This document shows, piece by piece, positions 1 to 64,000 of a stretch of DNA of 64,000 bases. How positions within the stretch are numbered: position 1 is the stretch's first letter; every line of letters begins with the position of its first letter. Under the pieces are notes generated by a model that was not told where the DNA came from, searched no databases, and saw nothing but the letters and a program-made list of their open reading frames with translations. This DNA is from Fomitopsis serialis (taxonomy: Eukaryota; Basidiomycota; Agaricomycetes; Polyporales; Fomitopsidaceae): NCBI RefSeq assembly GCF_022376445.1, contig NW_025955063.1:81359-145358 (forward strand), read 5' to 3'. A program made the translations under genes and the position numbers.

Positions 1-1
1 G

Positions 2-328
2 CGCCGCCTTATCATCTACATGGTGCTCTCCGTACCCCGTACGGAGCCTATGCTCTGGGAGTTTTTCGATTGGCCGGCCCTCGATCGCTCTCTAGCCATC
101 CTCGCGAAGAACCAACCTGCGTTGCGGGTAACCTTCGATCTCTCATTGTGTATTCGCGAAGGAGAAACTATTCCCGATGTCGTCGGACCGTTGACGGATC
201 GGCTACGTAACACCCTGCTTGCGGGCATGAGAATCAAAGTCGTGGCGAAGGAAAATCGGCCCACTCGTCCTCTTGCTGCCTCCGGAATGTCCTGCTGGCT
301 TCCTATACCTCATGATGCCGTGGAATGA
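2..328 (+). CDS. F-box-family protein, C-terminal fragment cut by the window edge
   Basis: The reading frame is open from the left edge to a stop at 328. It carries the C-terminal signature shared with the other family members in this window: a 'FFDWPALDRSLAILAKNQPALRVTF' type segment (others read MDWPSLDETLTLLHKKNP), then an LLAGMRIKVVAK strand near the end. The F-box end of the gene would lie to the left, outside the window. No function can be assigned beyond membership in this local family. Family assignment is fairly secure because several in-window copies align over this stretch. Confidence 0.6.
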   Translation, partial: RRLIIYMVLSVPRTEPMLWEFFDWPALDRSLAILAKNQPALRVTFDLSLCIREGETIPDVVGPLTDRLRNTLLAGMRIKVVAKENRPTRPLAASGMSCWLPIPHDAVE

Positions 329-1291
329 TTGCGCGGTAAGCTGCTCTATCTTGATATCTAGCCCTTGTCTGATCCTTGTTGAACAGCAGCGCGTGCTTTA
401 CACCGGGCTTATTGGGAGTTTGACTGCAACTGAGACGATGAGGTATGCATAGTACTTCCCCCCATACGCCCGACGGACTGCTGACTCCAATCGTAGGCCG
501 CAGGTCGCAGTCTACGCTGAACGTCGACTCGTATCGCTTGTTGTCAACCCAATCTCTTCCTCTTTCACACTCCTCGAATTCTGAACACGCTTGCCACTCT
601 CGCGAGTGCTCGGTGATGTCTCAGGCTGTACCGATTCGGACGCTAGGAACGGTCTCGTCAAGTGACGAGACATCGCTACTAGCTGTTTGTTATTGGCATG
701 ACCTCATGTAGTGCGATGGTGTGGTGTATCGACGCTCGCATGCCGGAGCCAGGATGCATTGTACACTCTCTACTTTCAAAAGTTTTCGTGAGTCTGTATC
801 GCGCTGTCAATCCCGTTGCAGCATCGTCGGCTACTTATGTTACTGGCACATAGACATGCATACTATGCGGCATAGCGCCACAGGCATGATTGCGTGACTT
901 AGAATCACGGACACGTGAATGGAACGTCCGCCGGTCACTTAGAGTTTTTATGGAGGACCCGCATCGATTGATCAGGGGTCTCTAACTACCTCCTCTCACA
1001 AGGGTCTCGCTGCCTCCCTCTGCCTCGCAGGTATGTCCTACAATTTGGCGGGATTTTCTCTAACAGATCCAATTCGGCGTGTAGTGTCATTGAAATCAAA
1101 TCTCAGGTCATTTTGAGGCCGTTAGGTCTGGCATTCGCGCAGCTACGCTGAACGCGAACTCTTGGTCAAGACGTGAATGTACCGCGGCTTAAAGACCTGT
1201 CATTCAGTGAGAGCTGCTTTTACCGTCGCATCCGTAATGCACTCACGAATTGGCTGGAGGCTGCGCACGCACCTGTATATTGTCTAGTGCG
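329..1291. other. Intergenic, no gene recognised
   Basis: Only short overlapping ORFs without recognisable domains or splice structure. It holds the promoter of the next F-box gene. I see nothing else in it. Confidence 0.5.
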
Positions 1292-2794
1292 ATGGGCTCG
1301 CAACCATTACACGTTGCGCTGCCATCCGAACTATGGGACGACATCATCGACGAGCTGTCATCCAATTTTCCGACCCTCCGAGCCTGCGCATTGACACAGC
1401 GGGCATGGGTACCAAGGACGCGGCGATACCTGTTCAAGGCGGTCTCGCTGAAGGGCGTCGATCGCTGTAGAGCATTACAACACATCATCCGTTCATCCTC
1501 ATCGACTGGCACTGGAGTGGCGCAGTGCGTCCGCGATGTCACACTCACCGCATTCTGCCTACGTCTCGATGTTCCTGAGGATCCCGAGGCGTCCGACATA
1601 CCACTCCTGGAAAAAGTACTCTCGGCATTGCCCAACGTGAATTGCTTGCGGCTAGTTGGCGTGGATGTCAAATGTAGGCCGACGATGCGCGCGGGCGACG
1701 CCTTGGACGACGAATACCCCGATAAGCCGCCTCAATCACTGTTCACCTTACTGTGGTTGCAGACGCTACACGTTATGTCAACCACATTGGATTCGGCGTC
1801 TGACATCTTGCTCCTTCTCATCGCTTTTCCGCAAGTGTCATGCCTGCATCTGCGGGAATTGCGTCCTCCTCTACAGAGCCTACTACTCCATGGGCCCGCG
1901 CGATTACCGGCAAACAGAAATGCCACCTCGGACTCTAAGATCTGTATCCGGGAGATGTCGATCGCCTCGTCGACGCACCCAGTGCCCTTGTGGGTGCTAA
2001 GTGTGCTTAGGCAACCGCCTTTCAAATGCGCCTTCCAGAAGCTTGCGTTGGGCTGGTTAAGTGACCAAGCAGTGGAGACGTCCTTCCAAGGAATGGTGGA
2101 CGAAGCGAAGGACACCTTGGAGGATCTCGGAATGCACTGTGCGGTGAATTCAGGCCGTACGTACGTTCTCGATGACTGCGACATATGATTCACAACCAAT
2201 GTCCCTGACAGTGCTCGAGACAATGGATCTATCCCAGCACTCGCTCCTCAAGCTCCTAAATGTCTTTGTAATGCGCTCTTTAATCGCTGACGCGCCTACC
2301 TATGCGTTTCCGCCGACGTTTCTAGCGTTTCTCTCTCGCACTCCCAATAGTCTGCGGACCCTCCACGTGCCTATCACTCAGATAGTGCATTCAGAGGGCA
2401 CCCCTGAGTGGTCATTCATGGATTGGCCGAGCTTTGATGAAACGCTCGTGCTCCTGCACAAGCGAAACCCCCACTTGGTCGTCTCCATAATCTTGACCGT
2501 CGGTCTGGAGCGGGGGGACAGACGCTGGACTCCACGGGTGGTCAAGTCGTTGGTGGTGCTGCCACTGCTGTCACGGCTGCATTGCTCTCTACTTGCAGGG
2601 CTGCGTGTCCATCTGGTGTTTGGTTCCCAGGCATTGGTACCGGAAGAGCAGCGACCTGGTTGTTCGCCCGACGGAACACCGAAGGTACGTTACCTCTGGA
2701 AATTGGAGGAGATCGTAAGTACGCATACTTTTTCGGGTCTGCTTGAAGCTGAACATATGGCATTCGGCAGAAAGAAGCAGACACACAGGTATGA
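1292..2794 (+). CDS. F-box-like protein of a local tandem family
   Basis: The ATG at 1292 (MGSQPLH) is the first in frame before the conserved N-terminal motif LPSELWDDIIDELSS..LRACALTQRAW, which looks like an F-box. F-box proteins usually recruit substrates to SCF ubiquitin ligases; that role is inferred. Exon 1 is 1292-2156. A 55-nt intron 2157-2211 (GTACGT..ACAG) is supported by the same phase-1 intron at the same place in three sister copies. Exon 2 is 2212-2714 and ends at a perfect GTAAGT donor. A likely last exon is 2771-2794, giving about 463 aa; reading through instead would end at 2876. The middle is leucine-rich (LFTLLWLQTLHVMS, FPQVSCLHLREL), suggesting degenerate LRRs. This is the only two-exon copy here with no frame break. 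Confidence 0.7.
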
Positions 2795-3625
2795 AGCCCA
2801 CAAGTTCTGCACGCTGCAGCCAGTATCTGTCATGGTATACTCTGGTCGACGGAGAATTCGGAGACCTTTAGGCTGAGGCTCGAGTTGATCCACGAATGTC
2901 GTGTACGATGTCATAGATGCCATGCTTACAACCAACATTGGCCCACTAGAAGTCGAATCCGCTGCAAAACACATGTGCCTCACCTCTATCATGGATAATT
3001 CACAATGTAGATTGAGAGGCTCTGGGAAACCGCTGAATTGCGGACCTGTCATCACAGTACGGGGCGGATCACAGAGAGCGACGCTGCACAACCTGCAGTT
3101 GTTACTATGATTCCTGATCAGTCTCGTTTCATCGTGTCTGCATCTACGGAGCCCCCTACCTTTATTTCCCATCCACAGGCGTTCGTTACGGACTAATACG
3201 CTGCGCTGCCGCCAGCACCGTCCAAATCGAGCGTTGAACGTTGAACAGTGATTCATACCAGACGCTCATCCGAGTTGCTCTCACACTCCTCTTCGAGTGC
3301 GGCGCCCCTTTGTCACAGCAAGTTTGGGCCTATTCCGACAATCGTGAGGTGCGTGTGGCCGTGACCCCAGCATCGATGGCAAATGGCTCATTCAACGTCT
3401 GCTTTTGCTGCAGTGTGAAGGCTATAAGCGGGCCGCCTGACTGCTTGCGACAACCTCAGGCCTCACACGTTGACTGCGGCACCTAGCGAGTCAAGACGTT
3501 CAGTGGCCACAAGACTCACATAGATCCCTCCGTGAGAGCTGCGCTTGAACGTTGTATCTGCGATACGCTTACAATGGACCTATAGCTATACTCGGTGCAC
3601 CCATACGCCCATCGTCATCAATCCG
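2795..3625. other. Intergenic between tandem F-box copies
   Basis: No convincing coding potential. Small ORFs on both strands overlap each other and match nothing I recognise. Confidence 0.45.
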
Positions 3626-4975
3626 ATGGAACCGCCAACTTCGCAGATCGAGCTACCACCCGAGCTATGGGACTACATCATCGAAGAATCGTCGTCTGAC
3701 CGCTCAGCCCTCCGAGCGTGCGGCCTCACACAGCGTGCATGGGTCGCGACGACCCGGCGGCACCTTTTCAAAGCGATCGAGCTGAAGGGCGCTGCCGGCT
3801 GTGAACAGTTCCTGGACATCATCCTTTCGTCCTCGTCAATCGACACCGGAATAACGCAATGTGTCTGCGATGTCACACTCACGAAGGTCCGCCTACGTCT
3901 CGATGCCCTTGATGACCGGGAGGCGTCCGATATACCGCTCATCGAGGAGATGCTCTCGAGGTTGCCCAACATCGACTGTCTGCGATTGGTTGCCGTGGAC
4001 GTCAAATGTGGGCCCCGGAAGATGCACGCCGACGATGGGTTGGATGAGGAATCCTCCGAGAAGACGCTTCGACCTTTGTTCACCCTGCCCAAGCTACGGG
4101 CACTGCACCTCATGTCAATTGTATTCGACTCGCCCTCCGACACAATGCGTCTGCTCGCCGCTTTTCCGCAGGCCTCTTCGTTGCAGCTCAAGCATGTGCT
4201 TTACCTGCCGACACGTCAGCCACGACCAGCGACGAGCGTGGGCAAGGCTGGCCACACGATGTGTATTCAGGAATTGAGTTTCGCCGCTTTGACGGATACG
4301 GTGGGGTTGTTGGGTGCGCTCAGGCGACCGCCCTTCAAATTCAAATTCGCCTTGCAGAAGCTCATTTGTGCGCTATTCTCGTCGCTCGATGAAGTTCCTG
4401 TCCTGTTAGAGGTGATCGGAGAATCTGAGAGCACCTTAGAAGAACTGGAAGTTCACTGTGGTCCAAAATCCGATCGTACGCATTTCTCTCGTCTGTTACT
4501 ATGCGACACTGTCGACTGACATCCCCGACAGTGTTTGAGAAGATGGATCTGTCCCGGCACTCCCGCCTCAAATCCCTGCGTGTCGCTGTCATGGGCATGA
4601 TGGACATTGACTCTGCGGCCTTGCACCCATCGCTTTCGCCACTCCTCTCTCGCACGCCTAGCAGCTTGCGAGCCCTTCACCTACCCGTCGACCTCTCGCT
4701 ATCTCCTGATGGCACTCCCCCTTGGCAGTTCATGGATTGGCCGAGCCTGGACGAAGCACTCACGCTCCTGCACGAGAAATCCGCTCTTGACCGTCTACGT
4801 GCGTCTCTACTACGGTCTGCCGAAGGGTATCAGCCGCTTGCCGCAGGTGGCGCAGCCACTGGGATCGCGGATACCCTGCGCTCTGCGTTCAGGACTGCGT
4901 GTCCGTCTGGTTGTGGGCGGATACATTCCTGGACCTGGAGCAGAGTCTGTGCCGGAGGAGTGCCACTGGCTCTAG
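3626..4975 (+). CDS. F-box-like protein, tandem copy with a frame break
   Basis: Sister of the gene at 1292. It starts at 3626 (MEPPTSQ) with the F-box-like LPPELWDYIIEESSS..LRACGLTQRAW. Exon 1 is 3626-4475, intron 4476-4531 (GTACGC, CTGAC branch, ACAG, phase 1), and exon 2 begins LFEKMDLSRHSRLKSL. After TLLHEK the frame is lost. The next frame carries the expected family C-terminus (NPLLTVYVRL.., GLRVRLVVGG, ending EECHWL at 4975). Comparison with sisters (HKKNPCLTV) places the loss of two bases at the A run 4777-4779. With those restored the protein would be about 431 aa. It may be a young pseudogene or an assembly error. Confidence 0.6.
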
Positions 4976-5064
4976 ATACTAACGAACGTGCACGCCAGTG
5001 GTCCTTACTTATTTGTCTTGTAGTCGGATGTATGCTACTTCAAGGCTTCAATATTCAATTCTGA

Positions 5065-5383
5065 GGCGTAGGGGCATAATTACACGTATTTATGAGCAGC
5101 GCAGACCGATTTGACATGCGCCTCGAGCAAGCTTGCTTGGGGAGATAATGGTTGGAGGTCTGGCTGCGACGCGTAACTTATCGTGGAAGCATTAGATCAT
5201 GTGATCCTGTCGCGGTGGCGGGACGCGAGCCTGAGCTCACTGGCCTGGCAGGCTGCGGTATAACTCTGCTTCTCACTCTCATTCCTATACCCACTGGCCC
5301 GCGCGTGAAGCCATCCGAGTCCACGGTCTGATTAGGAGTTAACAGAGTGAACGCATATCATGGTTCAATCACAGGAGAGCTTC
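5065..5383. promoter_or_regulatory. Upstream region of the CHS5-like gene
   Basis: No coding potential. It lies immediately 5' of the exomer gene start at 5384, so it should contain that promoter. No clear TATA box is seen. Confidence 0.35.
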
Positions 5384-7033
5384 ATGTTCACGGTGGGGAA
5401 GCTGGGTGAGTACCGGCACTGACAGGCTAGTTGGTGGCGATGAATGCTGAGACACTCCATAAACCAGATGCTGGGATGGCTGTAAGTTCCTCCTGATTGT
5501 GCATGAAACCAGCTGAACATCGACCGTGTTCCCATAGATCTTGTTGGGGGAGCGGGCCCACCTAATAGAGTTCCCGTCCTTGCTACTACCACCCGGAGCG
5601 ACGACAGGCTCCATAGTCAACATCTCAGTACAGCGCAACACCACCGAAGAGAAGAGACGCGACACGGACTTTTGGAATCTGCAGAATGACGTCCTACAGA
5701 CATATGGCACCAAGTCTCCCGAGAACCCGAAGCTGGAGGTGAGCAGGATCCGTCTACTTCATGGAGAGGTGGAAAGGCAATGTTTCCCGGAAGGTACGGA
5801 ACGTCACGCAGACGTCCGTAACACTAGAATGGCCAACCCTCAAACTCGCCACTGCGAAGCTGCGTTCCCTCGACATCTACCGTAATCGCCAACGCCTCGC
5901 TGCCATCCCGTCCCCCCTCACCAACACCTCCACGAAGCTCTCCGGTCTCCAGATCGACACCGAGTACACCTTCCAGCTCGTCCTGCGCACCACCGCGGGC
6001 GTGTTCCCGTCTAACATCCTCCGCGTGCGCACGCACACCATGACCGACACCTCGGGCATCTGCGTGTGCTTCGGGAACTTGCAGGACCCCGTCCTGCTCG
6101 AAAACTCAAAGATGGCGCTGCAGGAGATGGGCGCGAAGTGGAGCGAGAAGATCGAGATCGATACGACGCACTTCGTGTGCACGACCCCCGCCGCGACGCC
6201 TACCGGCGCCGCGGCGTCGGGGGGCCTCACCACCGCGCCGGGCGTAGAGTACCAAAAGGCGCTGCAGCTCAGCATCCCCGTCGTGCAGCCGCATTGGATC
6301 CTCGCGTGTCACTCCGCGAAGAAGTGAGTACCGTCCTTCCGCTAATCACACGCGAAGTGTACCGAGCCCGCTGACGCGCCAACGCAGAATGGTGCCCATC
6401 CACCCATACTACCTCGGCGCAACACCACCCGCGCCCACGCAGCTCTCTCGGCCACAGTCCATGTCCCAAGCGAGCCTCCCGCGCGCCCACAGCGCGTCGC
6501 CCTCACAGCAACAGCACCCCACCCGCGCCGCGAACCGGCAGTCCATGCCTCCACAGCGCGTCTCGTCCGCCTCGCCGCCCGCCGCGACGGCCCCGCACAG
6601 GTTCGAGCCGATGCCAGAGGAGCAGGAGGAGAGCGAGGAACTGAACGTGAGCCGCTCGCCGGGACACATACGCAAGGGCACGATGACGAAGAACTTTAAG
6701 TTTCCCCCGCCTGCGCAGTCCCAGCCCCCGCCGCCCGTCCCGCCCGTGCCCAAGGAGCGTGCGCCGACGTCGCCGCCACAACAGAAGGAGTCGGCCTCCC
6801 CGCGGCCTGACGTGCAGACGCCTAAAGAGGCGGCGGACCCGCCTGATAGCGCACCGCCTGTGTCGGCTGGCCGCCGGGAATCGACGGAGGAAGCAAAGCT
6901 GTCGCCCGTACCGGTCATCACGCCGTCTGTCGTCGAGGTTCCGCCACCACCACCTGTGGACAAGGAGCTCGCCCCGCATATTCCGGAGGGGGACGATGAT
7001 CTTGGGGAGACGGAAGAGATTTCGTTGAACTGA
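5384..7033 (+). CDS. CHS5: CHS5-like exomer scaffold protein (FN3 + BRCT)
   Basis: Exomer subunit that works with Arf1 at the trans-Golgi to export selected cargo such as chitin synthase. Five exons join in frame: 5384-5405, 5468-5481 (14 nt), 5538-5738, 5794-6323 and 6388-7033, giving 470 aa. The short exons restore the family N-terminus: MFTVGKL, then DAGMA from the micro-exon, then ILLGERAHLIEFP (the yeast protein has TVGKLDASLALL). Residues about 80-165 are the fibronectin type III domain (TLEWPTLKLATAKLRSLDIY). Residues about 165-260 are BRCT (ICVCFGNL, IDTTHFVC, VQPHWI). The remaining half is Pro/Ser/Glu-rich and probably disordered. It converges with the K+ channel gene. The protein is about 1.5 times shorter or longer than relatives only in this tail. 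Confidence 0.93.
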
Positions 7034-7432
7034 CGTGCTTTCTGAGATACTAATTTACTATGGGGACCGTGTGCGCTGGTCATCAGTACTTCTTTTATTC
7101 CTTGCGCGTCGCGCGATTTTATCATTATCTTGCGCAGGCGGATCCTGCGTGCCATCGCTCTTGTAGTGTACATGGATTCTGTGAATCAACTGCCGCTGTG
7201 TCGTGTAAGAATGTGCAATGCATGATGAGCGTATCGGTGTAGATGTTACAGAAATGAGTAGATGTCCGACGTGGAATCCTGAGACGCTAGCAAATACAAT
7301 AGGGGCACACATGCAGAGAAATGCGATAAAGAGATGCGTGGACGTCATTGAGTCGTGAAGGTGTCATATCGATTTGTGGGCGTAATCAATTGCGGAGACT
7401 GTCCGTTCAGAACATGGTTGTTCGGAGTATCC
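7034..7432. other. Intergenic between convergent genes
   Basis: 3' flanks of the CHS5-like gene and the channel gene. AT-rich stretches follow the CHS5 stop. No gene is seen. Confidence 0.4.
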
Positions 7433-10400
7433 TCACCGGGCGAGGTGGCAAACGGAGTCGGGAGGGGTCGATGACGGAGGCGAGCTCGTCGGAGACGCTT
7501 CCTGAACGGGGGCATGTCTTGCAGAGTCGCGCGTCGAAGAGTCCGGGCTACTCAGGGGGCTCTCGTCGTCCTCGGTCTGCTCGTCTTCGCCTATATGCTC
7601 AGCCTCTTCGGCTTCAAGTTCGGGGCTGCCGCCGGGAGCATTTGCACGCTGCTCGGTCTGGATAGCCATCAGTGTGTCACGTTCGGCGAGGGCTTGTAAC
7701 GCGCTGTCAGCGGAATGGATCATCGCTTTCAAGGCACCTGCAACAGATGCTGTTAGTTGTGATAGGAAGCAATGACTCGAAGATGACTGACGTTCTATGC
7801 TCAAGATAAGAGGGTCTGAGGGGATTGATCAAACATCAGCGGTCAGCACAGCAAAGGACGCGAACGGAGACGCACATGTTTGGCATCGTCGTCCGACAGG
7901 ATCTCCTGCTTGACCCTCTCGTCAGCATCCTCGTTCGCCACGATCTCATCCAGCAACTGTCTCAGCGTCCTCGGCACATTCCTCGCGTCGTGGCCATCGC
8001 CGTCGTGGCCGCCGCCCGTGGCGAAAACTGCATGTAGTCATGGAACGTCCGCGCCTGCCGTATGATCTCGTGCGGCAGGGCTTCCAGCTCCTTGTGCGCT
8101 TTCTTGTGCGCCTCCTCCATCTGTGCCTGGATAGCAGCCATGGACTGCGCCTCCGGTTCGACGGAGACCTCGCCCTTGCGTATGGCATCGACGTTACGCA
8201 TGCGGTCTGCTGCCGTGCGTTGCAGTTGATACTCGGCGTGCGGAACCTCCGCTGCCTCGTCTGCGGTGTCTCTGCGGTACTTGCGCACGGCGCGCTCGAA
8301 CACCTGCGAATGCATGGCATTCTGATACTTGGCGGAGAACGCGTCCTCGATGACTGTGATCGGAAACGTCAATAGCTGCGGCTCACGAAATAGAACCGGT
8401 GCTTACCGGCTACGAGGATAGTCATGGTGGCGACACCAAACAAGGCCCACACGACGAAGATGGAACGGCCCGCTGGAGTGACTGGCGCGTAGTCACCATA
8501 CCCTGTTGTCATGAAACAAATGAAACCTGCGCATCGGAGGTGAGCAAAGGTTCGAGCGAACGCAAAGAACACTTACAGAAGTACATGGCGATCGCATACG
8601 ACCAACCCTCGGTGGTACTGAATATCGCGGAACCGATAAACCAGAATATGAAGAAGCCGCTCCACGCTATCGCGAGCTGCACGGATCGTTAGCCACGGGA
8701 CGCCTGAGGCAACCAGTATCACTCGCCTTGACGATGTTCGCGCTCGTCTCCTCATCCTGCATCTCCTTCTTGAGCATCGCATACGGCTTCGCCGCCAGCG
8801 CACCGGCGGCGTACTTCCTCAGCCACTTCGGCGCAGCGATATACTTGCCGTGCAAAGGGCTCGTCGGCTCTTCCGCCCTCCGACTGCTGTGAGCCATCGT
8901 CGTCTCCCTCCGCTCCCGCACAGCCTCGTGCTCCTCATCCTGAGCCTCGACAATGGTGTCGATGACCTCCTCCCTATGCCGGACTGACGGCCCTGGTGCA
9001 TGGATCTCGCGCCCACTCACGACCAAAGCCATCTTCGTGAGTATAGACGCCATGCGCCCGAGCTGCGCGTCCGTCGGCGTGCCGACATGCGTGGGCCACC
9101 CGTCGTCCGCAGGTGCACCGCCCGAGGGGTGCGGGGGCTCATCTCCATGCGCGACCTTGTGCGCGGGACTGAAGTCGACGAACATGTTCAAGGGCACGCC
9201 CGCCTCGAGCGCCGCCGCGTGCAGCTGCTCGTCCGACAGCGCGTTGATGTTGAGATGCTTGCCAAACGGATGGCCGACGATGTGCTTCGTCTGGCGGCGC
9301 GCGGGATCCTCGGGCGGGGGCCTGCGCAGCCGCGGGAACTTGAGGAAGCGCACCACCCACGACTCCTCGCCCGCGCCTGCCATGGGCCCGCCGAGCCCGA
9401 CGAAGCGCACGCCCTGCTCCTCCCGCCACTGCGCGTCCGCGACCCACACCGCGCTGCCCTGCTGCCGTAGCCGCCACTCGATCGCGCGCCGCCACCGCGT
9501 CTGCCACCGCCGGAACCGCCGTGCCTCGCGCCGCCGCGCGCGCACCTGCCGTAGCCGCTTGCGGTACCCGATCTCGAGCCCCTCCAGGACCGTGTCGCGG
9601 CAAAGCGTGATGACAGTTCCGAGCGTGATGATCCCGAACGCGATGTAGAAGCAGATCCAGACGCGGCTGCCTGTGCTGTCCGGGAGGATGTCACCGAAGC
9701 CGATGGTCTCGATCGAGACGACGGTAAAGTAGAGCCCGTTGATGTACGAGAGCGAGAGCATCACCGAGTTGATCAGCGCCCCCAGAGCGATGTACATCAG
9801 GAGGATGATCACCAGGATAACGAGCGAACGTTGCTTGCGCGTCAAGCCGCTGCCTGTAATGCGCATATAGTGAGCGATACAGTGCATTGGGAAAATGGCA
9901 TACCGCTGTTAGCGAAATCCTTTGTGCGAACGTAGTCGACGATGAGGCTGAGATTCGTGATCGTAGAGGCTATGGTCGAGCACAGGATCATCCAGAATGA
10001 CTGACCATAGGTATAGCCGTCATCTATGCGGTGGACAACACCGAAGGCAGTCACGGCAGCGATGTTGATAGCGTCTGCGGGGCTATGTGTCAGACTATGC
10101 TAGAAACACACTTCGAGGACTGACCGTGTATTGTGAGGAACAAGATACAAAACAGGGTGGTAGCCTTGATCCACTTCTCGGAGAACCTCAGAATGAGACA
10201 GACGTTCGCGAAGACAGCACAAGCCATGGAGAAAGCCAGCCCTACGTCCAGAATCACCGGGTTCGGCCGTACGTCCACGGTCTCGTTACCCTGCGTCTGG
10301 ATGTACCAATGCTCGGTAAGGCCAGGTATCTCGAGGAGAATCGAGAACGGTATGATGACACCGGAGATAATAGGCGAATACCGATAGTAGGGCACATAGC

Positions 10401-10788
10401 GCGCAGTCTCTCCAGGACTCGTTGTGGGAAAGAACAATGTCCTCGCGCGTGAGACCAGAGTCGGCTTGAGTGGTTCTGAGGAGCTGGACGAGGTCAGAGT
10501 GCGACTGGGATCCTCAGACGGCCCTAGGCCTGATAGGGTGCTGCCAATGGTACCGAAATGTCGCAATGGACGAGATCTCGAGGCAGAGGGAGGGTTTTGG
10601 TCTTCTTCGTCATCTGATGAAGCATCTGGAGGACTTCGGTCGCTTTCGCGAGCTTGAATCGATGAACGGTCCTGCTTCTCGATGTCTCGCGGGGCGTCGC
10701 TTCGGTTATGGCTTGTGAGGAGGTAGGCCACATTCATGAGGAAGCTGAGGCCCATGGTGGGTTGCGAATGCGGCCCACTCGTTTGCAC
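7433..10788 (-). CDS. TOK-type outward-rectifier K+ channel (two pore loops)
   Basis: Plasma-membrane potassium channel of the fungal TOK family (8 TM helices, two P-loops). Exon 1, 10125-10788, has a Ser-rich cytosolic N-terminus then TM segments (SPIISGVIIPFSILLEI, VILDVGLAFSMACAVFANV). Further exons are 9904-10074, 8727-9853, 8577-8676 and 8407-8526, joined by 50-nt introns. Pore 1 filter GFGD is near 9690 (SIETIGFGDILPDS). Pore 2 filter GYGD is near 8490 (FMTTGYGDYAPVTP), followed by TILVAVIEDAF across an intron at 8354-8406. The long linker between the pores is basic. The tail (8353 to about 7876, then 7792-7815 and 7433-7737) is less certain: the frame breaks at the A run 8024-8027, where one more base would restore FATGGGHDGDGHD. 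It ends in a coiled, acidic tail. The intron 8677-8726 may use a GC donor. Confidence 0.85.
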
Positions 10789-11160
10789 GATGTTATTCTA
10801 GCCTTGTGTCGTAGGGCAATACATCGCCGCGGTCGTCGCTCTGATGCGATAGTTATGTCCCCGGCGGTTCACTGTAGACTAGAAGAGTGCAGTTCAACCG
10901 AAGTAGACGAGGAGGAGGACGAGGAGGGGATTCGGTTGGAATGGTTCTTGCGAATAGCTCGTAGATTCATCAGGTGATCGTGAGAAAACCACAACACCGG
11001 AACGATCGACTGCACAGATCGTCAGATCTCTAGATCTCAAGATCTCAAAGCCAGAGGCCAACTTGGGCAACTTATCTTGCTGCTACTAATTTATAACCTT
11101 ATCCTTGTTCGCTGCTCTCATCTCTACGTCATCTCTTCCCCTCTCCTCTACGCAACGGTC
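10789..11160. promoter_or_regulatory. Shared divergent promoter of the K+ channel and URA5
   Basis: This 372-bp gap separates two divergent start codons. It contains a GA-rich run near 10905-10930 and clustered AGATCT / TCTAGATCTC repeats at about 11020-11048. No TATA box is obvious. That the two genes are co-regulated is only a possibility. Confidence 0.45.
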
Positions 11161-11895
11161 ATGGCCGCACTGAACAAATACCAAAACGAGCTCATCGAGC
11201 ATTCGATGGCGGTCGGTGCCCTCAAGTTTGGATCCTTCACGCTCAAGTCCGGACGGTGAGCCCATTCACCGCAGCGGTCATCCACAGACATGATATCCGA
11301 GAATATCAGGCAGTCCCCGTATTTCTTCAACGCCGGACTCCTCGCAGACGGCCTAGTGCTCGACACGCTCTGTACGGCCTACGCCAAAACCATCGCCGAC
11401 TCTCTCAAAGCCGGCTTGCCAGAGTTCGACATCCTCTTCGGACCGGCCTACAAGGGTATCCCGTTTGCCGCGTGCACCGCGCTTCTCTTGCACCGCGATC
11501 ACGGCATCGACGTCGGATACGCGTACGATCGCAAGGAGGCGAAGGACCACGGCGAGGGCGGGGTCACGGTCGGCGCTCCGGTGAAGGGCAAACGAGTACT
11601 GATCCTGGACGACGTCGCCACCGCTGGCACTGCGATCCGCGGCGCGATCGATATCGTGAAGCGCGAGGGCGGAAATGTCGTGGGTGCAGTGCTGCTTCTG
11701 GATAGGGAGGAGGTCGGCAGGGAGGGCCAGAGCATGATCGACGAGGTCGAGGGCATCTTGAGCGGCAAGGGCAGCGTGCCGACGATCCTAAAGATGAGGC
11801 ATCTCATGACCTGGTTGGAGCAGCACGGGCGCACAGAGGAGCTGAAACACATGCAAGAATACTGGGAGCAGTACGGTGTCAAGGAGTCAAGTTGA
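11161..11895 (+). CDS. URA5: Orotate phosphoribosyltransferase
   Basis: Pyrimidine biosynthesis enzyme converting orotate plus PRPP to OMP. Two exons, 11161-11255 and 11310-11895, flank a 54-nt intron (GTGAGC..TCAG, phase 2); together they give 226 aa, the usual family length. The start MAALNKYQNELIEHSMAVGALKFG matches the family N-terminus, and SGRQSPYFFNAGL spans the junction. The PRPP-binding loop VLILDDVATAGTAI is at residues about 125-138 (the acidic pair and TAGTA are the signature). GPAYKGIPFA and YAYDRKEAKDHGEGG are the other conserved blocks. Frame and motifs are intact. Confidence 0.96.
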
Positions 11896-12802
11896 AGTCG
11901 ATAGTGAGGTCGCATGATTAGCAAGGCATGAACGCTGAAATGTATCACCCGGTGTTAGAATATGGAGTTTCAGTTACAGGTCAGTCAATCTCAATCCTCC
12001 CTCTGCCCACCTTCCGCTGATGATTGGTTCCAGCTCTGTCGTGGCAAAGAATGTATCCGTATCACGGGCCCGGTCTTTCCAAGGCTTTCGGCCTGCTTGG
12101 GAAATTTCTGAGCGAGTACTCAAGTGCTGCAGTGCGTCTTCACAGACGTGACATTTCCGGCCGATGTACACTGAAACTGATGACAACTTAAGCCAGATCA
12201 CACCGGAGCACTGAAGCTTCAGCTGTACTACTCCATGCACAACGGGATGCCCGACGACAGAAAGATTCGCCTACATATGTAGTTCAACGCAGCGTGCTTC
12301 AGCGGCGCCAGCATACTGGGATCATTGCAACTTCGTCATGGACGAGTCAATCGCTGCCCACTGTTCAACGCCCCGACCTTAGTCAGACTACATACACCTG
12401 ATGGCAGCGTCGTACGTAGTGACCGCCTGCTGTGAACCACAGGTAAGAAATTTTATCAGGGATTCGCTGCTCTCCGTGGGTCAGCCCGGGATCGTGGCCA
12501 TCTGCAGCCGCTGCTCAGTAATTCCTCACGAGTCTATAAGTAGTCGAGGCGAGCTGCACGCGCTTGTGGCGAGAGACGATTCAGGCTGTGATTGGGCGAA
12601 CATGCTATCGTATGCGGTACTCTCGACTGCAGAGCTTTTGAAACCGCAGCAACTAGAATACTAAAAACAAAGTCGCAACTCATCTCTCCGCGACTATACT
12701 TGGGCACCAAAGTCTGCAAGTAAATCTCCTTCGACGGCAGTACATGCATAGTACGCAAGAAAGCATATGACAAGCACTTACTCTGGACAATAATAAAGAG
12801 AC
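11896..12802. other. Intergenic, no gene recognised
   Basis: No supported gene. Short ORFs on both strands lack family features. The left part holds the URA5 3' flank. Confidence 0.45.
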
Positions 12803-14360
12803 TTAAAAGATCGTCCGTTCACCCGCTTCTACCAACGTTGCGCCTTCAATTCCGAGCACACAGAAATGATTAGGCGTGCTCACCATTGTGTGTAAATCCC
12901 AGCAGTATTTCTTCACCGGCTTTTCGAGCCTAGGAGGGTACGCGCCGAACACCACACTGACAGGCAACCCTGCGAGTACAGAAGAACGCAGCCACGTCGA
13001 TAATGGCTGCACCACTGACGACTTCACTACGTCTGGCACCCAGCGCGTGTCACCCGGCTGCAGGAGGAAATCAATAACGATAGAGACGGTCAAGCAAGGG
13101 TTCTTCTTGTGCAGGAGCGTCAATGTTTCATCCAAGCTCGGCCAGTCCATGAATGACCACTCAGTGGTGTCATTCGCATCCAGCGACAGGGTGATCGGCA
13201 AGCGCAGGGTCCGCAGACTGCTGGGGGCGCGAGAGAGGAATGTGAGGTATGACGGTCGAACCTTGAAGCTAGGCTTGTCAAGGCAGTCAGAGCGGATGGC
13301 AGTAACACTGAGGGATTTGAGACATGAATGCTGGGACAGATCCATCGTCTCAGACACTGTCGGGTATACGGGGCGTCAGGCAGACATAGGTACCATTGAC
13401 AGACGTGCGTACGAAATGAGTCCGTGAACCAGTCCACTACGAGATCCTCCAGGGTGCCCTCGATTCGTCTACCATTTCTTGACAATATTCTCCTCTTCCT
13501 GGTCATATGACACGGCCCAGTCAGCTTCCTAAAGGCGCACTTGAAAGGCGGCTGCCTAAGCGCGCTCAGCAAGGACAGTGTGTGTGCACGATGGATGCCC
13601 AACTCCCTGATACAGATCAACGAGTCGGCCTTCCTATTCTCCTGTATCTGGGGCGGCCAACGCGCTGGCCCGGAAAGGCGGGGGTTAGATCTTGTAGCTG
13701 CAGCGACGACACTTGCGGGAAGGCGACCAGAAGGAGTATGATATCGGAGGTCGAATCAAACGAGACCGAGTGGATATGCAACGTCCGCAATCGTGGCAGG
13801 GTGAACAGCGATCGAGGCGGCTTGGCGGGATATCCGTCGTCCAGGGCATCACCTGGATGCATCTTCGGCATGCATTCGACTACGACGTCTCTCAGTCGCA
13901 GATGTCCAACGTTGGGTAATGCCGAGAAGATTTCTTCCAGGAGTGGTATGTCGGACGCCTCAGAATCCTCAGGGACATCGAGGCGCAGGCGAACCTGTAC
14001 GAGCACAAGCTTGCGGACGCATCGCCCTATTCCAGTGCCAGTCGACAAAGACGAGTGGAGCATGTCTCGAAACTGTCGACAGCGATTGACGCCCATCAGC
14101 CCGACCGCTTTGAACAGGTGCCGTCGAGTCCTCGCGACCCACGATCGCTGCGTCAGGCCGCATGCACGAAGGGCTCGAAAACTGGACGACAACTCGTCGA
14201 TGACGTGGTCCCATAGCTCGGGTGGCAGCGCGGTCCGCGATCCAAATGGCTGAGGTGTAATCAGTCTGTCAGCGGGCGGTTGATCTGCAGCAGTGCTTGG
14301 TGAGCGCATTGCACAGTACTGGACGAAGCTCTCACGAGGGTTGTGTACTGCTGAGTCCAT
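12803..14360 (-). CDS. F-box-like protein, minus-strand copy with a frame break
   Basis: The ATG at 14360 opens exon 1. The F-box-like LPPELWDHVIDELSS..LRACGLTQRSWVARTRRHLF follows, and then leucine-rich segments down to about 13690. The frame then shifts by one between LQLQDLTPAFP and GPARWPP, so that ICIRE..LSLLSALRQPPFKCAF is reached in another frame (around 13655-13680). A phase-1 intron at 13357-13412 matches the sister genes. The next exon holds MDLSQHSCLKSLSV and FMDWPSLDETLTLLHKKNP and ends at a GTGAGC donor at 12883-12878. A short last exon could end at 12778; reading through ends at 12803. Probably a pseudogene, or one base is missing from the sequence. Confidence 0.6.
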
Positions 14361-15294
14361 GGTGCGTAGGCTAGTATGACCCTGTATCGGCGACTTCGCG
14401 ATCTGGCAGAACTGGAGCTACCGCAAGCAACCTAAATGAGGCTGGAGACGACAGTTTGGTAAATTTGGTGAAGTCGCTGAAGCAAAGCTACCCTTGAATG
14501 CTCAAGAATCTAGCCACGGCCACCATCCAAGTCAGTGTTTGCTCAACCTTGAGATTGGTTGGGTAAAGGCACCTACGTGGCTGCGACGGAGGCGTGCGCG
14601 ATTGCCCGCTAAGTACAACCCCGAAGAGGATAGAAAGTACGGTGGGATAAGGGTGTTTCTAATCTTCGTACGCGTCAGTCGTCCGCAGACATAACATCGA
14701 AGTGTGCTTGTGAACCCCTACCGACCGAGGCAAGTTCGTGTAGCGGTAGCTAAGATGCTTGCGGGCTGACACAGACAAGACTGAATTCCTCCCTACCCTT
14801 TGGTCTTGAACCTCCTTGAGAGTCGAGACCCAGGATACAAGAGCAGAAAGCCAGGGCACCTGCATCAATATTCTCCCACGCACCCGCATCCTGATCATAC
14901 CTGATTCTAAGTAAGTAAGTATGTAATATCGGGCTCGCTTAGGCTCGAGCTCACTTGGGAAGCACATTCACTGGCAATGAAGTTGAATCATTCAACTTGA
15001 ATGAACACACAAACACCCGTGCCTCCGGCAAGCTCTTGCAGGATGCCTGTGGCTATCATATCACACACTCTGCATGATCGTCTAAATACTTGGCGAGCGC
15101 ATTTCAAGGCGCCGACGGCAGCTTGAAGAGACGAATACCATTTCACTGGTGGCACAACACGGTCACGCTCCTGAAGTTCACTATAGGAGATACAGCCTTC
15201 CGTATCTCTCTACTTCAAGCCCTCCATGATTTACCTCTTCGAACTATTGCACTTCAGCTGACGGCGTCGCGGCGCTGCAACATTACAACTCGAA
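14361..15294. other. Intergenic with a short TAAG repeat
   Basis: No gene is supported. A short (TAAG)n run with flanking TATG sits near 14911-14925; similar runs occur near 20530 and 41255. The right end is the 3' flank of the repeat-peptide gene. Confidence 0.4.
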
Positions 15295-15913
15295 CTAGGC
15301 CCCATCGACGATGTCTATGCGATATTGAGACTTTTGACAGCCAGCGCGTTGAACTATCGAGAGACGCACCATGGTAACCGATGTAGTTTCCGCCACCCGG
15401 GCTCGTGCGACGAGAGAGCTCTGAAGATGGCGTCAGTCCGAAGCCGGGTGGGCCAGTAGTCTCGTTAGTGCTATCGACGATGTCTGTCGGAATAATTTAG
15501 ACCGTGGCATGTAAATCAGATCTAACAAGGAACACACCGAGAGTACCGACGTAGTTGCCTCCACCCGGGGCGGTGCGACGAACGAGCTCTGTGAGAACGG
15601 AATGGTCAGATTGACTCGTTATCATGCAGGCAGAACAGCAAACCATGAGCCTCCTCGTCGGTCTTGTCGGTGATGTCTGACAGAGCATTAGAAGTGTCAC
15701 TGTCCGTCGTGTACGAGTCGAGAAGAAACACACCATTAGTACCGACGTAATTGCCTCCACCCGGGGCGGTGCGACGATCAAGCTCTGTGAAGGGTATCAG
15801 ACCGGGCAGTTGACGTACAGGTAGCACAACATACCGCTGGTCTCAGCGATCGGAGCTGCCAAAGCAACGTGGAAGAGCGCGACGCCGAGGAAGACAGCTG
15901 CGGTGAACTTCAT
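15295..15913 (-). CDS. Secreted repeat-peptide precursor, locus I (GGGNYVGT cores)
   Basis: Six exons: 15835-15913, 15734-15784, 15644-15676, 15538-15588, 15370-15483 and 15295-15314. All introns are phase 1 and the sum is 115 aa. Exon 1 is a signal peptide (MKFTAAVFLGVALFHVALA, then APIAETS). Cores follow a dibasic RR: RRTAPGGGNYVGTN, RRTAPGGGNYVGTL and RRTSPGGGNYIGYH. Between cores are acidic spacer exons (DITDKTDEEAH, DIVDSTNETT..). In the third unit spacer and core lie on one 114-nt exon, as if an intron had been lost. The last exon encodes DIVDGA and a stop. By analogy to Kex2-processed fungal precursors, cleavage after RR would free the Gly-rich Tyr peptides. A TATA-like ATAAAAGGG lies about 45 bp upstream. 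Confidence 0.82.
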
Positions 15914-17166
15914 GTTGGTCAGTAGCACTAAGCTGGTTTGTCCCCCTTGCTGGAGGCCCTTTTATGTTCCTCCACCCAGCGCCAAGTGGCTGGAAATTAG
16001 CCATCTGGCCTTAGCCCCGGGTACATACCGACGCCGACGGTCTGGATGACTTTGCCCATTGCACGACGAGCGTCGAGAAGGCGCAATTCGATGTAGGCTA
16101 TCCCCAGACAGACGTATCGTTGGAAATGTCGAAAACTGCGAGGGACAAAACGCACCCGCGTCAGGTCCCAAATGTCGATGGTGAAGACCCGGATGGAGTG
16201 CGCCTGGAGTGAATTGAGGACATCAAGGTCCGGTTATCCTCAACATGCCTCCGCTGGCAGCCTAAGCGTAGTTCTTCGTGTTCATTGTTGGCATCAAACA
16301 GCGGATTTCTCGCGGAACGGAGACATGGACTCTTCTCCATTACGACCGGCAGAGAAGGTAATTTGTGAATCCGTATACTGAGTAATCTGGAAACACGGAG
16401 TGAAATCTCAACGCGAGACGCCACGCATGGAGAACGTACCTACGGTAGAACACAGACGTCTGACGGGTCGTCTACCAGGTGGTGGGAACCAGTCAGAGAC
16501 GCAAGGAGAGCCTGATCATGTCAACCCAGCCAATATGGTCAGTAAGCAATGCTACATGCCACTGGGTGGCGGTACTTCGAGCTCGGGCTGATGCAGAACG
16601 GTCCGCGAGCGTCGCCCGTCATTGACAGGAAAGTTGCGTTTCCTGCTCAGATCTTTTAGTCTCGTCATATCGATTCGGATACCAATCCAAAGTATCATGC
16701 ACTCACCACAATCGCCGCGACCATGACTAGCTCATACATGACGCTCTGTGGATAAGTCAGCCATCGGGGGAGTTTCAAGGCCGTTCGTCGGTAGATGGTA
16801 GCTCCCACACACCTGGGTCCTACTTGATTCCAATGCAAAATGCACCATAAGGAATCTTCTCTAGGCATCGATCCCCGTGTCCTGAACAGCCACAAAGGGG
16901 ATCTACGCTACACGTGGATAGCCGGCTTGTCAAGGGATCGGGCATGACCGTTTGTCGGCCGTGGTAGTGAAACGCTGAACCAGGTCAACGCCTCGGCAAG
17001 TGTCGGTTCCGAAGATACTCCTCAGTCCACCAGCCCCAAACCAGACATGCGTAAAGCAACTCGCACTTTGCTGCACGATTGAGCGAATACAACCAATGTA
17101 TACAACCTTCATATGTCCGCAATCCCGACGACCAGAGAATTTGACCCACCCACAGCGATCCCTTGC
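15914..17166. other. Intergenic, no gene recognised
   Basis: Contains the locus I promoter at its left edge. The rest shows short ORFs without recognisable features. Confidence 0.4.
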
Positions 17167-18140
17167 TCACTGTCCCAACCGGTTACCCGACCCCCAACGA
17201 TGCTCGCCCGGCCGGCCCTCCTCCCTCACCTGCCTCGGCGGCACACCCTCTACGCCGCCCCTCTTCCACCCTCCGTGTGCTGACGGGGCCGAGCTCTGGC
17301 CGAGCAATTTCTTGAGCCACGCAGGCGCGCTTCCATAGCGCTCGAGGATCCTGCTCTCCCAGACGCCCCACCACCAGAGGTGCCCGATAATCGCGCCGGA
17401 GATGGCTTTTGCGGCGCCTGCGCGGCCCTCCATGAGGAGGTCCATGCCAATGTAGACGTACGGCAGGTAGAAGACGGGGATTGTTATGAGCCCGAAGAAA
17501 GATGTCTGCGCGTCGGGCGAGGCGAGTCGGGAGGTGAGGTAGACGAGCGCGATGAGGAGCGGGCGGTGGTGCATGGTGGATTGCAATGGGAGGTTGAGTA
17601 GCTGTGGAAGTGTCTATGTAGGGTCGTCCGGCGCCACGTTACCTGGGAAGACGTACCAGTATGCTGATACAGACTTGCAGGAGCTGCCATGCGTAATCCG
17701 CTGAACGCTCTCGGTAATATGATGTCTCGACTTCCTCAGAGTGCCGGCTGTGTCAATGAGAGTGTCAGTGTCTCGAAAGTCTCCCGATCGATAAAATACT
17801 CAACTAGAGCATTGCAAAATGAAATATGTAGCCTATGCCAAACGCTGATGTATGAAGGTCTGAGTTAGAAAGAACACATCGAGACGAGTAATGCCATCCT
17901 CACGCCCTATGAAGAACGTCGTGACTACGCGCCATATCTAGACGTCCATGTAAGTCTATGGCGATCCTGAGAGACAGAAAATGTACGCACTTCAAACTTG
18001 TCCGTCACGAGCGGCCTCGCGAAGAAGTACAAGTAAGGAGAGACACTTTCGAGGAGGACCGGCACGGTGACTGCCAGAGAAGCCCCGCACAAGAATCGCG
18101 TTACTGAGGGCACCTTCTGAATCTCATTCCACAACGACAT
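17167..18140 (-). CDS. Derlin (Der1-like ER membrane protein)
   Basis: Rhomboid-like pseudoprotease of ER-associated degradation. Exon 1 (17991-18140) encodes MSLWNEIQKVPSVTRFLCGASLAVTV, the typical Derlin start. After a 53-nt intron, exon 2 continues KFE-IWRVVTTFFIGRE and LDVFFLTQT, the WR motif region. Exon 3 (from 17657 up to about 17740) has ERSADYAWQLLQVCISIL. Exon 4 (17167-17601, after a 55-nt intron) has SFFGLITIPVFYLPYVYIGMDLLM and then GHLWWWGVWE, the loop and last TM segments. The boundary between exons 2 and 3 (about 17740-17840) is not resolved. The cytosolic tail is Gly/Arg-rich. Confidence 0.85.
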
Positions 18141-18789
18141 AGCTAAGGTGAGAGCCGATTTTACTGTCTTTGGTGAGGAAAAAAGGCTGAATTGCCTGCT
18201 TTCATAGGCGTCGCGGGATGGTCGTGTTCAATGTCAGGAATGAACTCGAGCAGCAGTGCGCACTGCGCACGCGCGACGTGTCCTCTAGTAGAGTCACGTG
18301 CCACGTGTCAACTGCGAAGCTTCGAAGTTTCAGTCGAACTACTAAATGGACCCATCCTCCTCCTCCTCCTCCTCCTCCTCCTGGACCTACCGTAGTCTCA
18401 GAGTTAACCTCGGTGCGCTGGCAGCGGTAATCACTTATAGCGAAGCATGAAATAATTTATTCACTGTGCTGCCCATGTAACATGAAACGTAATCCCGCCT
18501 TCGCATCGCGCACCAGCAAGAACATAAATATAAGTACTCCCATTCCATAGTAGACATCGCGAACGCCAGACCACCGCGACTGCGACACATGGACGGACAC
18601 ACACCCGACCTTATAAATAGCGTCGTCGAGGAAGGTCGTTACACAGAAGGATGCGCCGCGACACAGATCCTTATATGATGTGCCTAAAGGGCCTACTGAG
18701 TGGGCAGTATGAATATCGGTGAAACGGTGAGAAAAAAAAGGAAATTCAACACCTTGCGTTTGCGCAGCCTCCGGTCTCCCGCGAATTTG
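18141..18789. other. Intergenic, promoter side of the Derlin gene
   Basis: No gene seen. It contains a CCT microsatellite and ends at the F-box stop. Confidence 0.4.
18355..18382. repeat. (TCC)n microsatellite
   Basis: About nine uninterrupted TCC units in the upstream region of the Derlin gene. It is noncoding in any supported model. Confidence 0.9.
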
Positions 18790-20119
18790 CTAGAGCCAGT
18801 ATTCCTCGACAACATTCGATAGTGGCGGTAGTTCTCCGGGGCGAAAAAATCCGACTACGACTTTGACGCGCAGGCCCGCACGCAGAGCCGACGGGATGTG
18901 CGACGATAGTAAGGTTGCATCCTCTGGTTGTGCACGTTCACGGCACAGTGAATAGAAGCACAGATAGACAACCAGAAGAGGGATTTGCACGTGGAGTGCG
19001 GTGAGTGCCCGGTCAAGACTTGGCCAGTCGAAAGGTATTCGCCTGGGTTCGAATAAATCTGCCGGTGACAATTGGATAGCGACGAAAGACAGGCAAAGAA
19101 CCCGAAGGCTGCTGGGGAGGCGAGGGAGAGATGACAGGAACCGATACTGGAAGATGAAAGGCATGTGGTCTTCACGATAGTATTGGTCAAGTCTGACGGA
19201 CCGTAGACCCGAGTGACGAGACAGATGCATATCATCGAAGGCTGATGATAGACTAGTCAGCTTATGATTAGGCACACATTGAGTTGAATTGCCAACTCAC
19301 ATCCATGGACCCCAACCTCCAGTGTACGCAGAGTACTCTCCGCCTCTTTCAGCAGACGCGAAAGGACAATGGGACAGTTGGTGAACGGATACCATGAAAG
19401 CCTCTGCAAGGCAAGTCCAAACGGTGACACCCTCAACACATCGAAAAGAAACGCCATCTCTTCGGGATACATTCTCGTCCCTGTTAGACGTACTTCCCGC
19501 ATCGCGGTCACGGTGGAATTGCGTGGAAGTGGAAGGGGCCATTCGGGGTTGGAGTCGATCACTAATCGGGATGTATCCACCTCCAACGATGAAATCTGCG
19601 GAAATGAAACGAGCAGTGACTGTGTGTCCAGAGCTGATCTCAGTTCGCACTCCGTAAGTGACAACATCTCGAGCCGCGGTAAGGTGAACATCGACTGAAT
19701 GGGGTGGTTAAGACTTGGGTCATGAGATGCAAGCACCCTTGGCTAGCTTTGAAATCCACCTCGATTAGGCGTAGGCGAGCGACATTGGGTAGTTCGGACA
19801 GTATTGTCTCCAGTGCCGGTATATCCGTGTTGCCCATGTCGCCGTCCTCCGCAGTAGCACCGAGGTAGAGGTGAACACCTACAAGTGAGACGGCGCGCAC
19901 ACATCCAGCAATACCGGTGCCAATCGCTCTGGACCTGGAGAGGATGGGCCTGAAAGGTTTTTGCCCGTATACGGAGGCACGCCAGAGAGATAACTCCCGG
20001 TAGAGGTGTCGCCGAGTTGGTAAGACCCATGCCCATTGCGTCAGGCCGCAAGCACGGAGGGCAGGACGGTCGGAGGACAGTTCGTCAATGATGAGTTCCC
20101 ACAATTCATGGGGAAGCAT
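18790..20119 (-). CDS. F-box-like protein, diverged minus-strand copy with a frame break
   Basis: ATG at 20119 (MLPHELWELIIDELSSDRPALRACGLTQWAW). It lacks the N-terminal extension of its sisters. The frame breaks at the C run 19736-19738: DFKASQG is followed in the next frame by VLASHDPSLNHPIQSMFTLPRL, so one base seems missing. The phase-1 intron 19242-19300 (GTGAGT, CTGAC branch, CAG) is at the family position, after which comes FDDMHLSRHSGLRSV. Then follow PFDWPSLDRALTALHVQIP and GLRVKVVVGFF, ending VVEEYWL, which confirms the family C-terminus (compare EECHWL). It is the most diverged member here. Confidence 0.62.
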
Positions 20120-20926
20120 AGAGGGCGGAGGCTGCTGGTGCACCTAGATGGGGGGGCAGACTCTGAGCGATAGGTCATGATGGTGCGAACAGATGGTCAC
20201 AATCCTGGCCAGGCATAGCACGTACCGACTTCACTTTCAAGTTGGCAAAACTCTAGCGGTGCTCTGAGCTCTCGATGCTCTTCACTGTGGAACCCTCTGA
20301 TGAAAGCGGTGACGCTGAGCCTGTCGCCGCTCGTGTGGTAGTATCCAGGTCGCCGTGATGTTGCAATGGGAGGGGTCCGTTGCCGGCTCGTATGGCTGCA
20401 ACGGAGACTACTTAAGGGGTCCGATGAGTGCAGACTTCGTGCACGGTGCAGACCGCAAATCAGTGACATGTGAAGCGCCGGCACAACCGAACGGATTCGC
20501 GTTACTTACTAGTACTGTAACAACTCACTGTAAGTAAGTACATTATACTAGTATTTGCTATTCATGACCATAATATTGACACTCTGAGAGGCCATTCACG
20601 CTGTATACAGTCTACACAACGTACGTTCCGCCGTCGTGTTTGTCACTGAGATGCTACAACGCGCCAAGATGCATGATCCATCGCGCCGAGCGCGAAGGAC
20701 TGTGACAGACTCGTATTACCACGCGACTGTAAGAGGCATCGGTATCCAAGTCGTCACGCTGTGTAATGGCTAACGTTTGACAGAAATTACGAGCGCAGGC
20801 TCAACAGAGGGGAGATGACGCCATGCCAGAGCATCTCGCGACCACACAGACCAGATTGTGGTCGATGCGAAAAGATGTCTGCCTGGGGAACGTATGATTG
20901 TACGAATTTGTATCGCTGTCGAGCAC
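20120..20926. other. Intergenic, no gene recognised
   Basis: Only unsupported ORFs. A TAAG-type short repeat occurs at about 20531-20540. Confidence 0.4.
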
Positions 20927-23900
20927 CTACCGACTACAGAGTGAGCACTCGCGCTGCAGCCACGCGAACGCCCTCGGATCCGTGTGCAACAAAGGTGAGA
21001 GTTTCTCCAACACCTCCGCATGGTACGAATCCAGCCACGACCTCTCCTTCGGACTCAGAAGGGAGTCGTCGACGAGATTCTTCTGGATTGGGCACTAAGT
21101 TGCATTCGCGTAAGGGTCATTGAAACAAGGGTTGATTGGAGATCCTGACCATGGTGACGTGCTCGAACTTCAGGTAGCCCTTGTCTCCGAAGTTATTTGG
21201 AGTCTTCGCATCGCGGACTATGACCACGTTCTCGATGCGGATGCCGAATCGTCCGTCGGAGTAGTATCCAGGCTCTGTGCAAGATTCAGCGCGCTTGACA
21301 GCTCGCAGGACTTCGGTACTGACCGTCAGACACAGTCATGCCGGACTTCAATGGCGTGCTGTTGTATGCTATCCCGTTCATGAGCGCTGTTGCATAAATT
21401 TTTACGGTGGGGGGCTGTAGTGCCTACCTATGCGGACGCCAATGCCGTGCGGTCCTGAAGTAGAAGTTCAGCAAGGGTTCGCCAAGCAGGTGAGTTGAGT
21501 GAATCAACCTTCGTGGACGTTGAGGAAGTGGCCTGCAGATCGGCATCATCAATGCGAAGCATGGGCGATGATAACGGTGATACGTACCAACACCATGACC
21601 GGTCCCGTGCCTACGCGTCGTGAAACAACGAATCAGTATGGTATTGTGCTAATACAGGCCTAAAGGAGAAGTGTACCGATAGTCTGGAACGCACATGGTC
21701 AGCAGCATGTCTCCTCGAGAAATAGAACACCCACCAAGGCCGTCCTCCCATAGCGGTCTTCGCGCAAAAGCATCGCTGGTACAGAGTCAATGTCCTACTA
21801 AGTCCATCTAGTCCAGGTTCAAGACATACATGACATAGCCTAATTGATCAGAGCGTCAACTAGACAATTCAGCAAGCAACAGACGCTGTCGTTGGCGCAC
21901 CAGTTGTTCCACTTGGGAACACCGCAGTGTCTATGGCGATGTGCCCTTGTAGCACGCGGGTGCAAGCACGGCGCTCCTCGGACGTCGGCTTGCCAAAGTG
22001 CTGGGTTTGCATCACGCGTTATGACACCGGCCTCATCATCGGTACCAAACGGACGGGCTCACCCAGGTCCGCGTGACGTCCGTAGTCCCATCCGTGAATT
22101 GCGCTGAGACGGGGAAGGGATCAATGACAGGGATCAATGAGGCAATCCGTTGGCCTACCTCCAGAGTCGCAGAGATATATCTGGAACAGGTAGGTTTGTC
22201 AGTGACGGTGGTGTCAACTCTGCCATCGATGCGGCGACGCACCTGATCTTTGCGAACAACCGCGCAGTCGTTCGGGTCGGGTTGATAGTGTATGATCGCG
22301 CCATTTGGCCCGGTCGCCGAGATGGTAGGGAAAGACAGTCCTCTGAATAGGTCGAGCTCTCTGGGACCACGCTGAAGGTCAGGCTGTCTATGAAGGGGAC
22401 GGTTCTAGGCACAATACGCACGAGCGATAACGCTCCAGCTGGTCCGCGGCCTGACACTCGTTGAGCTCCACCCCGATGTTCAGCTGGTCTTCGAGCCACG
22501 CGAAGTAGCGAACGAGGGCAACACCATCGCGTATATGGCTCTGTCTGAATCCTACACCACGGCCCGTTAGGGCTGTTCTGCGTGCGACTTGTCCAGTTAC
22601 CTTCAACCTCCGTCTCGTTCTTCACAGCCTTCAAGTCCGTGACGGGCGAGCGAGCCACGACGACGTTTTCCTTGATGATGTCGCATGATATCTAGCGTCA
22701 GCCAAGGCTACCCAAGTAACTTTACAGTGCGCTGGTACGCGTATGGATGACGCACTGCTCCCATTGCTTCCACGATGGCCAGGCTGGCTTTGTCGCCTAC
22801 TAGTGCCTTCTGCAAGAAGGCGGGTCATCAATGAGGGGACGCGTGAAGTGAATGAGAGGCTCACTGATTTCTTGTGTAGGCCAATTTCCGCGCCGAGGTC
22901 TGCGAGGTAGGAGAGGAAGGAGTCGTAGGGGTGGATATCGACGTGGTCGCCGAGGTGCTTGCGGAGCGTGTCGTCGACTTGTGCCGGGTTCAGGAAGAGA
23001 TACGCCTTCTCTGGAGTCAGAACAGCATACGCAAAGAACACTACAACGTCACAGTGCGAGTTCAGTTTGTCAGTTAATTTGAATCGGGACCATGTGGCTT
23101 GATATACCTGGGTTGTAATCGATGTCCGAGCCTCGCAAGTTGAACAGCCAGGCGACTTCATCTAGCATGTTTACGACCATAGCGTGCACTTCCTTCTTCT
23201 TCATCTCTTCTCGTAGTCTCTCGATCTTCTGCGCATGTGATTCACCTACGTCGCATCGTCAGAACAAGAAGTCTAGCGCAGTCAATCGGAGCGGCATACC
23301 AGCGTACTTCAGGTCAAGCGGGAATATGCTGTTAGTCGGCCTAGGGGGGCGATTGGTCCACACGAGGTCCACTAAATTGTCCTTCAGCGAGACGAGCCGC
23401 GATTCGAGAGGCTCAAGGTTCTTCTGGATCGTGTCGGCATCGGCTGCTAAATTGTTACCACCTGCAGGCCTACTGCTGTGCTGTACAAACTTACAGGCAG
23501 TCACAATAACCGGGTCAACCCCGATACGCGTGCATTTCGGTAACCTCTAGGGTATCTTTAGCAGATACACGCACACAATGCGAGAGATAGATTACCTTCC
23601 ACAGAAACTCCTGCCAAGTGGGTACATCTACGACAATCAGCAAAAGGGAACAACAATACGGATGACAGGTACCTGGTAAGCCTTGCTTCATCAAAGTCCA
23701 GTTCCTGCAAAAAATAAAAAGCTGAGTTCATGGTCGTCTAATCAAGGCGCTGGGCCCCTACTTATCCAACTGCTTCTCTGCTTGCAAGAAGTAGCGGCCG
23801 TCTGTGAATAGAAATGCGTCGTTCTGCGTGATAACAGCACATCCTGAGCGTATGCGACGCGTTGATATGTGAGCGTCCGAAGAGAACTCATTCCTATAGC

Positions 23901-24259
23901 CAGTAGAGATATGTACCTGCAGATCCGGTGAAGCCAGATATGAAAGCGCGTCTTTCGTCGCACGCCGCTGGGTATTCGCTGTAATCTATACAGCAAGCAT
24001 TCGTTACAACAATCGTTCGTCAAACACGACGATGCAGAAACTTGCGTTGGTCTTCGCTAGGCACAACGACAGCCGCGACATCGTTGCCAGGCTTCGCCAT
24101 AAGCCGTCGCAGCGCCTCCAGGCGTTCGGATGTATTGACTGTGTGGGTTGCCGGCGCCATCGTTACAAGAGATTGTGTCCTGATATTAGCTTGCCGTCCG
24201 AGCGATGATGAGAGGTGTTGTGCGCTGCGATGGCATATGCGTAGTCCTGCAAGGATCAT
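20927..24259 (-). CDS. Xaa-Pro aminopeptidase (aminopeptidase P, M24B)
   Basis: Metalloprotease removing N-terminal residues from X-Pro peptides. I can splice 24 exons into one frame of 648 aa from the ATG at 24160; an in-frame ATG at 24259 would add 33 aa. N-terminal domain: [58 protein letters not shown]. Catalytic pita-bread domain: [21 protein letters not shown] (metal Asp pair), [20 protein letters not shown] (His), then [17 protein letters not shown] and GYLKFEHVT (Glu ligands). Very small exons are 22159-22180 (22 nt), 21830-21839 (10 nt), 21677-21683 (7 nt), 21588-21610 and 21509-21532. The first intron (23986-24045) has a GC donor, required to give the conserved EDQHYSEYP. Final exon 20927-21094. 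Confidence 0.93.
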
Positions 24260-24774
24260 CCAGCCAGCCTCGCAGGATGACTGAACGAATGGCCAAGTCC
24301 GGGGACCGCGTCAGTGAGACCACGTGAACCAAAGAACATGGCTCGAGCTCAACGTCACTTGGGTCTCGGCCTAAAGCAAACAAAAAAAGCTTCGAAGACG
24401 TGAATGCTGGCGGTCTCGAGCAAGTCTCGAGCTCTACGGCAATGAGATTGACACAAATACACGAACGATCTGCACAACTGCGAGTGGATCTGTGACAGAC
24501 AAGTGACAGTCACATCGCTTCACTGGACGGCGTGACAATGGTCACGCAGACGCTCGCTGCGGTGCTCATGCGCTTTCCCAGCTCGTCCACCTCCTCCAAC
24601 GCTTCAAAGCTTCACAGCCGAGTCCCTGGTTCAAGGGCCTTGTAGACGACGCTGGCACGACAGACGATACCCCGTTGTACACTTACGACTCCGACTCGGT
24701 CATTAGACACCTACCTGGCCCTACCTCCATAACATTCCACTCCTTTACACGCCTAGACTCCGCTGCAAGTTAAA
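24260..24774. promoter_or_regulatory. Divergent promoter region of aminopeptidase P and the NIPA transporter
   Basis: A 515-bp gap between divergent start codons. No TATA box or coding potential is identified with confidence. Confidence 0.4.
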
Positions 24775-26375
24775 ATGGTGGATGACAAGTACATAGGGCT
24801 CATACTCGCCGTGTCGAGCTCGCTCGCCATCGGAACCAGCTTCATCATCACGAAAAAGGTCGGCTTGGCACGTGGTGCGGGGAGCAGTCGTGCTGAACCC
24901 AGTGCTAGGGCCTAAACGACGCAAGTAGTCGATCCACGTATGCACAGGCCTCGGACGACTATGCATATCTCAGAAGTCCAATATGGTGGGCAGGCATATC
25001 AACATGTGAGTCGTATTCTGGCGATTGGACGGTGTGTCTGGGTGTCTGACGGTGGATGGCACGGGCTGCAGTAATTCTAGGAGAAAGTGAGTACTATCCT
25101 GTGTATACTTTCGCACGTACAGACGACCCCTCTCTAGTCGCCAATTTTGCTGCGTACACATTTGCCCCGCCAATATTGGTCACGCCATTAGGTGCACTCA
25201 GCGTTATCATCGGGTCGGTTCAGCTCCCGCGTGCATCATGCTCGGCCATTGACTGCGTCCTGTAGCGCCGTCTTGGCATCCTTCCTACTGAATGAAGAGC
25301 TCGGTCACCTTGGGCGTGTCGGCTGCGCGCTATGTCTGCTCGGCTCCCTCATCATTGTGCTGCATGCACCAGAAGACAAGGAAATCAAGACGGTGGACGA
25401 AATCTTGCATTACGCTATGCAGCCCGGTGAGCTCGATATGTGTATATGAGGGATCTCAATGTTCTAAATCTCGCCTGGAGGCTTCCTGATGTACTGCTTC
25501 ACTGTCCTGGTGTTCAGCGTAGTGATGATCTGGGCGGTTGTCCCTAAGTATGGGCGGTCGAATCCGCTTGTGTACATCTCCATATGCTCGGTCGTCGGCT
25601 CGGTGTCTGTCATGGCGATCAAGGGGTTCGGTGTCGCGGTCAAGCTCACATTCGCGGGGAACAACCAGTTTACACATCTAAGCACCTACGTGTTCGGCAT
25701 CACCGTGGCGGGCTGCATCCTCGTGCAAATGAACTACTTCAACAAGGCGCTGGATACGTTCTCGACAAACGTGTACGTCGTTCCATAAGCACCGTGAGAC
25801 GTACTACATCCTCTCAGCGTGAACCCCATGTACTACGTCGGCTTCTCCACAGCGACCATCGTCGCTTCTGTCATCCTATTCCAGGGCTTCAACACCGATG
25901 ACCCAGCGAATTCAATATCCCTTCTTGCCGGCTTCATCACCACCTTCCTTGGTGTCCACTTGCTCGAGATCTCGCGGAAACCCGAGTCGCTGCCCACCGT
26001 CGCCAATGGCCATGGACACTCCGCGCTCGAGAGCGGGATAATGAATCCCCGCCTAAGCATCCAAGGCCGCGTGTCTCTCGACGGGTGGGGTGGCGCGGCA
26101 GGGTCGCCGGTTGGGGGCATGGGCCCACCACACAGCGCGCGTCACGGGCGGCAAGGCTCCGCGGGCTGCGCTCCGCGACGCTGTTCGACGCGTACGACGT
26201 GGAGGACGAAATCACGGACAACGTCGGGCTGACGCGGCTGCCGGAAGTGGTGGGCGAGGACGAGGACGATGACGAGCTGGAGCATGCGGACGAACGGACT
26301 CATTTGCGCTATCACCACGACGAGCGGCGGCATGGCTCGGGGAGCCCCGGCAGCCGACACGCGTCGCCGCGGTGA
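24775..26375 (+). CDS. NIPA-type magnesium transporter
   Basis: Multi-pass DMT-fold membrane protein of the NIPA family (Mg2+ uptake in characterised members). Seven exons: 24775-24858, 24909-25005, 25072-25086 (15 nt), 25138-25213, 25266-25426, 25481-25772 and 25818-26375. The start MVDDKYIGLILAVSSSLAIGTSFIITKKGLNDAS is typical. The micro-exon provides LILGE of LILGEIANFAAYTFAP. Later blocks are ILVTPLGALSVIIGAVLASFLLNEELG, KYGRSNPLVYISICSVVGSVSVMAIKGFG and QMNYFNKALDTFSTNVVNPMYYV. In the cytosolic tail the frame breaks at the G run 26163-26165; one more G gives LRSATLFDAYDVEDEI and an acidic end at 26375 (about 427 aa). Without it the tail ends earlier. Confidence 0.88.
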
Positions 26376-28060
26376 CATGCCTGTCTGACTGTGTTTAGTT
26401 GTATAGCTCTCTTGGTTGCGGACTAAAACTTACTATATACAACTACTACTCGTGTGTACTTTGGGGACTTATCTATGAGCTCTTGGATGCGTCCACGCAC
26501 ATGTTTTGACCAACCAGTACTTAGCGTTTTCCTCACTGTCACATTGAATCTGCCGCCGCTAAGTCGATGATCGTGATTCATAGCATTTGGTATGTACCGG
26601 TTGTCTTCGACTCTCCTGCACGTACTTATAATTGGTTTGGCTGCAGGGTCGCGGCGTGCTTTCGACCACACTTGACTCGTGTGCCTGTCCGACTGTTGAG
26701 CTCACTGGCGGACCAGTCTCAAAACGCTACATATATATTCTGCTCAGATCTCGATCAATCTGGAACCTAGTTGTGTGGCTGTACGTTGATCTCAACTTAC
26801 GTCCAACTTCGAGACTGATACTACTTAATAGACTCCCGGACCCGCAGTTGCATACTACTTTCCTGGCCATGCATGTCAGCGAGGATCCGTTGATCGTTCA
26901 CATGTCAGTCAGTCCCATGACCTCAGAATGCGCCATTGACATTCAGGCTATGATGGCGCAGCTGTGAACGTAGTCTGCCCACAGTACCCAGACGCTGCCT
27001 GGACTCTGGAGAACGGCATTATGACTCGGTACGAGTCTTCTTATGCTGCGGGCTCCGCTCATATCAGAACTCACAGCTGCGTCGGCGATGGGCTGGCGAC
27101 GGGACGCCCATGTATCGTAACGACGGATGACCCATCCGTCCTAAGTCGCCCGCCGGCTCCCCGGTGACCCTCGGGGATCAACGACCAACACCCAATTGCC
27201 GCGACGTCCGCTGTGAATGCTCCTACTCAACACAACCCCAGCCGGTGAGCATACTAGCTCTTGCATTTCAGCGCGCCGGCGGCATCCAGAAGACTAGCAT
27301 ATCGTTGGTAGCATTGGTAAAACGGTGCGTCCAAGGATCTACAAGGATGTTCACGGTGACTCCGCATGCATGTGTGTTGGTATTACTTTGGGTCAACAAC
27401 GGAGACTAGTGTGTTGGACGCGGTGATTGCACCGGTCAGTGCTATATCTACCGAAACACCCACTGCGGTTTACCTCCGGACAGAGAACACCAGTCGATGC
27501 GGCGCATGAACCGTTTTGCAGGTGCTTTGAGTACTCTTTGGCGGCCCGCGCGAGATGTTCTTGTACATATCTGGTCAGAACGACGAGTCGCTGACGGCAA
27601 CTGCTACTAGGTGCATCTGTCAACGCCACAATCCCAGTTGCTTGGAGTTGGCCGTAGTTCGCTAGTTCACCAGCCGAGATGACTCGTGCTCTATTGCCAA
27701 GTGGTTGCCCGGCGGTGGCGAAATCGTGGCGTACTGTGCAGGCAAGGTTTTCATGCACTGCTAGTTCGTCATTAGTCGCAGCTAATACAATAGTCAATTC
27801 AAGGACTGTATACAAGCCACGCCGAGTACATCTTTGCCGCTGGTCGCCGGGCCCGGGCCATTGCTTTTGATGGGTGTGTCTATACCGACCGCAACCCCAT
27901 CATTCATCGGGATACACCGTCTCGCGGCGACCCGTATGATTCGTGAGGATTGATGAGTACCGTTTCCAGCTAGTCTGAAAAGGAAAACCAGTGCTGGACA
28001 GAGGGCCATATAATGGGTAGTCTGAGGTGCTGCCAACCCCACTCCGCTCTGCTCGTAGAG
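26376..28060 (+). repeat. Degenerate upstream repeat copy R1 plus promoter of peptide locus A
   Basis: From about 26830 on, this stretch aligns with R2 (29480-30714), R3 (32160-33275) and R4 (36040-37297). Shared landmarks in order are a 'gcgccattgacattcag' block, a 'tggaacacgg'-like block, 'actcacagctgcgtcggcga' and an 'aggactgtatacaagcc' block. It ends in the conserved core promoter. No supported gene. It is the most eroded copy. Confidence 0.6.
28009..28014 (+). promoter_or_regulatory. TATA box of class I peptide locus A
   Basis: TATAAT in the context 'gctggacagagggccatataatggg', about 50 bp before the ATG. The same box and flanks precede loci B (30662), C (33223), D (37244) and F (63487-63494, minus). 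Confidence 0.7.
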
Positions 28061-28529
28061 ATGAAGTTCACGTCTGCCTTTCTCTTCAGCGCTGCTGCTC
28101 TGTTCTATGCTGCTTACGCAGCTCCCACTGGTGTAACCGATGGTCAGTTACGACGTACTGTGCATGTCGTTCCGATGTTCGCTTGATCTTGACCCCATCG
28201 CAGGGCTCTCTCGACGCACCGGTGGTGAGGCGTACACCACCCCGCCGGATGGTGAGACTCGGTAAAGGACGCAATAATCCATACTTTTCTAACCAAACCA
28301 CATAGACCTCGAGAAGCGCGTCGGTGGTGAAGTTTACACTTCCCCGCCGGACGGTGAGATTTCGCGAAGTATGCAAGGGGTCCATAGTTAGTTTACCATT
28401 GGTTTCGCTCTCAGACCTCGAGAAGCGCGTCGGGGGTGAAGTGTACACGTCCCCGCCCGATGGTGAGATCTCGTCAAACATGCAGAACATCTGCGTTTAG
28501 CTAAACTAATGACGCTCTTAGATCTTTGA
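28061..28529 (+). CDS. Secreted repeat-peptide precursor, class I locus A
   Basis: Exons 28061-28142, 28204-28251, 28306-28353, 28415-28462, then 28522 onward. Exon 1 is a signal peptide (MKFTSAFLFSAAALFYAAYA, then APTGVTD). Each of the next three 48-nt exons gives one repeat: GLSRRTGGEAYTTPPD, DLEKRVGGEVYTSPPD and DLEKRVGGEVYTSPPD. All introns are phase 1. A fifth repeat exon (28522-28573) is decayed: an extra T creates an immediate stop (28527-28529) and a second in-frame TAA follows, so the predicted product is 77 aa with three cores. Closest to locus C. Cleavage by a Kex2-like protease after RR/KR is inferred. Confidence 0.8.
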
Positions 28530-30714
28530 GGAGCGCACTGGCGGCGAGGCCTAATACATCACCTCGAATGAGGGTAAGCTATGTCTTGCGCAGCCATTTT
28601 CGCGCGCTAACTTGAACTCGATTCAAAGAAGAGTATTAGCCACGCCATCGGACGCATGATCCTCTATGATCATAGTGTCGGGAAATGATCTTGGAATGCA
28701 GCTGTGAAATGTGAAGTGACGTAGTGATGAATGATGTTTGACTTGCTTCAGCGCAATGCAATGTTGTATGATGGTCCTCCTTCGAGTCTACATCGTAGAA
28801 GCTCGCACTTTCCGTCGGCATTAACCCGTTGATCTAAAGTTGGTCAGTACATAAGTTCTTTTTTATGTCTCTCCGTGTGGCCACCGTGACACTCTAGCAG
28901 TTGCGGTCGGCGGTCGGCGTGACATAGCACATGACGTGTGACAGTCAACCGGCTTGTGCCCGAGAAAGGCAAGTCGGATTAGCTTCGCTGCAGGGCTGCG
29001 GCGTAAGTACTTGCCACCACACTGGAATTGCATGCCTGTCCGACTGTCGAGGTACGCAGCGACGTTGCTGGAGTGCACTTCTGTCGACTGATCATGTATG
29101 GCGGGCCAGTTTGGAAAGTATGCTTGATCAATATTTCAATGTGGAACCTGGCAGCTGTGTGGGACCGACGCTGATCCAACGCCCAATCAAGGACTCAGAC
29201 AGCAGTCCACAGCACGTACTGTCAGGACGCTATACGTAATCATACTGTAGATCTGCTCCGCCCTGTCAACATACTCGGAGCGAAGGCGCTCTGACAGTTT
29301 ATGCCAAAACTTCAATTGTCAGTGCAATAATGCCGTGACCGTTGTCGTGCCTAACAAAGGCGGCGGCTAACAGGTGTCTGCATGAACTTGAACCAGGTAC
29401 GTGCAGCCAATCTTCATCACAATACGGGCTACGGATGCCAATACTCAGCGAAACGAATGAGACACTTGGTCCGAATCAGGTCTGACTCTCCAGGACCAGC
29501 AGTTGTATACCACTCTCCTGGCTCTGTCAGCGAGGGTCACGGTCCGTCGATCGACGTCGCTCATGTGCAAATCAGTCCTATTGGCTTAGATTGCGCCATC
29601 GCCATTCAGGACGGCGCAGCCAGTGAACGTGGGCTGCTCACTGCTCCGACCGGAGACCGCCTGGAACACGGTATTGGCATGACCCACGGTGCGGTTCTCC
29701 TTAAGTCCGCTGCGATCTTCGCTCACATTACAACTCACAGCTGCGTTGGCGAGGACGCCTGTCGTGATCCATGGGCGGTCTGTCCAATGCAGCTTGCCAG
29801 CATTCCGATGACCGGAACCAATGACCGACTGAAAACTTCGGCGTCCGGTGTATCTGTCGCGCAAACGTGCGCAGTATTGGCCCCATGTCAACTCGCCGCC
29901 ACGGCACGAGCGACACTTTATAAAGTGCGCGGTGATGTGGTGAATGCGCGCAATGATCGTTCAGCTCTTTATGGTGCCAATGCGCCAGACCTATATACTA
30001 CTAGCCCTTGCCTACTCCGAATCTCCGCGACACTGGCACGTCGTTGGTCGAACGGTACGTCCATGGCGATGTGTATGATCCTGTGTTGAACAGTGATTTA
30101 CCTCTAGACAGATAACGTGGGGATGGCGCGTGAAGTGTCTTGCAAGCGCACTGAGTGGTGTCCGGCCGCCTGCGGGACATGACTTTGTACATACCTTCCA
30201 GGACAGGCTGATGGATCGTCGACGGCGCCCAGTGACTGCTAAGTCGGCGGCATCTGTCAACACCACACTCGCAGTTGTTTGCTGGGAGCTAGTCGTAGCT
30301 CGCTAGCTCACCAATTGAGGTCATGCTCTACTGCTAAGTAGCAGCTCAGCAGTAGCGGCCTTGTCTCGTACTCACAGGCAGGGCCATGCATTGCTAGTTC
30401 GCCACGACTTGCGACTAATCTCACCCTGATTCAATGGTTTTATTTGAGGACTGTAGACCTTTCAAAGACCACGGCGCCGCGCGTGGGCCACTGTCTCTGA
30501 TGACTGTGTCTATGTGGACCGCAATCTCATCATCTCGACAGGGCTTGTGGGACGGTCAAGCTTCAAACCTTGCGAGACGGTGACCTCCGCCCATCTATCC
30601 GCATTCGATAGCCACTGTCTCCATCTAGACGAACAACGCAGAATGGCGCTGGATGGAGGGCTATATAATAGTAGCACCCAGGGCTGCTGACCCCATTCAC
30701 CTCTGCTCACCGAG
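28530..30714 (+). repeat. Locus A 3' flank and upstream repeat copy R2
   Basis: Holds the decayed repeat exon remnant to 28573. A dispersed repeat about 80 bp long sits near 28920-29010 (also at about 31940 and 41320). The R2 copy of the upstream repeat runs from about 29480. No gene supported. The open frame at 29382-30089 lies inside the repeat and is not conserved in R1, R3 or R4, so I do not call it. Confidence 0.55.
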
Positions 30715-31326
30715 ATGAAGTTCACGTCTGCTATCTTCTTCAGTGCTGTTGCTCTGTTCCACGCCGCTTGCGCGGCCCCAGCTATTGAGACCGACGCTCT
30801 GCTCTCTCGACGCGTACGCCCCGGTGGCGTGTACATCTCGTCGGGTGGTATGGTTGTCCTTCGTCTCCGACTCGGATGATCTGGGTTTCGCTGACCCGGT
30901 GTTCCTTAGACGTTGTTAAACGCACCGATGGTATATACCTTTTGTCAGACGGTATGGTTACCCCTCGCCTCTGATGATTCGGGTTTCGCTGACCCAGTGT
31001 TACTTAGACGTTGTTAAACGCACCGACGGTATATACCTTTTGTCGGACGGTATGGTTTGCCCTCGCAACTGCTGATACAGATTTCGCTGAACGAGCGGTC
31101 CTTAGACGTCGTGAAACGTACCGGCGGTGACGTGGATGGTGAGAGTTCCGGAAGCATGCAGAACACACTCGTTTTTGCTGACTGGTTGCTTTAGCCCTCG
31201 ATAAGCGCGCCGGCGGCGAGCTCTACATCATCACCGATGGTAAAACCGCTCACTAGGTCTCAGTGATGTAGGCTGACGGGTTATGACACAGATGTAATGA
31301 AGCGCGATGGCGGCGCCGTGGCCTAA
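30715..31326 (+). CDS. Secreted repeat-peptide precursor, class I locus B
   Basis: Six exons: 30715-30847, 30910-30951, 31008-31049, 31106-31138, 31195-31239 and 31292-31326, all phase 1, 109 aa. The signal peptide is MKFTSAIFFSAVALFHAACA. The first core is on exon 1 after RR (VRPGGVYISSG). Then come DVVKRTDGIYLLSD twice (nearly identical exons and introns, a recent duplication), DVVKRTGGDVD, ALDKRAGGELYIITD and DVMKRDGGAVA followed by a stop. Kex2-like KR precedes every core and most cores contain Tyr. TATA at 30662-30668. Sister of locus D. Confidence 0.82.
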
Positions 31327-33275
31327 GCTTATAACGGTGTGTATCCGCTTGGATGTCCAGTTTTTTACACTGATAATATACCTCAGAGCTCGATGAAAGC
31401 CTTTAGACGAAGACGAATAGCCACAGTGAATTCAAGCTATATCGGTGGACGCATGGTCTGGTGATGGGCGGCCGTAGCCTCGATGGGTCGTTGACAATGA
31501 GCATGCCTTGAAGGATATACGTCGTGGTGAATGGTTGTTACACTAGCACTGATGCATCGTTGTGTGATTATTTCGTGGTCTTCAACCCGCTATCACTCGC
31601 GTCATGGTACCCTCAGGCTAGCTTCAAGTGGTATTGTCGCCGATACAGTATCAATATGTTGGCCAGTAAGTATTCCGAGAACTCAGTGTTGCGCTGTCCA
31701 CCGACTTATTCCTTTATCATAGTACTTACTAGTGCGTCAACCTAGCAATTTGCATCTATGTACGGGGTAACACAGATACGGCTAGCCTATTAAGTACCGT
31801 GATTCCCGAGTGAGAGCAAAACTTTGGGTCGAACTTAGTACAGCTGCTGTAGAAACGGTAGGTCGAATTAGAGTCGATCCACAGCCTGACAGTGATCTCG
31901 AGTCGGAGTCGCCGGACAGCGTGACAGAAAGTGGTGACGAGGCACATGATGTGTGACGCTTGACGAGCTCGCGTGCCCAGAAAGGCAAGTCATGCTGTCG
32001 TCCAACTGTCGTCCGCCAGAAAACCTGGCACTGGCAGAAACCTTGCAGAAACCCTGCAGAAACCTTGCAGTCGCAAGGTATGTAATTCTGCTATCTCGAT
32101 CAATGTGGTTTGTGGAACCTAATTGTGCGGCCGTACCCTGATCCCTCGCCCAATCGAGGCTACACTCCTGGACCCGTACTAGCCTCGCCCATGAGCTTAG
32201 AATGCGCCATTGACATACAGGATGGCGCAGTTGTCAATGTGGACTGGTCACTGCGCAGACCGCCTGGACTCCACGGCATCTCGGTATGATTTTATTATTA
32301 CTTATGCTGCAGTTTCCGCCCACATCAGAACTCAGAGCTGCGTCGTCCGCGGACGCCCATACATGTATCATTGTATCATGATGATGCGACCATGCGTCCT
32401 AAGTCGCCCGCCAGCTCCCCAATTACCGTCGGAGATCAATGCCATCTGCCAACTGCCGCGGCGTACGATGCGAATGCTCAGAACAAAAACTCAGTTGGTG
32501 AGCATCCAAGCTGTTGTGGAATAGCGTACCTGTGGCATACAGAAGAGTAGCCTATTGTTGATGGCATTGGTAGTACAATTGCGTCCAAGGATGTTCGTGA
32601 CGGTGACGCGGACACGTGTGTTGGACACAGTGATCGCGGACAGCATTATATCCACCGAACAGCCATGATTTAACTTACCTCCGGACAGAGAACACAGGTC
32701 GACGGCGCGTGAACCATTTTGCAGGTACGCCGAGTACTCAACGCGACATGTTCGTGCACACCTGGACAGAACGATGACTCGGAGGTGCTGATGGCGTCTA
32801 CTTCTAGGTGCATCTGTCAACGCCACATTACGTCGCTAGAATCCCAATTGCTTGGAGGAGATCGTAGCTCACTAGCTCACCAGCGGAGATCCGAGTCATG
32901 CACTGTTACCAAGTAACTCCCGGCAGTGACGAAATTGTGGCGTACTGTGTGCAAGGTCTTCATGTACTGCTAGTCCGTCATGAGTCGCAGCTAATGCAAT
33001 GGTTAATTCAAGGACTGTATACAAGCCCACGTTCAGTACATCTTTCCCGCCGGGCGCCGGGCCAAGCCATTGTTTCTGATGGTTGTGCCTGTACAGACCG
33101 TATCCCCATCATTTATCTGGACATACGTGCCATCTCGCGACTACCCGTACAGTGATTTGCGAGCATTGATGAGTACCGTTTCAGCTAGTCTGAAAACGCA
33201 AAACAGCGCTGGATGGAGGGCTATATAATGGGCAGTCTGAGGTACTGCAACCCCCACTCAGCTCTGCTCGTAGAG
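31327..33275 (+). repeat. Locus B 3' flank and upstream repeat copy R3
   Basis: The 3' flank of B is shared with D: 'agctcgatgaaagccttta', then 'gcatggtctggtgatggg'. It also holds a block near 31604-31690 that recurs at about 34200 and 38100, the dispersed repeat at about 31940-32025, and the R3 upstream repeat from about 32160. No gene supported. Confidence 0.55.
33223..33229 (+). promoter_or_regulatory. TATA box of class I peptide locus C
   Basis: TATATAA in 'gctggatggagggctatataatggg', about 50 bp before the ATG. The flanks are nearly identical to locus B. Confidence 0.75.
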
Positions 33276-34034
33276 ATGAAGTTCACGTCTGCCTTTCTCT
33301 TCAGCGCGGCCGCTCTGTTTTACGGTGCTTATGCAGCCCCCACTGATGTGACCAACGGTCAGTTATGATGTACTATGCATGTTGGTCGCTCGATTCTGAC
33401 CCTCATCGCAGGGCTCTCTCGACGCACCGGTGGTGAAGTGTATATCACTTCGTCTGATGGTGAGAGGCTGTGCAAGATATGCAAGACATCCGTGAGTTGC
33501 TAACCAGCTCTCTTAGACCTGGACAAGCGCACGGGTGGCGAGGTATACATTACACCGCCGGATGGTGAGACTGAGCGTGCGGAACGTCACCGTCTGGCTG
33601 ACAATTTCTCCTAGACCTGGACAAGCGCACGGGCGGAGAGGTGTACATTACATCGCCGGATGGTGAGACTAAGCATGCGGAACATCTCCGTTTTGCTGAC
33701 GAGTTCCCCTAGACCTGGAGAAGCGCAAGGGTGGTGAAGTGTATACTTCCTCCGATGGTGAGGTCTTGCGCGGAAAGCCGCGCATCTATTTTGCTTACCC
33801 GTTCTTTTAGATCTCAAGAAGCGCACTGGTGGCGAAGTGTACACGTTCCCGCCCGATGGTGAGATTCCGTCGAACATGCAGAACATCGGCATTTGGCTAA
33901 TCCCGGGCCAACCCTCAGATCTTGACAAGCGCACTGGCGGCGAGGTCTACATCACCTCGAGTGACGGTAAGCTATCTCCAGCGTCACAGCCATGTTCGCG
34001 CACTAACTTCATAGCGCGATTTAAAGACGATTAA
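33276..34034 (+). CDS. Secreted repeat-peptide precursor, class I locus C (six cores)
   Basis: The clearest class I gene. Eight exons: 33276-33357, 33412-33459, 33517-33564, 33615-33662, 33713-33757, 33811-33858, 33919-33966 and 34015-34034, giving 128 aa. All seven introns are phase 1 with good GT..AG signals. After the signal peptide (MKFTSAFLFSAAALFYGAYA) each middle exon encodes exactly one unit: GLSRRTGGEVYITSSD, DLDKRTGGEVYITPPD, DLDKRTGGEVYITSPD, DLEKRKGGEVYTSSD, DLKKRTGGEVYTFPPD and DLDKRTGGEVYITSSD. The last exon is ARFKDD and a stop. Cores share [T/K]GGEVY followed by Ser/Thr/Pro and Asp. Inferred secretory-pathway processing at KR/RR. The mature form is unknown. Confidence 0.88.
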
Positions 34035-34375
34035 ATCTGATGAGCCAGATCGTGGGGCGCATGGTCTATGATCTCAGCGACGGGAAATGGTCTTGGAGAG
34101 GTCGTCAAGTGTGCGGCTGTGAAATGTATAGGCAGTGGTTTGAATGATGTTCGACTTGTTTGCAATGCAGTGTGGGATACTTATGCTACCACTTGTGTCA
34201 TGGTACCCTCAGGCTAGCTGCAAATGACACTTGTCACCGGTACAGTATCATTCAATAGTTGGCCAGTAAGTATTCCGAGCAACAGTTGCTTATTTCGGAA
34301 TGGGATCGCCGCGCCACGGTTGGCCTTGTGGCGTTTGAGTTCGAACCTGAATTTACTTACCTCGCAAGTATTACT
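34035..34375. other. Locus C 3' flank
   Basis: Contains the short block 'ttggccagtaagtattccgag' that also follows loci B and D. No gene. Confidence 0.45.
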
Positions 34376-35919
34376 TACTCGTGTGCATCCGCTGTGGCCT
34401 GCAAGGCGAGAGAAAACCTAGCTGCATCGACATGCCACAGGGAAACCTCGATCTAGGCACCTTGCTCGGCAAGGTCCCTGAGAATCAGCCCAACAGGGAC
34501 CGTGAGCTCCTGGCTCTGTACACGCATCGATTGGACTATCTGCCGTTGATTGCTGGAACTGTGAAGATGCCTCGCGGGCGAACTCATTCCAGGCTAGTCA
34601 TGTAATCGTATGGCTGGTCGATCAAGTATGCTGGGACGTGCCTGGAGCTGGTTGGTGCCCTGCACGATGCTCTAGTTGGTGAGTTCGTTGCTGCCCTACC
34701 ATCGCTTGCTGTATTTGAACTTGAACCGGCACCAGGACATCGAGCCGCCTTTGAGAACGGAGTGGCACATCACGATCTGAGCACGAGAACATCCTCATCA
34801 CACGCGAAACTGCGAAGGGCCGCCGCGGCATTGTTATCGACTTCGATTTCGCGACGATGCTGGACGACAAGATGAATGCCGCTGACACCCCGACTGTAAG
34901 TTGACCTGCTGCGCTGTTCACTGACACGCATTAACTCGTCGGCGTGATAGGGAACGCGGCCGTATATGTCTGGCGAGCTCCTAGGGGGGATCTGGTATGT
35001 GCCTACCTTCGTTGCGACGCCGGATGGGGACCTAGTGGTTGCTGTCGAGCCTCATCCCAAATATTCCTTCTATCATGACCTGGAGAGTATCTTCTGGATT
35101 CTCCTGTTCACCTCCATCTCAAGTTCCGGTCCAGCAATGCGTAGGGAGGCCTTTTGCAATGGTACAGACACGGCCTTGGCCAACAAATTTTACCAGCTCA
35201 TTCAAGCGCCGGACAACTCGCAACTCGCAGAGAACAAACAAGCGATCATGACTCACAATAAGGCTTTCCTCTTGGTGTTGTGCTTCGTGGATGACTACTA
35301 CAAGCCCCTGATACGACTCCTGCGGCGTCTGTGGAACATCCTGAATCCAGCATACGAGTCGCGAAACTTCGTGGTGAATGATATCATGCACGACGATTTC
35401 TTGGCCGCCTTCGAGCAGACGGAAGAGGAGCTCCAGAACACGCCAGAGGACCTCACGCCTGAGCAGAAGAAAGCGCTAAACCAAGAACTGGCCCGGAGAG
35501 AGGCGGACCTCACTGACTGGGAACATAGCCCTCGTTCAGCTGTGCCTCATCCCCAAGCCCGGCGAGCGAACACTGAACTGGATGACCAGGGCGATGGGGA
35601 TGATGAAGAGAGCGATTCCTCGCATCCGCGGCCGCCTAGGGGTAATACTGCGAAAGATCGTGGCCATGTATCGCTCAAGTCCCAACCGACGCCCCGACCG
35701 ACGACCCGAAAGACCTCGAACGCCGTCGTCGGCAGGGTCACGCGGTCTCGGTCTATGGCTCGCCGCAAGGCGGAGCAGGGTCCGTCGAGATCCGCAACAT
35801 CACTGAGGTCCGACAGCGAACCGCCTCAGTCGAGGGCTATTCCGATTGAAGTCGACAGGAGAGACGTCCAAGGGCCGCGGTCGCGGCGGTGGCAAACAAT
35901 CTACGCGAGGACCTGCTAG
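34376..35919 (+). pseudogene. FunK1-type kinase, C-terminal half, decayed duplicate
   Basis: Duplicate of the minus-strand kinase at 44844-46612, starting abruptly inside the coding region. It keeps ESYGW-like and HHDLST blocks, then TRPYMSGELLGGIWYVPTF, YSFYHDLESIFW and a long acidic/basic tail. Defects relative to the other copy are a GAA to TAA stop after SRLVM (about 34603), a lost base within the catalytic loop region (HDLST, then ENI out of frame, about 34790), and no N-terminal half. The stretch 34966-35919 is open and was aligned without a break. It is inserted between peptide loci C and D and was probably copied there together with nothing upstream of the breakpoint. Confidence 0.75.
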
Positions 35920-37297
35920 TGTAAGTGGGGGGTCCGAAGGCGCGAGCGGAAGTCGAGGAACACGGGAACAAGGAGGTCAAGCGACCAAAGGGAGTGGTGG
36001 ACGGGGAACGAGTGGGAACTTACGGATACTTTATATCCGGCTCTCCCGGACCCGCAGTTCAGGTTGCATACCACTGTTCTGGCTCTGTCAGTGAGAATTT
36101 GTCGGTCGACGTTGCTCATGTGCAGATCAGTTTCATAGGTTTGAAACGCGCCATTGCCATCCAGGATGGCGCAGCCAGTGAACGTGGGCTGTTCACTGCT
36201 CCGACTGGAGACTGCCTGGAACACGGCATCATGACTCGGTGCGATTCTCCTTGAGTCTCCTCGGCTTTCGCTCACATAATAACTCACAGCTGCATCGGCG
36301 ACGAATGCCTGTCGTGATCCATGGGCGGTCCGCCCGCCAGCTCTCCGATGACCGGAACCAATGACCGACTGAAAACTGCGGCGTCTGATGCATCTGTCGC
36401 GCAAACGTGCGCAGTATTGGACGCATATTAACTCGCCGCCACGACACGAGCGACACTTTATACAGTACGCCGTGATGTGGCGAATACTCGCAATGATCGG
36501 TCAGCTCTTCATGGCGCCACTGCGCCAGACACGGCTCTTGCCCACTCCCGAACCTCCGCGAGATTGGCACGTCGTTGGTCGGACGGTACGTTCAAAAATG
36601 TGTACGGCGACTCGGATGTGTATGATCACTGCGTTGGACAGAGACAGCCATGATTCACCTCTGGACACAGAACACGGCTCGATGGCACGTGAACTCTCTT
36701 GCAAGCGCACTGAGCTGTCTCCGGCCGCTCGCGGAACATGACTTTGTACCTACCTTCCAGGACAGACTGATGAATTGCTGACGGCGCCCGGTCACTGCTA
36801 AGTAGGCGGCCCATCTATAACACCACAATTGCAGTTGCTTGCTTGGAGCTGGTCGCAGTTCGTAGCTCGCTAGCTCACCAATCGGGATGCTATACTCTGC
36901 TGCTAAGTAGCGGCTTAGCAGTACTAGTAGCAGTCTTGTCCCGTACTCACAGGCGGAGCCATACACTGCTAAGTAGTTCGTCACGAAGGCGCTTTCAAGT
37001 TCAAACTGATTCATTGGTAAATTTTAGGTACGGTACAAACTATACAAGACCATATCGCTGTGCGTGGGCCATTCAAGTTGTCCCTGATGTCTGTATCTGC
37101 GCACCGCAATTCCATCATCTCGACAGGCCTTGTGGGACCGTCGAGCTTCAAGCCTTGCGACGTGACCTCCGGCCGTCTATCCGCATTCGATAGGCATTGT
37201 CTCCATCTAGACGAACAACGCGAAATGGCGCTGGATGGTGGGCTATATATTGGGTAGCACGCAGGGTAGCTGACCCCACTCACCTCTGCTCGCCGAG
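35920..37297 (+). repeat. Upstream repeat copy R4 and promoter of locus D
   Basis: From about 36040 it is closely similar to R2 (29480-30714), including the run 'gcgccattgccatccagga' and the block around 36100-36250. It ends in a TATATAT box at 37244-37250. No gene supported. Confidence 0.65.
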
Positions 37298-37892
37298 ATG
37301 AAGTTCACGTCTGCCATCTTCCTCAGCGCTGCTGCTCTGTTCCACGCTGCTTGTGCCGTCCCACTCGGCGAGATCGACGGTCAGCTCTCTGGACGCGCCA
37401 GTAATACATACGATGTGACGGACGGTATGGTTGCCTCTCGCCTCTGCTGATCCGGGTCTCGCTGCAAGAGTCTTCCTTAGACGTCGTGAAGCGCACAGGC
37501 GGCGAGGTATACATCACATCGCCGGACGGTGGGAGTTCCGGAAGCGTGCAGAGCGCACTGGTTTTTGCTGACCGGTTGGTTTAGCCCTCGAGAAGCGCAT
37601 CGGCGGCGATCTCTACATCCCCACCAGTGGTAGAATCGCTCACTAGATCTCACTGATGCAGCTGACGCGCGATGACACAGACGTAGTGAAGCGTACTGGC
37701 GGCGAGGCTTACATCGTCAGCGGTGGTATGATCGCGCACTAGGTCTTGATAATGTAGGCTGACGGGCTATGACACAGACGTAGTTCGGAAGCGCGAAGGC
37801 GGCGCCACGGCCTATAACGGTGTGTTGTGTCCGCTTAAATATCCAGTTCTTCACACTGACGATAAACCTCAGAGCTCGATGAAAGCCTTTAG
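37298..37892 (+). CDS. Secreted repeat-peptide precursor, class I locus D
   Basis: Six exons: 37298-37424, 37481-37528, 37585-37629, 37681-37725, 37778-37819 and 37873-37892, all phase 1, 108 aa. The signal peptide is MKFTSAIFLSAAALFHAACA. The first site on exon 1 has lost its dibasic pair (SGRASNTYDVTD), so that core may not be released. The others are DVVKRTGGEVYITSPD, ALEKRIGGDLYIPTS, DVVKRTGGEAYIVSG and DVVRKREGGATAYN; the last exon is ELDESL and a stop. One donor is GTGGGA, weaker than its sisters. Exon order and introns match locus B, and exon 1 is almost identical to the inverted locus F. Confidence 0.82.
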
Positions 37893-39304
37893 ACGAAGAC
37901 GTGGCCGCAAGAATCTAAGCTATGTCGGGGAACGCGGCATGGTCTGGTGATGGGTGGCCGTAGCCTCGATGGGTTGTTGACAATGGACGTGCCTTGAAGG
38001 ATATACCACCGTCACCGTAACGTAGTGGTGAATGGTTGTGCTAGCAATGCATCGTTGTGCGGTTATTCGTGGGTTTCAACCGAATCTGCTATCACTTGTG
38101 TCGTGGTAGCCTCAGCTAGCTTCAAGCAACACTTGTCGCCGCCGGTACAGTATCAATCAAATAATTGGTCAGTAAGTATTCCGAGGACTCGGCGTTGTAC
38201 ACCACACGCGATTATTCTCTACTAGTACTTAGCCTGTACGTCAACATAGCAACTTGTATCCACGGTGTCACACAGATGCGGCTAGCCTACTAGTATAATT
38301 ACAGCAGTGTACTTGACGAGTGAGAGCGAAACGTCCCCGACTCCGACCGGAGGGAGAGAGGAGGGCTTTGTCGACCATAAGTCGTTCGCAGCCGGCGATG
38401 CCGCTCCCTCCGTGGGAAACACGTGACTCATAATTCCCATAAGCGGTATCGCAGCAATGCTCGAGTGTCTTACGAGGCAGCTCGAGGCGGTTGGATCCTT
38501 CCGTGCTTCTGGCTGCGTCTGGACGCCTGGATCTTTGACCATCGAATAAGTCCTCCCAAAGGTAGGAGGGCCTCTATTATGTTGAGAGCCCTCGCATGTA
38601 CTGTAGTATGTATTACGGTAAGTAAGTTCGCCGTGTGGCTCAGACTCGTGGAAGCCCGAGACGCCCGGGCGGCGAAGCCGCCGCGGGCGTGAGGGCTTCC
38701 AATTGAGTCTCCATACCATTCCGATGGTACTTACAATATTAAAATACACACATAATATACTATGGTGCCGCTGTGGCAGGCTGAGTATAATAGCTGTGTG
38801 CCATGCAGGAGTCGGGGATCGGCGCTTGCGCCGCTACGATAAGTTATACAAAGACTTGAACTTGAACGCGAAGACTCCGCGCGCGCACGTGAGCGCGTTC
38901 AAGTTCCTCGCAATAACGATCGCCATTGAACTTACGACCGCCAGCGACCGCCTCCCTCCCTCTCAACAAGGTCGCGTACAGGGTCTGCAGGCTATTACGG
39001 CAAACTGCCTTCCTCTTCCTCTGCCCACCACGTCTGCTTCGTTTCACGCTAGCTACCGTCTACGTTGAGTGTGACAACCTCGGGCCGCGACGGCCACGTT
39101 CACTGAGTGGTATTGAAGAGGCTAGTCCCAGCAATTAAAAGCTTTGCTAGGCCACGAGAAGGAGCTACGAGAATAACCAAGCCTAATGTACGTGGAGTCA
39201 CTTGCGTATATTTGTTTCGTTTTGATGTCGACTGCTCACCGGAATAGTACCAGACGACGCCTCGAAGTCACTGCTGAGGTGGATTACAGCACCAGCGGGT
39301 CGCC
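37893..39304. other. Locus D 3' flank and upstream region of an F-box gene
   Basis: The left part repeats the 3' flank of locus B (to about 38180). A GC-rich near-palindrome 'gccgccgcgggcg' lies near 38665-38690. No gene is supported; ORFs here do not resemble known proteins. Confidence 0.45.
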
Positions 39305-40786
39305 ATGGCCTTACCAGTTGCAGTGTACAATCACAAGTCATCAAGCATCATGGCCCTCCTCAGCTACCAGAGGACTAGCGGGACGTCCTGCAGGTCTCGC
39401 CATACCACTATTTTTGACCTCCCACCCGACGTTCTCCTCATCATCTTTCGCCACGTGTCGAAGGACGCACAGCTCCCAGGAGACACTAATGGTATCCATC
39501 CGAGACTAGCCTCGCATAAAGATCCTTGGCCCTCGCACCATGATCGATACCTTGACCATCCTTTCCCAGAATCCTTGGCCTCTATCCGTCCCCTTTGGCG
39601 AAACATCATGTCGAATATATCCATATTCTGGACCCGACTTGTTATTTGGATCGGAAGGGACCCTACTCCGCTTTCCAGGATCTACCAGTACCTCTCGTGG
39701 TCGCAAGACCGTCCCCTCGACATCTACGTGCTGCGAAGGTTTGACCCGTCTGTGCAGGATCCTAACGAGAAGGCTCGGATCAACGCCATATTCGAGCTGC
39801 TCCTGCCACACATGAAGCGATGGAGGATCTTACACATGCAGCTTCTTCGCTCCAGTTCGCTCCCCCTCCCTCGCGTCGATCTTTTGGGACGCGCAGACAA
39901 GCTGGTCAGGCTCGTACTTCGGTTCATATTCGACGATCTCATCGACAGCACCGGATCGACCTCGTACCTAGAAGACGAATTTCAGACCCCTGTCTTGAGA
40001 CATCTCTCTATGGGTGGAGTCCACTTCCGCGAGTCGTACGTGAGACCGTTTCCGCGGTTGGCCATGCCGCCCGGGCTCACTTCCATTGCCATTGCCGACT
40101 ACAACTCGCGTAACGTGGTTTTCCCGCTCGTCGACCTGCTTGCATGTCTTGCGGGCTGCACGGATCTGAACAGTCTCGAGCTAGACAGCGTCTGCCTCGA
40201 CTGTTCGTACACCGGACCGCCCCTCATCTCTGCCGAGATCCTCTCTCGCCGCTGGAGAGCCAACGTCGATTTCATCGACATCAGCGGCGACGTGATCACG
40301 GAGTACAGCAGGCTTCTCGATTACCCCGTTGTTGACGGTGTGTCGTACAAGCGATGCACGACTGCCGTACCTCTGGGGGCCACTCTCACAGATGGCTATA
40401 ACATTGGCATGTACGAGATTCACAGTCCAACGGTACTCTTCAGCCTCCTCGCGGCTGCGCCGGACGATCTCTCATTCTGCGAAACACAATTTGAGGATTG
40501 CGACGGTCTGACCACGGACGTTTTGCGGAGGCTCGCGGAGCCCATGCTCGATCCCAATGCGGAGGCGGAAGGGGAGTGGCTATGTCCGACCATGAAGTCG
40601 ATCCAGGTTATCGCATGCACACAGTTTCGAAGCGCGGACATGCGCGCGCTGCTCGAGGTACGTCGCACCGTGCACGCGGCGACGGAATTCGCGCATGCAG
40701 ACCACCCAGGGTTTCTGGTGTCGTCGGTGGATTATCTGTGCGTGCGCGGATGCTGCGAGCTCGCCCCCGAAGACCAAGAGTGGTAA
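39305..40786 (+). CDS. F-box domain protein, single exon
   Basis: A 493-aa open frame with no intron; the second Met at 39350 is an alternative start. The N-terminal F-box is TTIFDLPPDVLLIIFRHVSKD, followed at a distance by LASIRPLWRNIMSNISIFWTRLVIW, the usual F-box plus 'W' arrangement of agaricomycete F-box families. The middle is leucine-rich (VLRHLSMGGVHF, LLACLAGCTDLNSLELDSVCLDC) and the C-terminus shows MKSIQVIACTQFRSADMRALLEVR. It is a different subfamily from the four copies on the left of the window. Intact. The substrate is unknown. Confidence 0.82.
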   Translation: MALPVAVYNHKSSSIMALLSYQRTSGTSCRSRHTTIFDLPPDVLLIIFRHVSKDAQLPGDTNGIHPRLASHKDPWPSHHDRYLDHPFPESLASIRPLWRNIMSNISIFWTRLVIWIGRDPTPLSRIYQYLSWSQDRPLDIYVLRRFDPSVQDPNEKARINAIFELLLPHMKRWRILHMQLLRSSSLPLPRVDLLGRADKLVRLVLRFIFDDLIDSTGSTSYLEDEFQTPVLRHLSMGGVHFRESYVRPFPRLAMPPGLTSIAIADYNSRNVVFPLVDLLACLAGCTDLNSLELDSVCLDCSYTGPPLISAEILSRRWRANVDFIDISGDVITEYSRLLDYPVVDGVSYKRCTTAVPLGATLTDGYNIGMYEIHSPTVLFSLLAAAPDDLSFCETQFEDCDGLTTDVLRRLAEPMLDPNAEAEGEWLCPTMKSIQVIACTQFRSADMRALLEVRRTVHAATEFAHADHPGFLVSSVDYLCVRGCCELAPEDQEW

Positions 40787-41481
40787 GATGCGAACGTCTC
40801 TTATGTGCACTGGAACGATTGGAATGGAGGTTACGATCGGCCGGGCCTGAGAAGGCAAATATCCTGAGTCCTCGTGCGTAAGTCACAGTCCCATACGAAG
40901 AGCCTCGAGCGGATTATGATGTCACTTGTAGTGAACACGCACAGATAACTCGCGGCGAACACTGAACACCGCCGCGCCTTGATCTCATGAGGAGCTTATG
41001 GTATGTACGACTAGTGGTACTTAATTATCAAAATAGCCAGCGCACGCTGGTATTGAATGAACATGCTGTCAGACAGTTGGAGATTGACAGGCGCTTTGTG
41101 TTCACACTGTCGTACTTATGGATATGTTGCAGATGTTGCAAGACGATTGAGAGGCGTCAGAGTCAGACGCAAGTGTGATGACAGATCTAAGCGACCAAAC
41201 AGTTACAAACGAATTCACTAGATACCGATAATATAGTAGTAATAGTAAGCAAATAGTAAGTAAGTAATACATCCAACTCGGCTCGACGGGCCGGACGACG
41301 TGACAGAGCAGTGGTGACGAGGCGCATGATGTGTGACGCTCGACCTGCTTGCGTGCCCAGAAAGGCAAGTCGTGCTCTCCGCCAGCTTGTTGTCCGCCAG
41401 AACCCTCTGTAAGTGTCCTCCGCATGCTCTTCCACTGTGACTCTGTGCAGTAAACCTTGCCTCTGCTATCGTTCTACAGAC
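40787..41481. other. Intergenic with a dispersed repeat copy
   Basis: From about 41318 to 41405 it matches the dispersed repeat near 28920 and 31940 ('gcgcatgatgtgtgacgct', 'gtgcccagaaaggcaagtc'). A TAAG run lies near 41255. The right end should hold the uS7m promoter. Confidence 0.55.
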
Positions 41482-42228
41482 ATGATCTCTGGACTGCGTC
41501 AGAGCGCCGTCAGGGCACGTCTGGTCCCCAGGCGGGCGTTCACGTCCTCACGAGTCGCAGCAAACGAAAACATCGCTACAAGCAGCCAGGACACCGTTTT
41601 CGATGGCATTGTTGACCGGGAAACTATCGCCCCAGCTGCAGCCCCGCAGCCTGCAGCACCTCGCCCTACACCTGTGCGGAAACCTCTCCTCGCGACCCCC
41701 GAAACGCCCATCCACATACCACCGCCGTACGACCCCCTGCTGGAGCTCTTCGCGGGGATCATCAACTGGAAGGGGGAGAAGCAGCGCGCGCGGAAGATCA
41801 TGTCCGAGACCCTCGTCAACATCCACATGCTCACGCGCGCCCCGCCGCTGCCCATCCTGCGCAAGGCGGTCGAGTACGTCACCCCGGCCGTGCGCAACGT
41901 CGTGATCTCGTACACGGCGAAGAAGGTCATCTTCCCGCAGCCGCTCTCGGAGAAGCAGCGGACGCACCGGGCGATAAAGTGGATCCTGGAGGCGAGCAAG
42001 ACGCGGCCGGGGTACAAGCTGCAGGAGCGCCTGGCGCGCGAGATGATTGCGATTGTTGAGGGTGCGGGGAAGGAGAACATGAAGGAGTTGAGCCCGGCAT
42101 ACAGGATGAAGGAGGAGGTGCACAGGGTGGCTGCTCTGAACAGGTGCGTGTGTTGCTGGTCTCCGCTGACGCTGGTTGTCTGATGCTCTTGCAGAGGAAA
42201 TGCACTTCGGAATCGAAACTTGTTCTGA
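41482..42228 (+). CDS. Mitochondrial ribosomal protein uS7m
   Basis: Small-subunit mitoribosomal protein. Exons 41482-42143 and 42195-42228 flank a 51-nt phase-2 intron and give 231 aa. The N-terminus is Arg/Ser/Ala-rich with hydrophobics (MISGLRQSAVRARLVPRRAF), as expected for a mitochondrial presequence. The S7 domain follows: DPLLELFAGIINWKGEKQRARKIMSETL, VNIHMLTRAPPLPILRKAVEYVTPAVRN, RTHRAIKWILEASKTRPGYKLQERLAREM. The last exon is short (NRGNALRNRNLF). Intact frame. Confidence 0.92.
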
Positions 42229-43269
42229 AGTCTCCCCCCTCCGTCACTGCATCGCATGCTCTACTTCGTAGTACATTGTCCATTCGCGTTCTCTCAATTG
42301 CACGGCCGTTTGTTGTGTGCGATGAAGACATCAGCGCTGGCACGTCACTCTGTCATATGGTGAGTTCCCTGCATTACGACACCATCTGACGGGCTCCATT
42401 CGGAAATTTTCGCGATTGCTTCGTATGTGGGCGCGTTCTCTGTTCTTCGACGGACAACCGCGGCTGAACATCGATGTCATTTAGCTCAGCATGGCAATAG
42501 GGACCAGTGCATGTGAATGCGGGAGTATCCCGGGTGTCTCGGTGTCTACCGCAGGCCCCAGGTGTTGGAGGGCGGACATGTACGTTCAATGTACGTTGTC
42601 CATCACTTCATGATTGCATTTTTGACAAGAACGTCCGATCCAGAGCCACACTGCCCACATGGCCTGTATGGAAGCGGAAGTCGGCTGTGCATTCTGTGTG
42701 TGTCCCGTGGTACAAGATTCTTCCTCAGGTGTTCTCCGTCTCACCGCTGCAGCACATGTGCATGGTCAGCTACCCGCGAGACCATACCAAGGCCATGCTA
42801 GAATGCTTCCAGTCTAGTCCTATGCGCGTAGCACTGTGGTACGAGTCCGATATCGCATTCTCGATTGCATACGCTGATATACCCTCGATTAGGAACCCCT
42901 CGGACTAATCCGGCAATCCTGTGCGCGCGCACTCACACGTCACACCCTGCCGATACTTCCGGGTTTCGTGGACGAGATGAGATCCGCGGGGATCCATACC
43001 AGCGCGGATGCAAATTTACATCTCGTATGCATTCCCGCAGCGGGCCCTCGCCATCGCGCTTCAATCCCAGCGATGCATTCTCCTAGTTCGCATTCCAGTC
43101 TTCGTTTGAATAACAGACACCAAGGGCCGGGGAGACTCCTGATGATAATCAAACGGGCGTTCTAGGGTCATGAGCGGGTCGTGGGACTGATATACGACTC
43201 GCTTGCACCGCTCTATAAAGAACGGACCCCTAGCGGACTGCCATCCTCGCTACTTCCTCTTGATCAGGC
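42229..43269. other. Intergenic, no gene recognised
   Basis: Overlapping short ORFs only. The right end holds the SDR promoter; a TATAAAG at about 43214 lies about 55 bp before the ATG. Confidence 0.45.
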
Positions 43270-44475
43270 ATGTCTGGCTCTACTCGCGTTGCGTTCGTGT
43301 CCGGGGCCGCGCAGGGCATCGGCCTCAAGATCGCCCTCCGGCTCGCGGATGACGGCCTCGACGTGGCAGTCAATGACATAGCTTCGAAGAAGGACCAGCT
43401 GGAGGAAGTTGTTGCCCAGATCAAGGCAAAGGGGAGACGCGCGATCGCCGTTCCGGGAGACGTGTCCGTGGAAGACGAGGTCCGGGACATCATCGATAAG
43501 GTCGCCGCAGACCTCGGAGGACTGGACGTTGTACGTATCTGCGTTCTGCTGCGCTGCTTGTGTCTACAGTGGAGAGCTACTGTCTCATGGCGACATACGT
43601 AGCTCGTCGCAAACGCGGGCTTGCTACTCGTGAAAGCCGTACAAGACAGTACGTACCGCTGTTCATCGTGCTGCGCTTAACCTAGTCATACTGTGTCTTT
43701 ATAGTCGAGGCAGAGGAATGGGATCGCGTCTTTGCCGTGAACGTCAGGGGCACAATGCTCCAGTATAAGTACGCTGCCAGGCAGATGATCAAGCAGGGTC
43801 GGGGCGGTAGAATTCTAGGTATGCGCGCATCCTTTTCGACCGGGCGCCCGTGACGAATGATCGTCTCTTCTTAGGTGCTTCGTCTGTCGCTGGCAAGAGA
43901 GGTAATGCAGTCTCCTGTCCTGCATCTTCTGGATCCTGAATGCGATCGTGCACGTGACAGGTTGGGGCGGCATCTCCGCGTACTCTGCGAGCAAGTTCGC
44001 CGTCCGGGGCCTCACGCAGTGTCTCTGTACGTCTTCACTGTATCTCCCCGTACACTGGCTCTCCTAAAGATGCCCCAGCGATCGAACTGGCGCAACACAA
44101 CATCACGGTCAACGCCTACGCCCCCGGCATCGTAATGACCCAGATGGGTGAGTTGCGCCTCTTGAGCCTCGGCGCGCGTTTCTCACATCTATCGCTCTCG
44201 CAGCGCAAGACTTGGGCGACGGCCTCGTGGTACGTCTATCCGCCGTACGCTCCGACCGCCCGATCTTGACCGCCGTTCACAGAGGGTCGGCATGCCCGCA
44301 GAGATCCCCGTGGGCCACCCCGACAGCGTCGCGAGCATCGTGTCCTACCTCGCCAAGCCCGAGGCGTCCTTCGTCACCGGTAAGTGGATCATTGCCTGCG
44401 CACGTTTCTCTGATTCAAAGCCACTGCTTCTCAGGGCAATCCATCTCGCCGAACGGCGGGGCGGTCCTCGACTAA
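43270..44475 (+). CDS. Short-chain dehydrogenase/reductase (classical SDR)
   Basis: NAD(P)-dependent oxidoreductase, most like acetoin/diacetyl reductases; substrate not certain. Nine exons: 43270-43530, 43603-43648, 43705-43818, 43875-43901, 43961-44026, 44079-44147, 44204-44229, 44283-44379 and 44435-44475, summing to 248 aa in frame. The cofactor fold is VAFVSGAAQGIGLKIAL, the NAG motif LVANAGLLL, the catalytic Ser in LGASSVAG, Tyr and Lys in YSASKFA, then NAYAPGIVMTQM and the C-terminal FVTGQSISPNGGAVLD. Several exons are only 26-69 nt. All key residues are present. Confidence 0.92.
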
Positions 44476-44843
44476 GCCGGGGGTTGCGACGCGCTTGGGA
44501 GGCGATGCACATTTAACGCCATATCTGTCTGTATTTCGTCGATGCGCCTCTCCGAGAGGGCTATCGATGTAGGCTTGTATATATATACGTACATATGTAC
44601 CCGTACCAAATTTTCACTGCAGTCTGCGTCGCGCAGCTGTTCCACGTCGATCACGTGATATCAAACCCGAGGGTGCGGTAGATTTCAGCATCCCGACGTC
44701 CGACGCTAACATGGCGATGCGGTATTTGTACGACCGACGACCAGAAAGGTTGGACTTCTGCTCATGGGCGACACGACTCGCATACGGGTGGAGGTCGTCA
44801 AGTATTCATTGGCACACAACACACCTATTCAGCCCGCTTCGCT
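44476..44843. other. Intergenic between convergent genes
   Basis: 3' flanks of the SDR and the kinase. A TATATATA run at about 44577. No gene. Confidence 0.4.
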
Positions 44844-46612
44844 TTACCTGGCTTCCCTCTCCTTCCCGCTCGTACCTCGTCCACCACTCCCTCTGGTCGC
44901 TTGCTCTCCTTGTTCCGCTGATGCCTCCGGAGCCCCCACGCGCGTTATCACGTCCTCGCGTAGCCTGTTTGCTACCACCGCGACCGCGGCCCTTCGACGT
45001 CCCTCCTTTCGACTTCGTATCAGCCTTCGACTGGGGCGGCTCGCTGTCCGACCTCGGGGTGTTGCGGCTCTCGACGAACCCTGCTCCGCCTTTCGGCGAG
45101 CCATAGACCGTGTGACCCTACCAACGGCGGCGTTCGAGGTCTTTCGCGTCACTGCTTGGGGCGTTGGTTGGGACTTGAGCGATGTATTGTTGCGATCTTT
45201 CCCAGTACTGTCCCTAGGCGACGGAGGTGAGGAATCGCTCTCTTCATCGGTATCGTCGTCCTGGTCATCCGTGTCAGTGTCCGATCGCGGTGGATGGGGA
45301 TGAGGCACAGCCGGACGAGGGCTATGTTCCCAGTCAGTGAGGTCCGCGTCTCGACGGGCCAGCTCTCGATCGAGCGCCTTCTTCTGCTCCGGCGTGAGGT
45401 CTTCGGGCGTGTCCTGGAGCTCCTCTTCCGTCTGCTCGAAGGCGGCCAAGGTCGCGTTGTACATATCATTCACCACGAAGTTTCGCGACTCGTATGCTGG
45501 ATTGAGGATGTTCCACAGGCGCCGCAGGAGTCGAGTCAGGGGCTTGTAGTAGTCATCCACGAAGCACAGCACCGCGAGGAAAGCTTTATTGTGAGTCATG
45601 ATCGCTTGTTTGTTCTCTGCGAGTTGCGAGTTGTCCAGCGCTTGAATGAGCTGGTAAAATTTGTTGGCCAAGGCCGTGTCTGTACCATTCCACAAGGCCT
45701 CCCGACGCATTGCTGGACCGGATCTTGAAATGGAGGTGCACAGGAAAATCCAGAAGACACTCTCCAGGTCATGATAGAAGGAATATGTGGGAGGAGGCTC
45801 GACAACAACCTCTAGGTCCCCATCCGGCGTCGCAACGAAGGTAGGCACATACCAGGTTCCCCTAGGAGCTCGCCAGACATATACGGCCGCGTACCCTATC
45901 ATATGGACGAGTTAATGCGTGTCAGTGAACAGCGCAGTAGGTCAACTTACAGTCGTGGGGTCAGCCGCATTCGTCTTGTCGTCTAGCATCGATGCAAAAT
46001 CGAAGTCGATAATGATGCCGCGGCGACCCTTCGCGGTTTCGCGTGTAATGAGGATGTTCTCGGTGCTCAGTTCGTGATGTGCGACTTCGTTCTCGAAAGC
46101 GGTTCGGTGTCCTGGTACCGGTTCAGATACAGCAAGCAATGGTACGGCAGCAACGAACTCACCGGCTAGAGCATCGTGAATGGCACCAACCAGCTCCAAG
46201 CGCGTCACAGCATGCTTGATCGACCAGCCATACGATTCCATGACTAGCCTGGAATGAGTTCGCCCGCGAGGCATCTTCATGGCAGGCTCAGCAATCAACG
46301 GCAGGTAGTCCAGTCGACGCGTATACAGAGCCAGGAGCTCACGGTCCCTGTTGGGCCCATCCACAGGGACCTTGCCGAACAAGGTGCCGAGATCAATGTT
46401 TCTCTGTGGCATGTCGATGCAGCTAGGTTTTCCCTCGACTTGCAGGCCACAGCGGATGCGCACGAGTATGTCGTCCACCTGGCCATTGATCCGAACGGCT
46501 GTGAACGAGCGCATCACCGCGATACCGTCAGCGCGTCCGATCTTCTGGTAGAACTCGCCTTCCGGATGTCGCTCGTCGTCGCGCCACGAATCCTTCACGA
46601 CATACACCTGTG
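44844..46612 (-). CDS. FunK1-type fungal protein kinase, C-terminal half
   Basis: FunK1 family protein kinase-like domain. The exon from about 46612 begins VYVVKDSWRDDERHPEGEFYQKIG. It contains ESYGWSIKHA and VAHHELSTENILI (catalytic loop, with Glu where HxD is expected), then GIIIDFDFASM (DFG-like). A GTAAGT intron at about 45896-45950 leads to TRPYMSGELLG, WYVPTFVATPDG, YSFYHDLESVFW, a helical region and a charged Ser/Arg-rich tail. The frame breaks at the C run 45859-45862; one more base joins TRPYMSGELLG to WYVPTF as in the plus-strand copy. The N-terminal half is missing here; a collinear N-terminal half lies at 57420-58565. Activity is doubtful. Confidence 0.75.
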
Positions 46613-46732
46613 CGCAGACATGAGGGCCGGAGAGGAGGGACGGGATGCGGCACGATATATACGTGGCGCTGTTGCTGCGGGAGGGTCAACTCGTCCCAGA
46701 GCCACGCCTTCCACCGAGTCTACGCACTGTTC

Positions 46733-46830
46733 ACGCCCACGAAGTGCGAATCAAGTTGAACAATAGGCACGGCGGTGGCGAGTTTGAGAAAGACACAGGC
46801 GAGAAGGACGAATGCAGAGATGAACCTCAT
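46733..46830 (-). pseudogene. Truncated class II repeat-peptide gene (signal peptide only)
   Basis: ATG at 46830. MRFISAFVLLACVFLKLATA, then VPIVQLDSHFVG, closely resembles the class II signal peptides of loci G, H and J. Upstream on the minus strand are a TATA-like gcataagagcc and the class II 'gcattgcactcctcg' element. No repeat exon follows; the sequence runs into the 5' edge of the kinase exon. Probably a remnant left at the breakpoint. Confidence 0.65.
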
Positions 46831-47923
46831 AGTGACAGCGACGCGATACTGTACTACGAGGAGTGCAATGCTGAGACTGACCTGCAAGGTCGGCTCTTAT
46901 GCAACTCGGGCAGCTGTCTGCGGCCTGTGATATGCGTCGTCTGACGAGCATATCCGGGCCCCGATAGCACGAACGTTTATTTATGGTGTGATAGTGACCA
47001 CGAGGTCGTTTTTTCTGACTGTCTTCGGCGAGAAGACAACGGATGAAAAAGCACTTACCTTAGTGAATGCTGGATGGGACCCTCATGTCCATCTGGATCA
47101 TCGCATGAGCCAGACTGTATTTCAAAGTGTCGTATAGATGCAATGGAAGATAGTGATTGGGCAGGGACATTACCTATGCACGCTCGTCGACCCTGGGTCC
47201 TCGCATGCACCCCGAGCTTCCAGCACTGATTCACTTTCCCGTTTCTGCTCCTCACACCAGGCGCTTGATAAGTGGCTCGGACAAGAGACGCTAGTCACAA
47301 ACCCGGGAACCGTCTCGGCATTTGGAAGTGTCAGCAGGGTACTCACTTCGTCCTCTGCCGTACTATGAAAACCTGGTTCAGAACATGTAGTATGAGAGAC
47401 GCCACGCCGTATGACGATTCACGGCTTCGTTCCAAATTAGGCAGGTGTTGTTCTTTGACATCAGCTACTGGCAAAGTTAGCCTTGTCATGAAAGTCAGTG
47501 AACAGTAGGCTAATACAATCTCTGCGGTGATATACCCTATGTACGCCGCGGATCCTCTGGCAACACACAGGTTATTATATATGCGAGCCGGGTATGAGGT
47601 TTGTGCGCCAAGCAGAGATGCTGAACCTGAGCTTGAGAGCATTCGAGGGTATGCTGGTGCTGGTCAATCTGATATCTCAGTATGTTCTCACTGATCACTG
47701 GCAAGCGTCAAGTCCAATTGGTGCGAAGAACTACAACAGAGACAAGAGAGAAGCCGAGCACAGTGCATACAGCCATGAAACCGAATACGCAGAAGTACAA
47801 TCAACAGAGACCGGCCCGGGAGAGTCAGCTTGCCGACATTCACCCATATGGTATTTGAGCGCAGACCGTCGACTCCGAATAGTACCAAGGCGGACATTAT
47901 GGATGTTCCTATTTGGCAAATCG
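46831..47923. other. Intergenic between class II loci
   Basis: No supported gene. Short ORFs without domains or signal-peptide exons of the family. Confidence 0.45.
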
Positions 47924-48526
47924 TCAGCTTGGGGTCGAGTGCATGTCATAGACAACCATACAATCCTCAAAGCCTTCCAATTCTGTTATTGTTACCAATG
48001 TTAGCCGTTGTGACAGCGAGCAACTCAGATAACTGGTAACATCTGACCTTTATCGAAAGGAGAATATCCACCGTAGCCGCCGCGGCGTTGTACTGATAAG
48101 TAGAATCATCACACGTTAGCTACTACGGGAGAGGAGTCATTTTCATGAACGTAACTTATACCGCGCTTCTCGAGGCCTGTGAACACAAGTTAGTTGGGGG
48201 GTCGAAAACATCGCCGATGTGCGATCTATATCTTACCTCCGTTGGTGCCAGTGGCCCAGCCGATGACGGGTTCTAGGTCAGTGGTAGTCGGAAGGTCAGC
48301 GCCATGTGCGACAAGGAACTGAGGAGAATCTATACCGCGTGCCTCAAGGTCTGCTCAGGACGGTCAGTCGATACAGTACATATAAGTATCATTCGATAGG
48401 TAGTGTCTGACCTGCAGTATCGCCGATGTACAATGGCCTATCCTGGGCCCGGGGTAAGGCCGGCATGGCGGCGGCGACCTCAAACAAGACGCAGGCGAGA
48501 GCAACGAAAGCAAAGGTAAGCTTCAT
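47924..48526 (-). CDS. Secreted repeat-peptide precursor, class II locus G
   Basis: Six exons: 48412-48526, 48336-48350 (15 nt), 48237-48272, 48162-48176 (15 nt), 48048-48092 and 47924-47982, all phase 1, 94 aa. The signal peptide is MKLTFAFVALACVLFEVAAA. The 15-nt exons encode only the processing sites DLEAR and GLEKR. The exons after them give cores EPVIGWATGTNG and VQRRGGYGGYSPFDK (with an internal RR). The end is ELEGFEDCMVVYDMHSTPS. An alternative reading without the two 15-nt exon donors stays open for a while, but the exon layout of locus H favours the model given. A TATAAAAGC box lies near 48595-48602. Confidence 0.75.
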
Positions 48527-51290
48527 CGTGGTAGCAAGTTGCGATGCGGAAAAAGTAGAAGAGTGCGATGTCCAGGTAAAACTGTTCGGTAAGCTTTTAT
48601 ACAGTGCAGATAACCGCCTGCGACATGCCTTCCGGTAAATGTTCCGCGACCGTCAAGAGCACGAGGCCTGAGGTGAGATCTGAGGGTGACCATGGGGCCA
48701 TCCTTTTCGTCGTGTCTATGAACACAGGAAAGCAGCACGCACAAATGCGCTACCAAAATGGATGCAGGCATCAGGCTTCCCAGCAGCTGCCGTGCCTTGA
48801 AAGGGCATGAATGTCATGGGATACATCCCGTGTTGTAGTTTCGATGCCATGCTAGACGACTTCTATGAAGGTAAGTCACTTAATGCACGTTCACTTAGCT
48901 ACAACACGCATCCCAAACTTCCTAGAACAGTCCAGGCCGCCGCGCAACTCTACGCCACAAGGAATCAGTTCCCTAGATGTAGGAGCCAACGTATTAAACA
49001 AGGATCTACGCACCCAATCTCGAGGCCTGTTATCGGGTTTCTGATGCACGTCGCAGCGATATATCCAATCTTGTGTTCGCTTCTCCGCGACGCCCAGCGT
49101 TTCGCAGATAGTTCAATTGACCGAAGAGGTATCCATAGCTCAGAGCTGCAGGAAGGACTGTTTCAGGTTTGGAGGCGTCGAACTACTCATCTTATAATCA
49201 TCGGATCATAATAAACCAGCTTGGGCACTGCGGTAGTCATCGGGAACGACGAAGATGGACAGCGTCAAATATCCCGCGCCACCAGCGAACTCTCTCGGGG
49301 TCAAGTAGAGGCAATAGCGCCGCTATATTGACGCTCTCCATATGCTTGAGGAACCCGGTATGGCTGCCGGTGTACTAGTCAAGATCATCACGGCGCTGGC
49401 ATGCCGCATGAGTACACCCCGCATATGGTATGCAATGAATCTATCATTCGACAATCGGATGGCAGCGCACAATGGTAGTCTGTCGAACATCAGGACACGA
49501 TCTTGTTCGCATTGATATTGCTCCAACCGTTCCATTTCAAGTCCAGGGCGTTAATCTAGGTCGATGTAGGGTGTCTGGAACGAAGTACCATCAGATACTA
49601 GCTGTACCTCTCGAGTTGGATTTCTATGACACATACCTGCATTCGCATGCGCTGCGCCGCAATCCTGGACACAAAATTGCGCTGGGTGATTTTCGCAGGT
49701 GGTAGCGTGACTTACGGAGATGTAGCGGTGGGCACGACAGACTGTTACATACCGTATGAGTCATGAGGCATTGAGTACTCGGCGGGGATGGTAGTAACTC
49801 AATCGAAGGGGTAACGGATCGCAGCCTTGGTCGCGGGCCTCGCTGTGAGATATGGGTTGCAAACACGGGTCACTCTCTTCCCAAGAATCTTCATTCCTTC
49901 GTCCGTTTGACCGAACAGGTCCAGTCGCAGATCGTCCGAGTCAGCAATACGATGAAGTGCGGGTGACAAGTAGCCCGAACGCCGCCATCTTGAGTGCCAC
50001 CCGCCCGGTACTAGAGCACATAGGTAAGTAGTACATGCACCCCCGATCAACGGACGTCAGACGCCAAGTACGGCAGCACGACTGAATATCTGTTTACTCA
50101 CCTGGACTTCACGTACGACAAATCGAGCCTCTGATGTCGCAGCGACAAACCGCAGTACCGTCCACAGCGCGACGCGACTCCGACTTTCAGAGTTACATAG
50201 GTAGAAACAGAGTGTTTCCACCTGTTCTGTGAGTCTTTATACCGTGGCGAGTCCAATTGATAGACATACCGTTAGCGCCTACGCAGCAGATGCAATGGCT
50301 CGCAAGCCTGAGACTGAAGTGCATCAAGGCTGTGGCCGTACTTAGCAGGCGTCCGCCCCCCCCACGTCCCCCCCCAAGTTGATTGTTGTGGTGAACTTCA
50401 AGTCCGACAGAGCGAAGACAAACTTCTTTGGAAGTAGCCTGGGCGGCGATGCATCCAGTTCGAGCTTGCCACAAGTACGACAAACAGGCGGCTGGGGTCA
50501 TATACTTGCGGATACTGACCCACAAGCTTAGCTAGGAGAGACGCCGTGCGCGTGAGTAGGAAGGAGGGCGGACAGTTGAGTGACGAGTCCGGAAGCCTGA
50601 GCTTGCAAAGTCAGCCACGCGGCCCATCCTACGCCGTGTGGATGAGAATGAAAAGTTTCAGGTGTACATGTATACCGTCCCATATCAACTTCAGGACCAT
50701 GAGACCCGGAGGTCTGCCTGCAAGACTGGAAAACTGTAAGATCTTAGACAGGCTGCGTAGCGAATTGACGGTCGTCGGTGCACGTGACTCGTCGCGGCCC
50801 GGGTTGAAAGGAATCCAAGTTGGCATTGAACGTTTGAACAGTGAGACACCACTGCCAGACTCGGACGCCACTAAGTAGCTGCAGGGCTTGGTACTGCTGT
50901 ATGCTGGCCAGTCGTGACGTAGTACACGGCTTGTACCCGAACGTGTTACGCGGTGACTCAGTACGTCGGTCTGACAGAATGGAGGAACGACTTCATTTGA
51001 TCATCGCTCGGTGCACACCGTTCTGCGCGTGAAGCCAGTGAGGGCGGTTACAGTCGGGGTGTTCATTGTGCGCGGTTTGCACGCTCTCGGGCTTAACAAC
51101 AGGCAGTGTCAATGACCACATATCCATAAGAGAGAACTCGGTTACAACACGTGCGATCGCAGCAGGAAACACAGGTAAGCTATATCCTATGGTGCCCGGA
51201 AAGAAGTTGACGAGTACAGCGGGTTTCCTGGGGTGAATATCACAAGTGTTCCTGAATACCAAGGTGTCAGCTCAGCATCGAGTGTGAATC
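48527..51290. other. Intergenic between loci G and H
   Basis: The locus G promoter is at the left edge. Near 49010-49030 there is a short match to the 'gcctcgag' repeat-exon start of locus G, perhaps a relic. A C run at 50353-50377 (cccccccc, then ccccccc). No gene is supported. Confidence 0.4.
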
Positions 51291-52893
51291 TCAGACAGTC
51301 GTACATGCGGCATCTTCCTCTGTCAAAGAATTGTGTTAGTTGCCATGTGCATACACCGGGACAGTGGACAGTATCTGACCTTCGCTCACATCGACGCCAT
51401 AAATGCCGCCAACGTGCGGTGCTAAGTGAACGACGCATGTCAGATTGTGTCAGCAGCATGAAGGTTGGAGGGATTACCGCGCGTCTCGATGTCTGTACAA
51501 AATCAAATCAGTCAATATCACATGTATTCCACGTAGCAGGTAGAGCCTGACCTTCGGCATCAACACCATAGATACCACCGACATGGGGTGCTAAACAGTC
51601 GTTGGGTCGGATTATTGTAGGTCAACCGCAAGGTTCCCAATAAGACGTACCACGAGCTTCAAGGCCTGCGACAACGAAGTCAGACATCGAAGTTCAAAGG
51701 AAAGCCATCACTAAGTGAATGGGATCTGACCTTCGTCGGCATCGACGCCATAGATACCACCGATGTGCGGTTCTGAACCATTGTCAGTCGGCATGTCTAA
51801 GTATTGTGTGCAAAACAAAGCTCAAGGAAGTCGTACCGCGTGCCGTAAGGTCTATAGATCACAGTTAATCAGTAAGCAGAGATCAATCTTGCCCGAAGGA
51901 TATCTGACCTTCGTCAGCGTCGACACCATAAATACCACCGACGTGTGGCTCTATAATGATCCCGGATATCAGTATCGTGCGCTGTACACAATTCAGCAGA
52001 CCTCGTACCGCGCGCCGTAAGGTCTGCACAACTCCATCAGCGCAACGAACGCGGTCAAGAAGTGGACCATATCTGACCTTCATCAGCATCGACTCCATAA
52101 ATACCGCCGATGTGCGGTTCTAAGCGAATGATATGAAGAACATCAGTATCATGCGACATGAAAAAACTCAGGAAATAATCTACCGCGCGCCGTCAGGTCT
52201 ACACAAGTTGGTGATTCAGTACGACGTATGCTGTCATAAATAGACATTAATAGCTTACCTTCCTCACTATCGACGCCATAAATACCGCCGACGTGTGGCT
52301 CTGTGACAACAATTCTCGGAGTATTAGTACGCGGTGCCGTACCAAATCAGATGAATCTGTACCGCGCGCCGTGAGGTCTGCACAATACAGGCATTCAGTA
52401 CGGCAGGCGTTACTAGCAACCGAAAAAGGCTCACCCTCGTCGGCATCGACGCCGTAGATGCCGCCAACATGAGGTTCTAAGTCAAGGATCGTCAATGCTG
52501 TGCATCACAATGTCATTAGACAAGCCATGTACCGCGCGCATCAAGGTCTGCGCAAGACACGTCAGTCGGCGCGATATATATTTTCAGTGGGCAGACAAGA
52601 TCTGACCTTCGGAGTCGACACCGTAAATACCAGCGACGTGGGGTGCTAAGTGGCACGAAGAGCAAGACATCAAATGTCAGACTGATGCATGGTAGAATTT
52701 TCAATGGTATATACCGCGCTTGTGAAGGTCTGCTACACAAGACAGTGAATCAGCACCAACAAACGAGTCGAGCAGACATTATCTGACCGTCGGAGGAAGA
52801 GGCGTATAACGCACCGCGAAGGGGTGCTGGCGCGGCAACGGTGACCTCGAGCAGGGCGCAGGCCAGGACAACGAAAGCGGTAGTGAGCTTCAT
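51291..52893 (-). CDS. Secreted repeat-peptide precursor, class II locus H (18 exons, 8 cores)
   Basis: I can splice 18 exons with 17 phase-1 introns into 194 aa. Exon 1 (52788-52893) is a signal peptide (MKLTTAFVVLACALLEVTVA). Then eight pairs follow: a 15-nt processing-site exon and a 39- or 42-nt core exon. Site exons: 52715-52729, 52533-52547, 52364-52378, 52184-52198, 52009-52023, 51837-51851, 51651-51665, 51478-51492 (DLHKR, DLDAR, DLTAR x4, GLEAR, DIETR). Core exons: 52607-52645, 52435-52476, 52259-52300, 52078-52119, 51909-51950, 51731-51772, 51552-51590, 51380-51421; products such as APHVAGIYGVDSE and EPHVGGIYGVDADE. Last exon 51291-51319 (EEDAACTTV, stop). Only the first site is dibasic KR; the rest are monobasic xR, so the processing enzyme is uncertain. 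Confidence 0.87.
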
Positions 52894-52960
52894 GCTGATG
52901 AGACGATGCGACGCGAAAACCTGGAGGAGTGCGATGGTCGAGCAGCATCCTCTGCTCTGC

Positions 52961-52966
52961 TTTTAT
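52961..52966 (-). promoter_or_regulatory. TATA box of class II locus H
   Basis: On the minus strand the box reads ATAAAAGC, then about 30 bp later 'catcgcactcctc' before the ATG at 52893. The same pair precedes loci G (near 48597) and J (near 56671) and the truncated copy at 46830. It differs from the class I promoter. Confidence 0.7.
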
Positions 52967-55424
52967 CCCATACACTCAACCGCCCACGACGTACGTTGTC
53001 CTGCGAATAATATTTGTTGAGAAATTGACGTCGCCCGGGGTCGGTGCTGTCTCTCCGCGATGCACACGTAAAGATCCTAGTAGACCCTGGTGTTCTTGTT
53101 GGTCGCAAACCTGATACAGGAACGATTCAGGTATCTTGTGCCAAACACGGTGCAGCACCACATCCGACGCTTTCTCCGGAGTCAAAATGCCTTGGCGGGC
53201 GCGGGCCCAAGAAGATGGTTGTCGACTTCTTGAAAGTCTGGACGCAGCGAACATGGTAGACGTGGGCCACAGTGGTGCAGTACAGTAGCCTATTCTGGCG
53301 TCGCATGTCACGGGTGCGTTGATCGGTCCTCATGTTTGTATGAGAGGCATCGCGAAGCTGCCTGCATTCTCCGTAAACGTGGGCGCCGGCACAAAGTCGA
53401 CGGCTTAAATGTCGAGTCGAACGGATTGTCCAAAAGCAAATAGGAGGCGGCGTCCATCATAAAGACATTCTTGTTGTTCAAACAGACGGTATGATCGAGG
53501 CTCCGACCATCCACCGTTGTTCTGATCCGCCGTATATGTCATCTCGGATCTGTACAAGGCGTGGCTATCAGATATTTGTACATAAAATACAACACGTACC
53601 TGCGCCCATTGATTGATTTACGGCCACGGGCTCGCACTCAGCATTCGCGCGCGAGGACTTCCTCGCACGGCGCTGTTTCACGTTCGGCGGAGTGAAAGTA
53701 ACGATCAGATTTCCTGCAACTCGCAAGATGCGGTGGAATCGAGGCTTCCGCACAGTACATCGGTTCGCGGCGCATGATGGTCCCTGTTGGATAGCCCTGA
53801 GCACACGTTAACACGCGATGTCTGAACGATGCCTAGCGAACCTCCATGGTCTCGTCTGCATCAGCCCCGTTTAATTCGCTCCGAGTCCTCATAGGCTTGT
53901 CAATAATATGGCACCTTCGGGGAATGTGCTCCTTCAAAGCGGCATCTACGAAACGACACGCCTGTTTACTCCATCTACCGAACCGCACGGGGGTCTGTAC
54001 TCGGTCTCGATGCGTGAAGTGCCTGTGTACGTAGTCGAAAGCAGGGACACCGGCGCTTCACAACGGTAGGTACGATGTGTCATGAACTGAACCTGACAGA
54101 GACATTTCCCGAAGAGCCTGACCATGGCGGATCAGATGCTCAACAACAGCCCACGGATGCAGACGGGACAAATTACTGTTGATCGGCCTGTTGCGCCTGA
54201 TCAAACACTGCAAAATACCGTCCGGTGCTGGGTATAGCATCAGCTGACCTCTCATGCAACGCTAGCAGCGAAATTTACCTGTTCAGCGGGCACCCGACTC
54301 AGGGTAGATCTGTCGCCCCAGTGTCATACTTGCCGGCGGGCGGTATCGTAGACTGCCTATATTATACGCGCCCTATTAAGCAATACCGGACTCAGCGATT
54401 TTATCGGCGTGTGTTAGGACAGCATACCGACTCGAGGCAATACTGAGTGACGAGCAGGCTGCAGCACTAAATGGCAGCTGCGCGCAACATTTGATTCGTG
54501 ACAAGCATCGACGCGAACATATGGGCATGTAATGGTCGAGACCAGGTAGACGAGTGCAAGGTGGAGGCGAGGCGTACCTCTAAGCTACCTGCGAGGTGCT
54601 TGTGTTCCCCGTCACGCTTCGGAATTCCGCGCACTTGGGATGTCGCATAGCATGCTCCGGCAACGTCGCACATAAGGCTGGACAGTCTTGTACAGTGGAT
54701 TCCATTCAGGTGATTACCGGTAGCGTCTGAGGCGGGACATGCGTATGGTGGACACGTCGGCAGTGCGTTTGGATAAATGAGTTGGCTAACGGAAGTACTG
54801 TAGTAGGAGGAAGAGGAAGAGGAGCGCGTCGGGAGACGCGATCCTGGAATTGCTGACTCAGCCTCGGTGGTCCGCCACCTCGATCGGGCCGCTCGCTCGT
54901 GGCGGTTGCCCACTGTTTGCTGAACGGGCTCATACATATGCGTCGACTCGGGATCAACGGCGCCACAAACAGCTCTCTACACTTTACGTTAACTGTTCGG
55001 GACGAGCCATTGCCTTCTGCCCTCCCTACCTCTTCAACGGGCGTACCATCAGTACGCATCGAACCTCGGAACAGACGCGAACGACTCAGCTGTTCAACGT
55101 TGTTTACAATTAAATCCTGGAATACGCAAATCCGCTGGAAGAGTCGACTGGTTCCGCATAGCAGTCGACTTGTTGCCCTCTTGATGGCTTTCCTGTCGCA
55201 TCTCAGACGGCCAGACCTCACATCCATGCAGGCTCATTCACGCCGTCATAGCATGAACGCGCATAAGTTACGCGTAAGCACCAGATATCCCTCCAAACAC
55301 TCCCCAGTACACTGACGGGTTCCGGTGAAAACTATTTCCTTACTAGGCACGCGTCGATGCACCGGGTCTTGTAAACTCCACGGCGCATCTCGACACGACG
55401 ACCTTCACACCGCTTCAGGCTCCG

Positions 55425-55546
55425 GGACCAATATCGCGGGCTACCTCCGGCATGCGCACGAGCAGAACCAGCTCATCTCTACGATCGAGGATGGGAGGAA
55501 AGAGACGTACGAGGAGTTCTACGGCGTGCTAGAGGGGCAGTGGTAG
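55425..55546 (+). other. Possible 3' fragment of an unrecognised gene
   Basis: The frame NIAGYLRHAHEQNQLISTI, then EDGRKETYEEFYGVLEGQW and a stop at 55546, looks protein-like (amphipathic, no low complexity). Nothing upstream continues it. I do not recognise the family. It may be a chance ORF. Confidence 0.25.
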
Positions 55547-56029
55547 CGTGACGGGTTAGCAAGGAAGAAGCGAATGCTCGTGTGGATGGGTTGAATTCGG
55601 TGAGTGCAAACACGCCGATCCTATGCCTTAGCCAACTCACGGCTCACTTGTAGCTGGGCAAACATCAGTGCGATTCCAAGCTTGCAGACGCAGGGCCAGA
55701 TGACGACATGGCAGGCATGTGGACGAGCTGATACCCAAGGCGGATGTCGTTCTGATGAAAACAGGGTCTGACCCTTCGCGTAAGTACGCAGTTGCTGGAT
55801 CTACTCCATGATCACCGGTTAACGAGGCGAATCGCCTAGTTTTCCAGCTTTGCAAGCGGGTACCATTGCTGCTGCTGTGGAAGATTGTTCTCCTCAGATG
55901 GTGGAGAGCGGAAAGTACGTTCACTATTGCCAATCTCTGACGTGATCCTTCTTCGGCAGGACACCAGCGCGATATTTCAAGTGACGGAGGAAGACTACCA
56001 CCCCGGCCGCGTCTCCTGGAACAGCCCAG

Positions 56030-56596
56030 TCAAGGGGCGGTATAGGCGAACACGCCGTTGCGCCTTCCGAGCGGAGAACCTGAAGCCAGATCATTCGCGC
56101 CGGGTGCTGAACATAAGCAGGATAGTCAGACCGCCAGTGCTATCACGCGCGATAGCTGAAGAGAGTATGTACCGCGTTTATCAAGGTCTACGTATATTTG
56201 ATGGGTCGTCAGAATAAAGCTATCATAAGCTAAGCAGCTGACACTCTCACCATCAGATTCAAGGTAGGGGGAAGCATAGGCGGCATCACCAGCGCGTTTC
56301 TCGAGAGCGGACTCTGCACCCACACCATCCCCGCCAAATGCTAAGCATTGGTAATCAAGACATCAGTTGCACGATGTTGCACGATAACTGAGAAGAGAGA
56401 ACGCACCCCGTACTTCCATGTCTACAGATATTGAGCAGTCAGGCCGTCAGTGTACGACAAAGAAGTGACGCAGACGATGAGAAGTGTGCGCACCACTACT
56501 GGCTTCAAAGCGCTTCTCGGCCTGAGGAGCCGGAACTGCAGTGGCGACATCGAGCAGGGCACAAGCGACGAGGACGAATGCAAAGGCGAACTTCAT
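56030..56596 (-). CDS. Secreted repeat-peptide precursor, class II locus J
   Basis: Five exons: 56494-56596, 56407-56421 (15 nt), 56251-56340, 56173-56187 (15 nt) and 56030-56106, all phase 1, 99 aa. The signal peptide is MKFAFAFVLVACALLDVATA, then VPAPQAEKRFEASS. The site exons are DMEVR and DLDKR. The core exons hold AFGGDGVGAESALEKR with AGDAAYASPYLESD, and APGANDLASGSPLGRR with NGVFAYTAP. Core sequences differ from G and H, but the layout (site exon, core exon) and promoter are the same. The class II TATA is near 56669-56674. Less repetitive, perhaps an older or degenerate member. Confidence 0.75.
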
Positions 56597-57419
56597 TTTG
56601 GGGAGAGGTAGCGGTGCAACACTACAATGTTGAGGGGTGCGATGTCCGAGTAGCACTCTGAGGTCAGCTTTTATCCTATGCAAACAACCGCCCAAGTTGT
56701 ACATTGTCCGGCAGGCCTACCGTAACTTGAACGGCACGAGAATCTAGCCCCATAGATTTGTTCGTGGTGAGGGCGTAAGTGACCGACGAGCCCGTCCCTT
56801 CTTGTTACAGACACCTCGGGCTGCCACCGGGCTACCTACTGAACGCGCACCGGAAGCTACTAGTACCGGTGGTGAGACAATGATTATACCGTATTGAAGC
56901 AGGACGAGCCGGAGCTCTGGCTTACATACGCTTGTTTGGGGCATGGCCGCAGTGAAGTGTGTTGCCGCATGGTTTCAGGGACCTTCGTGGCCGTGAGGTT
57001 CAGTCGGATCGTTCTGTGCATGACCTGGCTGTGTCAAGATAATTCATATGTTGAGCCACTTCAATGGCGACTTCAGGGTCATGCACTACCAATCGCCACA
57101 TTGATGTACATGTGCAGTTCTGATGGCGGCGTCAGTCTACTAGTGGCATGATAGGTTCGATGTCGTCGTACTCACCTGAGATTGTCGGCGGAGACAGAAG
57201 TCTCCGAGATGGCATGACCATTCGACAGCCATAATGATGTCGCAGGGTAAATACCTGACAGGCGCGTCGAAAGCCACTCAGGCGCCACATGATTTGTATG
57301 GTGTTCGTACGATGCACTACGGTGAACGAGTCGCTGCATGCTTAGATTACAAACGCATGTACACACACGTTGTCCTGGGCACCGGCCGTCGGGTTGCGTA
57401 GGCCGATTGAACCTCCCAT
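56597..57419. other. Intergenic, locus J promoter and flank
   Basis: Contains the class II promoter. No gene seen otherwise. Confidence 0.4.
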
Positions 57420-58565
57420 TCACCAGTGCTCTAAGCGAGATGTTGAGGCTAACCGGAGTTTGAGACGGTGGTGTATGCGAGTACTGTGGATCGCAGTCGT
57501 CTGTGAATGTGACGATGATAGACGCACCCGACGTTCTTCCTGAGGCAAGACCAAATCTTGAATTGACCGTGCCTTCCAGATGCGCGTCGCACGCCCGCGA
57601 ATTACCTCGCCGCGCTCGAGGTTGAGACCCTTGTACAGGACGAACGTTCCGGCCTCCTCGTCCGTCACACCGTACCCGGCGCCCTCCTTCGATTTGGGCA
57701 TATCGATTACCCAATAGTAGTCCTCCATTTCAGGGTTCCACAGTACGGCGTAAGAGAGCTCGGGTTTCAGGCGTCTCATGTCGCTTCAGGAATGCTTCTG
57801 CTGCTCATGTATGACCGACACTGACGTGTCCCACCCCAGGTCGGCGAGCGACGATGTGCATTATCCGACAACGACGTGAATCAATGGTCGCGGCTCCTAC
57901 AGATGCATCAATAGCGATGTTCGGTCAGAAAAACGGCGTGACGCACCTCGTTGATGTTGAACACGACCAACCCTAGAACACCAGTTCGGTCGGCCAAGTA
58001 CACAGATATATTAGTGCACGCTATCACAATACCAAGCACAAAACAGCGATCCATTGACTCGCGGAAGACCATGTGCATACACTTCAATAGCTGAAGTAGC
58101 GCGGAACCTTCAAGTTCCCGGACCTGCTTCTCGATATGTACTGGGACCAGGACGCGACTCCACGGTACCTGTTCGTCGTCCGCCACTCTAATCGCTGCAA
58201 TAATACCAGGCTTGGTATCTGGCGCGCAGCAATCCCGAGAGAGGGGTCGAGTATTGTAAAAGTCGCGCCATTGTACACCGTTCGTCTTCATGCCACGTTT
58301 GGGTAAGTACGAGGCCGGCGATAGATCGAACGAGCGTGACGAACGGCGCATACGAATCGCTTTCGTGGCTAGGTTGCTGGGTCGGGTAGCCTGAACAGTG
58401 CTTCTTTGACGCATTGTAGCACTGAGATTTCGACGCGTTCACGAGGACCTTGTTCACGAGCTTGTCCGAGACGGGGAACATGCTCTCCAGGAAGCCAGCG
58501 ACGTCACAAAACACACGAGTCGATCGAGAGCTCATTGGCGACGTCGAGTTCATTTGCGTTGGCAT
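57420..58565 (-). pseudogene. FunK1-type kinase, N-terminal half, decayed
   Basis: Segments typical of the FunK1 N-terminal region occur in order on the minus strand: DVAGFLESMFPVSDKLVNKVL; VQWRDFYNTRPLSRDC; VPWSRVLVPVHIEKQ; ALLQLLKCMHMVFRESMDRCFVLGIVI; VYLADRTGVLGLVVFNIN (GTGCGT donor at about 57950); LGWDTSVSVIHEQQKHS, a TGA, then MRRLKPELSYAVLWNP; VIDMP; and GRATRIWKA. The TGA (about 57783-57785) and at least one frame change (about 58300-58400) mark it as decayed. It stops where the kinase half at 44844-46612 would continue, about 11 kb away in the same orientation. Confidence 0.6.
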
Positions 58566-58859
58566 TCATGGCCGTATATACGCTGGAGCAGAGCGTGGAT
58601 GACCACTAGATGCAATCTGTGAGCTTCTGGTTTCGGTGACGGGGATATCCGGCCGAGGCGCCTCACGAGCTGGACAGGGGACATACCTCGAGGAGATAAA
58701 GGAACTTGATCTGTCACAAAACTTGCACATTTTGTATGTCTTCGGGCAGGCAGAGAGGAAGTACGAATAAGATAACAGGCAGAGCAGGCGGGTGAGGGAG
58801 CGCCCGTCTTCGGACTTGAACCACACGGCGGCTTTTTCCTTAATTGGCAAGTGTTGTTC

Positions 58860-59210
58860 TTGAATATAAGTATCACAAGCTCGCCGCTCCCTCCAGTGAA
58901 GCGCGACCTCAAGCTTGCTGTGGTCACAGTATCGCAGGTCCAGAGACAGGTCAGCTCTGCGCTCCAGCCGCCTTTCCCTCCCCCAAAGCCTGGCCCCGCT
59001 GAGCTCATCGACGCGATTACGACGTGCTACTCAACGGCTGAGGCGTGCGGTAACTCGACCAGCTCATGCAGCGGGCACGGACAATGCGTGCAGGCAAGCA
59101 AGCAGGGCCGCACATGCTACGCCTGCGCCTGCTCGGCAACCAAGGACTTGAAGGGTCAAACGGAGGATTGGGCTGGGAGTGCATGCGAGCGCAAGGATGT
59201 CAGCGGGTGA
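58860..59210 (+). pseudogene. Orphan C-terminal fragment of a DUF3844 vacuolar-sorting-like protein
   Basis: The open frame contains a Cys-rich EGF-like module: ITTCYSTAEACGNST, then SCSGHGQCVQASKQGRTCYACACSAT and WAGSACERKDVSG. This is the signature of the fungal DUF3844 family (luminal Cys-rich region before a C-terminal TM helix). The long N-terminal region is missing upstream, and the hydrophobic TM segment expected after KDVSG is not found, so both ends are truncated. A gene fragment moved or left by rearrangement. Confidence 0.65.
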
Positions 59211-60462
59211 GCTAGTTGTGTCCGCCAATGTAGACTGCGTCGCTGACGGGACTCGTCAGACGGTTTGTATTGCTTTCCAGGACAGCGATTACCCTAATCT
59301 TGCTTGTTGGCGGCAGATCAGTCGCGTTGCTCACTGTCATTGGGGAGCAGGAGCTCCCGAGCACGTTGACATCGGATGGTGTCGTACCGACAAGGGATTA
59401 GTTGCAGTAATTCGCAGTTTTCATTTATTCAGTCGGGTCGCCCGATTTCTGCAGAGCTCTGACTGGCAGCACCGGATCTAACTTACGAAATTGCTCCAGA
59501 CGACTTCAAGACATGCGTGTGCATATGAGACTTTCGCAAAAGCTTGGCTGACGCAGGACTCGCTGCTACATTACGCCTTGTTACGATTCTCACCAAGCAA
59601 CGACGCTCGTTTGCTGTTGGAACTATCGGAAGGAAGGCAGATAATTGGTGGTTCTCCGCGTGTGTCTGACTACTTGGGATTTGAATCTGAAACCACTTGT
59701 GCAAGTCATGTACTGGACATCATGCGGCATAGGGAGGCCGGAGCGGGACTTAACGAGCTGCCTCGGCTATGTAGTACGCAACTTCGCGGCCAGAGGCCTG
59801 TACGCACTCTGATGTGCTCTAATGGGCGGACATCACTCACCATGCTTTATGCGCGGCCAGTCTCGGGTACGTGGTTCACAAATGCTGATGCTCTTCCGCT
59901 GAGTATGCCGGAATGGTAGCAGATAACAGCCTATGTCGGCCAGTCTGAATCATCCAACGCGCACTTCATACTGTGTGATGTGGTCCCGCCCGCTTACTGC
60001 TGTACTGCTGATCGTATTTGACCACTGTATGTACAGATCACAGCAGATATAACACAGGACAATTGTTACTCACAGCCATGCAGGCGCTTGACATTGTTTT
60101 TGCTCCCTCACCCTTAGGAATCCCCGGTACAGCCATTTGCGTTTTCGTACAAAAAATACGTACTAACCGACGTCTCATGTTGTCAGCCAGCGTCGCCCTC
60201 GACCGTCGCTCTGCTAGCCAGCCACGCCCAGGTGTCTTTGACTGTTCTCAACATCTTCCTGTGCCCTTGATGAGGCTTCCGGACTATCGTTGCGCGGTCT
60301 CACGTAACTCTTCACCGCCCTCTCGCAGTGCGTTCTCCGAAGTTTGATGGTAGCCGATTGAATCGTCAGGTTAGCCTTCGCATACTTTTGATTGAGCTCC
60401 GCAGGAGGACTGGCTCATCCGTCCTCTTCCATAGTCACTCTTTCTCCTTGCTTTGGGTCATG
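59211..60462. other. Intergenic, no gene recognised
   Basis: Only unsupported ORFs. The right end is the upstream region of the S28 peptidase copy. Confidence 0.4.
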
Positions 60463-62640
60463 ACACGATTCATGCCAACGAGTGCTATCCTACTTTTGGC
60501 ATTGTTGGCGGTGGGTACAGATGCCCTGTCCCCTAGACATAGACCTCTCGGAAGAAGCTTCGTCAAGAAAAACCAGATACGGCGGGACGCAGCGATTGTG
60601 GATCGCAATGGGACCGAATTGCCGCCTCTCAACACGACATACTACTTTGATCAGTTGATCGACCACACTAATCCCAGCATTGGGACGTTCAAACAGCGAT
60701 ATTGGCACACATGGGAGTTCTATGAAGCTGGTAAGCAGATTTCGAAACGTAGTACATCGTCGCTGAGAAAAGAGGCATAGGCGGGCCAATCATTCTGACC
60801 ACGCCTGGAGAAGGGAACGCAGAGGGTGTGTGTCCTCTACCAATTGAAGGGTCTGTGTTGAATGTATTCCGCCATAGGCTCTGAAGACTCCCTCGTAAAC
60901 TCCACGATAAACGGGATGATCGCCCAGGAACTGAATGGATCGACGATCGTTCTGGAGCACCGTTATTATGGCTATTCAAACCCATATGATAACCTTTCCG
61001 TCGAGAGCCTGCAGTATCACACGATCCAGCAAGCGATTGACGATTTCGAGTACATCGCATACAACGTGAAGCTGCCGATGCCTAGTGGCGACCATGTTAC
61101 ACCGGACGAGGCGCCATGGATTCTCATTGGGGGCAGCTATGCCGGCGCGTTAACCAGCTTCACTAAAGTCAAGTAGGTTACCTTGCGCTCTTCCTATGGT
61201 ATCTGATGCTAATCGCTCTCATCCCTGTAGCAAACCTGACGTGTTCTACGCTGCATGGTCCTCGTCAGGTGTCGTGGAGAGTATCGCGTACGTCAAACGA
61301 CTGCATTCTCTTCTCGGTCCTATTGATGAGGATATCAGTGACTATTGGGGCTACTTCAATATCATTCGAAAGCATATGCCACAGAATTGCTCCGCTGATG
61401 TACAGGCGGTAATCGGGCACGTCGATTCCGTGTTCACATCTGGGAATAATACTGCCATCAACGAGATCAAGGAACTTTTCAGCATGCATCTTACACACCT
61501 CGATGACTTCGCGAGTGCCTGTGCGTATTGCTTCTCTGATGGTTTCGTGATTGCACTGGTGACACGCCTGACGACACAGTGCAACACCCACTCTTCCCAT
61601 GGCAAGGCCTCCAACCCTCGTCTAACCTGTCGGACCCTCTATTCTTCCATTTTTGTGACGCGTTGGAAGTCAAGGATAATCAGACCGCACCGTCCGAGGG
61701 ATGGGGTCTTCAGAACGCATTGAATTCATGGGCCGGATTCTGGAAAGAGGTGTGCTATCAACGCTGTGAGTTCATTTGTTCACCCTTGATGAAACATTGT
61801 TGAGCAGTGGAGGTCTCGCAGATTGCGATGATCAAGACGCTGAGTCAGTTCAAATTAGATGGTTCATAGTCAGGAACACATTAGCTGACGATCCCGCAGC
61901 AGAACGTGTTTTGGGATATACAATGCAAGCGCAACTTATTACACGGACCTTACTGTCAACAACGCCGATCGTTCATGATACTGGATCCTGTACGTGGTTG
62001 TACAGCCATGGATACTATACATCGACAAGGTCGTGCACTGACATGCCTCGACAGTTGCAACCAAATGGGCTTCTATCAAGACGGAGCGCCTGATGGCGAG
62101 CCGACTCTTGTTTCTTGTCTGATCCAGCCAACTCATTGGGAGGTTAGTCACGTAACAACTGTCTTGAAGGATCTAACCAAGAAGCATGCTAATGTTCCCG
62201 GAGGCGTTCAACTCCACCAACGCCGAAGGTGAACGAGACGAATGCGGCGTATCATGGATGGTTCATCAAGGCTGATCGCCTGTTCTTCTCGAACGGAGAG
62301 AGTGAGTAGAAGCCTGAATAAACATGTCCTATCGCTTATGCAAACACCATTCAGAGGACCCATGGCGCGTTGCGACTGTCTCCGCTGACGGGACAGCCTG
62401 TCAAAGCACTGCCATGCAGCCTATCGTCATGGGTGATGGCTACCATTGCTCAGATATGGATGCCGCGAATGGGGAAGTCGATTCGACAATCGCTGCTGTT
62501 CAGATCTCAGACTCAGGGCATAGCTGCGATGAAGAGCTGGCTGGAGACATGGGAGCCCCCCAACCCGTCGATAAGTACTACGAGACGTACTGGTGATCAC
62601 TTGGTGATCACCATTTTGGACTTGACATTTGCGATGGTGA
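60463..62640 (+). pseudogene. Serine peptidase S28 (Pro-X carboxypeptidase type), decayed
   Basis: Secreted prolyl peptidase family. The signal peptide MTRFMPTSAILLLALLAVGTDA begins at 60463. Then YYFDQLIDHTNPSIGTFKQRYWH, GPIILTTPGEGNAEG, STIVLEHRYYGYSNPY, the nucleophile in WILIGGSYAGAL, and PDVFYAAWSSSGVVESIADYWGYF span well-formed introns. Later blocks are HFCDALEVKDNQTAPSEGWG, NASATYYTDLTVNNADRS, CNQMGFYQDGAPDGEPTLVS, ADRLFFSNGE, DPWRVATVS and GDGYHCSDMD (the catalytic His region). Defects: TGA at 61976-61978 where WYW is expected, a frame change near 62205 (PEAF to TPPTPKVNETNAA) and another near 62505 (AAVQ to SQTQGIAAMKSWLETW). None lies in a homopolymer. Probably a true pseudogene. 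Confidence 0.78.
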
Positions 62641-62945
62641 AAGACCGTTCATTCCCGTCACCGGGACATCTTCTTATTTAAGCTCTCCCTTTGACTATCA
62701 CTATAGAGCATCAACATAAAAAGTGCTAGCAAACACCCGCCGCCGTGCACCGCACTGGATGCGGTTCACAGTTCACAACATGGAGTTCACACGAAGATTT
62801 TGAATTGCCAATGCTAGCAGAACCATTCACCACTACGTATAGCCTACAAGATATGCTCCTTGTCAACGACCCATCGAGTCTACGGCTGCCATCATCGGAC
62901 CATGCTCCCCGATATAGCTTGGATTCTTGTGAACATAGGTCTTCG

Positions 62946-63441
62946 TTAAAGGCTTTCGTCGAGTTCTGATGTTTATCGTCAGTGCAAAGAGCTGGATAGT
63001 CAAGCAGATACACACGTTATAGGCCACGATTCCGCCATCGCGTTTACCACGTCTGTGGCATAGACCGTCAGCCTATAGTATCGAGACCTAGTGCGCGACC
63101 ATACCATCGGTGACGGTGTAAAGGTCGCTGCCACGCTTATCGAGGTCTACTAGTAGAACGGTCAGCAAAAGCACGTGTGTTCTGCATGCTCCCGGAATTC
63201 TCACTTTTCGTAACCTGAGATGGAGAGTCTACATCATTGCCGGTGCGTTCCACGATGTCTAAGGAAGACTCGTTCAGCGAGACCCGGATCAGCAGAGGCG
63301 AGAGGCAATCATACCGTCCGTCACAACGTACACCTTACTGGCGCGTCCAGAGAGCTGACCGTCGATCTCGCCGAGTGGGACCGCACAAGCAGCGTGGAAC
63401 AGAGCAGCAGCGCTGAGGAAGATGGCAGACGTGACCTTCAT
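62946..63441 (-). pseudogene. Repeat-peptide precursor, class I locus F (inverted, damaged)
   Basis: ATG at 63441. Exons 63315-63441, 63205-63258, 63105-63146, 63016-63052 and 62946-62965. Exon 1 is almost identical to locus D (MKVTSAIFLSAAALFHAACA, SGRASKVYVVTD). Exon 2 is DIVERTGNDVD plus a tail (basic pair lost). Exon 3 is LDKRGSDLYTVTD. Exon 4 has lost one base at an A run (63043-63045 on the plus strand) and the G before its donor, so VVKR-DGG is out of frame. The last exon would be ELDESL. Only one clean KR core remains. It is an inverted relative of loci B and D, about 25 kb from D. Confidence 0.75.
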
Positions 63442-64000
63442 CTCGGCGAGCAGAGTGAGTGGGGTCAGCAGCCCTACGTGCGACGCAATATATAGCCCTC
63501 CATCCAGCGCCATTCTGCGTTGTTCGTCTAGATGATTCGCGGAGACAGTGTCCATCAAATGCGGATGAGTGCTCGGAAGTCATATCGGTCCCACAAGGCC
63601 TGTTGAGATGGTGGAACCGTGGTCCGCATAGGCACATCCATCAGAGACAACGGCATGCACGGCGACGTGGTTTTTCGGAAGTTTTCTGCAGTCCTAAGAG
63701 TGACCACTGAATCAGCTAGAAACTCGTCGCAATTAGTGGTGAACTAGCAGTGCACGGCTCTGCCTGTAGCAGTACCAAAGCATACCGCTTCAATTAGCGA
63801 GTTAGCGAGCCACGAGATTAAGGGAAAAACGCGATTGTGGTGTTGACAGATACATCTACCTAGCCGTCACCGGGCGCTGTCAGCGATCCACGAATCTGAC
63901 CCACGGGCGACGTACATACGCAGTCATGTTCCAGGGGTGGCCGGAAGCACTCAGTGCGTTTGAAAAACAGTTCACGGGTCTGTCCAGCGGTAAATCATGA
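63442..64000 (-). repeat. Inverted copy R5 of the class I upstream repeat
   Basis: Reading leftwards on the minus strand this matches the distal parts of R2 and R4: the 'ctgtcaacaccacaatcgc' block, the 'aggccttgtgggacc' block, 'gaacaacgcagaatggcgctgga' and the TATATATT box at 63487-63494. Homology extends to about 63900. Confidence 0.65.

Follow-up and report, generated by a model that had tools for sequence, protein, structure and literature searches.

Can a gene whose protease sites and peptide cores lie on separate, alternating exons encode a secreted peptide precursor, and does its splicing bear on how the peptides are released? Locus H raises this question; it lies in a 64,000-nucleotide stretch of the Fomitopsis serialis genome, the whole of which was analysed and is called the window here. 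Fungal peptide mining seeks repeated cores and dibasic sites in predicted proteins, and H would evade it twice, as its exons are small enough for gene finders to miss and its sites mostly carry a single Arg. If confirmed, the locus would suggest that a class of mushroom secreted peptides has stayed hidden, and it would provide a natural test of how a fungal spliceosome copes with eight exons of 15 nt within a single gene. With exon borders that coincide with the predicted protease cuts, it would also raise the question of whether splicing can tune peptide release. Judged from its DNA, H appears to be an extreme version of a type of fungal peptide precursor that is already known.

The site and core motifs served as guides for a gene model of our own, in which H runs on the minus strand from an ATG at 52893 to the end of the stop codon at 51291, a span of 1603 nt (Table 1). 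Seventeen GT-AG introns of 54–69 nt, all of phase 1, split the locus into 18 exons; spliced, it would yield 585 nt encoding 194 aa and a stop, with an intron share of 63.5%. This re-modelling agrees with the first-pass annotation on coordinates, counts and phases and on the statement that nearly two thirds of the gene is intron, and it supports the proposal of a putative secreted repeat precursor with site and core on separate exons. A signal-like exon is followed by eight pairs of a 15-nt site exon and a 39- or 42-nt core exon, and then by a tail. The site exons encode DLHKR, DLDAR, DLTAR (four times), GLEAR and DIETR, while the cores (two of 39 nt and six of 42 nt) are of the type A/E-PHVGGIYGVD with an acidic end. 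YAG lies upstream and GTA downstream of all eight 15-nt exons, which are thus microexons in the sense of exons of at most 30 nt between canonical introns. The N-terminal end, MKLTTAFVVLACALLEVTVA, looks signal-peptide-like as judged by eye, and the paralogues open with similar exons. A second in-frame donor within exon 1 (last exon base 52815) would shorten the pro-region by nine residues. The donor GTCAG, whose third base is off-consensus, is found in seven of the nine introns downstream of exon 1 or of cores. Branch-point-like motifs are present in all 17 introns; this motif is loose and has no control, and it is not counted as support. Upstream of the ATG in the 48-kb and 56-kb paralogues, a [GT]ATAAAAG box is located at 75 and 79 nt, respectively.

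Table 1. Features of locus H and of related precursor genes, with positions in the window
Feature	Position	Strand	Basis or remark
Promoter-like box GATAAAAG	52960..52967	-	74 nt 5' of locus H ATG
H exon 1, signal-peptide-like N-terminal end and pro-region, 106 nt	52788..52893	-	gene model; paralogues with similar exon 1
H exon 2, site exon of 15 nt, DLHKR (sole dibasic site)	52715..52729	-	gene model
H exon 3, core APHVAGIYGVDSE	52607..52645	-	gene model
H exon 4, site DLDAR	52533..52547	-	gene model
H exon 5, core EPHVGGIYGVDADE	52435..52476	-	gene model
H exon 6, site DLTAR	52363..52377	-	gene model
H exon 7, core EPHVGGIYGVDSEE	52259..52300	-	gene model
H exon 8, site DLTAR	52184..52198	-	gene model
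H exon 9, core EPHIGGIYGVDADE	52078..52119	-	gene model
H exon 10, site DLTAR	52009..52023	-	gene model
H exon 11, core EPHVGGIYGVDADE	51909..51950	-	gene model
H exon 12, site DLTAR	51837..51851	-	gene model
H exon 13, core EPHIGGIYGVDADE	51731..51772	-	gene model
H exon 14, site GLEAR	51651..51665	-	gene model
H exon 15, core APHVGGIYGVDAE	51552..51590	-	gene model
H exon 16, site DIETR	51478..51492	-	gene model
H exon 17, core APHVGGIYGVDVSE	51380..51421	-	gene model
H exon 18, acidic tail EEDAACTTV and stop	51291..51319	-	gene model
48-kb paralogue, same split layout, two units, 94 aa	47924..48526	-	motif-guided scan
48-kb paralogue, exons	48526-48412, 48350-48336 (DLEAR), 48272-48237, 48176-48162 (GLEKR), 48092-48048, 47982-47924		
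56-kb paralogue, two 15-nt site exons (DMEVR, DLDKR) and one unsplit site in a 90-nt exon, 99 aa	56030..56596	-	
Precursor genes, minus strand	near 15.4-15.9, 47.9-48.5, H, 56.0-56.6 and 63.0-63.4 kb	-	
Precursor genes, plus strand	near 28.1, 30.7, 33.3 and 37.3 kb	+	

The reality of such small exons was assessed through their number and their pattern of change. H yields eight site exons in a scan that required YAG before, GTR after and an in-frame 15-nt exon, whereas 1000 dinucleotide-shuffled versions averaged 0.002 and never exceeded 1. Applied to the window as a whole, the scan picked up nothing on the plus strand; its 13 minus-strand matches comprise 12 in H and the genes at 48 and 56 kb, and a single one elsewhere, at 1941. 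Variable columns across the eight cores number 1/11, 2/11 and 11/11 at codon positions 1, 2 and 3, and pairwise differences between cores amount to 12, 22 and 152 at the same positions. Mean pN is 0.137 against a pS of 0.590 for site and core together, and 0.097 against 0.666 for the cores alone. Eight of the ten positions of PHVGGIYGVD are invariant across all cores, and every one of the eight units retains the site Arg, Leu or Ile at P4, and Pro as the second residue past the cut. The site exons alone show a weaker codon-position bias (differences of 38, 30 and 55), partly because their third residue is free. Mean nucleotide identity between units is 76% for cores and 71% for site exons; intron identity between units is 47% and 49%, versus 41% and 44% for shuffled introns, a possible faint trace of unit descent that is too small to rely on. 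Given the codon-position pattern, the near-shuffled introns and the site-exon counts, the exon reading, small exons included, is best explained by selection on a protein. The layout is real in the DNA, well supported as a coding structure and unusual in degree. A chance repeat as the origin of the pattern is ruled out by the shuffles and the codon-position pattern.

A second copy of the locus allows its state of preservation to be judged. Contig C406 matches the window between 26.7 and 55.4 kb at 97.7–98.9% in pieces, with a gap near 38.3–38.8 kb, and is taken as the probable second haplotype (an allelic contig) of the window region on C6. Between the two alleles, exons 2–18 differ by one silent change only, the introns carry nine substitutions and two 1-nt indels, and exon 1 carries three substitutions and a 1-nt deletion in C406, where it lies at locus 7381 on the minus strand. 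The deletion shifts the frame of the rest of H, which then runs into a stop after 92 residues. This frameshift may reflect a null allele or a fault in the assembly, and, unless it is the latter, it would count against H being essential. Copies on C119 were rejected as H alleles; this contig matches the window at 59.8–64.0 kb at 94–99% and holds further paralogues. Several of these relatives look decayed by eye: the signal exon of one has a frame break, other sequence interrupts another, and one has lost a donor, with read-through of a short intron remnant. The frameshifted allele, together with the broken frames, lost donor and inserted stretch among the C119 relatives, would fit a former precursor that is now decaying or silent, its second-haplotype allele being null and its relatives pseudogenes. 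However, the C6 copy keeps every splice dinucleotide, frame and stop intact, and the near absence of change in exons 2–18 beside the substituted introns also argues against decay, which we regard as the least probable of the readings weighed here.

The window holds about nine related peptide-precursor genes between 15.3 and 63.4 kb, as found by motif scan and by eye. Six of the nine carry site and core within one exon, with GG..Y-type cores and DL-KR-type sites; the four on the plus strand have unsplit unit exons of 33–48 nt, e.g., DLDKRTGGEVYITPPD. Besides H, 15-nt site exons, one or more per locus, were seen at seven loci of the genome, of which several are decayed; these include four places on C119 and one on C85 with a single such exon, among 13 loci scanned. 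A genome-wide site-exon pattern, stricter than the window scan and catching six of the eight H site exons, gave 21 matches in the whole 66.2-Mb genome versus two for a reversed control. Eighteen of these fall within the H gene family or its alleles (eight on C6, six of them in H; seven on C406; three on C119) and three elsewhere. With 15-nt site exons in seven other loci, the split layout is a family trait and H its amplified extreme, not a unique invention. In two public F. serialis protein records the unit exons are joined as they are read here, three from the 28-kb gene in P0001 and four from the 37-kb gene in P0003; P0001 passes through a GTCAG donor, though it runs on into the last intron. 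These records appear to provide outside support for small phase-1 exons in the cluster. A search with the spliced H protein scored 7997 candidates of 107–340 aa (0.55–1.75 times the query) and found no homologue at E 0.001, so H is apparently unannotated at these protein lengths.

Several features around the family were also observed. On C119, at about 1500–2250, a relative of the 56-kb gene combines, by eye, an unsplit site exon (DLEKRGFLGAAYASPYLESD) and a split DLDKR in one gene. On C85, at about 1490–1950, a distant relative with one unit has a 15-nt GLEIR exon; no other was seen beyond C6, C406 and C119. In the minus-strand precursor at 15370–15940, 51-nt exons (EL.RRTAPGGGNY..) seem by eye to alternate with a linker-type exon, DITDKTDEEAH. 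An orotate phosphoribosyltransferase gene is located at 11.3 kb of the window.

Whether the small exons serve a regulatory purpose depends on how the transcript is spliced. Intron definition is the usual fungal mode, and under it we propose that 15-nt exons would be no obstacle to splicing. Each of the 17 short introns would be recognized as a unit and all 18 exons joined, so splicing is most likely constitutive. All internal exons of H are of phase 1-1 and multiples of three in length, and each junction codon begins with G in the model; any exon skipping would consequently stay in frame, with no stop possible. Computed retention of single introns gave a product shorter than normal in 14 of the 17 cases and a longer one for introns 5, 7 and 17. 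It had been suggested that splicing decides whether neighbouring cores are separable, which is not supported as stated; the gene model is compatible with this idea through its frame-keeping symmetric exons. In the corresponding scenario, splicing would act as a switch, in which skipping of a 15-nt site exon fuses neighbouring cores and the cell picks between single peptides and longer fusions. Every subset of the exons stays open, and a microexon switch has been reported in Trichoderma (PMC11121469, from the portion of that article used here). Nevertheless, intron definition would include the site exons constitutively, and the phase-1 rule fits the unsplit cluster genes too (the scan imposed phase 1, and P0001 and P0003 agree) and so calls for no special purpose. 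We therefore consider such a switch highly improbable. The same low expectation attaches to the idea that the protease sites are detachable cassettes, in which regulated skipping of symmetric 15-nt exons ending at the scissile bond would programme proteolytic release.

With constitutive splicing, peptide release would depend on the sites themselves. Our preferred reading, to which we give a probability of roughly 0.6, is that H encodes a secreted precursor for about eight acidic peptides of nearly the same sequence, made by constitutive splicing and Kex2-type cutting after the site Arg, from a tandem-amplified unit. What the sequence itself establishes is the exon structure and its conservation, the gene family and the tandem unit; splicing, secretion, each cleavage step, the mature form and any activity are deduced from these. 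A Kex2-type protease in the secretory pathway would cut past the Arg that closes each site exon, which would place the intron one base past the scissile bond. The site exons had been described as encoding only the processing site; with the expected cut after the terminal Arg, this description does not hold, as D-L-T-A would stay on the C-terminal end of the preceding core unless trimmed. The 15-nt exon would accordingly be the P5–P1 stretch of the preceding core and not a free spacer. One of the eight sites, DLHKR, which lies ahead of the first core, is dibasic, and Lys is found only at residues 2 and 39 of the protein. The seven sites between cores end in DAR, TAR (four), EAR or ETR, with the Lys position occupied by Ala in six and Thr in one; a codon path from Lys (AAG) through Thr (ACG) to Ala (GCG) would fit the site codons. 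Since seven of the eight sites are without a dibasic pair, their ready cleavage is uncertain. An aliphatic residue at P4 is accepted by Kex2, the yeast alpha-factor site being an example. The DLHKR site would be cut first, and the LxAR-type sites, with a single Arg and an aliphatic P4, would be weaker.

After cleavage, a Kex1-type carboxypeptidase would take off the site Arg. Ala-Pro or Glu-Pro follows the Arg directly in all eight units, and an STE13-type dipeptidyl peptidase may strip this leading dipeptide to give peptides like HVGGIYGVDADEDLTA; other candidate ends expected from H are EPHVGGIYGVDADEDLTA(R) and the APHVGGIYGVDAE type. The product would most likely be a linear signal or effector-type peptide. 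A single match to a Kex2-type P domain lies in the genome, on C68, and the matched stretch contains a stop; DPPIV-type domain matches are on C79, C376 and C792. An exon match to an S28 serine peptidase lies beside the precursor cluster, at 60862–61173 on the plus strand. Removal of X-Pro dipeptides is known for some S28 enzymes, and it is speculative that this peptidase trims the cluster peptides. As for the order of events, we infer that a two-exon unit of about 175 bp (site exon, intron, core exon, intron), already present in the paralogue family, was tandemly duplicated to eight; selection would then have preserved the peptide and left silent sites and introns to drift.

A different fate for the same protein would follow if only DLHKR were cut. 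H would then have lost peptide release and would make an intact 154-residue acidic repeat protein of the wall or surface once the pro-region is removed. The protein has a single KR pair, ahead of the first core, and the replacement of Lys at the other seven sites is in line with this proposal, as is the strongly acidic character of the 154-residue remainder. Its pI was computed as 4.05; both test peptides received the same figure, probably the lowest that the calculator returns. Yet a mere spacer would not need the Arg, the Leu or Ile at P4 and the Pro after the cut that all eight units retain. Moreover, in the part of Vogt 2022 (PMC9769878) considered here, other mushroom precursors expressed in Pichia gave products apparently cut after a single Arg, with XA/XP dipeptides removed, consistent with single-Arg cleavage, and STE13-type processing in mushrooms was inferred from them. 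The single cut is thus unlikely, albeit a reading to be kept in mind beside the multi-peptide precursor that we prefer.

The comparison with known systems places H among repeat precursors while setting its exon layout apart. Among the matches listed from the open-licence literature, mostly titles and abstracts, none showed a fungal precursor in which site exons alternate with core exons; within that scope, the statement that no fungal precursor with this layout has been described holds. The exact peptide text HVGGIYG returned no open-licence papers. Dikaritins, which are UstYa-type cyclised peptides from KEX2-processed repeat proteins (KEPs), resemble H in their repeat precursor and in the Tyr of each core. 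Dikaritin identity by neighbourhood was rejected, as none of the 33 UstYa (DUF3328) exon matches listed in the genome lies on C6, C406 or C119. The listed matches are on C41, C113, C151, C285 and others, with several near one another; other parts of the genome may thus hold dikaritin-type clusters.

Microexons have been described in P450 genes of Phanerochaete chrysosporium (PMC1184071), and the Xlr2 microexon of Trichoderma is reported to act as a splice switch (PMC11121469). Like those of H, they are exons of a few codons between short introns. In the portions of these two articles drawn on here, they are single or scattered over genes, whereas H packs eight into a single gene, and each of these ends where a protease cut is predicted. 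Likewise comparable are the unsplit KEP genes of the H cluster (28.2, 30.9, 33.4 and 37.5 kb), which share phase-1 repeat units, DL-KR-type sites, GG..Y cores and a similar putative signal sequence; unlike H, they place each unit on one exon of 33–48 nt with no intron at the cut. The Rhodofomes roseus records P0002 and P0004, known from proteins alone, likewise have DL-KR-type sites, GG..Y cores and a similar signal sequence.

A described class close to H is that of the fungal KEPs (Le Marquer 2019, PMC6339444; Umemura 2020, PMC7329392; Vogt 2022, PMC9769878). In the main text of these three papers, "exon" and "splic" were not found, and "intron" appears once, in a methods remark. KEPs and H have in common a signal-like N-terminal end, tandem near-identical cores with sites between them, and clustered relatives with true DLxKR sites. 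The internal core repeats that define KEPs are present in H as eight cores, at the 76% identity given above, and the XA/XP dipeptide after the site that marks alpha-pheromone-like KEPs is found as AP or EP in all eight units. Le Marquer 2019 (PMC6339444) describes, in the portion used here, an STE13-type signature in some basidiomycete KEP precursors, and the alpha-pheromone-like Basidiomycota KEPs with this signature have X-Pro directly past the site, as do all eight H units. A single X-P dipeptide per unit sets H apart from these, and the likeness concerns the dipeptide. H differs from KEPs in that seven of its eight sites carry a single Arg, that site and core lie on separate exons and that it has 18 exons. 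Strict KEP membership does not extend to H, because dibasic KEX2 sites are absent between its repeats; judged by its sequence, it is best described as a putative KEP-like relative inside a KEP cluster.
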